The notes under the pieces: model-generated | The model's input: only the letters and a program-made list of their open reading frames with translations | Told to the model about the DNA's origin: nothing | Databases searched by the model: none | DNA from: Echinarachnius parma | Lineage: Eukaryota > Echinodermata > Echinoidea > Clypeasteroida > Echinarachniidae | Direction: 5' to 3' | Length of the DNA: 64,000 bases | Assembly (NCBI GenBank): GCA_037951105.1 | Contig: JBAMJV010002048.1 | Span: 1 to 64,000, forward strand | Shown here: in pieces, positions 1 through 64,000 of the stretch | How the letters are laid out: each line of letters starts with the position of its first letter | How positions within the stretch are numbered: the first letter of the stretch is position 1 | Program-made: the position numbers and the translations under genes

Positions 1-405
1 GTGATAGATGGATGGGTGGGTGGATGGATGGATGGATGGATGGTGATGGATGGATTGGATGGATGGATTGATGGATGGATGGATGGTGGGTGGTCGGGAT
101 GGATGGATGATGGATAGATAGTGGGGTGGATCTGACGTGTGATGAATGGGTGGATGGATGGATGATGATGATGTGGATGATGGATGGATGGATGGATGGA
201 TGGATGGATGGTGGGTGGATGGATGGATGGATGGATGGATGGATGGATGGATGGATGGATGGATGGATGGATGGATGGATGGATGGATGAATGGATGGAT
301 GGATGGATGGATGGATGGATGGATGGATGGATGGATGGATGGATGAATGATGGATGGATGGATGGATGGATGGATGGATGGATGGATGGATGGATCATGG
401 GATAG
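1..405. repeat. ATGG/TGGA tetranucleotide microsatellite
   Basis: Nearly uninterrupted GGAT repeats over 400 bases, with scattered one-base shifts before position 180 and cleaner repeats after it. Open frames here (repeating MDGW) are by-products of the repeat and are not genes. The array runs off the left edge, so its full length is unknown. Confidence 0.97.
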
Positions 406-493
406 ATGGGCAATGGTTGGATATGAGTTCATGCATTGGATGGAGTTATAGGCGCCTAAATCCTTTTCACCTTCTCCCATGGATTCGATTCAA

Positions 494-634
494 TGAGGGA
501 TGGGGGCATGGGCGTCGATACCGTACGTAATACCTATTCATCAGGGGGGACGAATGAATAGATCATCATGCCCCCCCCCCCCTGATGAATGGGTATCAAT
601 TACAGATCGACGCCCATGGATGGGGGTGCTAAGG
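494..634. repeat. Small foldback (inverted-repeat) element
   Basis: Arms near 505-550 and 580-620 are reverse complements: ATGGGCGTCGATACC on the left pairs with a copy ending GATCGACGCCCAT on the right, and TATTCATCAGGGGGG pairs with CCCCCCTGATGAAT. A short A/T-rich spacer separates them. Typical of a MITE or foldback element; family not recognised. Confidence 0.7.
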
Positions 635-1207
635 CAGGAATATAAATGCGATTGTTGTCTTTTAATTGGCTTCCACCCCTCCCAACTATAGTCTTGTACT
701 ACTGTATGACCTTGTAGGCTACGCCACCCTCGGCCTCGGGCACCCCACTGATAATTTAAAAAAATTGTTTTTCAAGTATTTCCCAAGCACATTCATTTCC
801 ATTTATACCCAATGTAAAAGCTAGCTACTTTCTTTGTCTCCGCTAAAAGAGTCAGAGTCATGCAGGTTTCCCTTGACCTTTTGCCTGCTTGGCATTTGAT
901 TTACCAAAAATAGGCAAAACAAAGAATCACAAAGCTCAGCACCAACATAATAAAGCAGACAGCTGTATCTCGCGCATGCGTGATCGTGAGAACTTTTAAA
1001 GACTGGTGTAGAATTTTTACATTCTCGTGACATTCGCTGGTGTGCACAGCTTTAAGTCAAATGGGGTAACATTCAATTTGTATACAAAAACACTGAATGA
1101 ATCTTGGAAGTGAAATATTCATCAAAATACAGCTCTTCTGCTCGCCAAATTTGACTGCCATGAACAGAATCAATTATTCAAGGTGGTAGGATACGAAATC
1201 TGGCTCG
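635..1207 (+). promoter_or_regulatory. Upstream region and probable promoter of WIPI2
   Basis: This stretch lies just 5' of the WIPI2 start codon and must hold its 5' UTR and promoter unless there is an upstream non-coding exon. No TATA box stands out. The strongest candidate site is CGCGCATGCGTG at 971-982, close to the NRF1 consensus (YGCGCAYGCGCR). The transcription start cannot be placed. Confidence 0.4.
971..982. promoter_or_regulatory. NRF1-like palindromic site
   Basis: CGCGCATGCGTG differs from the NRF1 consensus at one or two edge positions and lies about 230 bp upstream of the WIPI2 ATG. NRF1 sites are common in TATA-less housekeeping promoters. A chance match cannot be excluded. 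Confidence 0.35.
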
Positions 1208-1278
1208 ATGAACCTCGCAAATCAGCCCTCGGATTCAAATTCGAATCTTCTTTTCGTCAACTTTAATCAAGATTATAC
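1208..1278 (+). CDS. WIPI2: WIPI2 exon 1 (residues 1-24)
   Basis: ATG at 1208; reads MNLANQPSD to FNQDY and ends mid-codon (AC) at a strong donor GTGAGT. Chosen because both the N-terminus and the FNQD block match WIPI2, and because AC joins G of exon 2 to give Thr, as in vertebrate FNQDNTSLAVG. Confidence 0.95.
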
Positions 1279-4200
1279 GTGAGTTACTGCGACACAGTTT
1301 CGCAATCTCGTAGCCGAGTGTATTGTGGTAATGCACATAAATTCTATGTCAACAGTGCAGTTCAGTCACATTCATTCAGAATCAATGTCATGATACTAAG
1401 TCTAGGTTTTGGTTGTCATCAGCATCACCGAGACTGGGCGGCTAAACAAGGACTTGATTTTTAACGCAAGGGAAATAATGAAACTTACCTACATTTATTA
1501 TTATAATTTTTAGATACAAATTAAAATGATTGGCAAATTGTATCAACTATCATGTCGTGTGTACCGTATTTGAAAATAAATAACAATTAATTATTTACAG
1601 TTTGAAGATTTGTCCGGGACTGTGTTTGACTGACATCTACAAATCTATCATTTTCATGGCCTCTTTTAAATTTAATTGCAGTCTTTTACTGTTTACTGTT
1701 GGTCATTCTAAAATTAAATGTAAAAGAACGAAAGAGCCTTAAGAGGCCATGAAAACGATTGATTTGTCGATCTGTGTTTGACTCTGAATGGTTGCATTTA
1801 ATTGCATGATTATAAAGTCTGGCCTGGACCTAGATCGACAAATCTATCGCTTTCATGGCCTTTTTGACATTATTATTGTTATTTTCACTGTCGGCATTCT
1901 AGCGATAGACGCGACCGATACGCGGTGCCTTAAGAGGCAAGAACACCGTAGCTCTACAGTAAAAGTTACTTACGGAAAAAATCATTTTTTTTTGCACATA
2001 AAACACAACATATTTAGTATTTTGAGCGACATTTGTAGCCCTATCAATACATTTAGGGCTGTTATAATACTTTAACTCACCGATCTCGTGTGTCACTATA
2101 CATGTCATTCTATAATTACGGCGAATTGTGAGATTTTCCACAATTTTCCATCACTCTTCGTCGGTCTTTCGCCGTTCAAACTGCCGTTATCGTACACAGA
2201 TGCAATAATTACGGTATCGCTAGCGTGCACACAAAAAAAAAAAAAAAAAAAAACGACGCAAAATTTAAATGAGTTATTTGACTTGACAAACTGTTACCGC
2301 TACATTTTTAGCAAATAATTGTGGGCCAGTGATTCCAATAATTATTCGGTAGCGGTAACAGTTTGTCAAGTCAAATAACTCATTTAAATTTTGCGTCGTT
2401 TTTATTTATTTATTTTTTTTGTGTGCACGCTAGCGATACCGTAATTATTGCATCTGTGTACGATAACGGCAGTTTGAACGGCGAAAGACCGACGAAGAGT
2501 GATGGAAAATTGTGGAAAATCTCACAATTCGCCGTAATTATAGAATGACATGTATAGTGACACACGAGATCGGTGAGTTAAAGTATTATAACAGCCCTAA
2601 ATGTATTGATAGGGCTACAAATGTCGCTCAAAATACTAAATATGTTGTGTTTTATGTGCAAAAAAAAATGATTTTCCGTAAGTAACTTTTACTGTAGAGC
2701 TACGGTGTTCTTGCCTCTTAAGGCACCGCGTATCGGTCGCGTCTATCGCTAGAATGCCGACAGTGAAAATAACAATAATAATGTCAAAAAGGCCATGAAA
2801 GCGATAGATTTGTCGATCTAGCCTAGACCACACATAGGTACATTAGCAATGGTTATAGTATCGCTAGATTTGACGACATGTTGAAGCCCGACTGAAAAGT
2901 GTTTGTTGTGATTTTGGTCTTAAAAGTATATGAGAATAATATATATTTTTTAAAGATTAATAAAGTTAAACTACTACGCTTACCAAATATGCTGTTTTGA
3001 TTGTCCTTTGAATTCCGAAACGTAGTATTTGAGCTCCTTTTCTCTGGAAAAAAATGAGTAGTTACTGCACACCCCAAGTCGTAATCCGCATGTACACAAA
3101 CACAAAGTATGAACCCTGATGAAGGGCCTATTTGCTCAAAATACAAATTTCCTAAATAGTCTCAATTTAAGACTAGGAATAGTTTACATTCGGATTTTTA
3201 TTAATTTGAGTCTGATCATCATCGTTCATATTTGTATCATTTCAAGTTTTGATCGCACTTGACTTAATGAAATCGGAAGGTAAACCATTCAAATTCTTAA
3301 AAGGAGACTCTTTAGTAAATTTGTATTTTGAGTAAATACGCCCTTCATATATCGATTATTGCGTCCGAAGCGTGCACACCCACCAGTAACACCACGCGCA
3401 ATAAAATCCCATCGCAAAGAAAATCGGTCTCTCATAGAATAACACGTGTTTCGTCGAGGCGGCGAAGCGAAGACTCGGGGATCGAATAGCGCAAACGGAC
3501 GCGTCTGAATAGTCATGCACTAGTATTCAAGAGCAAGCTTCCTGCGCGATTTCTTGTCGTAGATGGCATCGGGTATAAGAGTCGCTGATATAGCAATTTC
3601 CTATATGTTGCGTGTAAATGGTCCAGTCAACTGGACCAATTTACTAGTAGATGTGGCCTAGACTCAAGTCAGAGCCTCAGGCTCAGAGGCTAGGCAAATA
3701 AGTTAATGTTAAGTCAGACACAGTTGCATGAAAAAGATGTTTAAACTTTAAGAGATTTTGTATTATCATGATTATTGACATGTTCTGAGGATTTTTGTGT
3801 TTAAATTTGAGTTGTTTGGAATTCCATATGAGATTGAAATAACATTTAAATCCGAGATGATTGTGACGTTGTTGTGGGAACACTTTGGTAGAGAATGCTG
3901 AGAAGTGAACAAAATCCTAGGCTAGGAAGCATTGAGGCTTGACGAGTTTGACGCTTAAAAGAATAAAAGATCAGTTTTGAAATGTAGTAAATTCCAATCA
4001 GGCCACCAAAATATGACTTTTATAATTAATGTACTGCTGGCCCAAATAAGATTTGTTTTGGCCCTAGGGCAAATAATTGTTAAGCCAAATAACAGAATTG
4101 AACCCATTCTGGACTGGTCCTGAAAAAATACTCTGGCTAGGGTCTATGGAGAATACACAGTTACAGCGAAATCAATCAGTCCTGAACAGATTAATGATAA

Positions 4201-7200
4201 TGCAGTGAGCAGCACCTTGGTGTAGTCCGGGCTTGACACTAGGACTTGCCCGGGGCAAGTAGAAATTGGTATCGGGCAAGTAAAATTTAATAAATTATCT
4301 AGTTTGCTATTCGGGCAACTAAATTATTGGTCAACTACAAGAGAAAATGTGATTCCTTACCTTACATGAAATCTCATCTAGAATTAAGCTGAAAAGTAAA
4401 TTTTCTGTTTGGGCAAGTATTTACCGTATAAAAGGTTACAAGGTATGATTTAACTCGAGCCTGACCAGGCCCGTAGAGAAAAAGGTCTGGTGGTTTGTCT
4501 TGGTGTAGTGGCAAATGTGTGCATGAAATACCTGTAGAGTCAACATGTTGTAAATCCACTGCCTGATTGTTTTAAATGTTTTTCATTCTATTTTGGTGTT
4601 CTGCAGGTCTTTAGCTGTAGGGACCAAGAACTGTTACCGTCTGTTTTCACTTACATCAGTTGACAAACTAGAGCAGATTTATGAACATGGTAAGTATTCA
4701 TTTCAAGTGTCTAATACACTTCATTAGTTCCTGAAACAGCTATCTATAAATTTTTGTATAAGATTGACTTTAGGTTTGTCTTTCATTTTATTTTAAACCA
4801 TACAAATATGGTATAGCCAGGAGGTGTAAACAAAATAATTTGAGCAGATCTGACTTTGTGAAGTATCAACCCAGAAGCCCACATTTCCTTGCTCATTTTT
4901 CATAGATTTTCTCTTCATTTCCTAAATCTGTATATACTAGTTAACTTGGTTTAGCATTAATGAAAAGGTCATTCCTGCAACAACAAATAGTTAATTCTGA
5001 AATATCAAGTGTCCTAAGAAGTCAAGGTTGATTGTTTTTCCTTCCAATGTTGCTCATTTTTATCATAGATTCTGAAGACATCTGCATCGTGGAGAGGCTG
5101 TTCTCCAGCAGCCTGGTGGCGGTCGTCTCGCTCACGGCCCCACGCAAGCTCAAGGTGTGCCACTTCAAGAAGGGCACTGAGATCTGCAACTACAGCTACT
5201 CAAACACCATTCTAGCCGTCAAACTCAACCGCAAGGTACGGTTAACTCTTTTAATGCCAGGGATTTTACAGCTCAATGGCATTTGTGTGTATTGCATGGT
5301 TGCAAAGACTTAAATATCTAGTAACTTTGTTGACATGTGCAAAAAGTGACGAGTGGTTGATACAATGAATTGTTGTTCTGATATGTCCACTGGGTGTTGT
5401 GTGAAAATTTCAAGTTAAATGGAATTATATGGCCGAGTAATGAGCAAAAATGCAAAGTGATATTCACTAACTCATTGCACTCACTTTGTACACGGTTTTG
5501 GCAATCCAGTGGATAATTTAGTATCTGAACACTTCAATCGTAAATATCTTTTCAACGAAAGGGAAAATTGAAAAACCGAAACATGTCCCAGGTACATGTA
5601 TGAGGGAACTGCTACAATTCTAATTGGATTTTGAGGATTTGGACAATGTTAAAGGGATAGTTGAGTTCTGGTAAAGAGAGTACAGTTTTGGTCAAACTGA
5701 ATTTTAGTAACCAAAACCTGCACCATTACATTACAAACTAATTGTTATAACTCTACCATGCACAAAAGGAATTAAAAAATTAAAAACGATTAAGTAAAAA
5801 GCCTGTTATCATTAAAAAAAAAGCTGTTAAACTCAAGAGGGCGCTCTTTAAAAAGTCATTGGTTTCAACCACTTCAATCAAAATATTGGGCATGTGATGT
5901 TTTGTTGAAATAATGATTGGATAGAGAGATAATCAACAACTATTTAAAAACCTCTTTTGTAAATTTTTGGAAAGAGGAAGCATTTTTAAAATTTTTGTAA
6001 CGGTTTCAAAATTATTGAATAATTGTGGGGCCCCACATTTATTACAAATGATTATATTTATGGATATTTCAGCCGTTTCTGAACCAATTTTGATCAAATA
6101 CAGTTTATTCCGTCATTAAAATTGTATGCTCTTTCAATTTTGACACTCAGTTTTTCATTATCTCACAAACAAATTATTTTGAGTAGCGCCCTCTATACCA
6201 AAACTCAACTATCCCTTTAAAGTGATCCATTAATTTTGTCAAATTCAACTAAAATCACTTCTTGAAAGAGCTTTCACATTTCTGTTGGACCTTGTTATAT
6301 GGATTATGATAATATGAAGTATGAAATGGCAGGTTTTGATTTGCCAAATATCTCCCCTATTTGTGATTGAATTGAAAAGATTATGCATATTTTTTGTCTT
6401 TTAATTCCATGTTATGGACTTTGTACTAGAACAATGATATGTTGTCCTTAATATAATTACCGTAAAACTCCGTGTATAAGGCGCACTTTTTTCCGTCGGA
6501 AAAAATTTCAAAGTCGGGGGTGCGCCTTATACAAAGGTACAGCAAAAATTTTTTTTTTTTTTTTTTAGAATTATTTTTGGGACACCCTGTAGTCATGTTC
6601 AATGCATATTGCACTGGTCTATCGCATGACAAGAACTTGCTGTCTGTTGTAGCATTCAGCGGCATATACCTTTTTCTCACAAAAAAAATGTTGGTTACAG
6701 ATATAAAAATTGCAAGTTTATTGAGCAAATTATTGCTGCTATTGAATATTCATACATTCGTGAGCAGCAGTACTCATTATATATGCAATTATCTAACCAG
6801 TGGTTATAAATTGTGCTCACAATTGAAAATAGTTAAATAGTTAAAGTTAGTTAAGTTAGAAAATTGCACTATATTTAATGAGTATAAGTGCTTATGAATA
6901 TTCATGAATATGAATATGAATATTTATGAGCACCAGTGTTATTGCTCAATGTGTGCAATTTTTGTACTAACCACTATTTTGTATGTGAAAAAAATGTATA
7001 TGATGATGAAAGCTACAATTGACATTAAGCCCTTGATATGCCCTAGACCAGCGATGTAAGTATTCCAGCAGCACTACAGGGTGTCTAAAAAAAAATAGGG
7101 TGTCTCTAAAAAAAAAAAAAAAAAAAGTTGGGGGTGCGCCTTATACACGAGTGCGCTTTATACACGGAGTTTTACGGTATATGTTTAGTTGTGCCCTTGT

Positions 7201-10200
7201 CACAGAGTGAGTCATGATCATGTTGTTCATAGTAATACTGTACAAACCTCTCTGGACAGCTTATATCTGTTATGTATGACTATTTCATAGTCTGACTTTG
7301 ATCGGGCTAAGAGGTCCAACAAATTAAAAGGTGAAATACTGAAGATGTCTACCCTAGGAAGTAGGAACATTTGAATTATAATGAGGTATATTTAGTCTGT
7401 ACTGTACATGTATCTGTTTACTTTATTCACCAATTATCTTCACATATAATGTATGTATGAAAACATTATATTTTCCCCAAAATTATTTTGAAGATACCGT
7501 TTTTTTACCATTAAATTACCCATGGAAATCTGTTCAATAAATTGCACATTTTAAGTGTACTTCCTTCACTCCCTCGGGAGTATTCCAGCCAGGGGAACAT
7601 GATGACACATGGCAACTAAATTATGATGACTGGGGGTTTTCATACACAGAGGCTAATAATGATGCTGTCCGAGCCTCTAAATACATGTGTACACTCTTTC
7701 TTCACCCCCTGTGGAGCATTATAACTAGCCTACCTGTTTTATGGTAGCACAAGCCAACTGAATTCAATTCATTTCATAATTACATTATTTTTTTTTACAC
7801 AGAGGTTAATAGTTAATCTGAAAAGAGCATTTATCTGCACTTCCGCCACTCCCTTGGGATGATACTTGACTTGCTGTTTTTGAAGGCACCGTATGTCAAA
7901 TTAATGATTAAATCATTTCTGTTTTTTTGTTGTTGAATAAACAGAGGCTAATAGTGGCCCTGGAAGAGAGCCTCTACGTGCACAACATCCGGGACATGAA
8001 GGTGCTGCACACGATACGAGACACGCCCCCAAACCCCGGGGGCCTCTGTGCTTTGTCGGTGAGCAATGACAACTGCTACCTGGCTTACCCGGGCAGCAGT
8101 CAGGTCGGGGAGGTGCAGATCTTCGACACCGTCAACCTGCAGGCCGTCACGATGATCACGGCTCACAACAGCCCGCTGGCGGCGCTGGCGTTCGACATGA
8201 CGGGCACCAAGCTGGCAACGGCTTCAGAAAAGGTGAGCATGCAAATGTGCAAATTACTTTGGTTTTAACTCTTGAGCAGTGGCTAAATTCATAGAGGTTT
8301 GGGGTTATTTTTGTTACTTTGTTTTGGGGGGTTATTTAGCCCCTGGACTGAAATACCTTTAAGGGGCCCTGTAAATTGAAAAAATGTTGTTGTTATAATT
8401 TTGAAAAAGAGTTTAATGTTAAATGAGTTTTAGAGCACTAGCACAGAGTGTTATTGTTTAACGCAGGCAGCATTGAAAAGCAGTATTTGAAAATAATCTT
8501 TTTTTTATCAACATTCAAATTGTCTGATAGCTTGATAAGTCTTGATGGTTGTACAAGTGCACGATTAGGCATGTGAATGTGCTATAGCTATATTTGAATT
8601 ATCAGCCATTCAGATTTGAATTATTTCAACATTCTATTTTGTTTGCAATTTATTCGCTGACTCCGTTACCAAGTATCTTCAAGTTGTACCTTTGTTCTTT
8701 GATGTTCTCCACAATGCAGGGCACAGTCATCAGAGTATTTTCCATTCCAGACGGCAAGAAGCTGTTTGAGTTCAGGAGAGGAGTCAAAAGGTTAATAAAC
8801 TTTGTTTTGTTTTGATGGGGAGGAGGAGGAAGAGGAGGAAAATAATGTTGGTGATGGTGGTGATGAGGATGGTGATAGTGGCGGCGATGATGGTGGTAGT
8901 GGTGGTGGTGCCGGCAGTGACCATTGTGATAGTAGCGATGGTTGATGGTGTCGGTAGTGGTTGTAGTTGCATTGAAGAAGGTGATAATGATGACTACATT
9001 TATGATACTGGTAATGCTGATCGAGAATAAGATCAAGATTAATGCTATTGCCGGTGATTTTGCCATTGATGTTGATGACGGTATAAATTATTAGTTATGT
9101 ATAATGATTATGATGAGCCAGTAATTTTGATTGAGGGGAAGATATGGTTTTATAAATCTTTAAAAAATTGACTCTTGCATATTTGTCTCATAATTTCTCT
9201 CATTAGGTGCGTGAGCATCAATTCATTGGCATTCAGCGCTGATTCCATGTTCCTGTGTGCATCCAGTAACACAGAGACTGTACACATCTTCAAATTGGAG
9301 CAGCCAAAAGAGAAGTAAGTGCATCCTGGAAGTTCACATGGGGAGGATGCCAAAATGGGTTTAGACATGCAGTTTCATGGATAATAAGTAATATTGACCT
9401 TGTGTATATGGTTGCAGATCTATACATATGTTATTTATTTATTTATTTATTTATTTATTCCTGCATGTCTCACAGTAAACAATTTCGTACATAAAAATCA
9501 TAACATAACATCGAAATAGAAACACACAGAGGTCGGCAATATAAGCTAGAAGCTTGAAGTGATGCCATACCTAATATGTTGCAATAATTAAAGGGGTATT
9601 CCGGGCCTGATAAAACCATTCGTTATTTGAATAAGCAGAATAAGAGGCATAATTGGTGAAAATTTGATCAAAATTGGACAAGAAACACGGGAGTTATACC
9701 TATTTGAACATCATGTAGTAATGAGCGATCGTTTCAAAATTGCCGCCATATGAAACATCATTGACGAGCAACTCGCCATGGCTTTAGTACATGAAAATAC
9801 ACTTATTTCTCATTTTTGTTGCTAAAAAATAAATTTTCTCTGCTTGTTTTCTCGAATTCATAGAAGAATATCGATGGGCCAACCTCTTTGGAATTTGTAA
9901 GCTAATAAATTTGCTTTGTTATTAAAGAGTCTGTTCATTGATTATAAATTGAGTCGAATTTGGTATGATTGTGAAGGTAATCTTGTACTCTACAAGCCTC
10001 GAGAAATTCAGATTTTTTGAAATTTTTAAAATATTTTTAAATCGAAATTGAAAATGAGAAAAAATCACCCTCCAAACCTGGCCCAAATTCACTCCGATCT
10101 CGCCGCTTAGATCGATGACGTGTGGCAAGGGGCGCATGCGCAATCGCCGCGGTATGATAGATCAGTTTGCGTGCAGTATTCGTTACAACAACCACCGCTT

Positions 10201-13200
10201 GCTCGTTTTGCAACATCGGAAATGAAGAAACAAAAATCTAGAAAATTGCCCAATGTTAGTGTAAAAGTACATATTGTACCGTATGAGTGGTTATTTTCCC
10301 AAAATTAGAGATTTGTTTGACAAATTGAGAGACGCAAATTGAACGTGCCTCGAAAAAAAAAAATGCCCGTCAGTTGAATGATACGGAACACGCACTAGAG
10401 TTTCAGCGGCCCAGCCCCGCGAGGCTGTGCTCTAGCTACCTAGCTGAGCTGCTGCGCCAACTGCCATGACTGCCTTGTAAGTAATTGCACTTTTAAAAAG
10501 CTCCGAAAAGGAACGAAAATGCAAGATTATTACGATCACACCTATTCTAGACTTATTTTACTTACATGTTTGTAGGGCTTTTAAAACAAATACGAGAACA
10601 ATTACCTGCAAAAACAGCAAAAAAATTGCGCCGATAATATTGCACCGTTACTCACTAACGCGAGCTGAATTGAAGCGAGCTACATACACTGCACTAGCCG
10701 CTATATTGCATGCATATTTTCCACCGTATCGCGCACGGTCGAGGCTCTGCACGTATTATGCATGCCGCCAGCGAGTATGATTCAACTCGCAGACTAGGTG
10801 ATTCATTTACCTATTTTTACTTTATCAGACACATTAATGAATAAAAGAATAACTTTACAACGAATATAAATTGTTATTTTATTAGTTCAAAATGTTTAAA
10901 CCACCATAATTGTATAGAAAATAGTTTAAACAACCACGGAATCCTCGGTATAAAGGGGTATAATTCCCGTATATTACGTGGTAGATACCGAAGCTTCCTA
11001 TTGGATAACCCCTATGGTGACGTCACTACAACACACACAGCTACTGACTCCGCTCGTCGCTGGATTGGGGGTTTTGAGGCAGTGTTTAATATGATCATTT
11101 TTAAAAATTTTTTGGATGTGCTAGTAGTTGGAAAGTAATATTTTCATATTCTGTATGATTTCAACTTTCTGTAAAGATATAATTTGGCTAATATTGGTTT
11201 TTCTTTGAATAAAATCTTTAAGAAAATTTAAATTTTATAAAATTTCCATGTAGAAGTCAAAATGGCTGCAGCTCGCAAGTGACGTCACGATCGATAGCAA
11301 TTGCGAACGATACTAAAAATCGGAGCAAAGTTCATCCTGTCATAACTTTTTTATTGCTCTACCGTTTTGGCTCAGATTTTCTACATGATTCTTCATATTC
11401 ACTTCATCTTATAGCAAACATCACATTTCTGTGGTGGAATTCCCCTTTAATTGTCCCAGGCTGGTAGTTAGAATTGGATTATGATTTATTTCTCAAGATA
11501 ATAGTCAATAATACTGTATGTTGGCCTTCAGTATTTTAATTAATTGTTTTTAAAAAAAAGATTTAAAGGGTACCACCACCCAAAAATAATATTCTTATTA
11601 TAGAAAGGTAACATCTTTAGTATTCCATTGGTTCAACAAGTTCACAGAAATATGTTTTCAGAAAAAAAGAAAAAAATTCTCAACCATGCGTTCATGCGGT
11701 CTGAATTGCGTAGACTATATGTTTGCAGAGCCAGAGCGCTCTGTGCAGAGCGAACGAATCATCCGGGATTCTATTGACGTACGCGTGAAAGCATTGGCGC
11801 ACTCGCAAATCCTTGGCCTGTGTGGAACCAGGAAATAGCAGTGGTTCCGTAAGTGGTGGAAATTAATTGCTTTGTTTATGAATTACACAACCCTTTGTAA
11901 AATGTTGGGTATCTATTTGATATCACAAAACGGTACCAAAACATATAATAATGTGTTGCTCTTTGCCTGGTGGTCCCCTTTAAATGGGATCATCAGTTCT
12001 TGAGAATCGATACCTCAGGGTCCTGTTGCAGAAAGTGATACAAGCGATTGCAAGTTACAATGGATTGTAAGTCAGAAACTTTGCGTGTTTCAACCAATCA
12101 GATTCGCGCATTTAAAACACATGATCTGACTTACAATTACTTGCAACTTACAATCGATTGTATCTCTTTCTGCAATCGGGCCCAGGGCCTGTTGCTTATT
12201 GCACAGTGAGGCAATTGTTGTCCTTTATAACTATTTGTAATTATATATTTTTGTAGACCAACGGAAGAGCCATCAACATGGATGGGATACCTTGGCAAGG
12301 CGTTGATGACCCCAGCCAACTACCTCCCTTCTCAGGTCACGGAGGTGCTGACCCAGGACAGGGCCTTCGCCATCGTCAAGCTGCCGTTCTCTGGGCTAAA
12401 GAATGTCTGCGCTCTCGCAAAGTAAGTGTGACAGTCTTAGAATAAAATAATTAATGATGAAAAATACTGCTAAAATCTGTGTCTCTACTAGAAAATGGCC
12501 AGTGTAATAAAATGAGAGTCAGTAAGGAGCTTAGCTTGTGATTCTTACTCAAATAATTATTTATATTGTATGTGGGGCACAAACTTTTAAAAAGTTTTAA
12601 CGGCTCAAAATCTTAAAGGGGACCACCAGGCAAAGAACAACATATAATTATATGTTTTGGTACCATTTTGTGATATCAAATAGATACCCAACATTTTGCA
12701 AAGGGTTGTGTAATTCATAAACAAAGCAATTAATTCCACCACTTACGGAACCACTACTATTTCCTGGTTCCGTATACGGGCCAAACATTTGCGAGTGCGC
12801 CAATGCTATTCACGCGTACGTTTGGATACAATAGAATCCCGGGCGATTCATTCGCTCTGGACAAAGTAGTCTCGTATATGCAGACTCATGAACGCATGCT
12901 TTAGAATGGCAATGCGTTTTCCAATTATATATTTTTTCTTCTGGAAACATATTTTTGTGAACTTGTTAATGGAATACTTAAGATGTTACCTTTCATTTAT
13001 AAGAATTGTATTTCTGGGTAGTGGTACCCTTTAAGTTTCTGGCCTGGAAGTAACTAAAGAAACCATTACAAAATCTGTTAATGATGATAGTCCATTCTCA
13101 TGAAGTGAAATATGTATCAAGGCTCAATGCACTTGTTCTGTTTTAGTTTTAGTTTTTGTAGTGCAACTGAAATGGATAATTCCCCGGTGGCACAACATGC

Positions 13201-16200
13201 ATGTAGCTTTTTGTGGCACTGAGCCAGTAGGCAAATGCTTGTTTCCAGCATAACCTTTCTGACATTTTTTAAATATCAGAACAAAATTATCCCCTTAATA
13301 CCCAAATGATACTTTTGTACAGTATAAAATTAATAATTAATTTTTGTATTTTTAATTGAATTTCTCAACAGTTCTTACCAGTGCATTTAAAAATAAAGTA
13401 ATTGTATTGTAAAGAAGCACTCATTAAAGATGATTATTTTAGTATTAAAACTGGTGGATATCTAGAAAACATACCCATGATGTTCGAAGACCTCAGATGT
13501 TAGTAGTAGCAGTAAAGTACTTTAATGTTAGAATCTAATATATTAAGATTTGAACCAGCAAAGTTATTCTGATGGTAATTTATCTTGTTCCTAAATTTAC
13601 AATGTAGTGTTGCGTCATCTAACATGCTGGATTTAAATCTACCTTATGAAGACAGGTAACCCAAGAACTGCAGTGAAAAACATTTTAGTTTTGCTTCTTT
13701 GATTTACCCTGCTCCAGAAAATACAACAATTTTTCAAATCAGTCTTACAGAAAACTTTTAGCAGCTTCATTTGCTCTACATCTTTTGCAAGAAAAGTGTG
13801 ATGATTTATTTTGAACTAAGCTTGGTTCATTTGCTATTTGTTTCTGAGAATATACCTCTGGACGTTTCTTTTGAATTTAGTAGAATTGGTATCATAAAAG
13901 AACCACTATATTCTTTTCATCATATTTTTTTTCTTTTTGGGGCTGGGGGATTTGGTAATATATCTCAATCTGCACATATTGTATTTCGTCATAGATTTAT
14001 TTCCATTTTTATTTGTTTTTATTATTTATTATGCAGTTGACTTTGATAACAACAAATTTAACTATTATACTGTTTTTTTAATGAAATTGTCCACACCATT
14101 TTGGCATATTTTTCCCTTCTGATTAAAAATGAGGTTAGCAAAAAGGCCTCATGTGTACAGTTTGCTTTAATTCTTTTCAGAAAATACATGTATATAGTTA
14201 GCACAGACTGAAGCACTTAGAGAAGAAACTAAATTTAAATGTTCAAATTTCAAATATCATTGGATATGTCTGGAACCATTTCACATATATATACTTTATT
14301 CTTTCTCTATTAAAGGGAAATTTTCCCCATCATCTATTTACCTTTGATTAATTTATCTACACATTAAAACATAATTTCATGCAAATATGTCCAATGTTTG
14401 CCCTCTGAACAAAGGAGGAGCATCATTCAAAGTCAATCGCTGTATGGGCTATTCCCATTCATCGCGTATAGCATGAAGACTACCATTATATTGTTTGAAA
14501 CCCGGATTTTTAATTGTTCGCGCCGAAATGCTACTTCAAACCCGAACAAACAAGCTCCGCCTCTTTTTGTTAGCTCTCGCAGCTCGCGGGGTTTGTGCAC
14601 AAACACAATGCAAAACGTGAGCCAACAAAAAGAGTAGTTCGGGTTTGACGTCACATTTTAGAGCGATCCGAGTTTCATAAACATCAATGGCAGCCTCCTT
14701 GGTGTTCGCGATGAATGGGATTATCCCGTACATCGAGTGACTTTGAATGATGTTCATCCCTTGCTCAAAAAGCCAATGTTGGTCGTATTTGCATGAAATT
14801 GTGTTTTGATGTTTAGAGAACATAATCAAAGGTGATTATATGTTGGGGAAATTGTCCCTTTAACTTTGTAATTTTCTTGTAAATATTTTTTGGAGACTTC
14901 TGCAGCTTGCATTTAAAAGAATTCATTTAGATTAATTGCCATATTTCCCAATACAATTACATTTTTCTTCCACTAATAAGGTGAAATGTGGCTAACTGGC
15001 TAACAGAGATCCAAACATAATGAGAAATAGCAATATATATTCAATGTTACCAGCAAAAAAAAAATCTTGTATAAATAATCATATCTATGCAGACTATCTT
15101 TGAACATCATTGCAACTTCTGCATTCTGGGGCTTCTTGAATTCCATTAAGTCTAGTTTTGATCTAGAGGTTTTCCTAGCTCATTTTGGTCGTGCCTTTTA
15201 GGTGTCGCACATATTGGTTATAACTAAAGCTTGAAGTGGCCCTGCAAACCAATTATTTTTTCTTATTATTACATTGAAGTATTCTTTTTGATCAATATTC
15301 TAGCCCGAGTTATATTAAAAATTACTACAATAACAGAAAAGAACATATTTTCACCATTTTAAAAGCATTCCATGACTTTCTAAGCCCCGTCTCCCAAAAT
15401 TCATGATTTCAAAGGCGTGGTCATCTTAGGGTCATTGTAGGCGGACTTTGCATTTATCTATACAGACAAAAGCGAACTTCTGCCTGCAAAAGCAAATCCG
15501 CCTCTGAAACCACAAATTTTCAGATACGCGGCTAATAGAAAGTAACGGAAGGCTTTTGCAAAGTTTTAGCATAGTTATTAAAAGTTTGCTAATGTATATT
15601 GTCTCTCCTATCTTTGAAACTCACTCAATCAAAACCTGTTTTAGAGACCACCACATAGACTACCTGCTTATAAAATGAAAAAGAAACATTAATTTTGACT
15701 CAAACTTGCTTTAGGCTCTGGTTTTTTTAAAGGTGCCAAAAGGCTTAATGGCACTTTGAGGGCCTGTATTTTTAAAAACATACTGAACTGAAAACTTATT
15801 TTTGTATTTTCTTATAGCATCCACCTAGATTGATCTCCCATACCTTAACGAAAATATTTGGACTTCCCTTTATATAGGTCAGATAACCCTAAAGGGCCAA
15901 TTGTTAACGGAAATTTGTCAACCAAAAATGGGTTCAATTATGTTCAGGTATAAAAAAACACTAACAGATTTTTTTCTTTTTTTATTTGTTGAAAATTATG
16001 AACGAGTGTGAGTTAAACTTTCAGAAAATTAACGGTGCTTAATATGTAAAGTAATATTTTGACAGTACAATGCCATCAAAATTGGTGTTTCGGACGTTAC
16101 ATCCTCCGTTAACAATTTAACCCCTCATTACCCCTACCAGTATCATAATTTATTGAAATGATATCAGTATGAAAATTGAACTAACAGTTTCCTCATCATA

Positions 16201-19200
16201 TTGCCTAAAAGGGAAATGACTGATTTCTTAAGCCAGCGATTAAAAAAAAAAAAAACATGAAATGCACACATGCTCTCATTTTCCGTTAACAATTTTGTAA
16301 CGTCCGAAACAATATTTCTTTAGAAATAATTTTTAAAAGGGGGATAACACAAACAATTATTTATCTCAGTTTTGAAGAGACTTGATGTACCTTCCCATCA
16401 CAGAAAAAAAAAAATGTAATAGCTCATTGCGTTATGATTATATATTCAAAATTAACTTTCCGTTAACATTTGTAACATCCGAAACAAATGTAACGTCCGA
16501 AACAAAAAATGTAACTTATAAGCTCATAAGTCACAGGAAAGGGCACATTATATGAATCAATCATCATAATATAACATAGTATTCATTTTAAAACAAATTT
16601 ACACATGACTTGGGTAATTAATTGCCAAAACAAATGTTTGAGATCAACCAATGTAAACAAATGTGTTTCGGACGTTACATGGGGTAATTGTTAACACAAA
16701 ATTGATATTTTGGTGCATTTATTTTCAAAATGATAATATATATGGTTATTATTATTCATTTAGATCAAGTAAATGAAACATAATCATCAAAATACATGAT
16801 GCTTTAACAACATTTAGACTGCCCCAAATCCACATTTTCACCAATTTTTCATCGATTTTTCTCAGCTAATTTGTAACCACTAAAGTTTTACAAGACACTT
16901 GATATAGTGAATGATATGACTAATCTACTTAGAACAATAACCTTTCTTTTGTGGAACTGAAACACTACCTGCTGCAACAACTGCTGTATTTTGTTTACCA
17001 TTTACAGAATCTTTTGTATGGTATTGTGAGCTCGTTTCGGACGTTACAAAATGGTGTTAACACACATTTTGATTGCACAAAAAATTCAATTTGGAACATT
17101 TAAAAAAGTATTATCTACATTTTTCATGATCTATATGCTTCCTGCTCCAGCAAAAGTGTTTTGAAAAATAAATGATCAGTTATTTGTTTCTGGGAAGGAA
17201 CTTTTATTTATAAAATGTGAGGAATTGCTATTTTTGCCCCATAATTGTTCATGTTGTAAAGTACACAGAACTACATGTATACTGATTTTGTTTTTTGTAT
17301 CACATCAAATGCATTATTCGGTTGATTGCCTTTATAATGTTCTATAAGAAACAAATGTTAAGTCTCTGTTTCATTATTCATTTAGTGGAAATATAGACAT
17401 TTTCATTAACAAAGCCTTTTAGTGGTATATACAAAAGTACAGTATAACTATGCTAAATTTACTCTTCTGGTATCATTCATTAGTTGCAAAATATGTTTTT
17501 CCACACTTAAACTTGATTTATTAAGAAGAAAATAATCTGCGTTGATCCACATGTTTTACTGACAATAATTAAAATGTTAATCATTTGTATTAAAAAAATC
17601 CACATGTTAAAACAAAAGTTACTTTTGAAATACTATATGGCATATGCCATGTAAACTATAGGTACATGTACACCAAGATAATTATCATATTCTTAAGACA
17701 ATTTCCAGAACATTACTGGTTTATGATCAATTACATTTTTGTGCAAGTCAACTATCTTTGAAAAATATAACCATATCTGCTGGAACAAATATAATTTCTT
17801 GACCGTAACCTTATGTGGTACATACAAGTGTACTGTACATGTGCCATTATGACTTGAATTTGAGGTTTTGCTAATATCATATTGATCAGTAATGCATTTC
17901 TGACAGTTATTCTAATTTTCGATAATAGTTTGATAAAATTAGTTTGAGCTTCATATTTTATCAAAATAAGAAAATGGAAAATTTAAATCATATATATACA
18001 ATGTATGTCATTGTATAATACATATACTTTTATCTTTTGTAAAATGATGAAGGAAACTCTGGAAAGTCACATCGATCATCCTTTGACTGTATATAATAAC
18101 AGTTTCTAATTGCATGTAATATTTGTACAAAATCTTGGATTTTGTCTATCAATATGGACTACATTCACTATCCCTTTCCTTGGGAGTTCAATTAATGAAC
18201 ATATTTATGGGTTTTGCTTGCAAAATCATGCAAACAAAGCGAGTTAAGATATGTTTTGAAGTGATGTTAACACCATGTAACGTCCGAAACAAAATAGGGT
18301 ATGTCATAACATAATGCAACTTTGCTACAATAAATTATAGATCACAATTCTCAAATTGTAGTTATTGTAGTACTAGGTACTTCATAATTTCACTAAAACC
18401 CTTAAAATTGTCTCTACTTTGGAGATCTGAACATAATTATAGATAAATCAAATTTACATGTACTGTAATGTATAATGTCATATATGGTTGATAGAAGACC
18501 CCTTTCTGTGCTATGAAGTTAATTTGACCATTTCGAAGAATAATTTGGATAGATTTACATCTAAACATATACTTTCTGTATTTAAATATTCCAAAACAGC
18601 AAAGATTTAAACCACAACTGGTCATAGAAGTGTGAAAAAGGGGTAAATGTTAACAATGTGTAACGTCCGAAACACATACAAGAATCAAATTTGAATTTTT
18701 TTTGCAAGTGTCTTGCTCCAATTTTATATCATGTAAATATGTCCTATCATGTATTGTTTCCATACAATAAGTTTGAACCAACAACAGTAAACAAAATTTG
18801 CATTATAAACACTTCAAATTGCAAAATCCAAATTTTAAGGCTATTTTTCACTTTAAAATGACCTAACAACTAAAATTTAAGAAACAGAAGCCCCCAAAAT
18901 GGCACACATGATGTCAGAAGCCCACTTTAATTATTTGTATTATTTGTAATACCATTTGGAATAGTAGGATTTTAGTATGGCAATGTGAAAATGTATCATA
19001 TTTTTCTTTTAAATACAGGAAATCCTAAATGTTCATAGATATTTTGCAGAATTGGGGATAGATTAAGCCCAGATATTTATATTTCACGAAAATATAAGTT
19101 GTGTCAATGTTAAAAAAACATGTTTGAAGTTAGTTCACTTAATTTCAATTTTGACCATGTTGGTTGACACATTTGGCATCTTTAAAAAAACCAGTGCCTT

Positions 19201-21201
19201 TAGCTACCACTTTTCCTGTAGCCCTTGTTCCTTATATCCAGGTTTGTAACATTGAAAGATTCTTGCTTTTTGGTGAAAAGGTTAATATTGCTCTCATCAC
19301 CCATTGTGTATGATTTTGTTCTTCCCCTTCAGTATATCAAAGCCCAGAGTGCTGGTTGCAGCTGCTGACGGGTTTCTATACATCTACAATCTGGACCCAA
19401 CAGACGGAGGTGACTGCACTCTACTCAAACAACACAGGTAACTGTTGGTGTAGAATGATACATGGCTAATTAAAGGGATCTAGTATTTTTGTTGATATGC
19501 AAAAACAGCACAGGGTTGATGAAAGGTCTATTTCTGTGATACAAAATGTCAACTAAGTGATGTGTGAACATTCCACATTAAATTGGATATTATATGGCTG
19601 GGTAATGGGCAAAAACGTAAAATAATGTTCACTAACCCATTGCACTGACTAAATACACAGTTGAAAGTCTCCACTGGAGACTTTCAAATCCCAAAACTTC
19701 AATCATACATATCTTTTTAACTTAATATACATTGGGAAAACCAAAACCTGTTCCATGCTTCTATTGGTAATACGAATACACAAGGTATGTTAGAACTGCT
19801 ACAGTTCTAAGTATTAGTTTTGTGGATTTTGACAATGTTACTAGATCATCCCTTTAATCTGTGAAGAATAATAATGAAGATAACCTGTTACTAGACAGTG
19901 TAATTATCTGGTGTAAAGTGTACTGTAACTGGTGTAGAAATGAGTGGAGAACACTAACCAGAATAGACTGCTGGTTTAGAATATTAAAACTCAATGATTA
20001 AAGCAAGAGTAAAACAGACTGATATATTCTGGTAGTATGGAAAGCATTTGGGTGGTGTAGAATAATAAGATGTAAAATGCTGGTGTGCTATACTGAATGC
20101 TTAAGATTGTAGAAAACTTAGCAAGCCTCTGTAGAAAAGAAGACTGATTTAAAATGTACGCTATACATTTTATCTACATAGCAAGTCATGCTGTTGCGAT
20201 TGGAAACCTGAATTCAAAGCATCAACTCAATTTATAACACTGCCCTTTTTTTGGTATTAATTTACCATCCAGGTTAGATGGCCTAACAGAGGGCAGTGGG
20301 GGCCTCGCCGGAGCCTCATCATCTTCGGCAGGTGGGGGAGAGGGTGTAGCCATAGCAGTGGGGGCAGCGCCCTCCCCGGGAGAAGATCAAGTCCCAGCGG
20401 CGGGATTCTCCCCCTCTCCGAAGTCGTTTGCAGTGGCAGCATCGGGGGGGACGAGGAGTGTAGATCTGCTTTCATCCTCACCCCATCAAAGCCCGCAAAG
20501 AGGTATGGCTGGACCACATTGCTTAAACAGTTATACATAATCTTTATCAATTTTTCCTATCATTCTAGCTATTTAACTTATGTTATTTTCATTGCATGCA
20601 TTTAATTTAATTTATTTTCTGTTCTTCATAAAAAAATGCATGGAGATATTTAAAAAAAAATACATGTAACAAAATTGTGATACAAATTATTTACAGCAAA
20701 TGTCTTCTGATTAGTTAGATTGAAATTAATATCAATTGAGAATTTAGACTGATATTAAGCTCCGAGCACATTAGCTTGGCTGTTAACGTTTTTGTATGTA
20801 TACAGGAGCTCAGGACGATATAGCCTCAAAGACCACCAAGATAACAAAGAGTACACTTTATTTGTGTTTTTTTTTGTTTCTCTATGCGGGAGCGCGGGAC
20901 CTTATAGTCCCAAAATACACAAAAGACTCTCAAGATCACAAAGAGCTTGATGCAACGCTACATTCATACATATTTGTATGCAGACAGGCTTGAAAATGTG
21001 CCCCGAAGATTGTTATTTTTCCTCGTTTATCCCCTTCCAGATCCTGTGCTGCCTGCTGACCAGAGCCACCAAGAAGAGCTGCTGGTCGCCGCCGACACCG
21101 ATGACGATCAGTTTGCTGCCCCCAACATGGCCGCTGGACTCAACCAGCTACGGCTAGACGACGACAACGAATTTCCTCCCATGATGCAACACGCAGAATG
21201 A
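1208..21201 (+). CDS. WIPI2: WIPI2, WD-repeat PI3P-binding autophagy protein (ten exons)
   Basis: Complete gene. Joining 1208-1278, 4607-4689, 5069-5235, 7945-8232, 8720-8790, 9207-9314, 12257-12421, 19333-19437, 20273-20502 and 21041-21201 gives 1449 nt, 482 residues plus stop, with every phase matching. It starts MNLANQPSD and reads FVNFNQDYT, like vertebrate WIPI2 (454 residues, MNLASQ...FANFNQDNT). The protein is a seven-bladed PROPPIN propeller that binds PI3P/PI(3,5)P2 on phagophore membranes through its FRRG motif (residues 221-224). In mammals WIPI2b recruits ATG16L1 through Arg108 and Arg125; the matching arginines are here (R106, R123). The C-terminal linker (about residues 354-455) is Gly/Ser/Pro-rich, longer than in human and poorly conserved, before a conserved acidic tail ([12 protein letters not shown]). 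WIPI2 rather than WIPI1 fits best from the [10 protein letters not shown] and [14 protein letters not shown] stretches and the PPM ending. It converges with the fucosidase genes. Confidence 0.97.
1620..1782. mobile_element. Small inverted-repeat element related to the 1831-2820 foldback
   Basis: Arms at about 1635-1666 and 1740-1771 pair (ACAAATCTATC...TTTTCATGGCCTCTT against its complement) and match the tips of the large foldback element next to it. The whole is bracketed by the direct repeat CTGTGTTTGAC at 1620-1630 and 1772-1782, probably a target-site duplication. Confidence 0.75.
1831..2820. mobile_element. 990-bp foldback transposon with about 475-bp arms, Mutator-like
   Basis: Near-perfect palindrome with its axis near 2326. 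The ends are TAGATCGACA and TGTCGATCTA, and only about 45 bases (2304-2348) separate the arms. Flanks GCCTGGACC (1822-1830) and GCCTAGACC (2821-2829) look like a 9-bp target-site duplication with one change; 9 bp plus very long terminal repeats suits Mutator-like elements. No transposase. It lies in WIPI2 intron 1, so the pre-mRNA could form a long hairpin. Confidence 0.85.
2830..4606. other. Rest of WIPI2 intron 1
   Basis: No coding signal. At 3608-3640 there is a short hairpin (GTAAATGGTCCAGTCAAC and partner) beside TAGATGTGGCCTAGAC, resembling in reverse a hairpin near 39726-39756. The 3360-3490 part is GC-richer. These may be remains of one unclassified repeat; the rest shows nothing. Confidence 0.4.
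4607..4689 (+). CDS. WIPI2: WIPI2 exon 2
   Basis: Acceptor TTCTGCAG; reads [15 protein letters not shown] then [10 protein letters not shown]; donor GTAAGT. Blade 1 of the propeller. Leaves one base (G) that joins AT of exon 3 as Asp. Confidence 0.96.
5069..5235 (+). CDS. WIPI2: WIPI2 exon 3
   Basis: Acceptor ATCATAG; reads [20 protein letters not shown] and [20 protein letters not shown], nearly identical to vertebrate WIPI2; donor GTACGG. Holds Arg106, equivalent to human Arg108 (ATG16L1 contact). Ends in phase 0. Confidence 0.97.
5312..5648. mobile_element. MITE family 2 copy (GGATCTAGTAAC type), degraded left end
   Basis: Shares blocks such as AACTTTGTTGACATGTGCAA, the GTGATATTCACTAACTCATT stretch and a GGACAATGTT end with copies at 19472, 25970, 45349, 57132 and 57538. 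Non-coding. It directly abuts the next MITE. Confidence 0.75.
5649..6220. mobile_element. MITE family 1 copy (TTAAAGGGATAGTTGAGTT termini)
   Basis: Inverted ends TTAAAGGGATAGTTGAGTT and AACTCAACTATCCCTTTAA. Inner blocks (AGAGGGCGCTCT, ATTATTTGGGCCC-like, ACTCAGTTTTTCATTA) recur in copies at 31637, 44882, 47029, 52692 and 58675. About 570 bp, non-coding; superfamily not assigned. Confidence 0.85.
6460..7177. mobile_element. TA-target MITE (CCGTAAAACTCCGTGTATAA termini)
   Basis: Ends CCGTAAAACTCCGTGTATAA and its complement, flanked by TA on both sides (6458-6459, 7178-7179). The subterminal motif TGCGCCTTATACAC is repeated at each end. 718 bp with two polyA/polyT tracts inside and no transposase. 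A second copy sits at 51136-51713. TA duplication suggests a Tc1/mariner-pogo type element. Confidence 0.88.
7178..7944. other. WIPI2 intron 3, distal part
   Basis: AT-rich. Three weakly similar segments near 7560, 7690 and 7840 (ACTTCCGCCACTCCCTTGGGA, CACCCCCTGTGGAG...; each followed by ACACAGAGGCTAATA) look like an old tandem repeat of about 130 bp. The last repeat includes the real exon 4 start (AACAGAGGCTAATAGT), so these may be decayed copies of the exon 4 acceptor region. Confidence 0.45.
7945..8232 (+). CDS. WIPI2: WIPI2 exon 4
   Basis: Acceptor AAACAG, donor GTGAGC, 96 whole codons. Reads [33 protein letters not shown] and [20 protein letters not shown]. Holds Arg123, equivalent to human Arg125. 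Much more GC-rich than the introns around it. Confidence 0.97.
8233..8719. other. WIPI2 intron 4
   Basis: I see nothing beyond ordinary AT-rich intron sequence. Confidence 0.6.
8720..8790 (+). CDS. WIPI2: WIPI2 exon 5 (FRRG phosphoinositide motif)
   Basis: Acceptor AATGCAG; reads [20 protein letters not shown] then GVK; donor GTTAAT. Carries the FRRG motif whose two arginines bind the two phosphoinositide sites in PROPPINs. Ends AG, completed by G of exon 6 to Arg. Confidence 0.97.
8811..9080. repeat. Imperfect GRT/GGA trinucleotide repeat
   Basis: Interrupted GGA, GGT and GAT triplets in WIPI2 intron 5 give long spurious frames (poly-Val/Met, poly-His/Thr) on both strands. The triplet purity fades to the right. 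Confidence 0.8.
9207..9314 (+). CDS. WIPI2: WIPI2 exon 6
   Basis: Acceptor CATTAG; reads [20 protein letters not shown] and [14 protein letters not shown]; donor GTAAGT. Blade 6 of the propeller. Confidence 0.96.
9428..9590. mobile_element. Retroposon 3' end with (TTTA)n tail, probable
   Basis: A TTATTTATTTA tail is followed by CTGCATGTCTCACAGTAAAC and AT-rich unique sequence. This arrangement (tetranucleotide tail plus short body) is typical of a reverse-oriented SINE or LINE end. Weak evidence. Confidence 0.4.
9589..11454. mobile_element. 1.9-kb inverted-terminal-repeat element
   Basis: Starts TTAAAGGGGTATTCCGG and ends GGAATTCCCCTTTAA. The interior includes GC-rich segments with CRE-like TGACGTCA (11019 and 11281 areas) and the GCGCATGCGCAATC block near 10133, but no transposase frame. 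Non-autonomous DNA element inside WIPI2 intron 6. Confidence 0.65.
11566..11984. mobile_element. MITE family 3 copy, reverse orientation
   Basis: Begins AAAGGGTACCACCACCCA and ends GCCTGGTGGTCCCCTTTAA. Interior TTGATATCACAAAACGGTAC and GGAACCAGGAAATAGCAG match in reverse the copy at 12615-13034. Confidence 0.85.
12015..12182. mobile_element. Short palindromic MITE (GTTGCAGAAAG type)
   Basis: Arms: CCTGTTGCAGAAAGTGATAC on the left and ATCTCTTTCTGCAATCGGG on the right, both with CAATCGATTGTA-like inner palindromes and GTAAGTCAGA. A sister copy lies at 49814-49980. Confidence 0.85.
12257..12421 (+). CDS. WIPI2: WIPI2 exon 7
   Basis: Acceptor TTTGTAG; reads [37 protein letters not shown] and [14 protein letters not shown]; donor GTAAGT. 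Corresponds to the membrane-inserting loop region of blade 6 and the start of blade 7. Confidence 0.96.
12615..13034. mobile_element. MITE family 3 copy, forward orientation
   Basis: Starts AAAGGGGACCACCAGGCAAA, ends GTAGTGGTACCCTTTAA, about 420 bp. Inverted relative to the copy 630 bp upstream across exon 7, so the two could pair in the pre-mRNA. A partial copy is at 56639. Confidence 0.85.
13035..14309. other. WIPI2 intron 7, AT-rich part
   Basis: No repeats or coding signals recognised; frames here are T-rich and have no family resemblance. Confidence 0.5.
14310..14863. mobile_element. Foldback MITE with nested inverted repeats
   Basis: Ends TTAAAGGGAAATTTTCCCC and GGGGAAATTGTCCCTTTAA. 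Inner arms also pair: CATTCAAAGTCAATCGCTGT with the copy before CGAGTGACTTTGAATGATG, and CATTCATCGCG with CGCGATGAATG. GC-rich centre (AGCTCGCGGGGTTTG). Frames on both strands reflect the palindrome, not a protein. Confidence 0.8.
15708..19206. mobile_element. 3.5-kb inverted-repeat element with repeated GTAACGTCCGAAAC motif
   Basis: Left end GGCTCTGGTTTTTTTAAAGG and right end (complement) GGCACTGGTTTTTTTAAAGA mark terminal inverted repeats, each with TTTA outside. Inside are eight copies of GTAACGTCCGAAAC or its complement (16088, 16297, 16471, 16490, 16664, 17034, 18277, 18660), most with GTTAAC within 20 bases. No transposase; AT-rich. A TTA duplication with GGC-starting ends would fit PIF/Harbinger, tentatively. 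Confidence 0.65.
19333..19437 (+). CDS. WIPI2: WIPI2 exon 8
   Basis: Acceptor CCTTCAG; reads [20 protein letters not shown] then [14 protein letters not shown]; donor GTAACT. Closing blade of the propeller. The intron before it is 6.9 kb because of transposon insertions. Confidence 0.96.
19472..19858. mobile_element. MITE family 2 copy
   Basis: TTAAAGGGATCTAGTATTTT at the start and ACTAGATCATCCCTTTAA at the end, with the shared CAAAGGTG-free core (GTGATGTGTGAACATT, CACTAACCCATTGCACTGAC, TTCCATGCTTCTATTGGTAA). In WIPI2 intron 8. Confidence 0.85.
20273..20502 (+). CDS. WIPI2: WIPI2 exon 9 (variable linker)
   Basis: Acceptor CATCCAG; starts [10 protein letters not shown] like the vertebrate KQHRLDG border, then a low-complexity Ala/Gly/Ser/Pro stretch; donor GTATGG. 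The frame stays open for all 230 nt and leaves G, which AT of exon 10 completes. Linker sequence is not conserved, so exon ends rest on splice sites and phase. Confidence 0.87.
20795..20990 (+). repeat. Diverged tandem pair in WIPI2 intron 9, possible old cassette exon
   Basis: Two segments about 83 bp apart share GGAGCTCAGGACGATATAG / GGAGCGCGGGACCTTATAG and CAAGATAACAAAGAG / CAAGATCACAAAGAG. Each follows a T-rich tract and an AG or GCG. The frame is open across both and would join exon 9 in phase (G + GA). No family match, so probably just a repeat. Confidence 0.4.
21041..21201 (+). CDS. WIPI2: WIPI2 exon 10 and stop codon
   Basis: Acceptor CCTTCCAG; reads [20 protein letters not shown], then [20 protein letters not shown] and stop TGA at 21199. 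The acidic LRLD-x-D motif and PPM are typical WIPI2 C-terminal features. The final codons are also the first unit of a 62-bp minisatellite. Confidence 0.95.
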
Positions 21202-21330
21202 GTGCAGTCCCATGATTCATCACGCGGAATAAGTTTACTCCCATGATGCAACACGCAGAATGAGTGCAGCCACATGATTTATCACACGGATTGAGTTTAT
21301 TCCCACAATGCAACATGCACAATGAGGATT
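21177..21330. repeat. 62-bp minisatellite overlapping the WIPI2 stop codon
   Basis: About two and a half units. The shared segment CCCATGATGCAACACGCAGA occurs at 21178 and 21240, with a changed third start at 21302. Unit 1 encodes the last WIPI2 residues and stop; later units lie in the 3' UTR. Confidence 0.9.
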
Positions 21331-22904
21331 AGCATTTTGCATAGGTTTGGGGATAAGATGCACTTGCACTGCTTGCAGGTACAAATTTACATCTTCAGCA
21401 TGTTAATACAAACTTGTCTCCCATAATGCAACACATGGAATAATAAAACTGAATAGTGCATTATGGGTAGAGAATGGTGCAATGAATGGAAATGATAAAA
21501 CCAAGGCATTATGGCGATGGGGAAGTTTTAAAGTATATATACGCTAACGCACAGAACGCATTTTCATTGGACTGTATATACATCGTATTATGGGAAATAA
21601 GTTTCCTCCATTACGTAACAAACTATGATGCATGATGGGAAATGAATCCCTTCCCATCATGCAACATACATAGTGATCAGCAGGCATTATGGGTAATGTT
21701 TATTTCCCCATAATGAAGAACATAATTTCTTCCCATGTTGTAAGACGCAGTGAATGATCATACTCATAGATAGTGGGTGAGAGCTAAAAACAAGTTTTAA
21801 AAATGATAATAAAGCATCTATTTTTGTTTCATATGATGTTGATTTGTCATAATTTCATAATTGCCTTGATGTAAATCAGCCAGTGAGTATGATTCATTAA
21901 GATCTATATATTCAGGCTTGGACATGAACAAATAATCTCACTCTGTTCGAGGCATGTTATACCGAAATCAAATGGTCTTTAATTGGTTAGATAGTTGTAA
22001 TGTGTTTTATTTTGCTTGGCTCAATCTGGGATACCAGGGGAAGATTTATATATATTTTTTCTCATACATTTGTGAGAATGTGTGACCTTTTGATGACATT
22101 AAAGGGATCTATATGAAGTGTTTAATATATCTCAGTCAATAAATAGCTGTTGCTAATGTGCCATAGAGTATTAAACAAACCTTTTAAAATAAGATACGGA
22201 AGCTGTTTCCATTTCAATTTGGCTCACATAATTCGGAAACTTGACAGTTTAAATGTGTCAATTTAATTTGATTTGAGGAGAACAAAGTTTAAAGCTCTTC
22301 TTGCTTCATATTCTATGATTTGTTTAAATTCAATAAAATATATCGTCGTTATTTGAATTTCTTCCTTAAGTGCTCTTCATTTTTCTCTTTCCTCACTTTT
22401 TATAAATTGTCTTTGTTTGCATGGGGCAAGCAGTTTGGAATTCTTTTTTAAAATTAACCTTCTATGTACATGTCTTTTGGAAATATTCACTGTACAATCC
22501 TGTCTCCTTTAATAGCTGATTGAATGATGGCAAGAATTTGCAGAGTTCTTATTTATGTATGAGGATTGGATCTGAAAATATGAAAATTTCTACTAAGAAT
22601 GTATGTATCTCTTCAGCATTGTAGAACCAATACAGTAAAACAAAAATTCATTTTGTATATGATGATGCTTTTGCTGATGAAAATTGGACAAGTTCATTTT
22701 GTAAGATTTCTGTTAAAATTTGGATTATTCTTACTATTTTGTAATACATGTGTATCTTATTTTTGTATCTTAACAATATGTTTGCTGTTGGAATAAATTA
22801 GCATTTAGCAATATATTTTAGGTTTGAAATGAAGGCTTATGTACATGTAGAAGTTTAAATTCTCTGCATAATTTTGTGTTATTTTGTATGTTATCTAGTA
22901 TTTA
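21331..22904 (+). other. WIPI2 3' UTR and downstream sequence
   Basis: Degenerate relatives of the minisatellite (CCCATAATGCAACAC, CATTATGGGTA) continue to about 21720. Candidate polyadenylation signals AATAAA lie at 21808-21813 and 22332-22337; which one is used cannot be told. After that the sequence is AT-rich without features. Confidence 0.45.
21808..21813 (+). terminator. Candidate WIPI2 polyadenylation signal
   Basis: AATAAA about 610 bases after the stop codon, followed by a T-rich stretch (TATTTTTGTTT). A second AATAAA is at 22332. Confidence 0.35.
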
Positions 22905-23204
22905 AAAAAAAGGGGGGGGGGGGGTTCAGGCTTTAACAAAATAAAAAAATCAACTTAAAACCATTCACATTGTTCCCAACTGAATTTAAATGTAGCCACT
23001 TTCCTGGTTTAGTTTTCTCTCATTTCGAAAGAATTCTAGAATGTAAGGTGCTGAATTAAGTTTTTTTTCATGGATTTTATGATTTTTTTCCTCCATTTGT
23101 GTGTGGTATAACTCTTTTGAAATGTTGCAGCATTTATAGCTTGTTTGTATTGTTTTCAGTACAGCTAATGATGTTTGTATTTTTTTTTTTTTAGTTCGAT
23201 AAAT

Positions 23205-23310
23205 TGGTGTTTACTAGTTATCTTATTTAGACAGACCACCAGTGCGCTAAGAAACGCCCGTATAAAGCGCCATATAAATGCAATTATTATTATTATTATT
23301 TTAGCTAACA
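23205..23310. mobile_element. SINE-like fragment, reverse orientation
   Basis: CAGTGCGCTAAGAAACGCCC, AAAGCGCCATATAAATGC and (ATT)n reversed read (AAT)n...GCATTTATATGGCGCTTT...TTAGCGCACTG, the usual pattern of short interspersed elements with AAT tails in marine invertebrates. A related piece is at 54875-55000. Confidence 0.55.
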
Positions 23311-23462
23311 AAAATGTTGGGCATTTTAATACTGTTTTATTTAATAGCACAAGCCAATGTACATATGCACATGGAGTGCAATTTTATGCAATAGGCATGA
23401 TGGTGAGATCCATAGAACTTGAGCACATAGAGAAAATTGACACACTTTTACATGCAATATAC

Positions 23463-24014
23463 AGAGCTGCCAAGTAGTACGGATTTTCCGTATTTAGTAC
23501 GTTTTTTTGATGTAAATACGGAAGTACGAATTGTAAAAAATAAATACGGAAAAAATAATAGTAACGGTCCGAAAATAGCAACACAATTTGTGTTTAACCC
23601 TGATAAAACTACTTATGAAGATACATGATACATATTTAAAATATAATACAAATAAATCAAACAAACTAATAAAAATGCTGGTGTGATCGACAGAACCAAC
23701 TTTGATATGAACGCACTCGTAAAGGGTATTTTTCCTGCGCGATTTGGCTTCGCAAAAAATATGATTTTTTTTTATTTTTATTTTTAGGATAACAAACTGT
23801 GTGATTTGTTTTCTTTAGATGTTGGCAGCTCTGCACCAATGCATATTTAGTGGCATACTCATTCATTCTGTATGTTATACACTAATACAAATAAAATAAA
23901 ATATAAAGTTTCTTAACATATCTTTGTCGCGCGAAAAAATACTGATTTCCTTGGCAAAATACTGATTTTCTGGAGTGAGAATACTGAAATGCTCAAAATG
24001 AACTTGGCAGCTTT
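23463..24014. mobile_element. MITE with AGAGCTGCCAAGT termini
   Basis: Left AGAGCTGCCAAGTAGTACGG, right AACTTGGCAGCTTTG. A further inverted end (GATGTTGGCAGCTCT) lies at 23819, so two elements may be nested. Repeated ATACTGATTT and AATACGGAA words occur inside. Confidence 0.7.
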
Positions 24015-24034
24015 GAATATACATTGTAGTGTAT

Positions 24035-24222
24035 ATACACACCTCAAAAAAAAGTAATGCTACACACCTTTGATCGATTATAATTCTTTTATAATTGATT
24101 TATAGACAAAAAAATAATAAAATCCAGGCTTTCCAATGATACAAATGATGAATATAAATCTGTGATCAAACAAGTATGATCACTCAATGTTTTGTTGCGT
24201 TACTTTTTTAGAAGGGTGTACA
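24035..24222. mobile_element. Tc1/mariner-like MITE with TA flanks
   Basis: TACACACCTCAAAAAAAAGT at the left and ACTTTTTTAGAAGGGTGTA at the right form imperfect inverted repeats starting with TA; about 188 bp. The A-run/AGTAATGC end is typical of mariner-type MITEs. Confidence 0.75.
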
Positions 24223-24914
24223 TATTTCCCCCTAACGTGTATAAAATATTCAATACATTTACCCTGTGTGCTTAGGTTTAATACTAGAATGTTCACAGAG
24301 ATCAAGATATAATAGCACTTGCTATTTAGAGCATAGTGATATACGGTGAGGAAGTAAAACATGTACCTTATTTAAATCTTATTACTTCATAGTCGTATTA
24401 GTTCAAAGAAACTATGACTTTTGTAATGACCAAAATCTTTAGAATTTGGTTTCAATGATTTGCTAACTGAAAAAAAAATCAAGACCAAGAGATAACATGT
24501 CATGTGATATTGAAGAGCAGCTAAAGTTGGCATATCTGTTTTGTAAGAGGACATTTTTTTAGGGAAGGAGACGAATTTTGCCCTGCTATTGGTATGCAGA
24601 TTCCTATGTAAGATCGTACAAACTACGTTATCCATGTTTGTGTGTCTGTGTGTATGGTCGTTTTCATAATCCATTTGTTTGTCCTTTATAATGCTTTATT
24701 TGTGTCTGTATGTGCCGTTTTCATGGCGGGGTAGGGTAAAGGTTTATTTTCATCTTATGACGGAGGAGTTTATATATGTTGTAGTTACATGTAAATGTTT
24801 GAAGCCACAAAAGTATGTGATTATCAACGTTCACATGGTATGCATTACTGTTTGAACTACATGTTTAGACAATAATTGTAATGTTCTCTGAGCATTTTCA
24901 ATCTCTTGATCAAA
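24223..24914. other. Intergenic sequence before the duplicated block
   Basis: AT-rich; I see nothing coding or repetitive here. Confidence 0.5.
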
Positions 24915-25366
24915 CTTCTTGAAATCTTGATGATTTCCTCGCTTTATATTCTCTCTCTCTCTCTCTTTGATATTTGGTGTAATATCTATCAATATAATTA
25001 TATTATCAATGTGAAACAACTGAATGGATGCCATGCTAAGCTTGTCATTTTTGTAGTGTTATGTAATATACAAGAAGAAAATATTAAATATATTGAAAAA
25101 AATGTACATGTATACAGTTACCATAATTCCACAGAACTATATATTATGCGATGTAGATACATGTTCTGTTTTCTCTTTTTATTGTTATATAAAGGTACTG
25201 ATTGCTTATTAATAAGATATAATGATTTTTGAAGTTTATTAAATATGAAACTGAGAAGCAAACATAATAAAATGAAAAGCAACTTGAAGCAATTTTAATT
25301 TTCATATTGCATTAAAATTTGCTCTTTTTTCTGCTTGCATGAATGTGTTGGTAGTATATTGTTACT

Positions 25367-25461
25367 ACAGTGAAACCTCATTATAACAAGCACCTTGTTA
25401 TACTGCATATCTTGTTGTATCAGGGCTTGTAACAGAGCTTGTAATAAAGAGGTTTCACTCT
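25367..25461. mobile_element. Short pogo/Tigger-like MITE
   Basis: CAGTGAAACCTCATTATAAC at the left and ATAAAGAGGTTTCACTC at the right, flanked by TA. CAGTGRAACCTC ends with TTATAAC are typical of pogo/Tigger elements. Confidence 0.75.
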
Positions 25462-25969
25462 ATTTAATATTTGTGACTGGATATAGCAAAATCCTGCACT
25501 TGTTGGTAAATCATGTTTTGGAGAAATGGGCAGTATGAGTTCACATAATGTATGTAAAAGACTTATATTAGTAAAATTGAAACAATCATCTTTGCCAAAT
25601 ATTGTCCAATATTTTAGAATAAGGCATAAAATTAAAGCTTGTGATGAGGCCTTTCTAATGGCTTGAAAAATATAAACATTTAGATTTTTACCGACAAGTG
25701 CAGGGTTTTGTTTCAAATCAATTACACAACAGTTTTACACCAAATACATGTACACACTTAAACTTGGTAATTTTTATGAAAATGTTAAGAAAGAAGCTTT
25801 TATTCGAATTACAATTACATTTCACAACAGACATCATCCAAGAGTATAAATCAAAATCTCAGTGTAAAACAGTATTACGAAAGTTCATTCTCATGAAATT
25901 TAAAACTAACACGATCACACAGTGTTGCCTTGTATCGCCGAACTCGCATCAATATTCAAATTTGCTGTT

Positions 25970-26222
25970 AAAGGGATCTAAAAGGAGCAAGCAAAGTGAT
26001 ATTCGCTAAATCATTGCACCGACTCTGTACAAAGTGATAATTTTCCAGTGAATAATAAAAATCCAAACACTTCAATCATAAATATCTTTTTACTGAAAGG
26101 GAAATTTAAAAAAATGAAATTTGTTCCATGCTTCTATTAGTAATACAAATACGACAAGGTATGAGAAAACCATTAGAAGTCTATTAGAAGTGGATTAGGA
26201 CAATGGTACTAGATCCCTTTAA
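25970..26222. mobile_element. MITE family 2 copy, internally deleted
   Basis: TTAAAGGGATCTAAAAGG at the start and ACTAGATCCCTTTAA at the end; shares the ATATTCGCTAAATCATTGCA and CCATGCTTCTATTAGTAATA core but is only 253 bp. Confidence 0.85.
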
Positions 26223-26513
26223 CATTTCATTGGCATAATCAAAACAAAACATTCTTCAAAATAAGCCTCACATGATGCCAAACATCTTCTATTTCAGTTG
26301 ACCCAACATAACTTTGGGGAGAGTTCCGATATTCTGTGTGAAAAACGTGTCAAATAGTACATCAATGTATTAAGTAATGGTTTACATCCAATTCAATGGA
26401 TTAACATTAGCTGCATGAAAATGGATGAAAACATGTAAGGTAAGTCACAATAAGGTAGGTTACAATTGGTAAGGACCAATACACAATATGCTACAATAAA
26501 ATAATCTGTATTA

Positions 26514-26680
26514 CAGTGGAACCTCTTTATAACGAGATCCTTGGGATTTTGACAATTGCCTTGTTATATCATTTTAACAGGGTAAAACAAAAAAGAATGT
26601 AAAAGGGCTGGGACCAGCAAAATTATTTTGCTATAAGAGCGTTTTGTTATATCAGAGCTCTTTACAATGAGGTTCCACTG
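26514..26680. mobile_element. Pogo/Tigger-like MITE
   Basis: CAGTGGAACCTCTTTATAAC at the left end and GAGGTTCCACTG at the right, TA on both sides (26512-26513, 26681-26682). 167 bp, no transposase. Confidence 0.88.
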
Positions 26681-27319
26681 TATTACAAAATAAATCTAAT
26701 AGATTCTCAATATATATGCTTAGTTATACAATGTACATAAATACAAACACAATTTTTTTTTTGGACCATGCAAGGTAACGTAATTGGTCAAATATGACAA
26801 ACACAGAACATTAATTCTAAAACTATTAGCCCTAAAAAGACTAGGGACTGATTTGGTTCCCCCTTCTTGGTTTTCAAAATTTCTGTATGATGCAAAGTTT
26901 TCAGACTACATTGCGACTTTCGTACCGAGTCTTGTGCAGCTTTTGATACCAAATGTATGCGCATCACGACTATTGTTGTGTTGCATGTCAATTTAAGGTA
27001 ACATATTACACATAAAAATGCCCCTAAAATCTGTTTCAAATTGATTTTGGGGTAAAATGCATTCTAATTTGGGGTGGTCAAAAGAAGGTCAAAAAAGGGC
27101 CTAGTCTTTTCAGGGTTAAAGGGAAAGTACTGGACACATGTTCATGTATGCCTCGAGTTGCTTAATTTGCAAAAAGTTTTTTTTTTAAATCTGTCGATAG
27201 CACTTCAAAAACATGATAAAACATCAATAAAAAGAAACTAAATTCTACAGGTTTAAATTCTCTTGAAAGACTTGTTTTTTCTCGATTAAAAGCAAACATG
27301 CAAAATTGAATTACACAAA

Positions 27320-27795
27320 ATTATCATCAGTAGCACATCTTTAGTCCATGTTTAACATTAAAATTACCGTAATCACCAGTAACTGGTTAAACCGTTTCAA
27401 ACAAGTGGAATTTGTCTAGGTAAACTTGTAACTCATTATCAATGCAAATCATTCTACTTATTGGCATCCAGACAAAAGAGATCTTGACTTTCCAAGAAAG
27501 GTTCTCCAGTGATATGTCCTCTTGATCCGAGACTAAACTTCACTAAACCTGGACATAATATTATAGGTGACCGGTTAAACCATTACACTGGAATATCAAG
27601 AGACCCCCTTGTTTGTATGTCACTATAGGCAGAGAAATTTGCATTGAAAATGAAGAGTTACAAGCATACTTAGTCCAATGATATCAAATTCCACACAGAT
27701 GCGAAATGGTTTAACCAGTAACCGATTATGTATGTCCTTTTAACCAATGTTAAACCTGGACTAAACATGTACCACTGATGAATATTCGGGTCAAT
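27320..27795. mobile_element. Foldback element with GGTTTAACC palindromes
   Basis: Left arm ATCATCAGTAGCACAT...GTCCATGTTTAACATT pairs with right AATGTTAAACCTGGACTAAA...CCACTGATGA. Inner ACTGGTTAAACCGTTTC pairs with GAAATGGTTTAACCAGT. About 475 bp, non-coding. Confidence 0.8.
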
Positions 27796-28385
27796 AACTT
27801 CCATACAACCGTTTCCTAGATCTAGCCATTAACCATCACCGTTAAAAATCTCTAGTAAAAGCCTTACTTGTATACAATAATAAAAACATTCTTTATTTAA
27901 TATCTAAAAATGCATTATATTCCAACCATGAACAGTTCATCATCATTACAAGCAATGGCGTAAGGCATTGAATGTATTCCTTTCGTAGTAAAAAATACTC
28001 GGAGGGTGGGGGTCAGAGCGATTTTGCCCCCCATGCTAAAAGAGCCAATCAACATTATACAATAGTATCCACAATTTCCATAAAATGTAGTGTATACTAA
28101 TTTCAGAGTGCTACATTAATGTAAAAAAAACTTGAAAAGTACAGGAACTTTCTTATTGTAACAGGATTTGTTTCAAATGTAAAATATTAACAATATTTCA
28201 ATTTTTCATATATTTTACTTAATTTTTTGCACTTGAAAAACCCAGCAATAAAAACCCAGGCTGACTTCTATAGTAAGAAAAATACACTAACCTTTCAACT
28301 GCATTAAACCTGTACATAACGCCACAGTCCCGATTGACCAACATTGAATACAATCATCATAACTTTGGTATCATAACTGTTTCAA

Positions 28386-28520
28386 AATGACCCTAGTTTC
28401 TATCGCCCAGGACCACTGGCCGGACATGGCATCTTGAGTGAGGAGGGGCATAGTAACTGTGATGCCTGAATGGGACGGAGCCCCCAAACACTTCGAGATG
28501 GGGTGTAGCCCACTCAGAAA
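28386..28520 (-). pseudogene. Decayed second copy of fucosidase exon 8
   Basis: On the minus strand this matches exon 8 of both genes: GTGAGGAGGGGCAT, GATGCC(T/C)G..TGGGACGGAGC and GTAGCCCA are shared on the plus strand. The frame is broken by small changes and there is no matching acceptor or stop. It lies about 200 bp 3' of the real exon 8 of copy A. Confidence 0.85.
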
Positions 28521-28714
28521 GTCAATATCACTATAAGCCTAATATAATTTGTGAAAATATGAAGTAAATATCAATTTGTGGATACAAATTTTCTAATAAT
28601 GAAGCCCAAACTGACAACATAATTTTCCCTACGTACCATGTACTGTTATTCTATATATTTATATAAAAAGATTGTCTCGCTATTGTTTTTTTTTTATGGG
28701 GGAGGAGGAGGTTT

Positions 28715-28970
28715 CTAGTCAACAAACTGCATCTTCAGCACCCAGGCCCACTGGCAGGGCATGGCAGACGGAGCGAGGTTGGGCATTGTCACTGTGATGC
28801 CAGCCTGGGACGGAACCCCCACCCACTTGAGGGGAGGGGCGTAGCCCAGCATGTTGACAGTGGTGGAGGCGGTAGTGACGGGGTATCCTAGAACCACCGT
28901 GTTGTTAGCCGGCCAGTCCAGGACAATAGCGTACACGTTCAGTGCGTTGCCCGACATCTTGCTCGTGTAC
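28715..28970 (-). CDS. FUCA1: Fucosidase A exon 8 and stop
   Basis: Acceptor ACATCAG; completes Trp, then [20 protein letters not shown] and [14 protein letters not shown], stop TAG at 28717-28715. C-terminal beta-sandwich domain. Confidence 0.95.
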
Positions 28971-31900
28971 CTGATGTGAAGTATGGGAAAGACCAAAGAA
29001 AAGAGAATTGTTAAAAGTACTAGAACAGAATTTAGAATAATTTGACTGCGCAGCGTCAAAATATATGCCATCGCCTATCTTGGTAACCCACTTCATTGCG
29101 GAGGCCTACAAATTTGTAGAGATTTGATCACAAACTGAAAGAAATGAAGCATTGTAACAATTTTGTCTTCTTTCGAATGAGGCAGCACACCTTCTATGCA
29201 AAATCGTGCAAGACATGGATCATGAACTATAAATAGCCACCATTACACAATGTTCTTTTACAACTCTAGAAATCATAACAGGACACTGGATTATAAACAA
29301 TATTATGATATTATGATAAGCGCATGTTACATGTTTTGCACTGAACACTTACCATACAGTCCCAGAGATGGAGTCATTCTGTTGGCGCCACGGTCTTGTC
29401 TCAAAGATAGCATCACCGTTGACATCCAGCCAGCTTCCCATTGAGCGAAGACGCTCCTCAAAGATCGGCACGATTCGACCATCTGCAGTCGGTCCAATGT
29501 TCATCAGCAGATTGCCATTACAACTGATAGAGGAAAGAATAACAGAATGTATGTACAATGAGATTCCACTGATTCAATAATCTAAAAGGACTAGAAATTG
29601 TTAATTCATAAATGGCATAATGCTCATGTACTGGTGCTTCCATCAATGTCTAGCTAATGGCCAGTGGAGCATTGCGACAGTTTCCCCAAGGACTTCTGGT
29701 CAATGGTAATTCAAACCAAGATATGTTCTTACATGCACATCATCATCATGTGCCCATCATGTGTCTTTCATGTGCCTACCTCACAGTAGAAGCTAGCAGC
29801 TCGATAAGCTCATCCATGTCCAGATAATCTGCCAGTGGAGCATACTGCCGGTATCCCCAGGACTCCTTGTCAATGTTCATATATCAAATATGTTCCCCAT
29901 GTGATTAACATGTGACCTTCATGTGACCCTCATGTGTCTATCATGTGTCTTTCATGTGCCTACCTCACAGTAGAAGCTAGCAGCTCGATAAGCTCATCCA
30001 TGTCCAGATAATCTGCCAGTGGAGCATTGCGACGGTATCCCCAGGACTCCTTGTCAATGGTCATACAGTTCTCCCACTTGTGTTTCTGTAGTACTCCTGC
30101 AAAAGATCACAAAAATCAAGATGTCTTATTTTCATCCTCCAATACAAAAACTAAATTGTATGATTTGTAGCATTTATAAACAGCCTTAAACTATCTTATT
30201 TCATACAAACAAAATAACAATTAGAATCCATTGATTATACTAAGATTTTGTAATGCACGAAGTTTTTACTAAGAACTGATTAAAGATTGTAATGTAAACA
30301 TTGTAATATATTATGCCTATTTTTTAAAAGTCATGCACAGAGCTCGCTTCTTCAAATGCAGTCATTGTAATCATTCACATTTTACACATTATTTTTTTGC
30401 TGTTTTCATTTCTGCCCTGCAGATGATGTTAATGCTTTTCATACTTACAATTGCATATTTTCATATGAAAGGCAGAATAATATTTTTCAACAATAAAATG
30501 ATCAACAAATCAAATAAATGTATACAATATGTGTACTATCAAATACTGTTCAATTAATAATAAACACAATATTTTATTTACAAAACAAATAAACAAATAA
30601 ATGAGTCAAAGCAAAGCAATGCAAAACTTTAAACTGGAGAGAAAATGAAAATAAAGCAGGGGAGAAAGAGAAAGAGAAAAAAAACAGCTAAAAAAGGTGA
30701 ATGATACTAGTCTAGTGTATGTTTAGTATGAGTATATGATTAGACACACAGGATAAAAGAAGGTGAAGAGTGATTATTAATACAATTGCAGATCTATATT
30801 GTAAAAACTTAAAAGAAATGAACATTTAGTGTGTGATTGCGAAAAATATGACATGACTAGAGCACGGAGATTGCCACATCTAAAAGTAACAACAAATTAT
30901 AAATAAAACAAAACTGTTCTAACTTTAAAAATGCATGTAATATATTGTCAACATTCAACATCCAACAGTAGCCTACATGCAGAGATCATTACTTGTACTT
31001 TATATCACCTCTCATACAGTCAGAGGAATTTAACTAGCAATTCAATTTGCTGTTTTGTTTTTTTACATAACCAGCAAGTGTACTCGGCTAGCAAGAAGCA
31101 AACTCAATAAATGATTATCCTGGGGAAAGCTTATTTTCTTTGCTCATTTTCATTTATATCATACATAACATTATATTACATCATATTACATCAAGGTTTA
31201 ACATAACCATGCGTGAATCGGTCTTCATATGCATAGAAGCTTTTCTTTTAATATTAATGCATATCACCATCAAAGGCATTAATTAGCAAGCAAGAAAACT
31301 CCATTCATGCTAACGTACCGGGATTGAATCGGTCGTCACACGTATAGAAGCCGCCATGTTTACATGAGACACCCTGTCCCCACCGGTCATTGCTGACTAT
31401 GGTGTCCTTCACGGGACTAAAATCAAACCATTTTTAAATTTATATTTGTACATGTTTGTTGGAACACCGATATCCACAATACTCAAATGTGATGTACTTC
31501 CATCATTATGCACATGTATCTAGGGTCCACAATATTTGTTCAATCGATAGTCCTTTGTGAATTCATGTAAATAAGCAGAACTAATTTGTTTTTAGCAAGT
31601 TAAATGAGAAATAAGATAATTTTCATATACAAAACTTAAAGGGGTAGTACAGTTTTGGTAAGGCTGAACTTTAGTAACCAAACCTGGACAGTAACATTAT
31701 AAACTAATAGTTATAACTCCACCATGCTCAAAAGGTATACAAAATTACAAACGACTAAGTAAAAAGCCCGTTATCATTCAAAAAGAGCCATTAAAACACA
31801 AGAGGGCGCTTTCTAAAAAGGCATTGGTTTCAACCATTTTTCATACAAAATAATGCATGTGATGTTTTATTGAAATAATGATTAAATAGAGAGATCATCA

Positions 31901-34900
31901 ATAACTATTTAAAAAACGCTTTTGAACATTTTTGAAAAAGTGCGAGCATTTAAAAAAAATTTTGAAAAATCAGCTAATTATTTGGGCCCAAATAATTATA
32001 GGCTCAGATATATTTATTGATATTTCAACCGTTTCTGGGTCGATTTTGACCAAATAAAGTTTATTCTGCCATTAAAATTGCATGTTCTCTCAAATTCGAC
32101 ACTCAGTTTTTCATTACCTCACAACAAAATTGTGATGTGCAGCGCCCTCTCTACCAAAACTAAACTATCCCTTTAACGTGAGTTGCTCGCCAGATTATTA
32201 GATAAAGAGCAAAACTTGGAAAAATCATGCCGCAAAGTAACACATTTTGGAATAGATGCAGAGGAGTAAACATGTGAAACCAGAATGAATCCTTGCTCAA
32301 TTTTAAGTGCATTGACATACCAGGACTGAATCTGTCCATACAAGTGTAATAGCCACCGTGCTTACACCTGTCGCCTGCTCCCCACCGATCATTTGTCACT
32401 ATGGTATCCTTCACGGGACTAAAACAAAAACAATTTGGTTGAATGGTTGAAAAGCAACCTCACAAATATAAAATCTATCATGGGAGAGCCTTGTAATTGC
32501 AATGCAATGCAAGTACATTTTAAATTGATATGAGGTTTGGTGCTCTATTAATAGATGATGAAATGAGTGAATATTTTTAGTCAATACGGAAAATAAGTAG
32601 CACAAGATTAAATTCATGCAAGTAAATGTAAAATGGACACAAAATGCAAAAAGTACACATGGAGCTGACGTAGAGATGAAACATTGTCATGTGCTTTGAG
32701 CACGGAGGCCTCTCAAGTCTCAACATACCGGGATCGTATTTGTCAGAACAAGTGTAATAGCCACCGTGCTTACACATGTCGCCCTGTCCCCACCGATCAT
32801 TCGTCACTATGGTATCCTTCACGGGACTAAAAACAAAAGCAGTTTGGTTGAATGGTTGAAAAGCAACCGCACAAATGTTAAAGCCATCATGATAACACAT
32901 ACATGTATTATCCTTTCCAAATTGATCAAGCATCACTATGGTCATTACCAGAAATTTAAATTGGCCACTAGCAACTCTTGTATGATGAAGTCTATGTTGG
33001 AAGTTTATCTGATGTGTCGTTTTGGCCACCTGAAAGTAGAGCTAAAGAGAGAGCCCTGTAATTGCAAATTTGCAATGCACAATCAATTTTTAATTGATAC
33101 GATGATTGGTGCTCTATTAATAAATGAAAAAATTAGTGAAAATTAGGAAATAATCTGAAAATAAGTACACATAAGATTAAATTACGATTAGAATAAGATT
33201 AAAGTACGAGTACATGTTAGACCAACATAAACAATAATTGAGGATGCATGGAGTTGACGTAGAGATGAAACATGGTCACGTGCCTTTAGCACATGCAGAG
33301 GCCACTTAACATACCGGGATGGAATCGGTCCCCACAAGTGTAAAAGCCACCATGCGTACACATGTCACCCCGTCCCCAACGATCATTCGTCACTATGGTA
33401 TCCTTCGTGGGACTAAAATGAAGAGAATATGCTTTAAAGTACTAGTAGCAATGGATAAATTGGTCACTATGGTATCCTTCATGGGACCAAAATGAAAATA
33501 TGAAAGTACTAGTAACAATAGATCAATTGGTCACTATGGTATCCTTCATGGGACCAAAATAAAAAGAATATTATGTTTCAAAGTACTAGTAGCAATAGAT
33601 CAATTGTCACTATGGTATCCTTCGTGGGACTAAAATGACGAGAATATACTTGAAAGTACGAATATCGACAATAATATCCTTGGTGAGACTAAAATGAAGA
33701 GAATATGCTTAAGAGTATAATAACAATGGATCATTTGTCGCTATGGTATCTCAGTGATTGTTTACAAATGATATGGGGGCATCTCTTATTCCCCCCCCCC
33801 CCCCCCCCTTTTCTGGCCATTTTCTGCTTATAATTGCACGGGCTGTGTTTTTTATTTTATTATTCTGTTGCCCAAACTCAAAGTCGGAGTGCGGCTTTTA
33901 TGCTGGAAAGTATGGTATATTATGTTTCCATTTCCTACACTTTTGTAAATTCTTTGTACACATTAGTAAACAACTGTTTGAAAACAAATGTTGAATACCT
34001 GCTGTTGTACAGCCAGGCCAAGAACTCTGTGCTGTTCCAGTATGTATCATTGGCCTCCCAGTCACCATCCGACCATAACACCTCCGGCTGGTATGTCGTA
34101 ATGATCTCCAGCAGCTCGGGCCATAGCACTTTCTGCAAATTGGTGGAAAAAGTACATGAATTTTCAAAATACATGTTATCTCTTTTTATCCACACTGAAA
34201 ATTAAATAATAAGTACAACGCATTTACTGCACCAAAGTGTTTTTTTAATGGTTATTTTGTCAAACCTGTGTGGTGACCACCTAACGGAAGTAAGAAAAGT
34301 GGCCACTGAAGAACATATTGCTTTTCTCTGCAGGGGATCACTTTCCTGTGAAGGATATATAGTGACAGATTGATATGTTGCTAGTAGTACTTTCAAACAT
34401 GTTCTCTTCATTTTAGTCCCATGAAGGAAATAAGTGTTTCTTTGCTCCTTGTTTCTTTTCTGGTCAGTTTCCTTATGTTTGAAATACATTATTTTCATCT
34501 ATAATAGTTGTGGGGGAACTTGGCCTGCTAGCACACACCATACAGATTCATGCATTGCTGTTGCAACCAAAGTACTATTGGACAGTAAGGTCATTATTTT
34601 TCAGTCCCGTTCCCCTGTAGCCTGTTCAATTCAAATGTTTTGCTAGAAGGTGGTCGAGCAATGTAAATGGTCATACTAGGGTATGACCATTAATGCACCA
34701 TACACACAATTTATTTGGAGTACACCTAGAGTACATAGACAATGCATGGGTGGCAAATCTCTGAACCTTACCGGCCATGCATTGTCAATGCACAGATTGC
34801 TCCACGCAACAGTATAGTACTTTCTGTGTGAGTTCCTCTAACCAAGCTCCCCTGGCCGAGTTCCCCCGCCACTCTAGAACAATAACAATTCCACAGGTAT

Positions 34901-37900
34901 CTACTTACCTCACAGTACTCCTGTGTTTTGAATTTGTTGGCCTTGTCAGCGAGGTAGAGAGGGTTGAACCACTCAAACAGTGAGTGGTACAGGCCAAAAT
35001 GAATGTCCGTCTTGTTTCTGATGGCTGAAGCAAGGTCCCCTGTGAGGATTTGAAAGAGAATTTAAACAAAAGGATTAGTCAGGGCTCTAAATTTGAACTA
35101 GCCCGCTCACCTCACTGTCCCAGGTCAAACAAAAATGAGCTTCAGGTCACAAAAATGTCATGCCGGACTGTGTAACTAAATAGAACAGACTATATAACAT
35201 TTTTCTTTGTTTGGGGTCACCCAGGCCAAGTCTTGGTTTGGGCCAGTAACATTTGATATGTCTTCTATTTCATTTGCCCAACTGGCCTACAAGGGAAACA
35301 AAACAATCTAGCTCATTGTTTTATTTAGCGATGGATAGTATAAAAATGTTAAAAAGTACTGGAATATAATTTTTTTTTAATGGGGAAAATGTGAGAAACA
35401 CTAATTATACTTCAGATGTAATTTCATGTTTTCATTATATTTTGTGAATTGCAACATATCACGCAGAATAACACAATATCTTGCAAGTTTAGTGGTAGAA
35501 TAAACTTTTCTACTTTACAATTTTCCTTTTTTACTGAACCCCTTTATGAATTATTGACATAAATTTGTAATTTAAGTAAATTGCTATTTATAAGAAAATA
35601 AAACATCATGAAATGCAATTGGGCAATTCCACCATAACGGAATTACATTCAGAGACGTTTTTTGCTCATTATTTCATTCCCTGCGCAATATTCTCATGAC
35701 TTAAGTAAATTTTGATACTTATATAAGTTGCACGGGTAACCAGGCTACAACATGATGAGGAAATGGTTTTATATCTTCCATGTGTTGTTGCACACTAGAC
35801 CAATATGTGTGACCGTAACGGAATTACCGGAGAATGGAGTTTTTTTTTTGCTACAAGTTTGCGTTGAGTTTCTCTGAAATATAAGACACTTTGAAACTGA
35901 TTTTATGTATTTTTTCTATCTTGATAATGTCAACTTCATTTTGGAACAAGTAGGTGCATAAACAACACAATGATAAGTTCACAAATTCACTTTTTTGAAA
36001 AAAGACCACTGTAACGGAATTACACAAATTTGTAACGGAATTACATCTCTGAAAGTTTCAAGGTAAACTCAATTATTTTGCACTCAACTTTTCTTACATG
36101 CTAATGCAAACATCAAGGCTATCTAGCACTTGAATATAAACCATGATTTGACTTATCTGTAAAGCAATATTTGAACTTGTTATGTGTAAAATAAATGAAA
36201 ATATATGGCAAAAATACAAATAAGAATGAAATTTGAAAAAAATATAGCTAAACTCCAGCTTTATTTCGGTTTATTTTCAGCTTCATATTAGTAGGCAAGA
36301 AATTAAAAAGGATTGCATCAATTAAATGAAAGAAAAATCCTAGAAACTATGTCCACTAAAGTGTGTAACGGAATTACACAACTTGAGCAGTGGGATCAAC
36401 TTTTCCACAAATCGGTACATGAACAACAAAAAATTCACATTTTAGCTTCAATACTTTTCAAAAATCAATAATTTGACAATAATAACCATATTTGAAGTAA
36501 AAAATAGCAACATTTTTAAATTTTTCCTTTACTTCAAGAAAAATGGTTAAATTGTGAAAAAACCCAAAGTAAAAAATAAAAAAAAGTACCTATTATGTGA
36601 CATGCTAAAGAACTGCACATCATCAATATCAAGAAACATTTAAACAATTTAAAATCACAAACAGGTCAAATAATTCAACTTTCAATGCTATAAAGCCTCG
36701 TAAACTTCCTGAATATTGGAAATCTAAGTGAATGGAAATGCATTGTGAATGGGCAATTCCACTGTTACAGAATGACATATAAGTGATTTTTAGCTCTGTT
36801 TTCTTAATCATATTTAAAATTCCTTTCACTTCCACAGTTTTTACAACTTTAATAACTGGCAGGGGTACTAGAGGTACAAATCTATAACACTGTAGCGTCA
36901 GGAGACCAAAATACAATAATAACGGAAAGGGGTCTTTTATTCAACACTAACTTTGTAATGATTTTCTGCAAAAGCTACCACAAAAAATTCTTCATTGGTA
37001 ATAAAAACTTATCATTTAAGTTACAAACTTGAATTTGGTACATCTTTTTTCTAGAAATTATCTATTTTAACCTCTGAAATTACCTTAAGACAAACGAATG
37101 TCACTGTAACGGAATTACGCCTGTGAAATCCACCCATGAATCCACCCATGAAAATGCAATTTCTTGGTTACATTTTTCTGCGTACAGTCTACAGTAAAGA
37201 ATTTGTATGCATTGTTAAACAATGTATGCATTGTTAAACTCTTACATAAGGACCAGAACAAATCCTGAATGTATGTGTGTGCGTAACAGAATTACAAACA
37301 AATCAAGATTTGTTATATAAACTCTTGTTATATTCTAAAATTATTCTTTTAAAAATTCATCCTAAAGTGATCTTAATTTACTCTCAAATCAATTTAGAAT
37401 GCGTTTTCATTCATTTCATGAAATACATGTACGGATATAAACATGTATGATCCAAATACAAAAAGTTGGCATATTATAAAATATAAAAATCGAATTGCAA
37501 AAAATGAAAGACACCTTTAGGAATTCTCATTTGAAAATGCAAATACTTTGTACATCTTCTTTGATCTGCATACAGAAGCACACTGAACACTCAATGAATT
37601 CTGACTTTATGATAATGAATAAAACATATCTAGCCTGTATTATGTATAGTTTTGAATATCTTGAAGCCTATTCTGTATTTATGTTTGATTTTATATGCTT
37701 CAGTTTAATACAAATTTACATAATTAATGGTGAGTTATGAGCCCTTAACTGATCAATGATATTCAAATCTACATACAAAATTATTAATATTAAATCTCCT
37801 TGAAAGTTGAAGGTATGATTTATATCTTAAAATACATCAATGTAAATTAATGTGAGAAAATAAATGTAGAACCAGTGTCATACTAATTACTGGATATTTT

Positions 37901-40900
37901 TTAATTTTTGTTATTGTTTTCGTTTTTCCCTTTCTAAAGTACCAACTTGAATCTGCTGCATCTTCATAATTTCAGTCAAGTGGGTCTTGCTGGAAACTAA
38001 TTTAATGATAGAACATTATCATCTCTATTATGTTCATGGAGAAATTAGAGAAATTATCTATCGTGTATCAATTTAGTTAAATCACCATTGATGCAATATG
38101 AAGCATGTGAGGTAATGAGTCACATACAGTAACATTGTACAGTACATGTACATGTATGTATAATGACTTATTGTCTACATGGCTACAGTTCATGCTATTT
38201 AAAGGGTATTTCTACATTCAGAACAAGAAAAAATGTTATTTTCAGCAATATCATTCAATACCTTACAAACCATGTGCATGTAATTCCGTTACGTAACGGA
38301 ATTACTAATACTGTTACGCCATTTTTGGAAAAAGTAGTGACATTATTTCAGAAAATTATGTTGGAAGTTCTTAGGACTATGGTGAAGGAAGAGAATTCAC
38401 AATGACATGACTAAAGAACAAGTAATAAGATACTGAGAAAAACTTTAAACGTTTTATCGTAACGGAATTACGATCAAATGTGCATAGATTTTTAAAAATT
38501 CTCAAAAAAATATGCAATGAAGTTACTGCCCATGCTTTACAATTTGTGATTGTTACAACATCGTATGGAAAATATGAGAAAATGAGCAGAAACAGTCATT
38601 GAATTAAAAGATTCACTTTATTTTCACAAAATGAAGCTGATTTATGAATAAAAGGTCATAAATTTCTGTTCAATTCAAGCAGAAATATTTGAAAAACCAA
38701 TCGAGCTATTTACAAATGGCTTTCAGTTTCCTAAAATTCAAGTTTTCCTCTATTGATAACAGTTTGATTTAGGGAAGATTGCTCAACTTTGAGATGTGGT
38801 GTTTTTGCCTTCTCTCATACGGAATTGCCCAATTAGCAATTCTTTTTTCTTAAAGCTAAATAACAGTACTTTTCTTCCAGGTTTAAAACTACATCTTTAA
38901 ATTTTGACACCAATTTAAGGCTCCAAGGGGGTGTTACAAAAAGAGTTGCGATCAATCGCAAAGTTCTGATTAATTGTAAGCGAGTAAATAGTATAGATTT
39001 TACCGATCAGGATTGCACATTTAGGCGCATTTTATGACTTACGATTAATCGCAAATCTTTATCATAGACATAGCAACACCCCCAGTGAGCTGTATCTTAC
39101 CAACAAGATCTCTCTTGGGTCCTACATCCATGGAGTTCCAGTTCCAGGAGTACTTGGACGGCCAGTTGGTGTATCCTTCATGATGCTTGCTTGTGAGCAC
39201 AACATACCTGTACACAGGAAACAAAACAAATGGATGAAATCGGATGGTCCTGCACAATTTTCCCATCGTTCAAATATATATATGGCTGCCAACAAGACTA
39301 ACTCTAACCTAAACCCTAACCTTAATTTGGTGGCTAAATGTTAGCGTTAGTGGCTATGGTTTATTTTAGTGGCCAACGTTACATTTGGTGGCTATGCTAT
39401 GGTTAGATTTAATAGCTGTAGGCAAGAAGTCTTGTTTGCAGTAATGCATTGTCTACCAAGATGTGCCCACAGCACAACTAAAATAACGGATGCTCTATGC
39501 AATTGTGCAATTGCTTAGAGCATCCGTTCTCTTAGTCATGCGGTGGGCACGTCTTGGTAGCGAATGCCTAGAATAATTCAGTAATACAAACCCAATTTAT
39601 TATTTAAATTTAAGTTATTTAAGACGTGGAGTACAAAACTGCATTAGCACCACTAAGACAAATGTCTATGGGAAAACTGTTCGGAGTCACGTTTTTTTAC
39701 TAAGGCCTGAAACACATCTACAAAGTAAATGGTTCACTCAGGTGAACCATTTACACGCAATATATGCTAATGAGCGGGAGATAACAATACCGGCCATTCG
39801 TACACTGTTGCGTTCAACAGTTGAACGCTGTGTTTTAGGACGCATCGGTAAGGAAAACGGACGGGGAATAATCATTTTATTTCTACATTTTGCGGTCTTC
39901 AAAACAACAAAGTCGGTAATTATTATCAAAGTATATGAATTGTGGATCACATAAACGAAAGTTTGTTTGCATTTGCTGGTAAATTGAGGGAGAAATCGGC
40001 CGACAAAAATGTTTGTTTCCGTTGGATAGTGCAGCGGGCGGAATAGGATTATCTCCGCACAACGCCATTGTAATGTACAGGTCTATGTGTGGCCTGAAAC
40101 ACATTTTAACCCGTTCCCTTCAGGATTATGAAATTCCATTTGACTTTGCACATGGCCCACCCGGTTTCCATAAGGAACGGCATACAGACGGCCTATCACA
40201 AATTTGCAGGAAAAAAAACAATAACAATTTAGTTTGCAAAAGGTATGCCTGGATTTGCTCTAGATATTTGTCTTTAATTATATAGTGAGCACCCCTTTTC
40301 AACTTCATTAATGATCTAGCATACTATTTCTAGGCAGTTAAGTTTCACATTTTTTTCAAATAGAATCAAATCACAGAGTTTAAGTCTCATCATGCTAATT
40401 ACAAATATTAATTATTATATCTTCTGTTAATGATGCTGGCCTATTTATTATTCAAACATTTGTAACGTCATAATAATGACCAGCGACTAATGAGTTTTGT
40501 AGTCGGTCTTCATTTATTTATTTAATTGCATCATAAATCACTGAACTAATACTAGTAATAAGACATACAGGATTATATTGATCTGTTTATTAACCTTGCT
40601 CCAGACGCCTTGAGAATTTTAGCCCATTCATTTGGGTCAAAGAACTCTGCCTTGAACATCGGCGCAAAGTCTCCGTAGGTGAAGCCAGGTTTGTAGTTGT
40701 CCTCCATAAATTCGATCACATCCTCGTCCTTAGCCCCTTGCCAGTCCCACCAAAACCACTCGGACTTGAAACTCGGAACGCTGAAGACTCCCCAGTGGAT
40801 AAAGATGCCGAACTTCGACTGGTCATACCAGGCGGGCAGCGGCCGCGAGTCCAGGGAGTCCCAGTTCGGCTGGTACTGCGCACTGCCAACGGCGAGAAGG

Positions 40901-40950
40901 GCAGACATCGCCACAACCAAAAGCAAATCGGAAACCTGGACGCGAACCAT
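28715..40950 (-). CDS. FUCA1: Alpha-L-fucosidase (GH29), copy A, with four alternative exon 5 versions
   Basis: Eight exons on the minus strand: 40950-40595, 39207-39101, 35039-34909, 34132-33999, one of four 98-nt exon 5 versions, 30096-29964, 29523-29353 and 28970-28715. They total 1386 nt, 461 residues. Product: lysosomal or secreted enzyme that removes terminal alpha-L-fucose from glycoproteins and glycolipids by a retaining mechanism. A signal peptide (about residues 1-24, [17 protein letters not shown]) precedes [19 protein letters not shown]. The GH29 barrel shows [20 protein letters not shown] and [11 protein letters not shown]. The nucleophile is Asp220 in LWSDGDWE (human mature Asp225), the acid/base Glu284 in HKWENC (human Glu289). 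The C-terminal beta domain starts near SVWYTSK. Length and eight-exon structure match human FUCA1 (466 residues). Orthology to FUCA1 versus FUCA2 cannot be split, since that pair is vertebrate. Converges with WIPI2; tandem with copy B. Confidence 0.96.
29353..29523 (-). CDS. FUCA1: Fucosidase A exon 7
   Basis: Acceptor CTATCAG; reads [40 protein letters not shown] and [16 protein letters not shown]; donor GTAAGT. NxLLNIGP and NGDAIF/NGEAIY are GH29 hallmarks at the end of the barrel. Confidence 0.96.
29640..29714 (-). pseudogene. Older decayed fragment of exon 6
   Basis: GGCCAGTGGAGCATTGCGAC and CCCCAAGGACTTCTGGTCAATGG-like segments align with the middle of exon 6 but with many changes. No splice sites. 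Confidence 0.8.
29781..29880 (-). pseudogene. Partial duplicate of exon 6 (donor part only)
   Basis: Almost identical to the last 100 nt of exon 6, including the GTAGGC donor: reads [20 protein letters not shown] and ELIELLAST. It lacks the 5' third with the acid/base Glu and has no acceptor. Near-identity implies a recent duplication or gene conversion. Confidence 0.9.
29880..29963. repeat. Degenerate TCATGTG minisatellite beside the exon 6 donor
   Basis: Repeated (T)CATGTGNNN words of 10-12 bp (CATGTGACC, CATGTGTCT, CATGTGCCT). The same words precede the partial exon 6 (29730-29780) and copy B exon 6 (51088-51130), so it was copied along with the exon. Confidence 0.75.
29964..30096 (-). 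CDS. FUCA1: Fucosidase A exon 6 (catalytic acid/base)
   Basis: Acceptor TTTTGCAG; reads [20 protein letters not shown] then [20 protein letters not shown]; donor GTAGGC. The Glu of KWENC aligns with human Glu289, the general acid/base. Confidence 0.96.
30097..31318. other. Intron between exon 5d and exon 6, copy A
   Basis: AT-rich. At 30560-30680 there is an (AAAT)n-like stretch followed by a purine-rich AGAAAGAGAAAGAG tract. Otherwise nothing recognised. Confidence 0.5.
31319..31416 (-). CDS. FUCA1: Fucosidase A exon 5d (alternative version 4)
   Basis: 98 nt between GATTTTAG and GTACGT. Reads [14 protein letters not shown] then [16 protein letters not shown] and FNPG. The most diverged version (Ser in VSND, VS before the Cys), in line with an older copy; relics in copy B resemble this one. 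Confidence 0.92.
31637..32177. mobile_element. MITE family 1 copy inside the exon 5 array
   Basis: TTAAAGGGGTAGTACAGTTT at the start and AAACTATCCCTTTAA at the end, 540 bp, between exons 5c and 5d. It explains most of the larger 5c-5d gap. Confidence 0.88.
32321..32418 (-). CDS. FUCA1: Fucosidase A exon 5c (alternative version 3)
   Basis: 98 nt between TTTTAG and GTATGT. Reads [14 protein letters not shown] then [16 protein letters not shown] and FSPG. Same phases as 5a. Confidence 0.92.
32436..32482 (-). pseudogene. Decayed tail of another exon 5 copy between 5b and 5c
   Basis: [10 protein letters not shown] on the minus strand matches [10 protein letters not shown] of the 32866 relic, and both are followed by the same intronic stretch. 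Only the 3' third remains. Confidence 0.6.
32729..32826 (-). CDS. FUCA1: Fucosidase A exon 5b (alternative version 2)
   Basis: 98 nt between TTTTAG and GTATGT. Reads [14 protein letters not shown] then [16 protein letters not shown] and YDPG. Same phases as 5a. Confidence 0.92.
32866..32952 (-). pseudogene. Decayed exon 5 copy between 5a and 5b
   Basis: Minus-strand frame [13 protein letters not shown]...HDGFNIC aligns with [13 protein letters not shown]...HGGYYTC. The NDRW motif is lost, and acceptor and donor are gone, yet the frame remains open. Confidence 0.8.
33315..33412 (-). CDS. FUCA1: Fucosidase A exon 5a (alternative version 1)
   Basis: 98 nt between TTTTAG and GTATGT. Reads [14 protein letters not shown] then [16 protein letters not shown] and FHPG. 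Enters in phase 2 and leaves in phase 1 like the other versions. Unique Thr in SPTKD where the others have Val. Immediately followed upstream by an array of partial copies. Confidence 0.92.
33440..33756 (-). pseudogene. Array of partial exon 5 copies (acceptor ends)
   Basis: Five repeats of about 70 bp contain the acceptor side and roughly the first 25-40 nt of exon 5. The plus-strand words CACTATGGTATCCTTC and GGGAC(T/C)AAAAT recur at 33464, 33532, 33607, 33675 and 33737. In the first two the acceptor AG is destroyed (GGACC for GGACT); in the third it is intact. None continues through NDRWG. Confidence 0.88.
33999..34132 (-). CDS. FUCA1: Fucosidase A exon 4 (catalytic nucleophile)
   Basis: Acceptor TTTGCAG; reads [20 protein letters not shown], then [15 protein letters not shown], then EFLAWLYNS; donor GTATTC. 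The Asp of WSDG is the nucleophile. The next acidic residue is Asp here and Glu in copy B and human (WSDGE). YWNST is a conserved N-glycosylation sequon. Confidence 0.96.
34133..34908. other. Fucosidase A intron 3
   Basis: Ordinary AT-rich intron; no repeat recognised. A CCATGCATTGTC / GACAATGCATGG pair occurs near 34737-34790 as a short inverted repeat. Confidence 0.45.
34909..35039 (-). CDS. FUCA1: Fucosidase A exon 3
   Basis: Acceptor CTCACAG; reads [20 protein letters not shown] and FKTQEYCE; donor GTAAGT. YHSLFEW matches the human YHSLLEW block. Ends in phase 0. Confidence 0.96.
35040..35617. other. Fucosidase A intron 2, proximal part
   Basis: AT-rich with no recognised repeat or coding signal. 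Confidence 0.45.
35617..38838. mobile_element. 3.2-kb element with repeated GTAACGGAATTAC motif
   Basis: Ends AATTGGGCAATTCC and GGAATTGCCCAATT. GTAACGGAATTAC or close variants occur about ten times (35635, 35815, 36011, 36032, 36364, 37105, 37282, 38280 inverted, 38293, 38459). 38280-38305 is a perfect 26-base palindrome made of two inverted copies. An inner terminal-like copy (GGGCAATTCCACTGTTAC) is at 36751. No transposase. Sits in intron 2 of copy A and is absent from copy B. Confidence 0.65.
39101..39207 (-). CDS. FUCA1: Fucosidase A exon 2
   Basis: Acceptor TGTACAG; reads [20 protein letters not shown] and [14 protein letters not shown]; donor GTAAGA. The HH pair in KHHEG is a conserved substrate-binding element of GH29. 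Confidence 0.96.
39453..39560. mobile_element. 108-bp hairpin MITE
   Basis: CTACCAAGATGTGCCCACAG and its partner ending GTGGGCACGTCTTGGTAG; inner CGGATGCTCTA pairs with TAGAGCATCCG around GCAATTGTGCAATTGC. Almost the whole length is one stem. Confidence 0.85.
39704..40104. repeat. Segment between 14-bp direct repeats with an internal hairpin
   Basis: GGCCTGAAACACAT at 39704-39717 and 40091-40104 in the same direction, like a long target-site duplication. A hairpin GTAAATGGTTCACTCAGG with partner lies at 39726. GC-richer than its surroundings; frames inside have no known match. Confidence 0.5.
40105..40594. other. Fucosidase A intron 1, part next to exon 1
   Basis: No repeat or coding signal recognised. 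Confidence 0.45.
40595..40950 (-). CDS. FUCA1: Fucosidase A exon 1
   Basis: ATG at 40950. Signal peptide, then the N-terminal part of the barrel to [11 protein letters not shown]; donor GTTAAT. Ends AG, completed by G of exon 2 to Arg. Confidence 0.95.
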
Positions 40951-41040
40951 GTTTTGTGACGTTATAGAACGATTAAGAAATATTCTGAATCTCTTATCTA
41001 CAGCTACAGTCTTACAGATCTTCCCTGGTTCCTATGCAAA

Positions 41041-41047
41041 ATTTATA
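41041..41047 (-). promoter_or_regulatory. Possible TATA box of fucosidase A
   Basis: Minus strand TATAAAT, 91-97 bases upstream of the ATG. The aligned position in copy B is TAATATT, so the box is not conserved there. Confidence 0.35.
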
Positions 41048-41116
41048 GTTGTACTTTCATGAGGAATTTCGCTTTTCTGTCGTGCAGGAAATAGTATAGC
41101 AGCAATCTTGCGGCGA

Positions 41117-41126
41117 ATCATGTGAC
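41117..41126. promoter_or_regulatory. E-box ATCATGTGAC upstream of fucosidase A
   Basis: TCATGTGA is an M-box/CLEAR-like site of MiT/TFE factors. It lies 167-176 bp from the ATG; copy B has the same ten bases 170-179 bp from its ATG, although most of the surrounding sequence has diverged. Confidence 0.45.
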
Positions 41127-41455
41127 TCGACTCGGGCACGCAGCGCAGCAGCGCAGACGCTGAATATTCTACTTTCAGGCCTTTTGCATTTCATTCAAAT
41201 AAGAGATTATTGATTACATGAAAATATTTTAATTAGAGAAGAGTCAAATTATTTCGTTAATTTATTTATAAATACGATAAAAATGATTAATAAGAATCGA
41301 GTGTTTTACATTAGAATATACTTCTTTTCTTTGTTTATATAATAATCAAACAACTTACAACAGACTATCTTCAGAGATCACCTGACCTGCGTTTTTCCTA
41401 CTCTTAACTTGTAGATGTTGTTGTTTTGCCATGTTCTATAGATACCGCCGAATCG

Positions 41456-41596
41456 TGGGGGGGGGGGGGGGGGGAGGGGGGAGGAGGGGCACACTCTTTA
41501 TATTTCTTTATTTTTAAGAATGTTCCCCTTATATTTAAATACTGTTTTTGTAAATTAAAAAATTAAAAATGGGGGGGGGGGGGGGGGGGGGGGGGC
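41456..41596. repeat. Two polyG tracts
   Basis: G runs at about 41456-41490 (with A interruptions) and 41572-41595, separated by an AT-rich stretch. Could form G-quadruplexes; length may be assembly-sensitive. Confidence 0.85.
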
Positions 41597-41860
41597 TTGG
41601 TGGCAGCTAGGGGACAAGTTTTGCAATATATCATGGTAATTTCATTTATTCATTTACCTTTATATATAAGTTATGCATATATAGGCCTAAGGTAATTGCA
41701 AATTCATATTTGGGGTCATACATTATTATTGCTTTTCACAACATAACCATTTTTTTGCCATTTCGAACCATATAATACAACACAAATGTTAAGCTCCTGC
41801 TTGGTCCTTGTTTTCTATTGTTTTGATATTTTCTTATGTATCAGGTTTTGTTTCATAGAT

Positions 41861-42300
41861 AGATAGATAGATATATCGGTTTTTATTGAACACATAAAAT
41901 GAACAATACTCTAGTCCGAGGACTAAAGTGCCTTGCGTACAAGACAAATTATTATATAAACATTCATGAATAAATATGGCACAATAAAAATATTATTTAA
42001 CATCAAAATACAACAAAATAATATATGCATTTGACAAAATAAGCACTAACATGGTATCCTAAAAATTTGATTAGTATAATATATGCATATCCTCATTTAA
42101 TTTAAATTTTAATTTGAATCTAACAATAATAAAGATCAATTTACTAATTCGTTATCAACTTACTTATTTAATACTAACTAAATATTAAATCTAACAAAGT
42201 ATAAATTAATACAGTAGGCTACATGTATATCTTTAAAAATTACAATAATAAGCAGCAAAAAAGTGCGGTCAGAGCATTATTATAAAGAGATCCAAAAAAC
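41861..42300. mobile_element. Probable retroposon end with (GATA)n
   Basis: GATAGATAGATAGAT then TTTTTATTGAACACATAAA and a body with CTAGTCCGAGGACTAAAGTG, CCTTGCGTACAAGACA. Resembles reverse-oriented 3' ends of non-LTR elements. The 60280-60420 region has a similar start. No reverse transcriptase. Confidence 0.45.
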
Positions 42301-42539
42301 TTTGAAAAAACAAGATCCCAGTTACTCGTTAACTCCTAATTTAGGGCACAAGATTACTAAAAACTTGTAAAATAAGAAAAAGGAGTCATAAGGCATATAT
42401 GCCAGACAAATCCAAGAGAAAACGTTAATTTAAGTTAACTATAGTGGCATACAAAGATATCATTATTATCATAGTGCGCCATGGTGGCATAAAACAAACT
42501 TATCCTCTTAGAATGACGCTAAGAGCATGACAATTATTT

Positions 42540-43680
42540 AATTAAAGGATATCAAATCCCACTATTTTTTTATATCATATTCCTAACACAAATTAAGTTT
42601 ATCATACTCAATAACGAGTAGATCTAACAATCAAATGTAATATCAAAAAGGAAGCAATACAAAGTATCTTCAATTAAAATTGAGTAATTAAACAAGTCTT
42701 AATTTATGTTATATTCCTAACACAAATAAAAAGTTTATCGCATTCCATTTATACAAAGTACATTAATACAAAGTATGTATAATTAAAATTGAGTAATTAA
42801 AAAGTTTAATTTGTATTATATTCTTTACAAAAATTAAATATAACATTCAATGACAAATACAAAGTATCTTCAATTAAAATTAAATAATTGACTTAGTTTT
42901 ATTTTATATTATATTCTAAGCATAAATTAAATTAAATTTGATCATATTCAATAACAAATACAAGGTATATTAATAAAAAGTATCTTCATATGAAATTGAG
43001 TAATTAAATAAGTTTATTTTATATTACATTGTATATCCTTAACATGAATTAAATTGATCGTATTCAATAACAAATACAAAGTATTTTCAATTAAAATTGA
43101 GACTTAATTGATAACATTCTTATTTTATATTATATCCTTAACATGAATTAAATTGATGATATTCAATAACAAATAAATCTAATAATAGGCAATCCTCGAT
43201 TCCATCTCTCATTCGATTACTCAATTAATGTACTTTTTTTAATATCACATTCAATTATTAGATTTATTTGTTATTGAATATGATCAATTTAATTTATGTT
43301 AAGAATATATTATAAAATAAAAATGTATTCAATTAAGTCTCAATTTTAATTGAAAATACTTTGTATTAATGAACTTTGTATTTGTTATTAAATAAGATCA
43401 ATTTAAGTTAAGGATATTATATAAAATAAAACTTAGTCGATTATTCAATTTCAATTGAAGATACTTTGTATTTGTTATTGAATGTTAAATTTAATTTGTG
43501 TTAAGAATTTAATAATAATTAAAACTTGTTAATTACTCAATTTTAATTATAGATACTTTGTATAATGTACTTTGTATAAATGGAATGCGATAAATTTAAT
43601 TTGTGTTAGGAATATAACATAAATTAAGACATGTTTAATTACTCAATCTTAATTGAAGATACTTTGTATTGCCTCCCCTT
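42540..43680. repeat. AT-rich tandem repeat arranged as a giant inverted repeat
   Basis: Units of roughly 90-110 bp built from ACAAAGTATCTTCAATTAAA, ATTGAGTAATTAAA and CCTAACACAAATTAAA run forward to about 43186, then in reverse orientation from about 43253. The spacer is 43187-43252. ATTCAATAACAAATAAATCT pairs with its complement at the centre. Confidence 0.85.
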
Positions 43681-43797
43681 ATGTTTTTCATTGTTTTTTT
43701 TGTTTAATTTTATTTAAATTATTCTTTAGAACTATTATTCAACTACTGTGAGCCCCAAAACAAAACCATATTCTACAATGAAAGCACTTATTTAGAC

Positions 43798-43798
<1 letters not shown>

Positions 43799-43892
<94 letters not shown>

Positions 43893-43893
43893 T

Positions 43894-43943
<50 letters not shown>
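43799..43943. repeat. (GAT)n microsatellite
   Basis: Nearly pure TGA/GAT repeats with one TGT change; the poly-Ser frame on the minus strand is spurious. Confidence 0.98.
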
Positions 43944-43944
<1 letters not shown>

Positions 43945-44881
43945 CAGTTGAGGAGGATCAAAGAGGGGTAGGATGAGGATCAGGGAAACACTGAGGTCAG
44001 AGGAAGAACTTGATGGGAGCCTAAATGTATGTAGGCCTACTATAATGTGCTCAGATGTGCTCAGAAATGCTTGAAACATTCCAAGCATTTTTGTACTCTC
44101 TTGATTATACTTTCTTGAAATCTTCAACATTTCTTTGCTTCATCTCTTATGTCCCTGTCTTTGTTCAATATATAGTGTAATATCTATTGAATATAATGAA
44201 AAAATTAATGAATGCCATGCTAAGCATGTCATTAGTTGGAGTTGTATATAACATACAAATAAATTTGAACAATGTATAATATAAGAATAATGGTGAGGCT
44301 ACAATTACAATATGTATATTGTTATCATTATTCCACAAAACCGCATGGATGTGTTCATTTGTTTTCTTCTTTCTATCATTATGTAAAGGTACTGATTGCT
44401 AAAAGTGCATGTATAATCACTTTTAAAGTTTATTTAATATGAAACTGAAAGCAAACAAAATCAAATGAAAAGCTGAAGCAATATTAGATGTTATATTGCA
44501 TTGATATTCACTACTGTTTTTTCTGCTGGCATGACTGTATTGGTTGTAGGCTACATGTATGTTACTTTCTAATGTTTTTTGAAACTTTAATTTACAGTTA
44601 TCAAAATTGGTACCATATCAAATCAACCACACAGCACAATTTTACTTATACATCTATCTAAACAAACACATTAAACTCCAGTCACTTTCATGAAAATGAT
44701 AGAAATGTTATTTTTATTCTATTACCATCACAATCTCATTTCAGAATAGACATATCACCCAAGAGTATCAAAAATAAATTACACACATAAGATAAAATAA
44801 GAAGATTGTCATGAAATGTAAAATGCCAATATTATACTAGAGAATTTCATTGTGCCATAGAACTGGCATCATTTTTAACAC

Positions 44882-45347
44882 TTAAAGGGGTAGTTTAGTT
44901 TTGGTAGAGAGGGCGCTGCACATCACAATTTTTGTGTGAGGTAATGAAAAACTGAGTGTCGAATTTGAGAGAACATGCAATTTTAATGGCAGAATAAACT
45001 TTATTTGGGGCCCAAATAATAGATGATTTTTTCAAAAAATTCATAAAAATGCTTACCTACACTCTTACAAAAATTTTCAAAAGCGTTTTTTAAATAGTTG
45101 TTGATGATCTATCTACTTAATCATTATTTCAATAGAACATCACATGCATTATTTTGTATGAAAAAGGGTTGAAACCAATGCCTTTTTAGAAAGCGCCCTC
45201 TTGTGTTTTAATGGCTCTTTTTGAATGATAACCGGCTTTTTACTTACGTCGTTTGTAATTTTGTATACCTTTCGAGCATGGTGGAGTAATAACTATTAGT
45301 TTATAATGTTACTGTCCAGCCTTACCAAAACTGTACTACCCCTTTAA
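44882..45347. mobile_element. MITE family 1 copy
   Basis: TTAAAGGGGTAGTTTAGTTT at the left, TACCCCTTTAA at the right; reverse orientation relative to 31637. Directly abuts a family 2 MITE. Confidence 0.88.
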
Positions 45348-45348
45348 A

Positions 45349-45725
45349 AGGGATCTAGTAACATTGTCCAAATCCACAAATCTTACTTAGAAATCTAATG
45401 GTTCTCTCGTACCTTGTTGTGTTCGTATTACCAATAGCATGGAACGTTTTTTTTCTGTATTCCATTTGGTAAAAAAGATATTTACGATTGAAGTGTTTGG
45501 ATTTTTAATTATCCACTGGAAAGTTATATCTGTGTACAATGTCAATGCAATGAGTTCGCGAATATCACTTTCCTTTTTTTTGCTCATTACTTGGACATAT
45601 AATATCCATTAAATGTGAAATGTTCACACATTACTTAGTGGACATATTATATCGCAACAATACACATTTTAGCAACCATTCATTACTTTTCGCACATGTC
45701 AACAAAGTTACTAGAACTCTTTAAA
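45349..45725. mobile_element. MITE family 2 copy
   Basis: AAAAGGGATCTAGTAACATT at the left and GTTACTAGAACTCTTTAAAG at the right with the standard core. The family 1/family 2 pairing also occurs at 5312-6220. Confidence 0.85.
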
Positions 45726-46428
45726 GACTGGGCCTTTTTTTAACCTTCCCATAACTAGGGCAAATTTTTACAGTAAATACAGTTTTGCAGTAATATTTTT
45801 CAACAATTACATATTGACAACTTTCTTTGTACTGATTATCTGCCAATATTTAATTCAAAACATAATCAAGTTTATTCATGGAAAAGGCCTCACATGATTT
45901 CTAACATCACCTACTATTTCAGTTTACCAAACGTATTTCAGTCTTTCAAACATATTTGAAACATATTTCAGTCTATTCCAGTTTAAACCAAATAAAACCA
46001 ACCAACCAAACAAACAAATAAACAAACAAACATAATATACAACTTTCTGAGAGTTGATATTCTGTATTAAAGTATGAAAACATTCTTTAGGTATAATAAG
46101 GGTTCCCATGATACCATTGATTTCAGTCATGTTTTACATCCAATTTGAATGTATATGTGCACAAACAGATGATCAATATCACTGTATAAAAACATGATAT
46201 GCTGCTAAAGGTGACTCTAGCAAGATTAATTTAAGATACATTGTATAAATAATCAGTAAAAACAAAACATTTAAAAGATTCCCTGTATACACATTTTCAT
46301 TGTATATAAATATTGTGCCTTTTAATTTAAAGATATCAATAAACTGAATTGAATTAAAATGAATACTTAGTAAGTGCATGATCAGGGGTGCCTGTTTTCA
46401 GACAAAAGCCTGAATTCAGGCCCTGGAC

Positions 46429-46583
46429 CCTGTTTCATAAAACTTTTCCAATTGTTGTAAGTGTCCAATTATTGTAAATACTATGACAACAGCTATAATG
46501 CTATATTCTGATTGGCTGTTGACACAGTAGTTACAATAATTGGGCACTTACAACTACATATTGGAAAAGTTTTATGAAACCGG
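46429..46583. mobile_element. Palindromic MITE (GTTTCATAAAACTTTTCC)
   Basis: Left CTGTTTCATAAAACTTTTCC, right GGAAAAGTTTTATGAAACCG, plus inner TAAGTGTCCAATTATTGTAA and its complement. 155 bp. Confidence 0.85.
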
Positions 46584-47028
46584 TCTCTGGTCACCTATAA
46601 TTTCAGGCCGCCATAGTAATTTTCCTCCAAAATCAGGTATCTCAACTTATAGATAAACAACTTAAAACTAACTTATTTATTTCCTTGTAAGAATTATTTG
46701 GTAAAATATGACATGCACAGAACAAGGTACATGTAAGTCGTTTAACAGTCTTAATAAAGAAAAAGTACTGGACTTACAATTATGTAAACCCCAAATTGTA
46801 TTTGCAAATTTTAAAAGACAAAATATACTAAGACACAAAATCTACCTTTAAAGTTTAAATACATAAACATCAACAAATGAAACTACAATTCTACAGGATT
46901 CAATTTATTTAGAAAAACATTATTAATTTATAGGCTTTCATTGGTTTTAAGCATCCAAAGTTTAATCATGCTTCAAATAAAAATGGGAAGAAAAAAAATG
47001 TCTTAATACCCCTATACTAGTTCTAGCA

Positions 47029-47592
47029 TTAAAGGGATAGTTGAGTTTTGGTAGAGAGGGCGCTAGACTACTTATTTTTTTGTGAGGTAATGAAAAACTT
47101 TGAAAAAAATTTGAAAGAGCATAATATTTAAATAATAAAATCATCTTTGTTTGATCAAAATCGGTTCAGAGACGGCTGAAATATCCATAAATATAACAAT
47201 TTGTAATAAACCTGGGGCCCCAGGTTTATTAGAGAATTTTGAACCAGCCGTTAAAAATTCAAAAAAATGCTTCCTCTTTTCAAAAAGTTACAAATAGGTA
47301 TTTAAATAGTTGTTGGTTATTTCTCTATCTAATCACTACTTCAACAAAGCATCACATGCACAATATTTTATTCAAAATGGTTGAAACCGATGAGTGTTTA
47401 GAGAGCGCCCTCTTACGTTTTAACAGCTCTTTTTGAATGATCATAACATGATTTTTACTACGTCATTTGTAATTTTGTGTTCCTTTCTAGTTATAACTAT
47501 TAGTTTCTAATGTAATGATGCAGGTTTTGGTTACTAAAATTCAGTTTCACCAAAACTGTACTCTCCTTACCAGAACTCAACTATCCCTTTAA
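47029..47592. mobile_element. MITE family 1 copy
   Basis: TTAAAGGGATAGTTGAGTTT and AACTCAACTATCCCTTTAA ends, 564 bp; carries the palindrome CCTGGGGCCCCAGG near 47211. Confidence 0.88.
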
Positions 47593-47780
47593 GGACCTAA
47601 TCACATGAAATGCAATAAGACACAAAATCTACCGATATCACCTTTAAAAAAATGAAAATATAATGTTATAGGATTCAATAATTTGAAATACGTCAACATT
47701 TTTCACAGCCGAGGCCAAGTTCCTTCAAAAGATTTTGAGGCCAAAACCAAAACTACTTGTTAATTGTTAAGTTGCAACTT

Positions 47781-47870
47781 CAGGGGCCGAGACCATTGGT
47801 TATGATGGTCGAGACCATTTAAAATTGGTAAAGGGGGGGGGGGGGGTTTGAACCCCCCCAAAACAGTCAT
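47781..47870. mobile_element. Fragment of the polyG/polyC element seen at 61570
   Basis: GGCCGAGACCA, GGTCGAGACCA and G-run plus TTTGAACCCCCCC match the internal GGTCTCGACC repeats and G/C runs of the complete element. Confidence 0.6.
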
Positions 47871-47965
47871 TTTTTTCATCAAGAGTTGGGCATCTATTTG
47901 CTATGAAACAACGGTACCAAAACATATAACCCTGTGTTGTTATCTGCATGGTGAAGGCAGGCTTG

Positions 47966-48779
47966 AAACTAGATGGATCTTCGACTGCGCGCAGTCGAAA
48001 ATGATGCCTCCGCCATTACGCAATTTATTTATATCAAGCCCAAATCAACATGTACACTGAATTAATTCTGTCAACACAATATTGATGGTACTCTGTCTAT
48101 TAGATCTTGACGTATCACAATTATGAGCTATAAGTGACCTTGACCTTTGCCCTCATGACCCCAAAATCTAATGACTACAATTGTAATCTAATGACTACAA
48201 TTGTTCCCTAAGATACATTCAGGTATCAAGTTGGATTGAAATCTGATATTCAGTTCTTGAGATTTCCAATCACAAGCTACTTTTACATATAATGAGCCCT
48301 GTGACCTTTGACCACAAAATCTAATCAGTTCATTGGCTCCCCAAGAAACATACATGTACCATGTTTGGTCAGAATCAGTCAATTGGTTCTTGAGATAACG
48401 CGATCACGAGCTGTTTCTTGCATATAAAATAAGCTCTGTGACCTTTGACCTTTGACCTCATGACCCCCAAAATCTAATCAGTTCATTGGCTCTCCAAGGA
48501 ACATACATGTACCAAGTTTGGTCAGAATCTGTCAATCCCTTCTTGAGATTATAACGCGATCACGAGCTTATAATGAGCTCTGTGACCTTTGACCTTTGAC
48601 CTCATGACCCCAAAATCTAATCAGATCATCGGCCTCCCAAGATACATACATGTGCCAAGTTTGGTCTGAATCCGTCAATCCGTTCTTGAGATAACGCGAT
48701 AACGAGAACGGGACGTACGGACGGACGGACAACCCGAAAACATAATGCCTCCGGCAACTTCGTTACAGAGGCATAAAAA
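47966..48779. mobile_element. Repeat family 4, with TGACCTTTGACCT tandem units
   Basis: Starts ACTAGATGGATCTTCGACTG and a CGACTGCGCGCAGTCG palindrome and ends CATAATGCCTCCGGCAAC...GAGGCATAAAA. Inside are about four 120-150-bp units with TGTGACCTTTGACC, CTCATGACCCCAAAATCTAA and CCAAGTTTGGTCAGAATC, then a CGGACGGACGGACA tail. A second copy is at 53411-54384. Confidence 0.85.
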
Positions 48780-49097
48780 GGCCTCAAACGTGTCCCTCCC
48801 AGCCACCCTAGCGACTTTCTATACTTATTCAGATATATACGTAAATATATGAATACAAAACTTTGTTATTGTTATTTTGATAGTGAACTAGCTGGTTCAA
48901 TATTTCCCTAGTTTCTACCATTAAAAAATCCAGGCTGACCTTTATGGAAAGAAAAATAATATACATCAACCTTTCAGCTGCAAACATAATACATAATTGT
49001 CCAAATAAACCCAAATACTCATAATTATGAAATATAATTATATATGATTTAGTTATTTTGATAACAAAATGGTTCAATATTGTCCTACATGTAGTTT

Positions 49098-49353
49098 CTA
49101 CTTGACATACTGCATCGTGAGCACCCATGCCCACTGACATGGAACGTTGCCCGGAGTGAGGAGGGGCATGGACACTTTGATGCCCGGCTGGGACGGAGCC
49201 CCCACCCATTTGAGCGGAAAGGCGTAGCCCAGCATGTTGACTGTAGTGTAAGGGGTAGGGATAGGGTCTCCTAGATCCACTATGTTGTTAGCCGGCCAGT
49301 CCAGGACAATGGCGTACACGTTCAGTACGTTGCCCGACATCTTGCTCGTGTAC
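49098..49353 (-). CDS. FUCA1: Fucosidase B exon 8 and stop
   Basis: Acceptor ATATCAG; reads [20 protein letters not shown] to [14 protein letters not shown], stop TAG at 49100-49098. Confidence 0.95.
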
Positions 49354-51598
49354 CTGATATGAAGTATGGGAAAGACCAAAGAAAGAGAATTGTGAAAAAT
49401 TATAGAACAGAAGAAACAACATGATGATTGTTTATCGCAAACTACACACCAAAAATGGCATTAATCAAACTTTGACAGAAGAAACAATTTGTTGATATTT
49501 TATCGCAAACTACACACCAAAAATGGCAGTATAATAAAATTCTCACTAACCAGGATAATTAATGCATTATGACCCCAATTAAATTGTATGTAGTCCTAAA
49601 AACACATCAATAAAAAGAGAGGCGTGATTGTGTTAAACTTCTGATATTGAGTAGAATAATCAGAAGAAGATAAGCCCTAAAAGTTATTGGAGATTTATTG
49701 GTTATTTTGCAATTGGGAACCCTCTTTATCATCACCATCCTTGAGACCCCGTTTCGAACCCAGGGGCTTGTTTTATGAAAGGGTCTTAGCTATGTACGTT
49801 GTCTTATCTTATCTGGGCCCCGTTGCAGAAAGAGATACAATCGATTGTAAGTTACAATTGATCGTAAGTCAGAAAATTTACGCATTTCAACCAATCAGAT
49901 TGCGCATCTAGAACACGTGATGTGACTTACGATTAAATGCAACTTACAATCGATTGTATTTCTTTCTGCAACGGGGCCCTGGTGGCGCGGAGCTTCAATG
50001 TGTTTCGCACAGAGCGTCAATAGCAGTTGGAAATTCAAAAGCTTTGTTTAGGGTCTGAACGCGGGGATAGTTGCACTCTAGCTCCACGCCAAATAAGTTA
50101 AGACAACGGTCGTAGCTAAGACCCTTTCATGAAACAATTAGCTCCAGGCTATTATGTGTGAAGAATAGCGCTATAAGCATCAGACCATATCAACTCCTCT
50201 TATACTTATTTATAGGTTGTTATTAAAAAGGTGTTCTGTCTTTTAAATGTTTTAGCAATATCTGTTTTAGAAATATCTTGCAACAAAAAAACACTAGTAA
50301 GCAAGTAAAAGCTGCACTAGCTTACATCGAACAACTGTAAAAACCACAAATCCACATAAAGAAGGTTACTAGTTTATGGATTACACACTGATAATTAACC
50401 TGTGGTACATGTACGCTTTGGACACTCACCATACAGTCCCAGAGATAGAGTCGTTCTGTTGGCGCCACGGTCTCGTCTCAAAGATCGCATCTCCATTGAC
50501 TTCCAGCCAGCTCCCCATGGACCGAAGACGCTCCTCGTAGATGGGCGAGATACGACCGTCTGCGGTCGGTCCAATATTCATCAGCAGATTGCCATTACAA
50601 CTGAAAGAGAAAAGTAAAGAGAAAGCTAATGTGATTCCATTGAATTAAAGGACAACGAAACCCCCGCAAAATGTTACTTTCATAGGCTCTAAGAGATTAG
50701 GAGGAATAATCTCTGAATGTTAGAGCATAATCGGACAAGAAATAAGAAAACTATAGCTCTTTGAAGATGTCAACTCCTTTTATGGTGGACTCAAATTTAC
50801 ATCGCACTCTGATACGTTTTGACTACTCCCCATATAATTTGTACACAATTTGTTCAGTTTTCTTCATAGTAATACCTTTCAATTCCCCAAACTTGTGAGA
50901 TTTTGTCTATAAATGTATTCTACAAAACATTAGTTGAACTCAATAGAAGGGTGAACATATATTTTGAGAAAAATCTAAACAAATGGATATTTTGTTGTCC
51001 ACAACCTTTAGAGAGTAAGTTGCGAATTTGAGTTACTCATGGCAATTAGTGGCTATTTCCAAAGAGCCATAGTTTTCACAAAATGTCATGAACATGTGAC
51101 CTTCATGTGTCTATCATGTGTCTATCATGTACTTACCGTAAAACTCCGTGTATAAGGCGCACTTTTTTCCGTCGGAAAAAATTTCAAAGTCGGGGGTGCG
51201 CCTTATACACAGGTACAGCAAAAAAAAAAAAAAAAAAAAATTATGATTTTTTTTTTTTTTTTTTTTGGGTCACCCTGTAGTCATGTTCAATGTGTATTAC
51301 ACTGGTCTATAAGGCATGACAAGAGCTTGATGTGAGGGGAACATTTATCAACATATACCTTTTTCCTACATACAAATGATAGTGGTTAGTAAAACAAAAT
51401 ACAAGTTTTGTAAGCAGTTACACTGCAACTAATTGATTATTCAATGTTCATGAGTAGCAGCATTCATTTAATATTCAATTTTCTAACCAGCGGTCATACA
51501 TTTTTCTCATTAAAAAACAGTTATTAATGAATTTAGCATTTTGCATATTTAATGAGCATTGCTATCTAATGAAAACATGAATATTCATGAGCAGAAGT

Positions 51599-51629
<31 letters not shown>

Positions 51630-54600
51630 GTTGTTTTTTTAATTTTTTAGAAATTTTAGAAAGTTGGGGGTGCGCCTCATACACGGGTGCGCCTTATACA
51701 CGGAGTTTTACGGTACCTCACAGTAGAAGCTAGCAGCTCAATAAGCTCATCCATGTCCAGATAATCGGCCAGTGAAGCATTGCGACGGTATCCCCAGGAC
51801 TGCTTGTCAATGGTCATACAGTTCTCCCACTTATGCTTCAGTATCAATCCTGCACGAGATCACAGAATAGTAAAAGAAGATGTTTTGAAATATAATATTA
51901 AATGCTTTTTCACATATAAGGTTGTTTATATGCATCATTTGAATCTACTAAATGTTTTGTCATACCCAATTTTCGGGGACCCCCTTGAAAAAACAGCTTT
52001 TAGCTGACAAGGGCAATCCATTACACGAGCAGAGTATGAATAATCAAATAAAATTTCTATAACAATGGTATATAATATATAGAATGTTGATACTTTTTTC
52101 CAGTCATAAATAAACCCTGCAATGCAATCAGATCATTGTCACCTACAAATACATGTATACAGTTTCCAAGTTTGATGTTGATCGGCTCAAGCTCTTTGAC
52201 CATTGACCATATGATGCAAAATGTAATCAGTTCATTGACCCCTCAAAATACATATAGGATATAATACTAATACACTTGATCATTCTTTCTAAATTGCACT
52301 AAAAAATTGACCGTCACATGTGAAGAAGCCATTATTTTGTTTGCAACACCAGTAATTGCATTCAGTAAACAAGAAGCCAATTATAATGATAAATTTGTGT
52401 AAATTTAACATACCAGGATTGTATCTGTCTTCACCAGAGTAAAAGCCGCCATGTCTTAACCTGGTTCCATTTCCCCACCGATCATTCGTCACTACGGTAT
52501 CCTTCACGGGACTATTTAAAAAAAACACAATTTGGTTGAATTTGTTAGCAGCAAAATACCCACAAAACACAACTGCACAAGAGTATAAGTCATCATATGA
52601 ACATCATGTCCATGAACTGGATGTCCAACACTTTGCAATGGGTTCATAAACAATGCAATTAATCGACAAAACTTACAGAACCAACAGGGCATTTAAAGGG
52701 ATAGTATAGTTTTGGTCAAACTGAATTTTGGTAAACAAAACCTGCATCATAACATTACAAACTAATAGTTTGCTCAATAGGTATACCAAATTACAAACTA
52801 CCAAGTAAAAAGCCTGTTATCATACAAAAACAGCTGTTAAAACACAAGAGGGTGCTCTCCAAAAAAAAATTAAATAGAAAAATGTGCATGGAGATCATCA
52901 ACAACTATTTAAAAACCTTGTTTGTAAATTTTTGAAAAAGTGTAACCATTTAATATATTTTTTCAGCTGTTTCTGAACCGATTTTGATCAAATAAAGTTT
53001 ATTCTGTCATTCAAATTGTATGCTCTTTCAAATTTGATTTTCATTACCTCACAAGAAAATTATTATGTGAAGCGCCCTCTATACCAAAACCAACTACATT
53101 ATTATCCCTTTAATTCCACTGAAAGGTATTTTCAAGTCCTAATTTTCTCAAACTAGCTTTCATTTTCTTTGATATATACAATAATTATCTGGCAACTTTA
53201 GAATTTTAGCTTGCAAGAAGAGTTTAAACTCTATATGAGGATTAATCTACCAAGTAATAAGTATATTTAAAAACATAACTGAACTATGCTTGAATGTTAA
53301 AAAGAAATCAGAAGTCAAATCATTCAATAAGCCCCCATTTACACAAGAGGACATAGTTTAGACACCTGGAATATTCAACCTTTAACCATAAGAAATAATT
53401 ACTTTTAATAAAACTAGATGGATCTTCGACTGCGCGCAGTCGAAAATTATGCCTCCGCTATAACGCGATTTTTTAATATCAAGCCCAAAATAACGTGCAC
53501 TGAATTTTGTTTTCATATATATATTATGAGTTCTGTGACCTTGACCATAGACCCCAAACTTTGATGGCTACATTGGCTCCCAAGAAAAATTCAGGTACCA
53601 AGTTAGATTGAAATCTGACATTCAGTTCTTGAGATTGTGCCATTACGAGCCATTTTTGCATATATATTGAGTCATGTGACCTTGACCTTTGACCTCATGA
53701 CCCCCAAATCTAATCCAATCATTGCCACCCCGATGTGTATGTAACTCATTCCAAGTTTGAAATTGATCCATCAAACAGTTCTTGAGATATCGCGAGGATG
53801 CTTTTTAGCACATATTGAGTCCTGCGACCTTGACCTTTCACCTCATGAACCCCAAAATCTAATCAGATCATTGTCACCCCAATACGTACACTCATACCAA
53901 GTTTGAAATTGATCCATCAACCGGTTCTAGAGATATCGCGAGAACAAGGCATTTTTGCACATATATTGAGTCCTGTGACCTTGACCTTTGACCTCATGAA
54001 CCCCAAAATCTAATCAGATCATTGTCTCCCCAATATATACACTCATACCAAGTTTGAATTTGATCTGTCCACTGGTTCTAGAGATATCGCGAGAACGAGG
54101 CATTTTTGAACATATATTGAGTCCTGTGACCTTGACCTTTGACCTCATGAACCCCAAAATCTAATCAGATCATTGTCACCCCAATATGTACACTCACACC
54201 AAGTTTGAAATTGATCCGTCAACCGGTTCTTGATATATTGTGAGAACGAAAACGGGACGTACGTACGGACGGACGGACGGCCGTACGTACGGACGGACGG
54301 ACGGACGGACGGACGTACGTACGGATGGACGGACAACCCAAAAACATAATGCCTCCGGCCATTTCTTTGGCGAAGGCATAAAAATTAATAAACATTCAAA
54401 TAGAGATATTTTCAGAGTTAATTAAAATGCCAGCTGTTTGTTTGTTCATAATTTATACAGTATATATCTGTTGGAATGATAGTGTTAATAGTGTTATTAT
54501 GAATAAAAGGCTATTATATGGCCATGTCATAATTTACAACAATTCATATGACAGGTGTTTCTGGAATGATTTGTATTTTAAAAACAAAGATTAATTTTAA

Positions 54601-57600
54601 TTCCTACATTTCTATATACTTGAACGTTGAAGAGATAATCCCTAAACAGCTCTCTGGGGAAGCTAAACTGTATTAAAGACAAATTAAAGAGATATACCTG
54701 GTGTTGTATAGCCAGGCCAGGATCTCTGTACTGTTCCAGTATGTATCCTTGGCCTCCCATTCACCATCCGACCATAACACCTCTGGCTGGTATGTCTTTA
54801 TTATATCCAGTAGCTCAGGCCAAAGCAATTTCTGCAAATTGGTGAAAAAAATTCAAAAATCTTGGTTATTTGATAAACCGGGCCCCCGATGGACTTGCAC
54901 CAGTCGGGCACCGATGATGATTGATGATAATAATAATAAACTATATTTATATAGCATCTACTATAATCGATCAACATTACTAAGCGCTTAACTGACAAAT
55001 AGCAGGTATTTCATAATCATCTCCATTATTAAAGTAGCTGATACCATTGCACTTTTTGTATACTTAATACTAACCTCACAGTACTCCTGCGTAGTGAAAT
55101 TGTTGGCCTTGTCAGAGAGGTAGAGAGGGTTGAACCACTCAAACAGTGAGTGGTACAGGCCAAAATGCATGTTGGTCTTGGTCCTGATGGCTGTAGCAAT
55201 GTCCCCTGTGAACATTTAAAAAAGAGGATTTAACAAAAATACATATGATATGATCTCATTGAGGGCTTTAAATTAGCACTCGTCCACAAGCCCAGAACTA
55301 GTAAAAAAAAATAATAAGTTTCAAGCCAACACAATTATATGGCTGACTGTCAACCAAAAAAAGTTCAGTCCTTCTCTTGCCAATGTTCTAATAGATAGCC
55401 TACTTGTTGTATAATGCAAACAAATTCAGATAACAATGTTGCGGAGAGGAATTCAAGTTTGGATAAAACTTTATGCTAACTAGGTATGTATGTTATCAAT
55501 GTAAAGTGATCCATTAACTTTACATTTTTTCTGAAAGTGATATTGAGAATTCAATCATATACCAATAATAACCAATATATGAATATCAATGAACATTCAT
55601 CTTAATGATGTGTGATAGTTTCATAGTTCTAAGAAGAACTCTGCTGCCCTAGTAAAAAGGTGAAATTTGATGTCAGATTTTATCATCATTTGCCGATTGA
55701 TTTGAATACAATCCAAATCAATCATAGGAGATATTTGAAAATTCAAAATCCATTTCATTCTCCTGTTACCTTAAGCCAAACAAGGCACAAGAGAAATGTG
55801 GAAGCTCCAAGTGGTTTAGGCTGAACTTGACAAAGTTAGGGAACCAACACCCCAAAAGAATCTAAGTAATCACTTTTAGTAATCTATTCCACCAGCAACT
55901 TCAGAAATGTGTCTCAAAAAATTGTTTATTCAATCTTTTATATATATTCATAACAAACATTAATGGGTAGACCTGCAGAACAGACTACTTTTTAAATCAC
56001 ATTAGTCCCTAGTTCCTAGACAATAGTTTTTGTAGAGCTGCAGCCATGGGCGTAAATTTGTTCGGAAAGCACAATGCATTGGGGGGGCGAGCAATTGTTC
56101 ACAAACAATGCTCGCCCCTCCAATGCATTGTGTTTTCCGGACAGATTTACGCCAGTGGCTGCAGCCCCATGCGTACACAATTTAATGATGATGAGTTTTC
56201 AAATTATTTTTCTGAACTTGTAGGTGGAATGAATTCTACCAGGACAATTTAGAATAGACCTCTTTAATTTATTCAAAAATTATGTTCGGGTGGTGGTTCC
56301 CTTTAGTGGATCACTCAAGCCTTCACTGTATCTTACCAACAAGATCTCTCTTGGGTCCTACATCCATGGAGTTCCAGTTTGCGGAGTACTTGGATGGCCA
56401 GTTGGTGAATCCATCATGATGCTTGCTTGTGAGCACTACATACCTGCACATAGGAAACAAAACAAATGGATGAAATCTGATGGTCCTGCATTTTTTTCTC
56501 CATTATTCAAATATATGGCTGCAAACAAGTAAAACCCTAACCCTTAATCCTAATTTGGTGGCTAAATGATAGCTTTAATGGCTATGGTTCGATTTAGTGG
56601 CTAGATGTTTAGATTTGATAGCTGTAGGGCAAGTTTCTTAAAGGGGACCACCAGGCAAAGAACAACATATATACTTTTTATGTTTTGGTAACGTTTTGTG
56701 ATATCAAATAGATACCCAACATTTTGCCAAGGGTTGTGTAATTCATAAACAATGCAATTAATACCTGGACACAGAAAAAAATAACAGTGTACATAAATGT
56801 AGAACATGCATGCACGTGCTTGCAGTACAGCAGTGACTGCTAGCCATGTATCTACTACAAATTGCCTACAACACACAACAGTATGGTAATGACCGTATAC
56901 ATCGTATCCGGAAAACTACCCCCTGGACAATTACTGACCCCAATTACATCCCCCTCCCCCCCCCCCCCCCCCCCATAATTGAATTCTAAAGTTCTGTTAT
57001 TTGAATAATGATAACTAATTTAATTTTAGACTTTACTAAAATTGTATGTGAACAGCTACAAGCTGTACTATCCCTTACTTTAAGTACTACTTATTAAATG
57101 CTCAATACTTATCATGTATATAATGTAGCCTAAAAAGGGAAGTAGTAATATTGTCCAAATCCTCAAAACTTAAGTGGAACTCTAGTGGTTCTCTCATACC
57201 TTATCATATTCATATTAACAAAATTAACAAATAAAAGCACGGGGCAGGTTTTGTTTTCAAATTTCCATTTCGTTGAAGAGATATTTACGATTGAAGTGTT
57301 AATTTGAAAATGCTGTGTACAAAGTATAAGTACAATGAGTTAGTGAATATCACTTTGCATTTTTGCTCATATCTCAGCCAAAAAACATCAAATTAACGTG
57401 AAATTTTCACAAATTACTTTGTGAACATATCAGATCACTCGATCCAATACACATTTTATTAATCACTCATCACTTTTTGCACAAATTGCCAACAAAGTTA
57501 CTAGATCCCTATCATCCCTTTATAACTCTTTACTAGTTAAAGGGATCCAGTAACTTTGTTGACATGTGCAAAAAGTGATGAATGGTTGATGCAATGTATA

Positions 57601-58332
57601 TTATTGTTATCTCATATGTCCACAGGGTATTGTGTGAAAATTTCAAGTCAAATGGACATTGCATGGCCAAGCAAGAGAGCGAAAATGCAAAGTGATATTC
57701 AATAACTCAGTGCACTCACTTTGTATACAGAAGAAAAACTCGCCCGGAGTTTTTCTTATCTGAATACTTTGATCGTACATATCTTTGTAACGAAAGGGAA
57801 AAAAGGGAAAAACCGAAACCTGTCCCATGATTTTATTGTTAATACGAATACAACAAGGTATGAGGGAACCGCTAGAGTGAAAATTTTATTTTGAGGATTT
57901 GGACAATGTTACTAAGTCCCTTTAAGCCAAGGCTTAGGATTAATTATATTTATTAATTCACCTCGCTCCAGATGCCTTGAGAATTTCAGCCCATTCATTT
58001 GGGTCGAAGAATTCTGCAGTGAACATCGGTGCAAATTCTCCGTAGGTGAAGCCAGGTCTGTAGTTGTCCTCCATGAACTTGATCACATCCTCCTCTTTCT
58101 TCCCTTGCCACTGCCACCAAAACCATTCGGACTTGAAACTCGGCACGCTGAAAACTCCCCAGTGGATAAAGATGCCGAACTTCGACTGGTCATACCAGGC
58201 GGGCAGCGGCCGCGAGTCCAGGGAGTCCCAGTTCGGCTGGTACTGCGCTCTGCCAGCGGCGAGAAGGGCAGACAACGTCAACGCCACGGGCACGGCAAGC
58301 AAAATCACATCGGAAACCTGCACGCGAATCAT
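49098..58332 (-). CDS. FUCA1: Alpha-L-fucosidase (GH29), copy B
   Basis: Eight minus-strand exons: 58332-57962, 56443-56337, 55205-55075, 54831-54698, 52511-52414, 51849-51717, 50600-50430 and 49353-49098. They total 1401 nt, 466 residues, with phases identical to copy A. The signal peptide is five residues longer ([19 protein letters not shown]). Same reaction as copy A: release of terminal alpha-L-fucose. [31 protein letters not shown], the nucleophile Asp225 in LWSDGEWE and the acid/base Glu289 in LKHKWENC are all present; this numbering happens to equal mature human FUCA1. Only one intact exon 5; both Cys residues of that loop are lost ([12 protein letters not shown]). The exon 6 donor overlaps a transposon insertion. 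Tandem and co-directional with copy A, 8.1 kb apart. Confidence 0.96.
49768..50136. mobile_element. MITE (ATGAAAGGGTCTTAGCTA ends) interrupted by another MITE
   Basis: Left TTTATGAAAGGGTCTTAGCT and right AGCTAAGACCCTTTCATGAA; inner GTTGTCTTATCTT pairs with TAAGACAACGG. Its left half is split by the element at 49814-49980. Confidence 0.85.
49814..49980. mobile_element. Nested palindromic MITE (GTTGCAGAAAG type)
   Basis: GGGCCCCGTTGCAGAAAGAG and TTTCTTTCTGCAACGGGGCC ends. Same family as 12015-12182 but with better preserved arms, suggesting a younger insertion. Confidence 0.9.
50430..50600 (-). CDS. FUCA1: Fucosidase B exon 7
   Basis: Acceptor CTTTCAG; reads [40 protein letters not shown] and [16 protein letters not shown]; donor GTGAGT. 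Confidence 0.96.
50643..51014. mobile_element. Possible MITE (AAAGGACAACGAAA end)
   Basis: TTAAAGGACAACGAAACCCC at the left and TTTTGTTGTCCACAACCTTT at the right are imperfect inverted repeats about 370 bp apart in intron 6 of copy B. Confidence 0.5.
51136..51713. mobile_element. TA-target MITE inserted in the exon 6 splice donor of copy B
   Basis: CCGTAAAACTCCGTGTATAA at both ends (inverted), TA at 51134-51135 and 51714-51715. Same family as 6460-7177. The right TA is the +2/+3 T and A of the minus-strand GTA donor. The uninterrupted copy A has CTACCTCACAG at the same place. Confidence 0.92.
51717..51849 (-). CDS. FUCA1: Fucosidase B exon 6 (acid/base)
   Basis: Acceptor CGTGCAG; reads [20 protein letters not shown] then [20 protein letters not shown]; donor GTACCG. 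Only GTA of the donor is host sequence; the next bases belong to the adjoining MITE. Confidence 0.95.
51850..52300. other. Fucosidase B intron 5, proximal part
   Basis: Mostly AT-rich. 52125-52235 resembles a decayed family 4 unit (CAGTTTCCAAGTTTGATGTT, TTTGACCATTGACCATATGA). Confidence 0.45.
52300..52352 (-). pseudogene. Relic of a second exon 5 in copy B
   Basis: Minus-strand frame [14 protein letters not shown] aligns with [13 protein letters not shown] of exon 5d in copy A. The 5' part and both splice sites are gone. It lies 3' of the intact exon, the same relative place as 5d. Confidence 0.72.
52414..52511 (-). CDS. FUCA1: Fucosidase B exon 5
   Basis: 98 nt; acceptor AAATAG, donor GTATGT. 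Reads [14 protein letters not shown] then [16 protein letters not shown] and YNPG. Keeps the NDRWG core but lacks the two Cys found in all four copy A versions and in human. Confidence 0.93.
52555..52612 (-). pseudogene. Possible further exon 5 relic in copy B
   Basis: Plus-strand CACAAGAGTATAAGTCATCA followed by TGAACATCATGTCC resembles CACAAGTGTAATAGCCACCG and onward in the intact exons. Short and weak. Confidence 0.4.
52692..53113. mobile_element. MITE family 1 copy, shortened
   Basis: TTAAAGGGATAGTATAGTTT and TTATCCCTTTAA ends with family core blocks; about 420 bp because of internal loss. Confidence 0.85.
53411..54384. mobile_element. Repeat family 4, second copy
   Basis: Same ends as 47966-48779 (ACTAGATGGATCTTCGACTG; CATAATGCCTCCGGCCAT). 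Five tandem units of about 140-150 bp carry TGTGACCTTGACCTTTGACC and GAGATATCGCGAGAACGAGG. Ends with a (GGAC)n stretch at 54255-54330 mixed with TACG. Confidence 0.88.
54698..54831 (-). CDS. FUCA1: Fucosidase B exon 4 (nucleophile)
   Basis: Acceptor TTTGCAG; reads [20 protein letters not shown], then [15 protein letters not shown], then EILAWLYNT; donor GTATAT. The split codon AG+T gives Ser, as in copy A. Confidence 0.96.
54875..55000. mobile_element. SINE-like fragment (AATAATAAT...TTTATATAGC)
   Basis: GATGATAATAATAATAAACT then ATATTTATATAGCATCTACT and TACTAAGCGCTTAACTG, preceded by CGGGCCCCCGATGGACTTGC. Related in style to 23205-23310. In intron 3 of copy B. Confidence 0.5.
55075..55205 (-). 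CDS. FUCA1: Fucosidase B exon 3
   Basis: Acceptor GTTCACAG; reads [36 protein letters not shown] and TTQEYCE; donor GTTAGT. Confidence 0.95.
55206..56035. other. Fucosidase B intron 2, proximal part
   Basis: AT-rich; the block around 55560-55760 has no recognised repeat. Nothing coding. Confidence 0.45.
56036..56164. mobile_element. 129-bp hairpin MITE
   Basis: GGCGTAAATTTGTTCGGAAA and partner TTTTCCGGACAGATTTACGC; CACAATGCATTGG pairs with CCAATGCATTGTG; centre GAGCAATTGTTCACAAACAA. Nearly all stem. Confidence 0.88.
56337..56443 (-). CDS. FUCA1: Fucosidase B exon 2
   Basis: Acceptor TGTGCAG; reads [20 protein letters not shown] then [14 protein letters not shown]; donor GTAAGA. Asp replaces Glu of copy A in KHHEG. 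Confidence 0.95.
56525..56638. repeat. Intron segment shared with copy A (GTGGCTAAATG repeats)
   Basis: TTGGTGGCTAAATGATAG, TTTAGTGGCTAGATG and TTTGATAGCTGTAGG match 39325-39425 in intron 1 of copy A. A short internal tandem of (T)AGTGGCTA words. Shows that intron 1 was copied with the gene. Confidence 0.75.
56639..56770. mobile_element. Partial MITE family 3 copy
   Basis: AAAGGGGACCACCAGGCAAA and GATATCAAATAGATACCCAA match the left third of the 12615 copy; truncated after AATGCAATTAAT. Confidence 0.8.
57132..57525. mobile_element. MITE family 2 copy, one of a tail-to-tail pair
   Basis: Left end AAAAGGGAAGTAGTAATATT, right AAAGTTACTAGATCCCTATC. Inverted relative to the next copy. Confidence 0.82.
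57538..57925. mobile_element. MITE family 2 copy, the other of the pair
   Basis: TTAAAGGGATCCAGTAACTT at the start and GTTACTAAGTCCCTTTAAG at the end. The two copies together make a palindrome of about 790 bp within fucosidase B intron 1, only 35 bp from exon 1. Confidence 0.85.
57962..58332 (-). CDS. FUCA1: Fucosidase B exon 1
   Basis: ATG at 58332, signal peptide, then [20 protein letters not shown] to [11 protein letters not shown]; donor GTGAAT. Very close to A over the mature part but with KKEEDV for AKDEDV and TAEFF for KAEFF. Confidence 0.95.
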
Positions 58333-58501
58333 GTTTTTGTGACTGTAGAGTAGAGACAGATTTGCTCTTTTTTAATGTTCATAGCTTTCCTGGTTCTTCT
58401 GCAGAATATTACGCACTTTCAATTTGAAACGAACACGCAGATTGCAGATCCTTGCCTTTAGCGACTCTGTGTACGTACACAAAATCAACAACAAAATATT
58501 G

Positions 58502-58511
58502 ATCATGTGAC
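58502..58511. promoter_or_regulatory. E-box ATCATGTGAC upstream of fucosidase B
   Basis: Identical ten bases and nearly identical distance from the ATG (170-179 bp) as in copy A. Candidate MiT/TFE (TFEB-like) site. Confidence 0.45.
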
Positions 58512-58674
58512 CTTAGCTCCCTGATATCAGGTGATCAGTGCGGTATTGTTGTTGTTGTTTTGTTGTAATTGAGTTCTTTGAGCGATCGCCACAGTCGTTT
58601 CGTTCCTTTCTGTACATTTTAAACATAAACATAATACATTTAAAATAAACTTCCTACTATCATCCATAATTATT

Positions 58675-59430
58675 TAAAGGGGTAATACAGTTTTGGTAAG
58701 GCTGAGCTTTAGAAAACCTGCACAATAACATTAAAAACTTATAGATATAGGTTTGCTCGGAAGGTATATAGAAAATTAAAAACGACTAAGTAAAAAGCCT
58801 GTTATCAGAGGGTGCTCTCTAAAATAGCATTGGTTTTAACCATTTTTCATACAAAACTATGCATGTGATGTTTTGTTGAATAATGATTAAAGGTACACTT
58901 GAGTATTGGTACTTCCCGAAATGCACCTTGACATTAAATGGGTTGGTTTTAAAAACTTTTAATTCCATTTGAAAGTTCATTGAATAAAACATGTGAAATG
59001 AGAATCATTCCCTTTCGAATGCTCTGAGTCATAGTTGTAAAATTTGATTTCAAAATATCTTATTTATAATGTATATCGTTTAGCAAGACGATATCTTGAC
59101 TTTAAAAAAAAATACATAAAATGCTCATGCATACACTTCTTTAAAAAAAATCAAAATAGGTTTATAAATAGTTGTTGGTGATATCTCTTTTTAATAATTA
59201 TTTTAACAAAACATCACGCGCACAATGTTGTATGAAAAAATGGTTGAAACCACTAAGTTTTTAGAGAGCGCCCTCTTGAGTTGTAAAGGCTCTTTTTGAA
59301 TGATAACCAAGTCGTTTGTAATTGTGTATACCTTTCGAGCATGGTGGAGTTATAACTATTAGTTTGTACTATAATGGTGCAGGTTTTGGTTACTCGGAAA
59401 TTCAGATTGACCATAACTCAACTATCCCTC
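58675..59430. mobile_element. MITE family 1 copy interrupted by unrelated sequence
   Basis: Starts AAAGGGGTAATACAGTTTTG, ends AACTCAACTATCCCT. Family core is present to about 58890 and from 59150; between them is a 250-bp stretch (AGGTACACTTGAGTATTGG...) not found in other copies. Confidence 0.75.
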
Positions 59431-59431
59431 A

Positions 59432-59600
59432 GCCCCCCCCCCCCCCCCCCCCACCCCCTGAGAAAAATGTTCCCCTACGCATGAGTTTGCCTGATTACGA
59501 TATGTTTTTGCCCAAATTTGACAGTTTTGCCCTGTCGAATGCTGGGTGTTTTTTTTGCTTTTTGGGCTGCAGCCCCCCCCCCCCCCCCCCCCCCCCCCAT
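59432..59600. repeat. PolyC tracts flanking a short unique segment
   Basis: C runs at about 59433-59458 and 59573-59598 around GGGCTGCAG/ATGTTTTTGCCC sequence. Proline-rich frames here come from the C runs. Confidence 0.85.
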
Positions 59601-59839
59601 CTCAAACGCCTATGCTTGGGATCCTTTTATTGAGAGATCTTAGATGCAAACACCATACAAGCAAAAGCTAAAGCAAAAGCAAGGTTGTGAAATATAACTT
59701 ACATAATTGAAGGTTCTATGTAAATATGCCTACTGATACTTTGGCCTTATTTTTTTAATATTCCGTCTGGTATTTCATATTTCGCATTATGTCATTCAGC
59801 CACTGCCATGTAGATAATAATGCTGACCACTGCTTTATA

Positions 59840-59842
59840 ATA

Positions 59843-59918
<76 letters not shown>

Positions 59919-60289
59919 CGACGATGATGACGATGATGACGATGATGACGATGATGATGATGATGATGAAAATTATGATGATGATATTCAATAATTGATG
60001 ACAATGACGATGGTGACAACGATGACGAAGACAACAATGACGAAGATGACGATGAAGACGTTGACGATGATGATGATGATGGTGATGATGATGATGATGA
60101 TGACAGTTATGATGATGATGATATTCAATAATTGATGATGATGACGATGATGACAACGATGACGAAGACGACGATGATGATGATGATGATGATGATGATA
60201 TGATGATGATGAAGATGATGATGATGATGATGACGGTGATGATGATAATGATGAGGATGATGATGATGATGATGATGATAGATAGATAA

Positions 60290-60323
<34 letters not shown>

Positions 60324-60325
60324 CG
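59840..60325. repeat. Compound GAT/GAC and GATA microsatellite
   Basis: Pure GAT at 59843-59917, then GAT mixed with GAC and ATATTCAATAATTGATGA inserts (a higher-order repeat seen twice, 59986 and 60120), then (GATA)n at 60280-60323. The 232-residue frame across it is spurious. Confidence 0.95.
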
Positions 60326-60472
60326 ATAGATTTGATTTGGTCTTCAAACATACAAATGTTGTAAAGAAATGTGTCATCCGTTGGCAAACGGCAAGAGAAG
60401 GCAATAATAACAATTATGTACATTTTTACAATTATAACACTTTCCATAAACATACACCAAAAAAATGTTTTA

Positions 60473-61165
60473 CTTGATAGGCATGATCACTTGAATGCCT
60501 ATACAGCAACAACTAATTTCCATATACCATTATGTAATTAAATTCTTCCATACTCCAAAAATTCACTGTTGACTAAACTGATGAACTTCAATACATTACA
60601 ACAAACTCCTAAAATGCAGTGTAGCACATGATGGCATATACACATATCAATTATCATGGTACAGTTTATAAATAGTTACCCTCTTTTGATTTCATTCTCG
60701 ACATAAGTGAAATTTATAGTATTTCAATTTTCAAAAAATACTTGTATCTAATAATTACATGTGGTATTAAAATTTGTAATTACTATACAATAAGGCAGAT
60801 TTCAACAATGAGAAACATTTAAAAAACATTTACTTGTAGGCATGATCACTTTCATGCCTACACAACAACAAACTTTTTGGTTGCATCTGGTCACTGGACT
60901 AAGTAACTTTATACAATATTACATAATAGTACCATTTATGTAATTACATTATTCCATACTTCTAATACAGTTGACTAGACTAATGAACTTCATACATTAT
61001 GCAGTGTAGAACATGGCGGCCTACATATTTGTAATTATCATAGTAAATGAATAGTTACCCTTTTTTTTTTTCATTCTAAAACTTAAGTGAATTTTATAGT
61101 ATTTCAAAAAACACTTGTATCTTAATATGGCATTAAAAAATGTTAATTACTACAATAAGGCCCAT
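60473..61165. repeat. Tandem duplication of about 360 bp
   Basis: GATAGGCATGATCACTTGAA at 60477 and GTAGGCATGATCACTTTCAT at 60837 start two units that also share TATGTAATTA, ATTCCATACTTC and ATAGTTACCCT. Possibly the 3' part of a non-LTR element since GATA repeats precede it. Confidence 0.75.
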
Positions 61166-61569
61166 AACATTTTGTTGTTGGATTGGAGTAACGGGCAACC
61201 AAACATTAGAGTAGGTATATAGGTAGATTTTTTGTGGTTGTTGTTGTTGTTTTTTGCAGGATTCGCACAAATTTATACACAACAACATACATATAACACA
61301 CACATAACACATATCGCAATTGGAAAAAAATATATCAATTTTTTGTGTTTTCTTCAAAAACCAGAAAAACCTTTAGGGTCGGGCGGGTTACGCCAATCCA
61401 ACAATTTATTTTTCATGGCCTAAGTCAAATTTCAACAATTAGCAGCACAAAACAGTGATATAAATTTACAATATAAATGATGATGATGATGATAATGATA
61501 ATAATGATGATGATGATGAGGATGATGACGATTACTGTATGCTGATGATCGAGAGTGAAGTTGGATCAT
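61166..61569. other. Intergenic sequence with a short GAT microsatellite
   Basis: A GGTTGTTGTTGTTGTTTTTT tract at 61235 and GAT repeats at 61477-61525. A CCTTTAGGGTCGGGCGGGTTACGCCAAT-type motif near 61370. No gene. Confidence 0.5.
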
Positions 61570-62141
61570 AGGCGTACCCAGGGGGGGGGGGGGTTTGGGG
61601 GGTTCAAACCCCCCCCCCCCCCCTTTGACCAAAAAATGGCTGTTTTTGGGGGTTTGGACCCCCCCTTTTCAAATATTAGCCGGTCTCGAGACTACTTTTG
61701 AGTGGTCTCGACCGTCTAAAACCCGGTCTCGACCGATTAAAACCCGGTCTCGACCAACTAAAACCCGGTCTCGACCGATTAAAACCCGGTCTCGGGGGCA
61801 AATTTTTTTAAAGATCACCGGTCTTGATTTCGAAAATTTTGAAAGTACTTCAAAAACAAATTTACGGACACCCCCCCCCCCCCCCCCCCCCATTGAGAGA
61901 AGTTTTCTTACTTGGTCTTGGTCTCTCGAAAATTTTGAAAGTTCTTAGTCTCGGCTTCAGATTTTTTTTAACTGACACCCCCCCCCCCCCCCCCCCCTCC
62001 CCCCCCCCCCCCCCCCCACTGAGAGGGGTTTTCAACTTTGAAGGTACTTGGTCTCGGTCTCGAAAAATTAGAAGGTACTTGGTCTCGACCTGGAATTTTT
62101 TACAAAATAACCCCCCCCTTTAAAAAATCCTGGGTACGCCA
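61570..62141. mobile_element. Inverted-repeat element with G/C runs and GGTCTCGACC units
   Basis: GGCGTACCCAGGG at the left and TCCTGGGTACGCC at the right. Contains six or more polyC/polyG runs and a 20-bp tandem (GGTCTCGACCGATTAAAACC) at 61683-61797, with CTTGGTCTCG repeats later. The Thr/Arg/Ser repeat frame is spurious. A fragment is at 47781. Confidence 0.8.
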
Positions 62142-62800
62142 CTGAGTTGGATTAGATGACGTCAGGAGATTGAGTTTTTTCAGATCAAGGAGCGTGGAAA
62201 AATGTTTGTTATCGCTTTTCATTATCTATAGTAAATGACAAGACTGCATGCGCAATATGCAATGCGGAGGAATGTCTCGTAATACAGAAAATCGAAAATT
62301 GCACTTCCATCTTACATTTTTGGTTACGTCGGGCGTGAAGAAATTCTGATCACGTAAGTAAAATAACAATTTTATTGCAATTGAAGGAATGATATGCCAT
62401 TTTTATAATGGTTATGCAATAACACTGAATACAAGTACTAAATGATGATGTGGTTGTGTCCTGTAACTTTTTAAAAATTTGTGAAATTTCGACTGTTCGT
62501 TGGATATTGATGTTGTTCATCGGCCCAGTCCCATACGTGGTCTTTTTTGTTTGACATTATTAGTGTTGTTTTTCAGACTGCGGAAGCAGAGATCGTAGTA
62601 TTTCCGTAATCGGATTGCGCAATCGGAAAGTACTAGAGTTCTTAAAAAAAAATATCATTATTATTTAACAAAACACCAGTAATATGAGGTATGATCATAT
62701 GATACTAGCAATATTTTACAATTTTATTTTTACTAATTTTAGTCTAAAAAAAGTAAAATTTATTTTAAAATTAAAATACTTGTATTTGCAATCAAGTGTG
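62142..62800. other. Intergenic; possible start of an unseen gene
   Basis: Has a CRE-like TGACGTCA at 62158, a GC-richer patch (62250-62340) and a strong donor-like CACGTAAGTAAA at 62353. This could be a non-coding first exon on the plus strand, but nothing downstream in the window supports it. Confidence 0.25.
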
Positions 62801-62864
62801 AATGCTGAGTGAAGATCACACATACCGTAGTGGCTAGAGAACCTGGCCAGTCACACACAGCACA

Positions 62865-62980
62865 GTGCGCCATTGCCATTGTACATGCGCCATTGCCATT
62901 GTACATGCGCCATGCACCTTTTCAGGCTTTCAGTTTCACTTTCAGGCTTTCAGGCTTTCAGGCTTTCAGGCTTTTGGCTT
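62865..62980. repeat. Two adjacent minisatellites
   Basis: A 22-bp unit TGCGCCATTGCCATTGTACA in two full and one partial copy (62865-62915), then (CAGGCTTT)n 8-bp repeats (62922-62975). Confidence 0.9.
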
Positions 62981-64000
62981 TGTACATAAAATTGCGCTGT
63001 GCCAAAACCCACATCTACAAAGTATATGGTAGGGATGTTAGACGCACGCATTATAATCCTGAAATCGGAGAGATATGTGCAGTACAGTCATAAGGTTCAG
63101 AAACACACGATCTTTAAAAAAATCATTAAAAATCAATCTCAGCATGAATGAGCAAATTGAATAAGTATTACCGTAGTTTAGATTTATATTCCAATGTTAA
63201 GACCATTTTCTTCACAAGTAGAATCGTAGAAATTATCAAAATAGCGCAGTAAAGATGAGCTAAAATGCGGTCATTGAACCATCCGGTGTGTTTGACACGT
63301 ATCGTAGCGGCATGGCACCGCTCTCGGGCTGCTCTGGGGAAAACTTGCAATGTTTACATCGAAATCTGAAAGTGATCCTGGGGCCTGATCATGCCGAAAC
63401 TTCGGTATGCCATTCATAAATATACAGGCTGAATCAATGCGCGTTCCGCTACTTTCTTACCCCACAACTTCATGTAGCCTTGCGCAATGAAAAAAAGTTC
63501 GTTATCTTAGCGATTTTTTTCATAAGAAAATTAACTTTTTTGTGTTAGCGGATACTTGGAGATTGATTATCAATATGTTATCTATCTCTGAACCAAAAAT
63601 GAAGAGATAAATCGTCCAGGATCATGTAAAGATAATCGTGAATTTCCGATGAAAAAAATCAAGATCTGATTCCCTGACTCAGCGGGAACTCAGCCCTCCG
63701 CGCGCGGGGAGGGACGCGGGGACTCAGCCCTCCATGCTGTGCGATAACCGAGCGGACGAACTAAAGTTTTTCCAGCCAGAAACCACTTTTACTTCATAAA
63801 AATGTATTTTTTCTCTGCAAAAGGTGTTTGACGTAAATTTTTCATGATTTATCACTCCATTATTAAGTTCATAATCAATGTTTTTGACAGAAAACGACGT
63901 GAATATTTTGATTTTGCGTGCTCTGAAATCACGGGGAGTAAGAACAAACGAAGAAAGATCGTGATGTCACCGTCTTGCACATAGGCCACGTGCGTTGCGA
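62981..64000. other. Right edge, no gene recognised
   Basis: GC rises near 63660-63740, where GACTCAGCCCTCC occurs twice around a CGCGCGCGGGGAGGGACGCG block. Otherwise AT-rich. No frame with family resemblance. Confidence 0.4.

Follow-up and report, generated by a model that had tools for sequence, protein, structure and literature searches.

Four intact versions of the acid/base-loop exon in an alpha-L-fucosidase gene of Echinarachnius parma: a probable mutually exclusive cluster

The window analysed here, a 64,000-nt stretch of Echinarachnius parma DNA (assembly GCA_037951105.1, contig JBAMJV010002048.1, positions 1 to 64,000), contains two sister fucosidase genes, A and B (Table 1). The gene A protein matches PF01120 (Alpha_L_fucos) with 461.4 bits (cut-off 25.2) and PF16757 (Fucosidase_C) with 94 bits (cut-off 25.6), and its closest solved structure is human FucA1 (7PLS, E 3e-179), in alignment with which the equivalents of the nucleophile Asp225 and the acid/base Asp276 are both present. 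By these domains and this catalytic Asp pair, gene A is an animal-type GH29-A alpha-L-fucosidase with predicted activity. Its N-terminus appears, by eye, signal peptide-like. Gene A has the domain layout, the nucleophile Asp, the acid/base Asp and the acid/base loop in common with human FucA1 (GH29-A), but, unlike the human enzyme, it possesses four alternative versions of the exon that bears this loop, i.e., E5. No description of alternative E5 exons in a fucosidase was found in the open-access literature, as judged by titles and the beginnings of abstracts.

Table 1. Positions of fucosidase genes, exons and exon remnants in the window
Feature	Position	Strand	Remarks
Gene A	40950-28715	minus	GH29 alpha-L-fucosidase, 461 aa, complete; splice sites and frame checked
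Gene A E1	40950-40595	minus	
Gene A E2	39207-39101	minus	
Gene A E3	35039-34909	minus	
Inverted E5 copy	34437-34335 (pairing arm); about 34430-34314 (copy)	antisense to E5	Intron 3; E5 acceptor and exon start
Gene A E4	34132-33999	minus	Constitutive, 5' of array; nucleophile Asp in LWSDGDW
Decayed E5 5' pieces, tandem	33750-33459	minus	At least four, roughly 70-nt repeat, upstream of E5a
Individual pieces	33750-33729, 33629-33598, 33553-33521, 33486-33459	minus	
E5a	33412-33315	minus	Intact, 98 nt
Decayed E5 copy	32942-32867	minus	Between a and b; score vs a reached by 0/300 shuffles
E5b	32826-32729	minus	Intact, 98 nt
E5c	32418-32321	minus	Intact, 98 nt
E5d	31416-31319	minus	Intact, 98 nt; most divergent, weak acceptor
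E5 3' fragment	31240-31214	minus	d-like, about 78 nt past E5d end; 0/300 shuffles
Gene A E6	30096-29964	minus	Constitutive, 3' of array; second half of acid/base loop and Glu289 equivalent (HKWE)
Gene A E7	29523-29353	minus	
Gene A E8	28970-28715	minus	
Gene B	58332-49098	minus	Sister of A, 466 aa, open
Gene B E5	52511-52414	minus	Sole intact E5 found there; both Cys lost, catalytic Asp kept
E5 remnant	52350-52305	minus	d-like, gene B intron 5; score 33 vs d, 0/300 shuffles

The four intact E5 exons lie where the initial annotation had placed them, with the splice sites and phase that it described, and, again as stated there, the last base of the constitutive exon before the array is 33999 and the first base of the one after it is 30096. 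All four copies are open, bounded by AG and GT, and of phase 2 in and 1 out; the acceptor is TTTTAG before a, c and d and TTTTTAG before b, and the donor is GTATGT in a to c and GTACGT in d. By their coordinates, the introns between the copies measure 488, 310 and 904 nt. Pairwise identities among the copies are 72-85 of 98 nt (73-87%) and 24-26 of 32 aa, far above chance. The motifs NDRWG and HGG(F/Y)YTC are kept in every copy and the differing residues surround this fixed core, as had been claimed. The acceptor scores of E5a, b and c lie close to the mean of constitutive sites (7.4 for 25 sites, minimum 0.1) and that of E5d is 1.7, while the donors of a, b and d score 5.6, 5.6 and 4.9 vs. 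a donor mean of 8.3. A peptide search of the genome found ten E5 copies in total, every one within a fucosidase gene, and a whole-genome DNA search with E5d gave at least three matches, two on this contig and one in another fucosidase contig. Two intact E5 copies each are present on contigs C1076 and C5745, in fucosidase genes C and D. A misassembly or collapsed alleles behind the gene A array is nearly refuted by these two-copy arrays on other contigs and by the copies themselves, which differ at 13-26 of 98 nt and have introns of unequal length between them, although diverged haplotypes may stand as separate contigs (C1076, C5745).

The initial annotation had set the array between a nucleophile exon (E4) and an acid/base exon (E6). 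The latter wording is wrong because it reflects an earlier assignment to Glu289; the FucA1 cryo-EM paper of 2022 rejects this residue and names Asp276 as the acid/base. In the alignment to 7PLS, the Asp276 equivalent is found within E5 itself, together with the first 7 of the 15 acid/base loop residues, so that, on this alignment, what is exchanged with E5 is the loop's first half. All ten E5 copies found have this Asp, at column 28. The residues that vary among E5a-d (human numbering) are 275, beside the acid/base Asp, 277-279 of the acid/base loop, and 262, 264, 265 and 267, as well as 250, 256 and 271, before the Asp. A disulphide between the two E5 Cys (columns 18 and 26) is a candidate feature of this segment; the word "disulfide" has zero occurrences in the main text of the FucA1 structure paper. 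The two Cys are lost together in gene B.

Inclusion of exactly one E5 gives the 461-aa reading frame for each of the four copies, whereas all 11 combinations of doubles, triples and all four lead to an early stop, as does skipping E5. The earlier statement that one copy keeps the frame and that zero, two or three break it was therefore borne out, but its extension to all four was not: the frame is then kept in length, yet a stop falls at the third codon beyond the first copy, and all four as a usable frame was rejected. The two-copy genes C and D exhibit the same frame trap. The published criteria for predicting mutually exclusive exons (MXEs) are similar length, compatible splice sites and frame, homology, and neighbouring internal exons (PMC3228551). 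The E5 exons are 98 nt in four of four cases, with AG/GT sites, phase 2/1 and open frames in four of four, are homologous at the residue level given above, and lie internally between E4 and E6, in agreement with the initial proposal that the four versions of a catalytic-site exon form an MXE-type cluster. We consider it probable that E5a-d constitute a tandem-duplicated, mutually exclusive exon cluster enforced by the frame trap, with exclusive use being what the frame and the exon features predict. Against this reading stand sister gene B, with one intact E5, the below-average donors of a, b and d, and the outcome of the intron scans described below, which gave no docking/selector pair.

Steric exclusion is ruled out, since the introns between the E5 exons are too long, and U2/U12 incompatibility by the GTATGT/GTACGT...AG sites of all four. 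The same intron lengths are compatible with an unproductive-splicing valve, in which splicing would by default include several E5 exons and the resulting out-of-frame message would be degraded, tuning the enzyme output rather than the isoform. Such joint inclusion is plausible because the a, b and c acceptors score near the constitutive mean, and every multiple inclusion and skip does produce an early stop. However, a valve does not need a conserved catalytic core, yet this core is kept in four of four copies, and we regard the valve as very unlikely.

Another reading is that a single E5 is working (perhaps b or c) and that the others are leftover duplicates not yet decayed, which we hold to be unlikely though far from negligible. 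The retention of the core was analysed using the 16 columns at which human FucA1, gene E and copy 1 of gene C agree, with E5a-d left out, a definition made after E5a-d had been seen, though not derived from them. Replacement types among E5a-d number 0 in the core and 17 outside it, vs. 7 and 7 for silent types (Fisher P 0.0013). All 11 varying columns fall outside this independent core (P 3.4e-5; 2.5e-4 with a 14-column core, to whose definition gene B was added), which argues against leftovers. Each copy possesses 4-5 private replacements, none in the core (P 0.02-0.05 each), and the core dN is 0 in six of six E5a-d pairs, with a core dS of 0.11-1.2. Codon ML on one fixed topology gave an omega of 0.63 on the four terminal branches, indistinguishable from 1 (P 0.48), and 0.47 across all array branches (P 0.16). 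A branch omega that is not clearly below 1 would be compatible with leftovers, as would the weak E5d acceptor. In nucleotide identity, the a/b and b/c exon pairs do no better than the adjacent intron (83/98 in the exon vs. 191/232 in the adjoining intron for a/b, and 85/98 vs. 57/64 for b/c), also as expected of leftovers. The a/b intron contains 10 gap events per 232 aligned bases and the a/b exon 0 in 98; the gap-free b/c exon pair says little, since the b/c intron has a single gap event in 64.

Duplicated exon pieces bear on the same question from both sides. Genes A-E contain 20 partial duplicates from E2, E4, E6 and E8, and there are six decayed E5 pieces, consistent with leftovers; because exon-piece duplication is frequent in these genes, the E5 array could be its by-product. 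The decayed and inverted E5 copies in gene A were absent from the initial annotation. However, among the extra exon copies in genes A-E, 5 of 11 are full-length for E5 vs. 0 of 20 for other exons (Fisher P 0.003; 0.012 with D counted as an allele of C). That E5 alone shows full-length retention, both in gene A and in C/D, speaks against leftovers. So does the age of E5d, whose silent distance to a-c is 0.84-2.26 vs. a dS of 0.30 between genes A and B outside E5 (over 403 codons), yet which is intact with AG and GT.

The two-copy array of another fucosidase gene (C/D) apparently stems from a duplication of its own, which suggests that, within this one genome, two fucosidase genes gained full-length E5 copies independently. 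The gene A array would have grown from an older two-version state, d vs. the ancestor of a-c, and this state may be older than the duplication that gave genes A and B. A tree in which the four A copies are monophyletic, i.e., an array younger than the A/B split, appears less likely than the best tree but is retained by the AU test (P 0.175 for nucleotides, 0.308 for codons); the unconstrained codon tree differs and is poorly supported, with C/D beside c at a support of 19. Of five queries, d alone picks out the d-like remnant in gene B; with the other four (a, b, c and the E5 of gene B itself), 78-264 of 300 shuffles did as well, and a profile search gave only E 7-9. Gene A has a MITE-like repeat between its c and d exons, and gene B has one upstream of its E5. 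The flanks differ by eye, and the two are read as probable separate insertions rather than orthologues.

The inverted copy in intron 3 raises the question of RNA-structure choice, in which this antisense arm would compete for the acceptors of E5a-d, hiding a single 3' splice site at a time; we consider this quite unlikely. The arm is 84% complementary to E5 over 70 nt, and its duplex energies with the E5a-d 3' splice sites are -79.5, -51.7, -57.8 and -44.9 kcal/mol, beating all shuffles (0/200 each), whereas the acceptors of E4, E6, E7 and E8 stay within the shuffle range. A 30-nt scan of the arm vs. the four E5 acceptors gave a weakest-of-four value of -32.8 (0/24 shuffles). With one arm competing for several variants, the 3' splice site included, the arm qualifies as a putative docking element on a relaxed definition. 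The published docking-site/selector model derives competing arms by duplication of one arm, in keeping with such a choice. The docking-site/selector clusters of Dscam exon 6, 14-3-3zeta and Mhc resemble gene A in having several homologous exons, and in gene A, too, a single RNA segment is complementary to every copy (PMC6071210). However, the complementarity follows from the inverted duplication and does not require use. Three decayed E5 pieces pair with the arm as well, at -52.3 to -56.9, as does the gene B E5 acceptor at -53.0. The gene A arm also differs from docking-site clusters in being antisense to 3' splice sites and in lying one intron upstream of the known docking-site position, and an intronic selector set was not found. 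No conventional intronic docking/selector pair was found in scans of all of intron 3 and of stretches of the introns that precede a and follow d, using three selector definitions with selectors sought within 250 nt; the six purely intronic scans were reached by 2-17 of 24 shuffles, although a weaker or more distant pair may exist. In gene B, the E5 profile gave no minus-strand match within 56000-49000, a further point against RNA-structure choice. Since masking one site leaves three free, the arm would give choice rather than exclusion.

For the mutually exclusive cluster that we favour, E4 would be spliced to exactly one of E5a-d, which would then join E6. Messages with zero or multiple E5 exons would be destroyed by nonsense-mediated decay, leaving productive mRNA with one copy even if the choice is loose. 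Each E5 would supply the invariant acid/base Asp and the NDRWG and HGG core while the surroundings change, and the isoforms would share their chemistry and may vary in how they accommodate the aglycone, in pH or in stability. A bolder version, with four tissue- or stage-specific enzymes made via the exchanged acid/base exon, arm-steered choice and exclusivity by the frame trap, is quite unlikely.

Ketohexokinase (KHK) has alternative exons named 3A and 3C. As in gene A, a tandem-duplicated exon with one catalytic residue is swapped in an enzyme, and in KHK the catalytic Arg108 is conserved in both versions of the swapped segment (PMC9741552); gene A differs in having four versions instead of two, a glycosidase acid/base as the residue, and exclusivity that is predicted. 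In helminths, annelids and molluscs, exons 6a/6e of COQ-2, a prenyltransferase with two versions, provide an exon swap adjoining the active site within one gene, linked to substrate choice, with transcripts and a genetic test (PMC7434440); the evidence for the gene A array is genomic.

Gene A thus probably has a known type of exon cluster in an unusually central place: the exchanged exon carries a glycosidase general acid/base in four versions that keep the chemistry constant while altering what surrounds it. If transcripts confirm the cluster, one gene would give up to four versions of an active-site loop. If expressed, the array would be a naturally occurring set of four acid/base-loop mutants of a single enzyme, offering a route to how loop sequence sets the aglycone preference and pH profile. 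In ascidians, sperm alpha-L-fucosidase is reported to participate in egg-coat binding (PMC9265791), and, if the bolder reading is true, the four isoforms could serve different fucosylated glycans, e.g., on gametes.

Gene A, the GH29 alpha-L-fucosidase gene of the window, lies in an assembly of 1.2 Gb, and with any single one of its four E5 exons (a–d) it yields an open 461-aa frame without a stop. The mitochondrial COX1 of this assembly carries AAA at a site read as Asn under the echinoderm code, with tRNA-Arg, an ND4L-like frame and COX2 behind it, which suggests an echinoderm. The gene A product matched the PF01120 and PF16757 domains and, over almost its whole length, human FucA1 (7PLS, E 3e-179). 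The four 98-nt exons reported in the initial annotation are present between the constitutive exons E4 and E6, each bounded by an AG acceptor and a GT donor, in phase 2/1 and open. It was also correctly anticipated that zero, two or three copies break the frame and one keeps it: without any E5 a stop follows after 256 aa, and with two, three or four copies, in each of the 11 combinations, translation ends after 277 aa, where the third codon beyond the first copy is a stop. However, the proposal that all four copies jointly keep the frame is true of length only, as the quadruple form is among those that stop. Double inclusion and skipping likewise terminate early in genes C and D, two-copy fucosidase genes on contigs C1076 and C5745. 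Read-through is thus possible with single inclusion only, and messages with zero or several E5 copies are presumably cleared by NMD. The gene A cluster shows all three published features used for MXE prediction, as set out in PMC3228551, and would be predicted as mutually exclusive by them, the defining criterion being transcripts. According to the same source, 90 of 16180 non-mutually-exclusive exons (0.56%) of the fly X chromosome share these features.

Coordinates of gene A, its exon array and related features (window positions unless a contig stretch is named)
Feature	Position	Strand	Remark
Gene A	E1 40950 to E8 28715	minus	complete fucosidase
E4 3' end	33999	minus	constitutive exon before array
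E5a	33412-33315	minus	98 nt
E5b	32826-32729	minus	98 nt
E5c	32418-32321	minus	98 nt
E5d	31416-31319	minus	98 nt
E6 start	30096	minus	constitutive exon after array
E6 partial duplicates in gene A	29881-29780, 29713-29641		95% and 84% identical; incomplete exons
E8 partial duplicate in gene A	28512-28406		78% identical; incomplete exon
Exon 2 tandem 5' pieces, C1076	L031 7705-7623, 7512-7429		two, truncated
Exon 2 tandem inner or 3' pieces, C10069	L034 about 3117-2534		four, truncated
E5 of sister gene B	52414-52511
Inverted arms flanking E4 (34132-33999)	34359-34428, 33401-33470		70 nt, 84% complementary
MITE-like repeat	32176-31636, 53113-52693, about 58900-58690

The array had been placed between the nucleophile and acid/base exons. 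However, the FucA1 cryo-EM study (PMC9548408) shows the acid/base to be Asp276, on a loop of residues 274–288, and rejects Glu289, and in the 7PLS alignment the equivalent Asp falls inside E5 itself, in CEDKF, 51 residues past the nucleophile (column 28 of the E5 peptide). This Asp is invariant in 10/10 E5 copies found in the genome, and NDRWG and HGG are retained in every version as first described, so that each of a–d brings the acid/base, loop residues 274–280, NDRWG and HGG. The versions differ at columns 2, 8, 14, 16, 17, 19, 23, 27, 29, 30 and 31, i.e., FucA1 residues 250, 256, 262, 264, 265, 267, 271, 275, 277, 278 and 279. In gene B, both E5 Cys (columns 18 and 26) are lost together and the catalytic Asp is kept; the joint loss suggests that this pair may form a disulphide near the acid/base loop.

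Retention of all four copies was assessed using a core made up of the 16 columns at which human FucA1, gene E (a further fucosidase gene) and gene C copy 1 all agree; a–d have no part in its definition, which was chosen, from these other sequences, after a–d were already known. Among a–d, 0 replacement types fall in the core and 17 outside, with 7 and 7 silent types (Fisher P 0.0013), and 11/11 varying columns are non-core (P 3.4e-5); adding gene B, which lacks both Cys, reduces the core to 14 columns and changes the latter value to 2.5e-4. None of the private replacements, 4–5 per copy, is in the core (P 0.02–0.05 each). Core dN was 0 in 6/6 pairs (core dS 0.11 to 1.2). On one fixed topology, codon branch omega was 0.63 for the four terminal array branches and 0.47 for all array branches; the former is not below 1 (P 0.48), and P is 0.16 for the latter. 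Non-core dN (0.30–0.40; 2/6 non-core dS values not computable) did not depend on the age of the pair, a pattern that hints at early change and later constraint. Gap events numbered 10 per 232 aligned bases in the a/b intron, 1 per 64 in b/c and none in the array exons, counts that vary with alignment penalties. Extra E5 copies are full length in 5/11 cases vs. 0/20 for other exons of genes A–E (Fisher P 0.003; 0.012 with gene D dropped as a possible allele of C), counted at E 1e-3 or better with E1 left out for C, D and E, and with E5, the shortest exon compared, slightly favoured for full-length survival. Core avoidance, core dN, gap counts and full-length copies speak for retention. Against it stand omega, overall exon conservation in a/b and b/c no higher than in their introns, the weak d acceptor (1.7 vs. 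mean 7.4 and minimum 0.1 for 25 constitutive acceptors) and donor scores under the constitutive mean for a, b and d.

Outside E5, dS between genes A and B is 0.30 (403 codons). At 32 codons per value, the silent distance of the gene B E5 to a, b and c is 0.33–0.47, and that of d is 0.84–2.26 to a–c and 0.78 to the B exon. With E and C/D as root, the best nucleotide tree is (((a,(b,c)),B),d), in which the placement of d outside a–c plus B has 83% support; monophyly of a–d could not be rejected by the AU test (0.175 and 0.308), and the unconstrained codon tree differs. The upstream flank of the B exon resembles c (0/500 shuffles) and b (1/500), and more weakly a and d (13/500 each). A gene B intron 5 remnant matches d (0/300 shuffles) and none of a, b and c, as a single match among five queries with a profile search E of 7–9. 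The simplest story would be an ancestral gene with two E5 versions, one side of which grew into a, b and c in A, with d lost from B. Gene conversion could blur this ancestry. C1076 and C5745 carry two intact E5 copies apiece (93 and 94 of 98 identical within contig; counterparts each 97/98), and their distance from a–d suggests a separate duplication; C10069 has a single E5. On one flank of the gene, C1076 and C5745 are collinear (82–99.9% identity); on the opposite flank they have no more than four short patches in common, and they are either alleles or recent duplicates.

Exon duplication within genes is common in this fucosidase family. MITE-like repeat copies (gene A copy AGGGATAGTTTAGTTTTGGTAGAGAGGGCGC ... 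CCCTTTAA) lie in or beside both genes A and B; a BLAST of L035, from contig C10145, additionally touches window positions 45117-45348 and 5918-5681. C10145 22500-23861 (L035 1-1362) holds a gene B-type E1 (92% identity over 1062 bases) with a piece of B intron 1, and tblastn found no further fucosidase exons in the nearly 19 kb beyond it; the stretch may be a disrupted allele or a partial duplication.

As to how one copy might be chosen, steric exclusion between array exons was ruled out by introns of 488, 310 and 904 nt, and scans for an intronic docking site and selectors gave no clear pair (2 to 17 of 24 shuffles equally good). An inverted E5 acceptor copy in gene A intron 3 pairs with a–d at -79.5, -51.7, -57.8 and -44.9 kcal/mol (0/200 shuffles as good, each), its pairing with the E4, E6, E7 and E8 acceptors being inside the shuffle range. 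It also pairs with three decayed E5 pieces (-52.3 to -56.9 kcal/mol) and the gene B E5 acceptor (-53.0 kcal/mol), a complementarity due to shared descent. This copy is a candidate regulator of E5 choice; hiding one acceptor would give choice without exclusion, so that the trap set by the frame would remain necessary. The inverted arms around E4 could promote circular RNA or E4 skipping.

Among the papers listed from the open-access literature, which lacks most subscription papers, on mutually exclusive exons or splicing in connection with fucosidases, glycoside hydrolases, active sites or sea urchins, none describes such a case in a fucosidase in its title or abstract opening. Enzyme precedents for an exon swap are KHK, with Arg108 in its swapped exon (PMC9741552), and COQ-2 (PMC7434440), so that the gene A array belongs to an already known kind.
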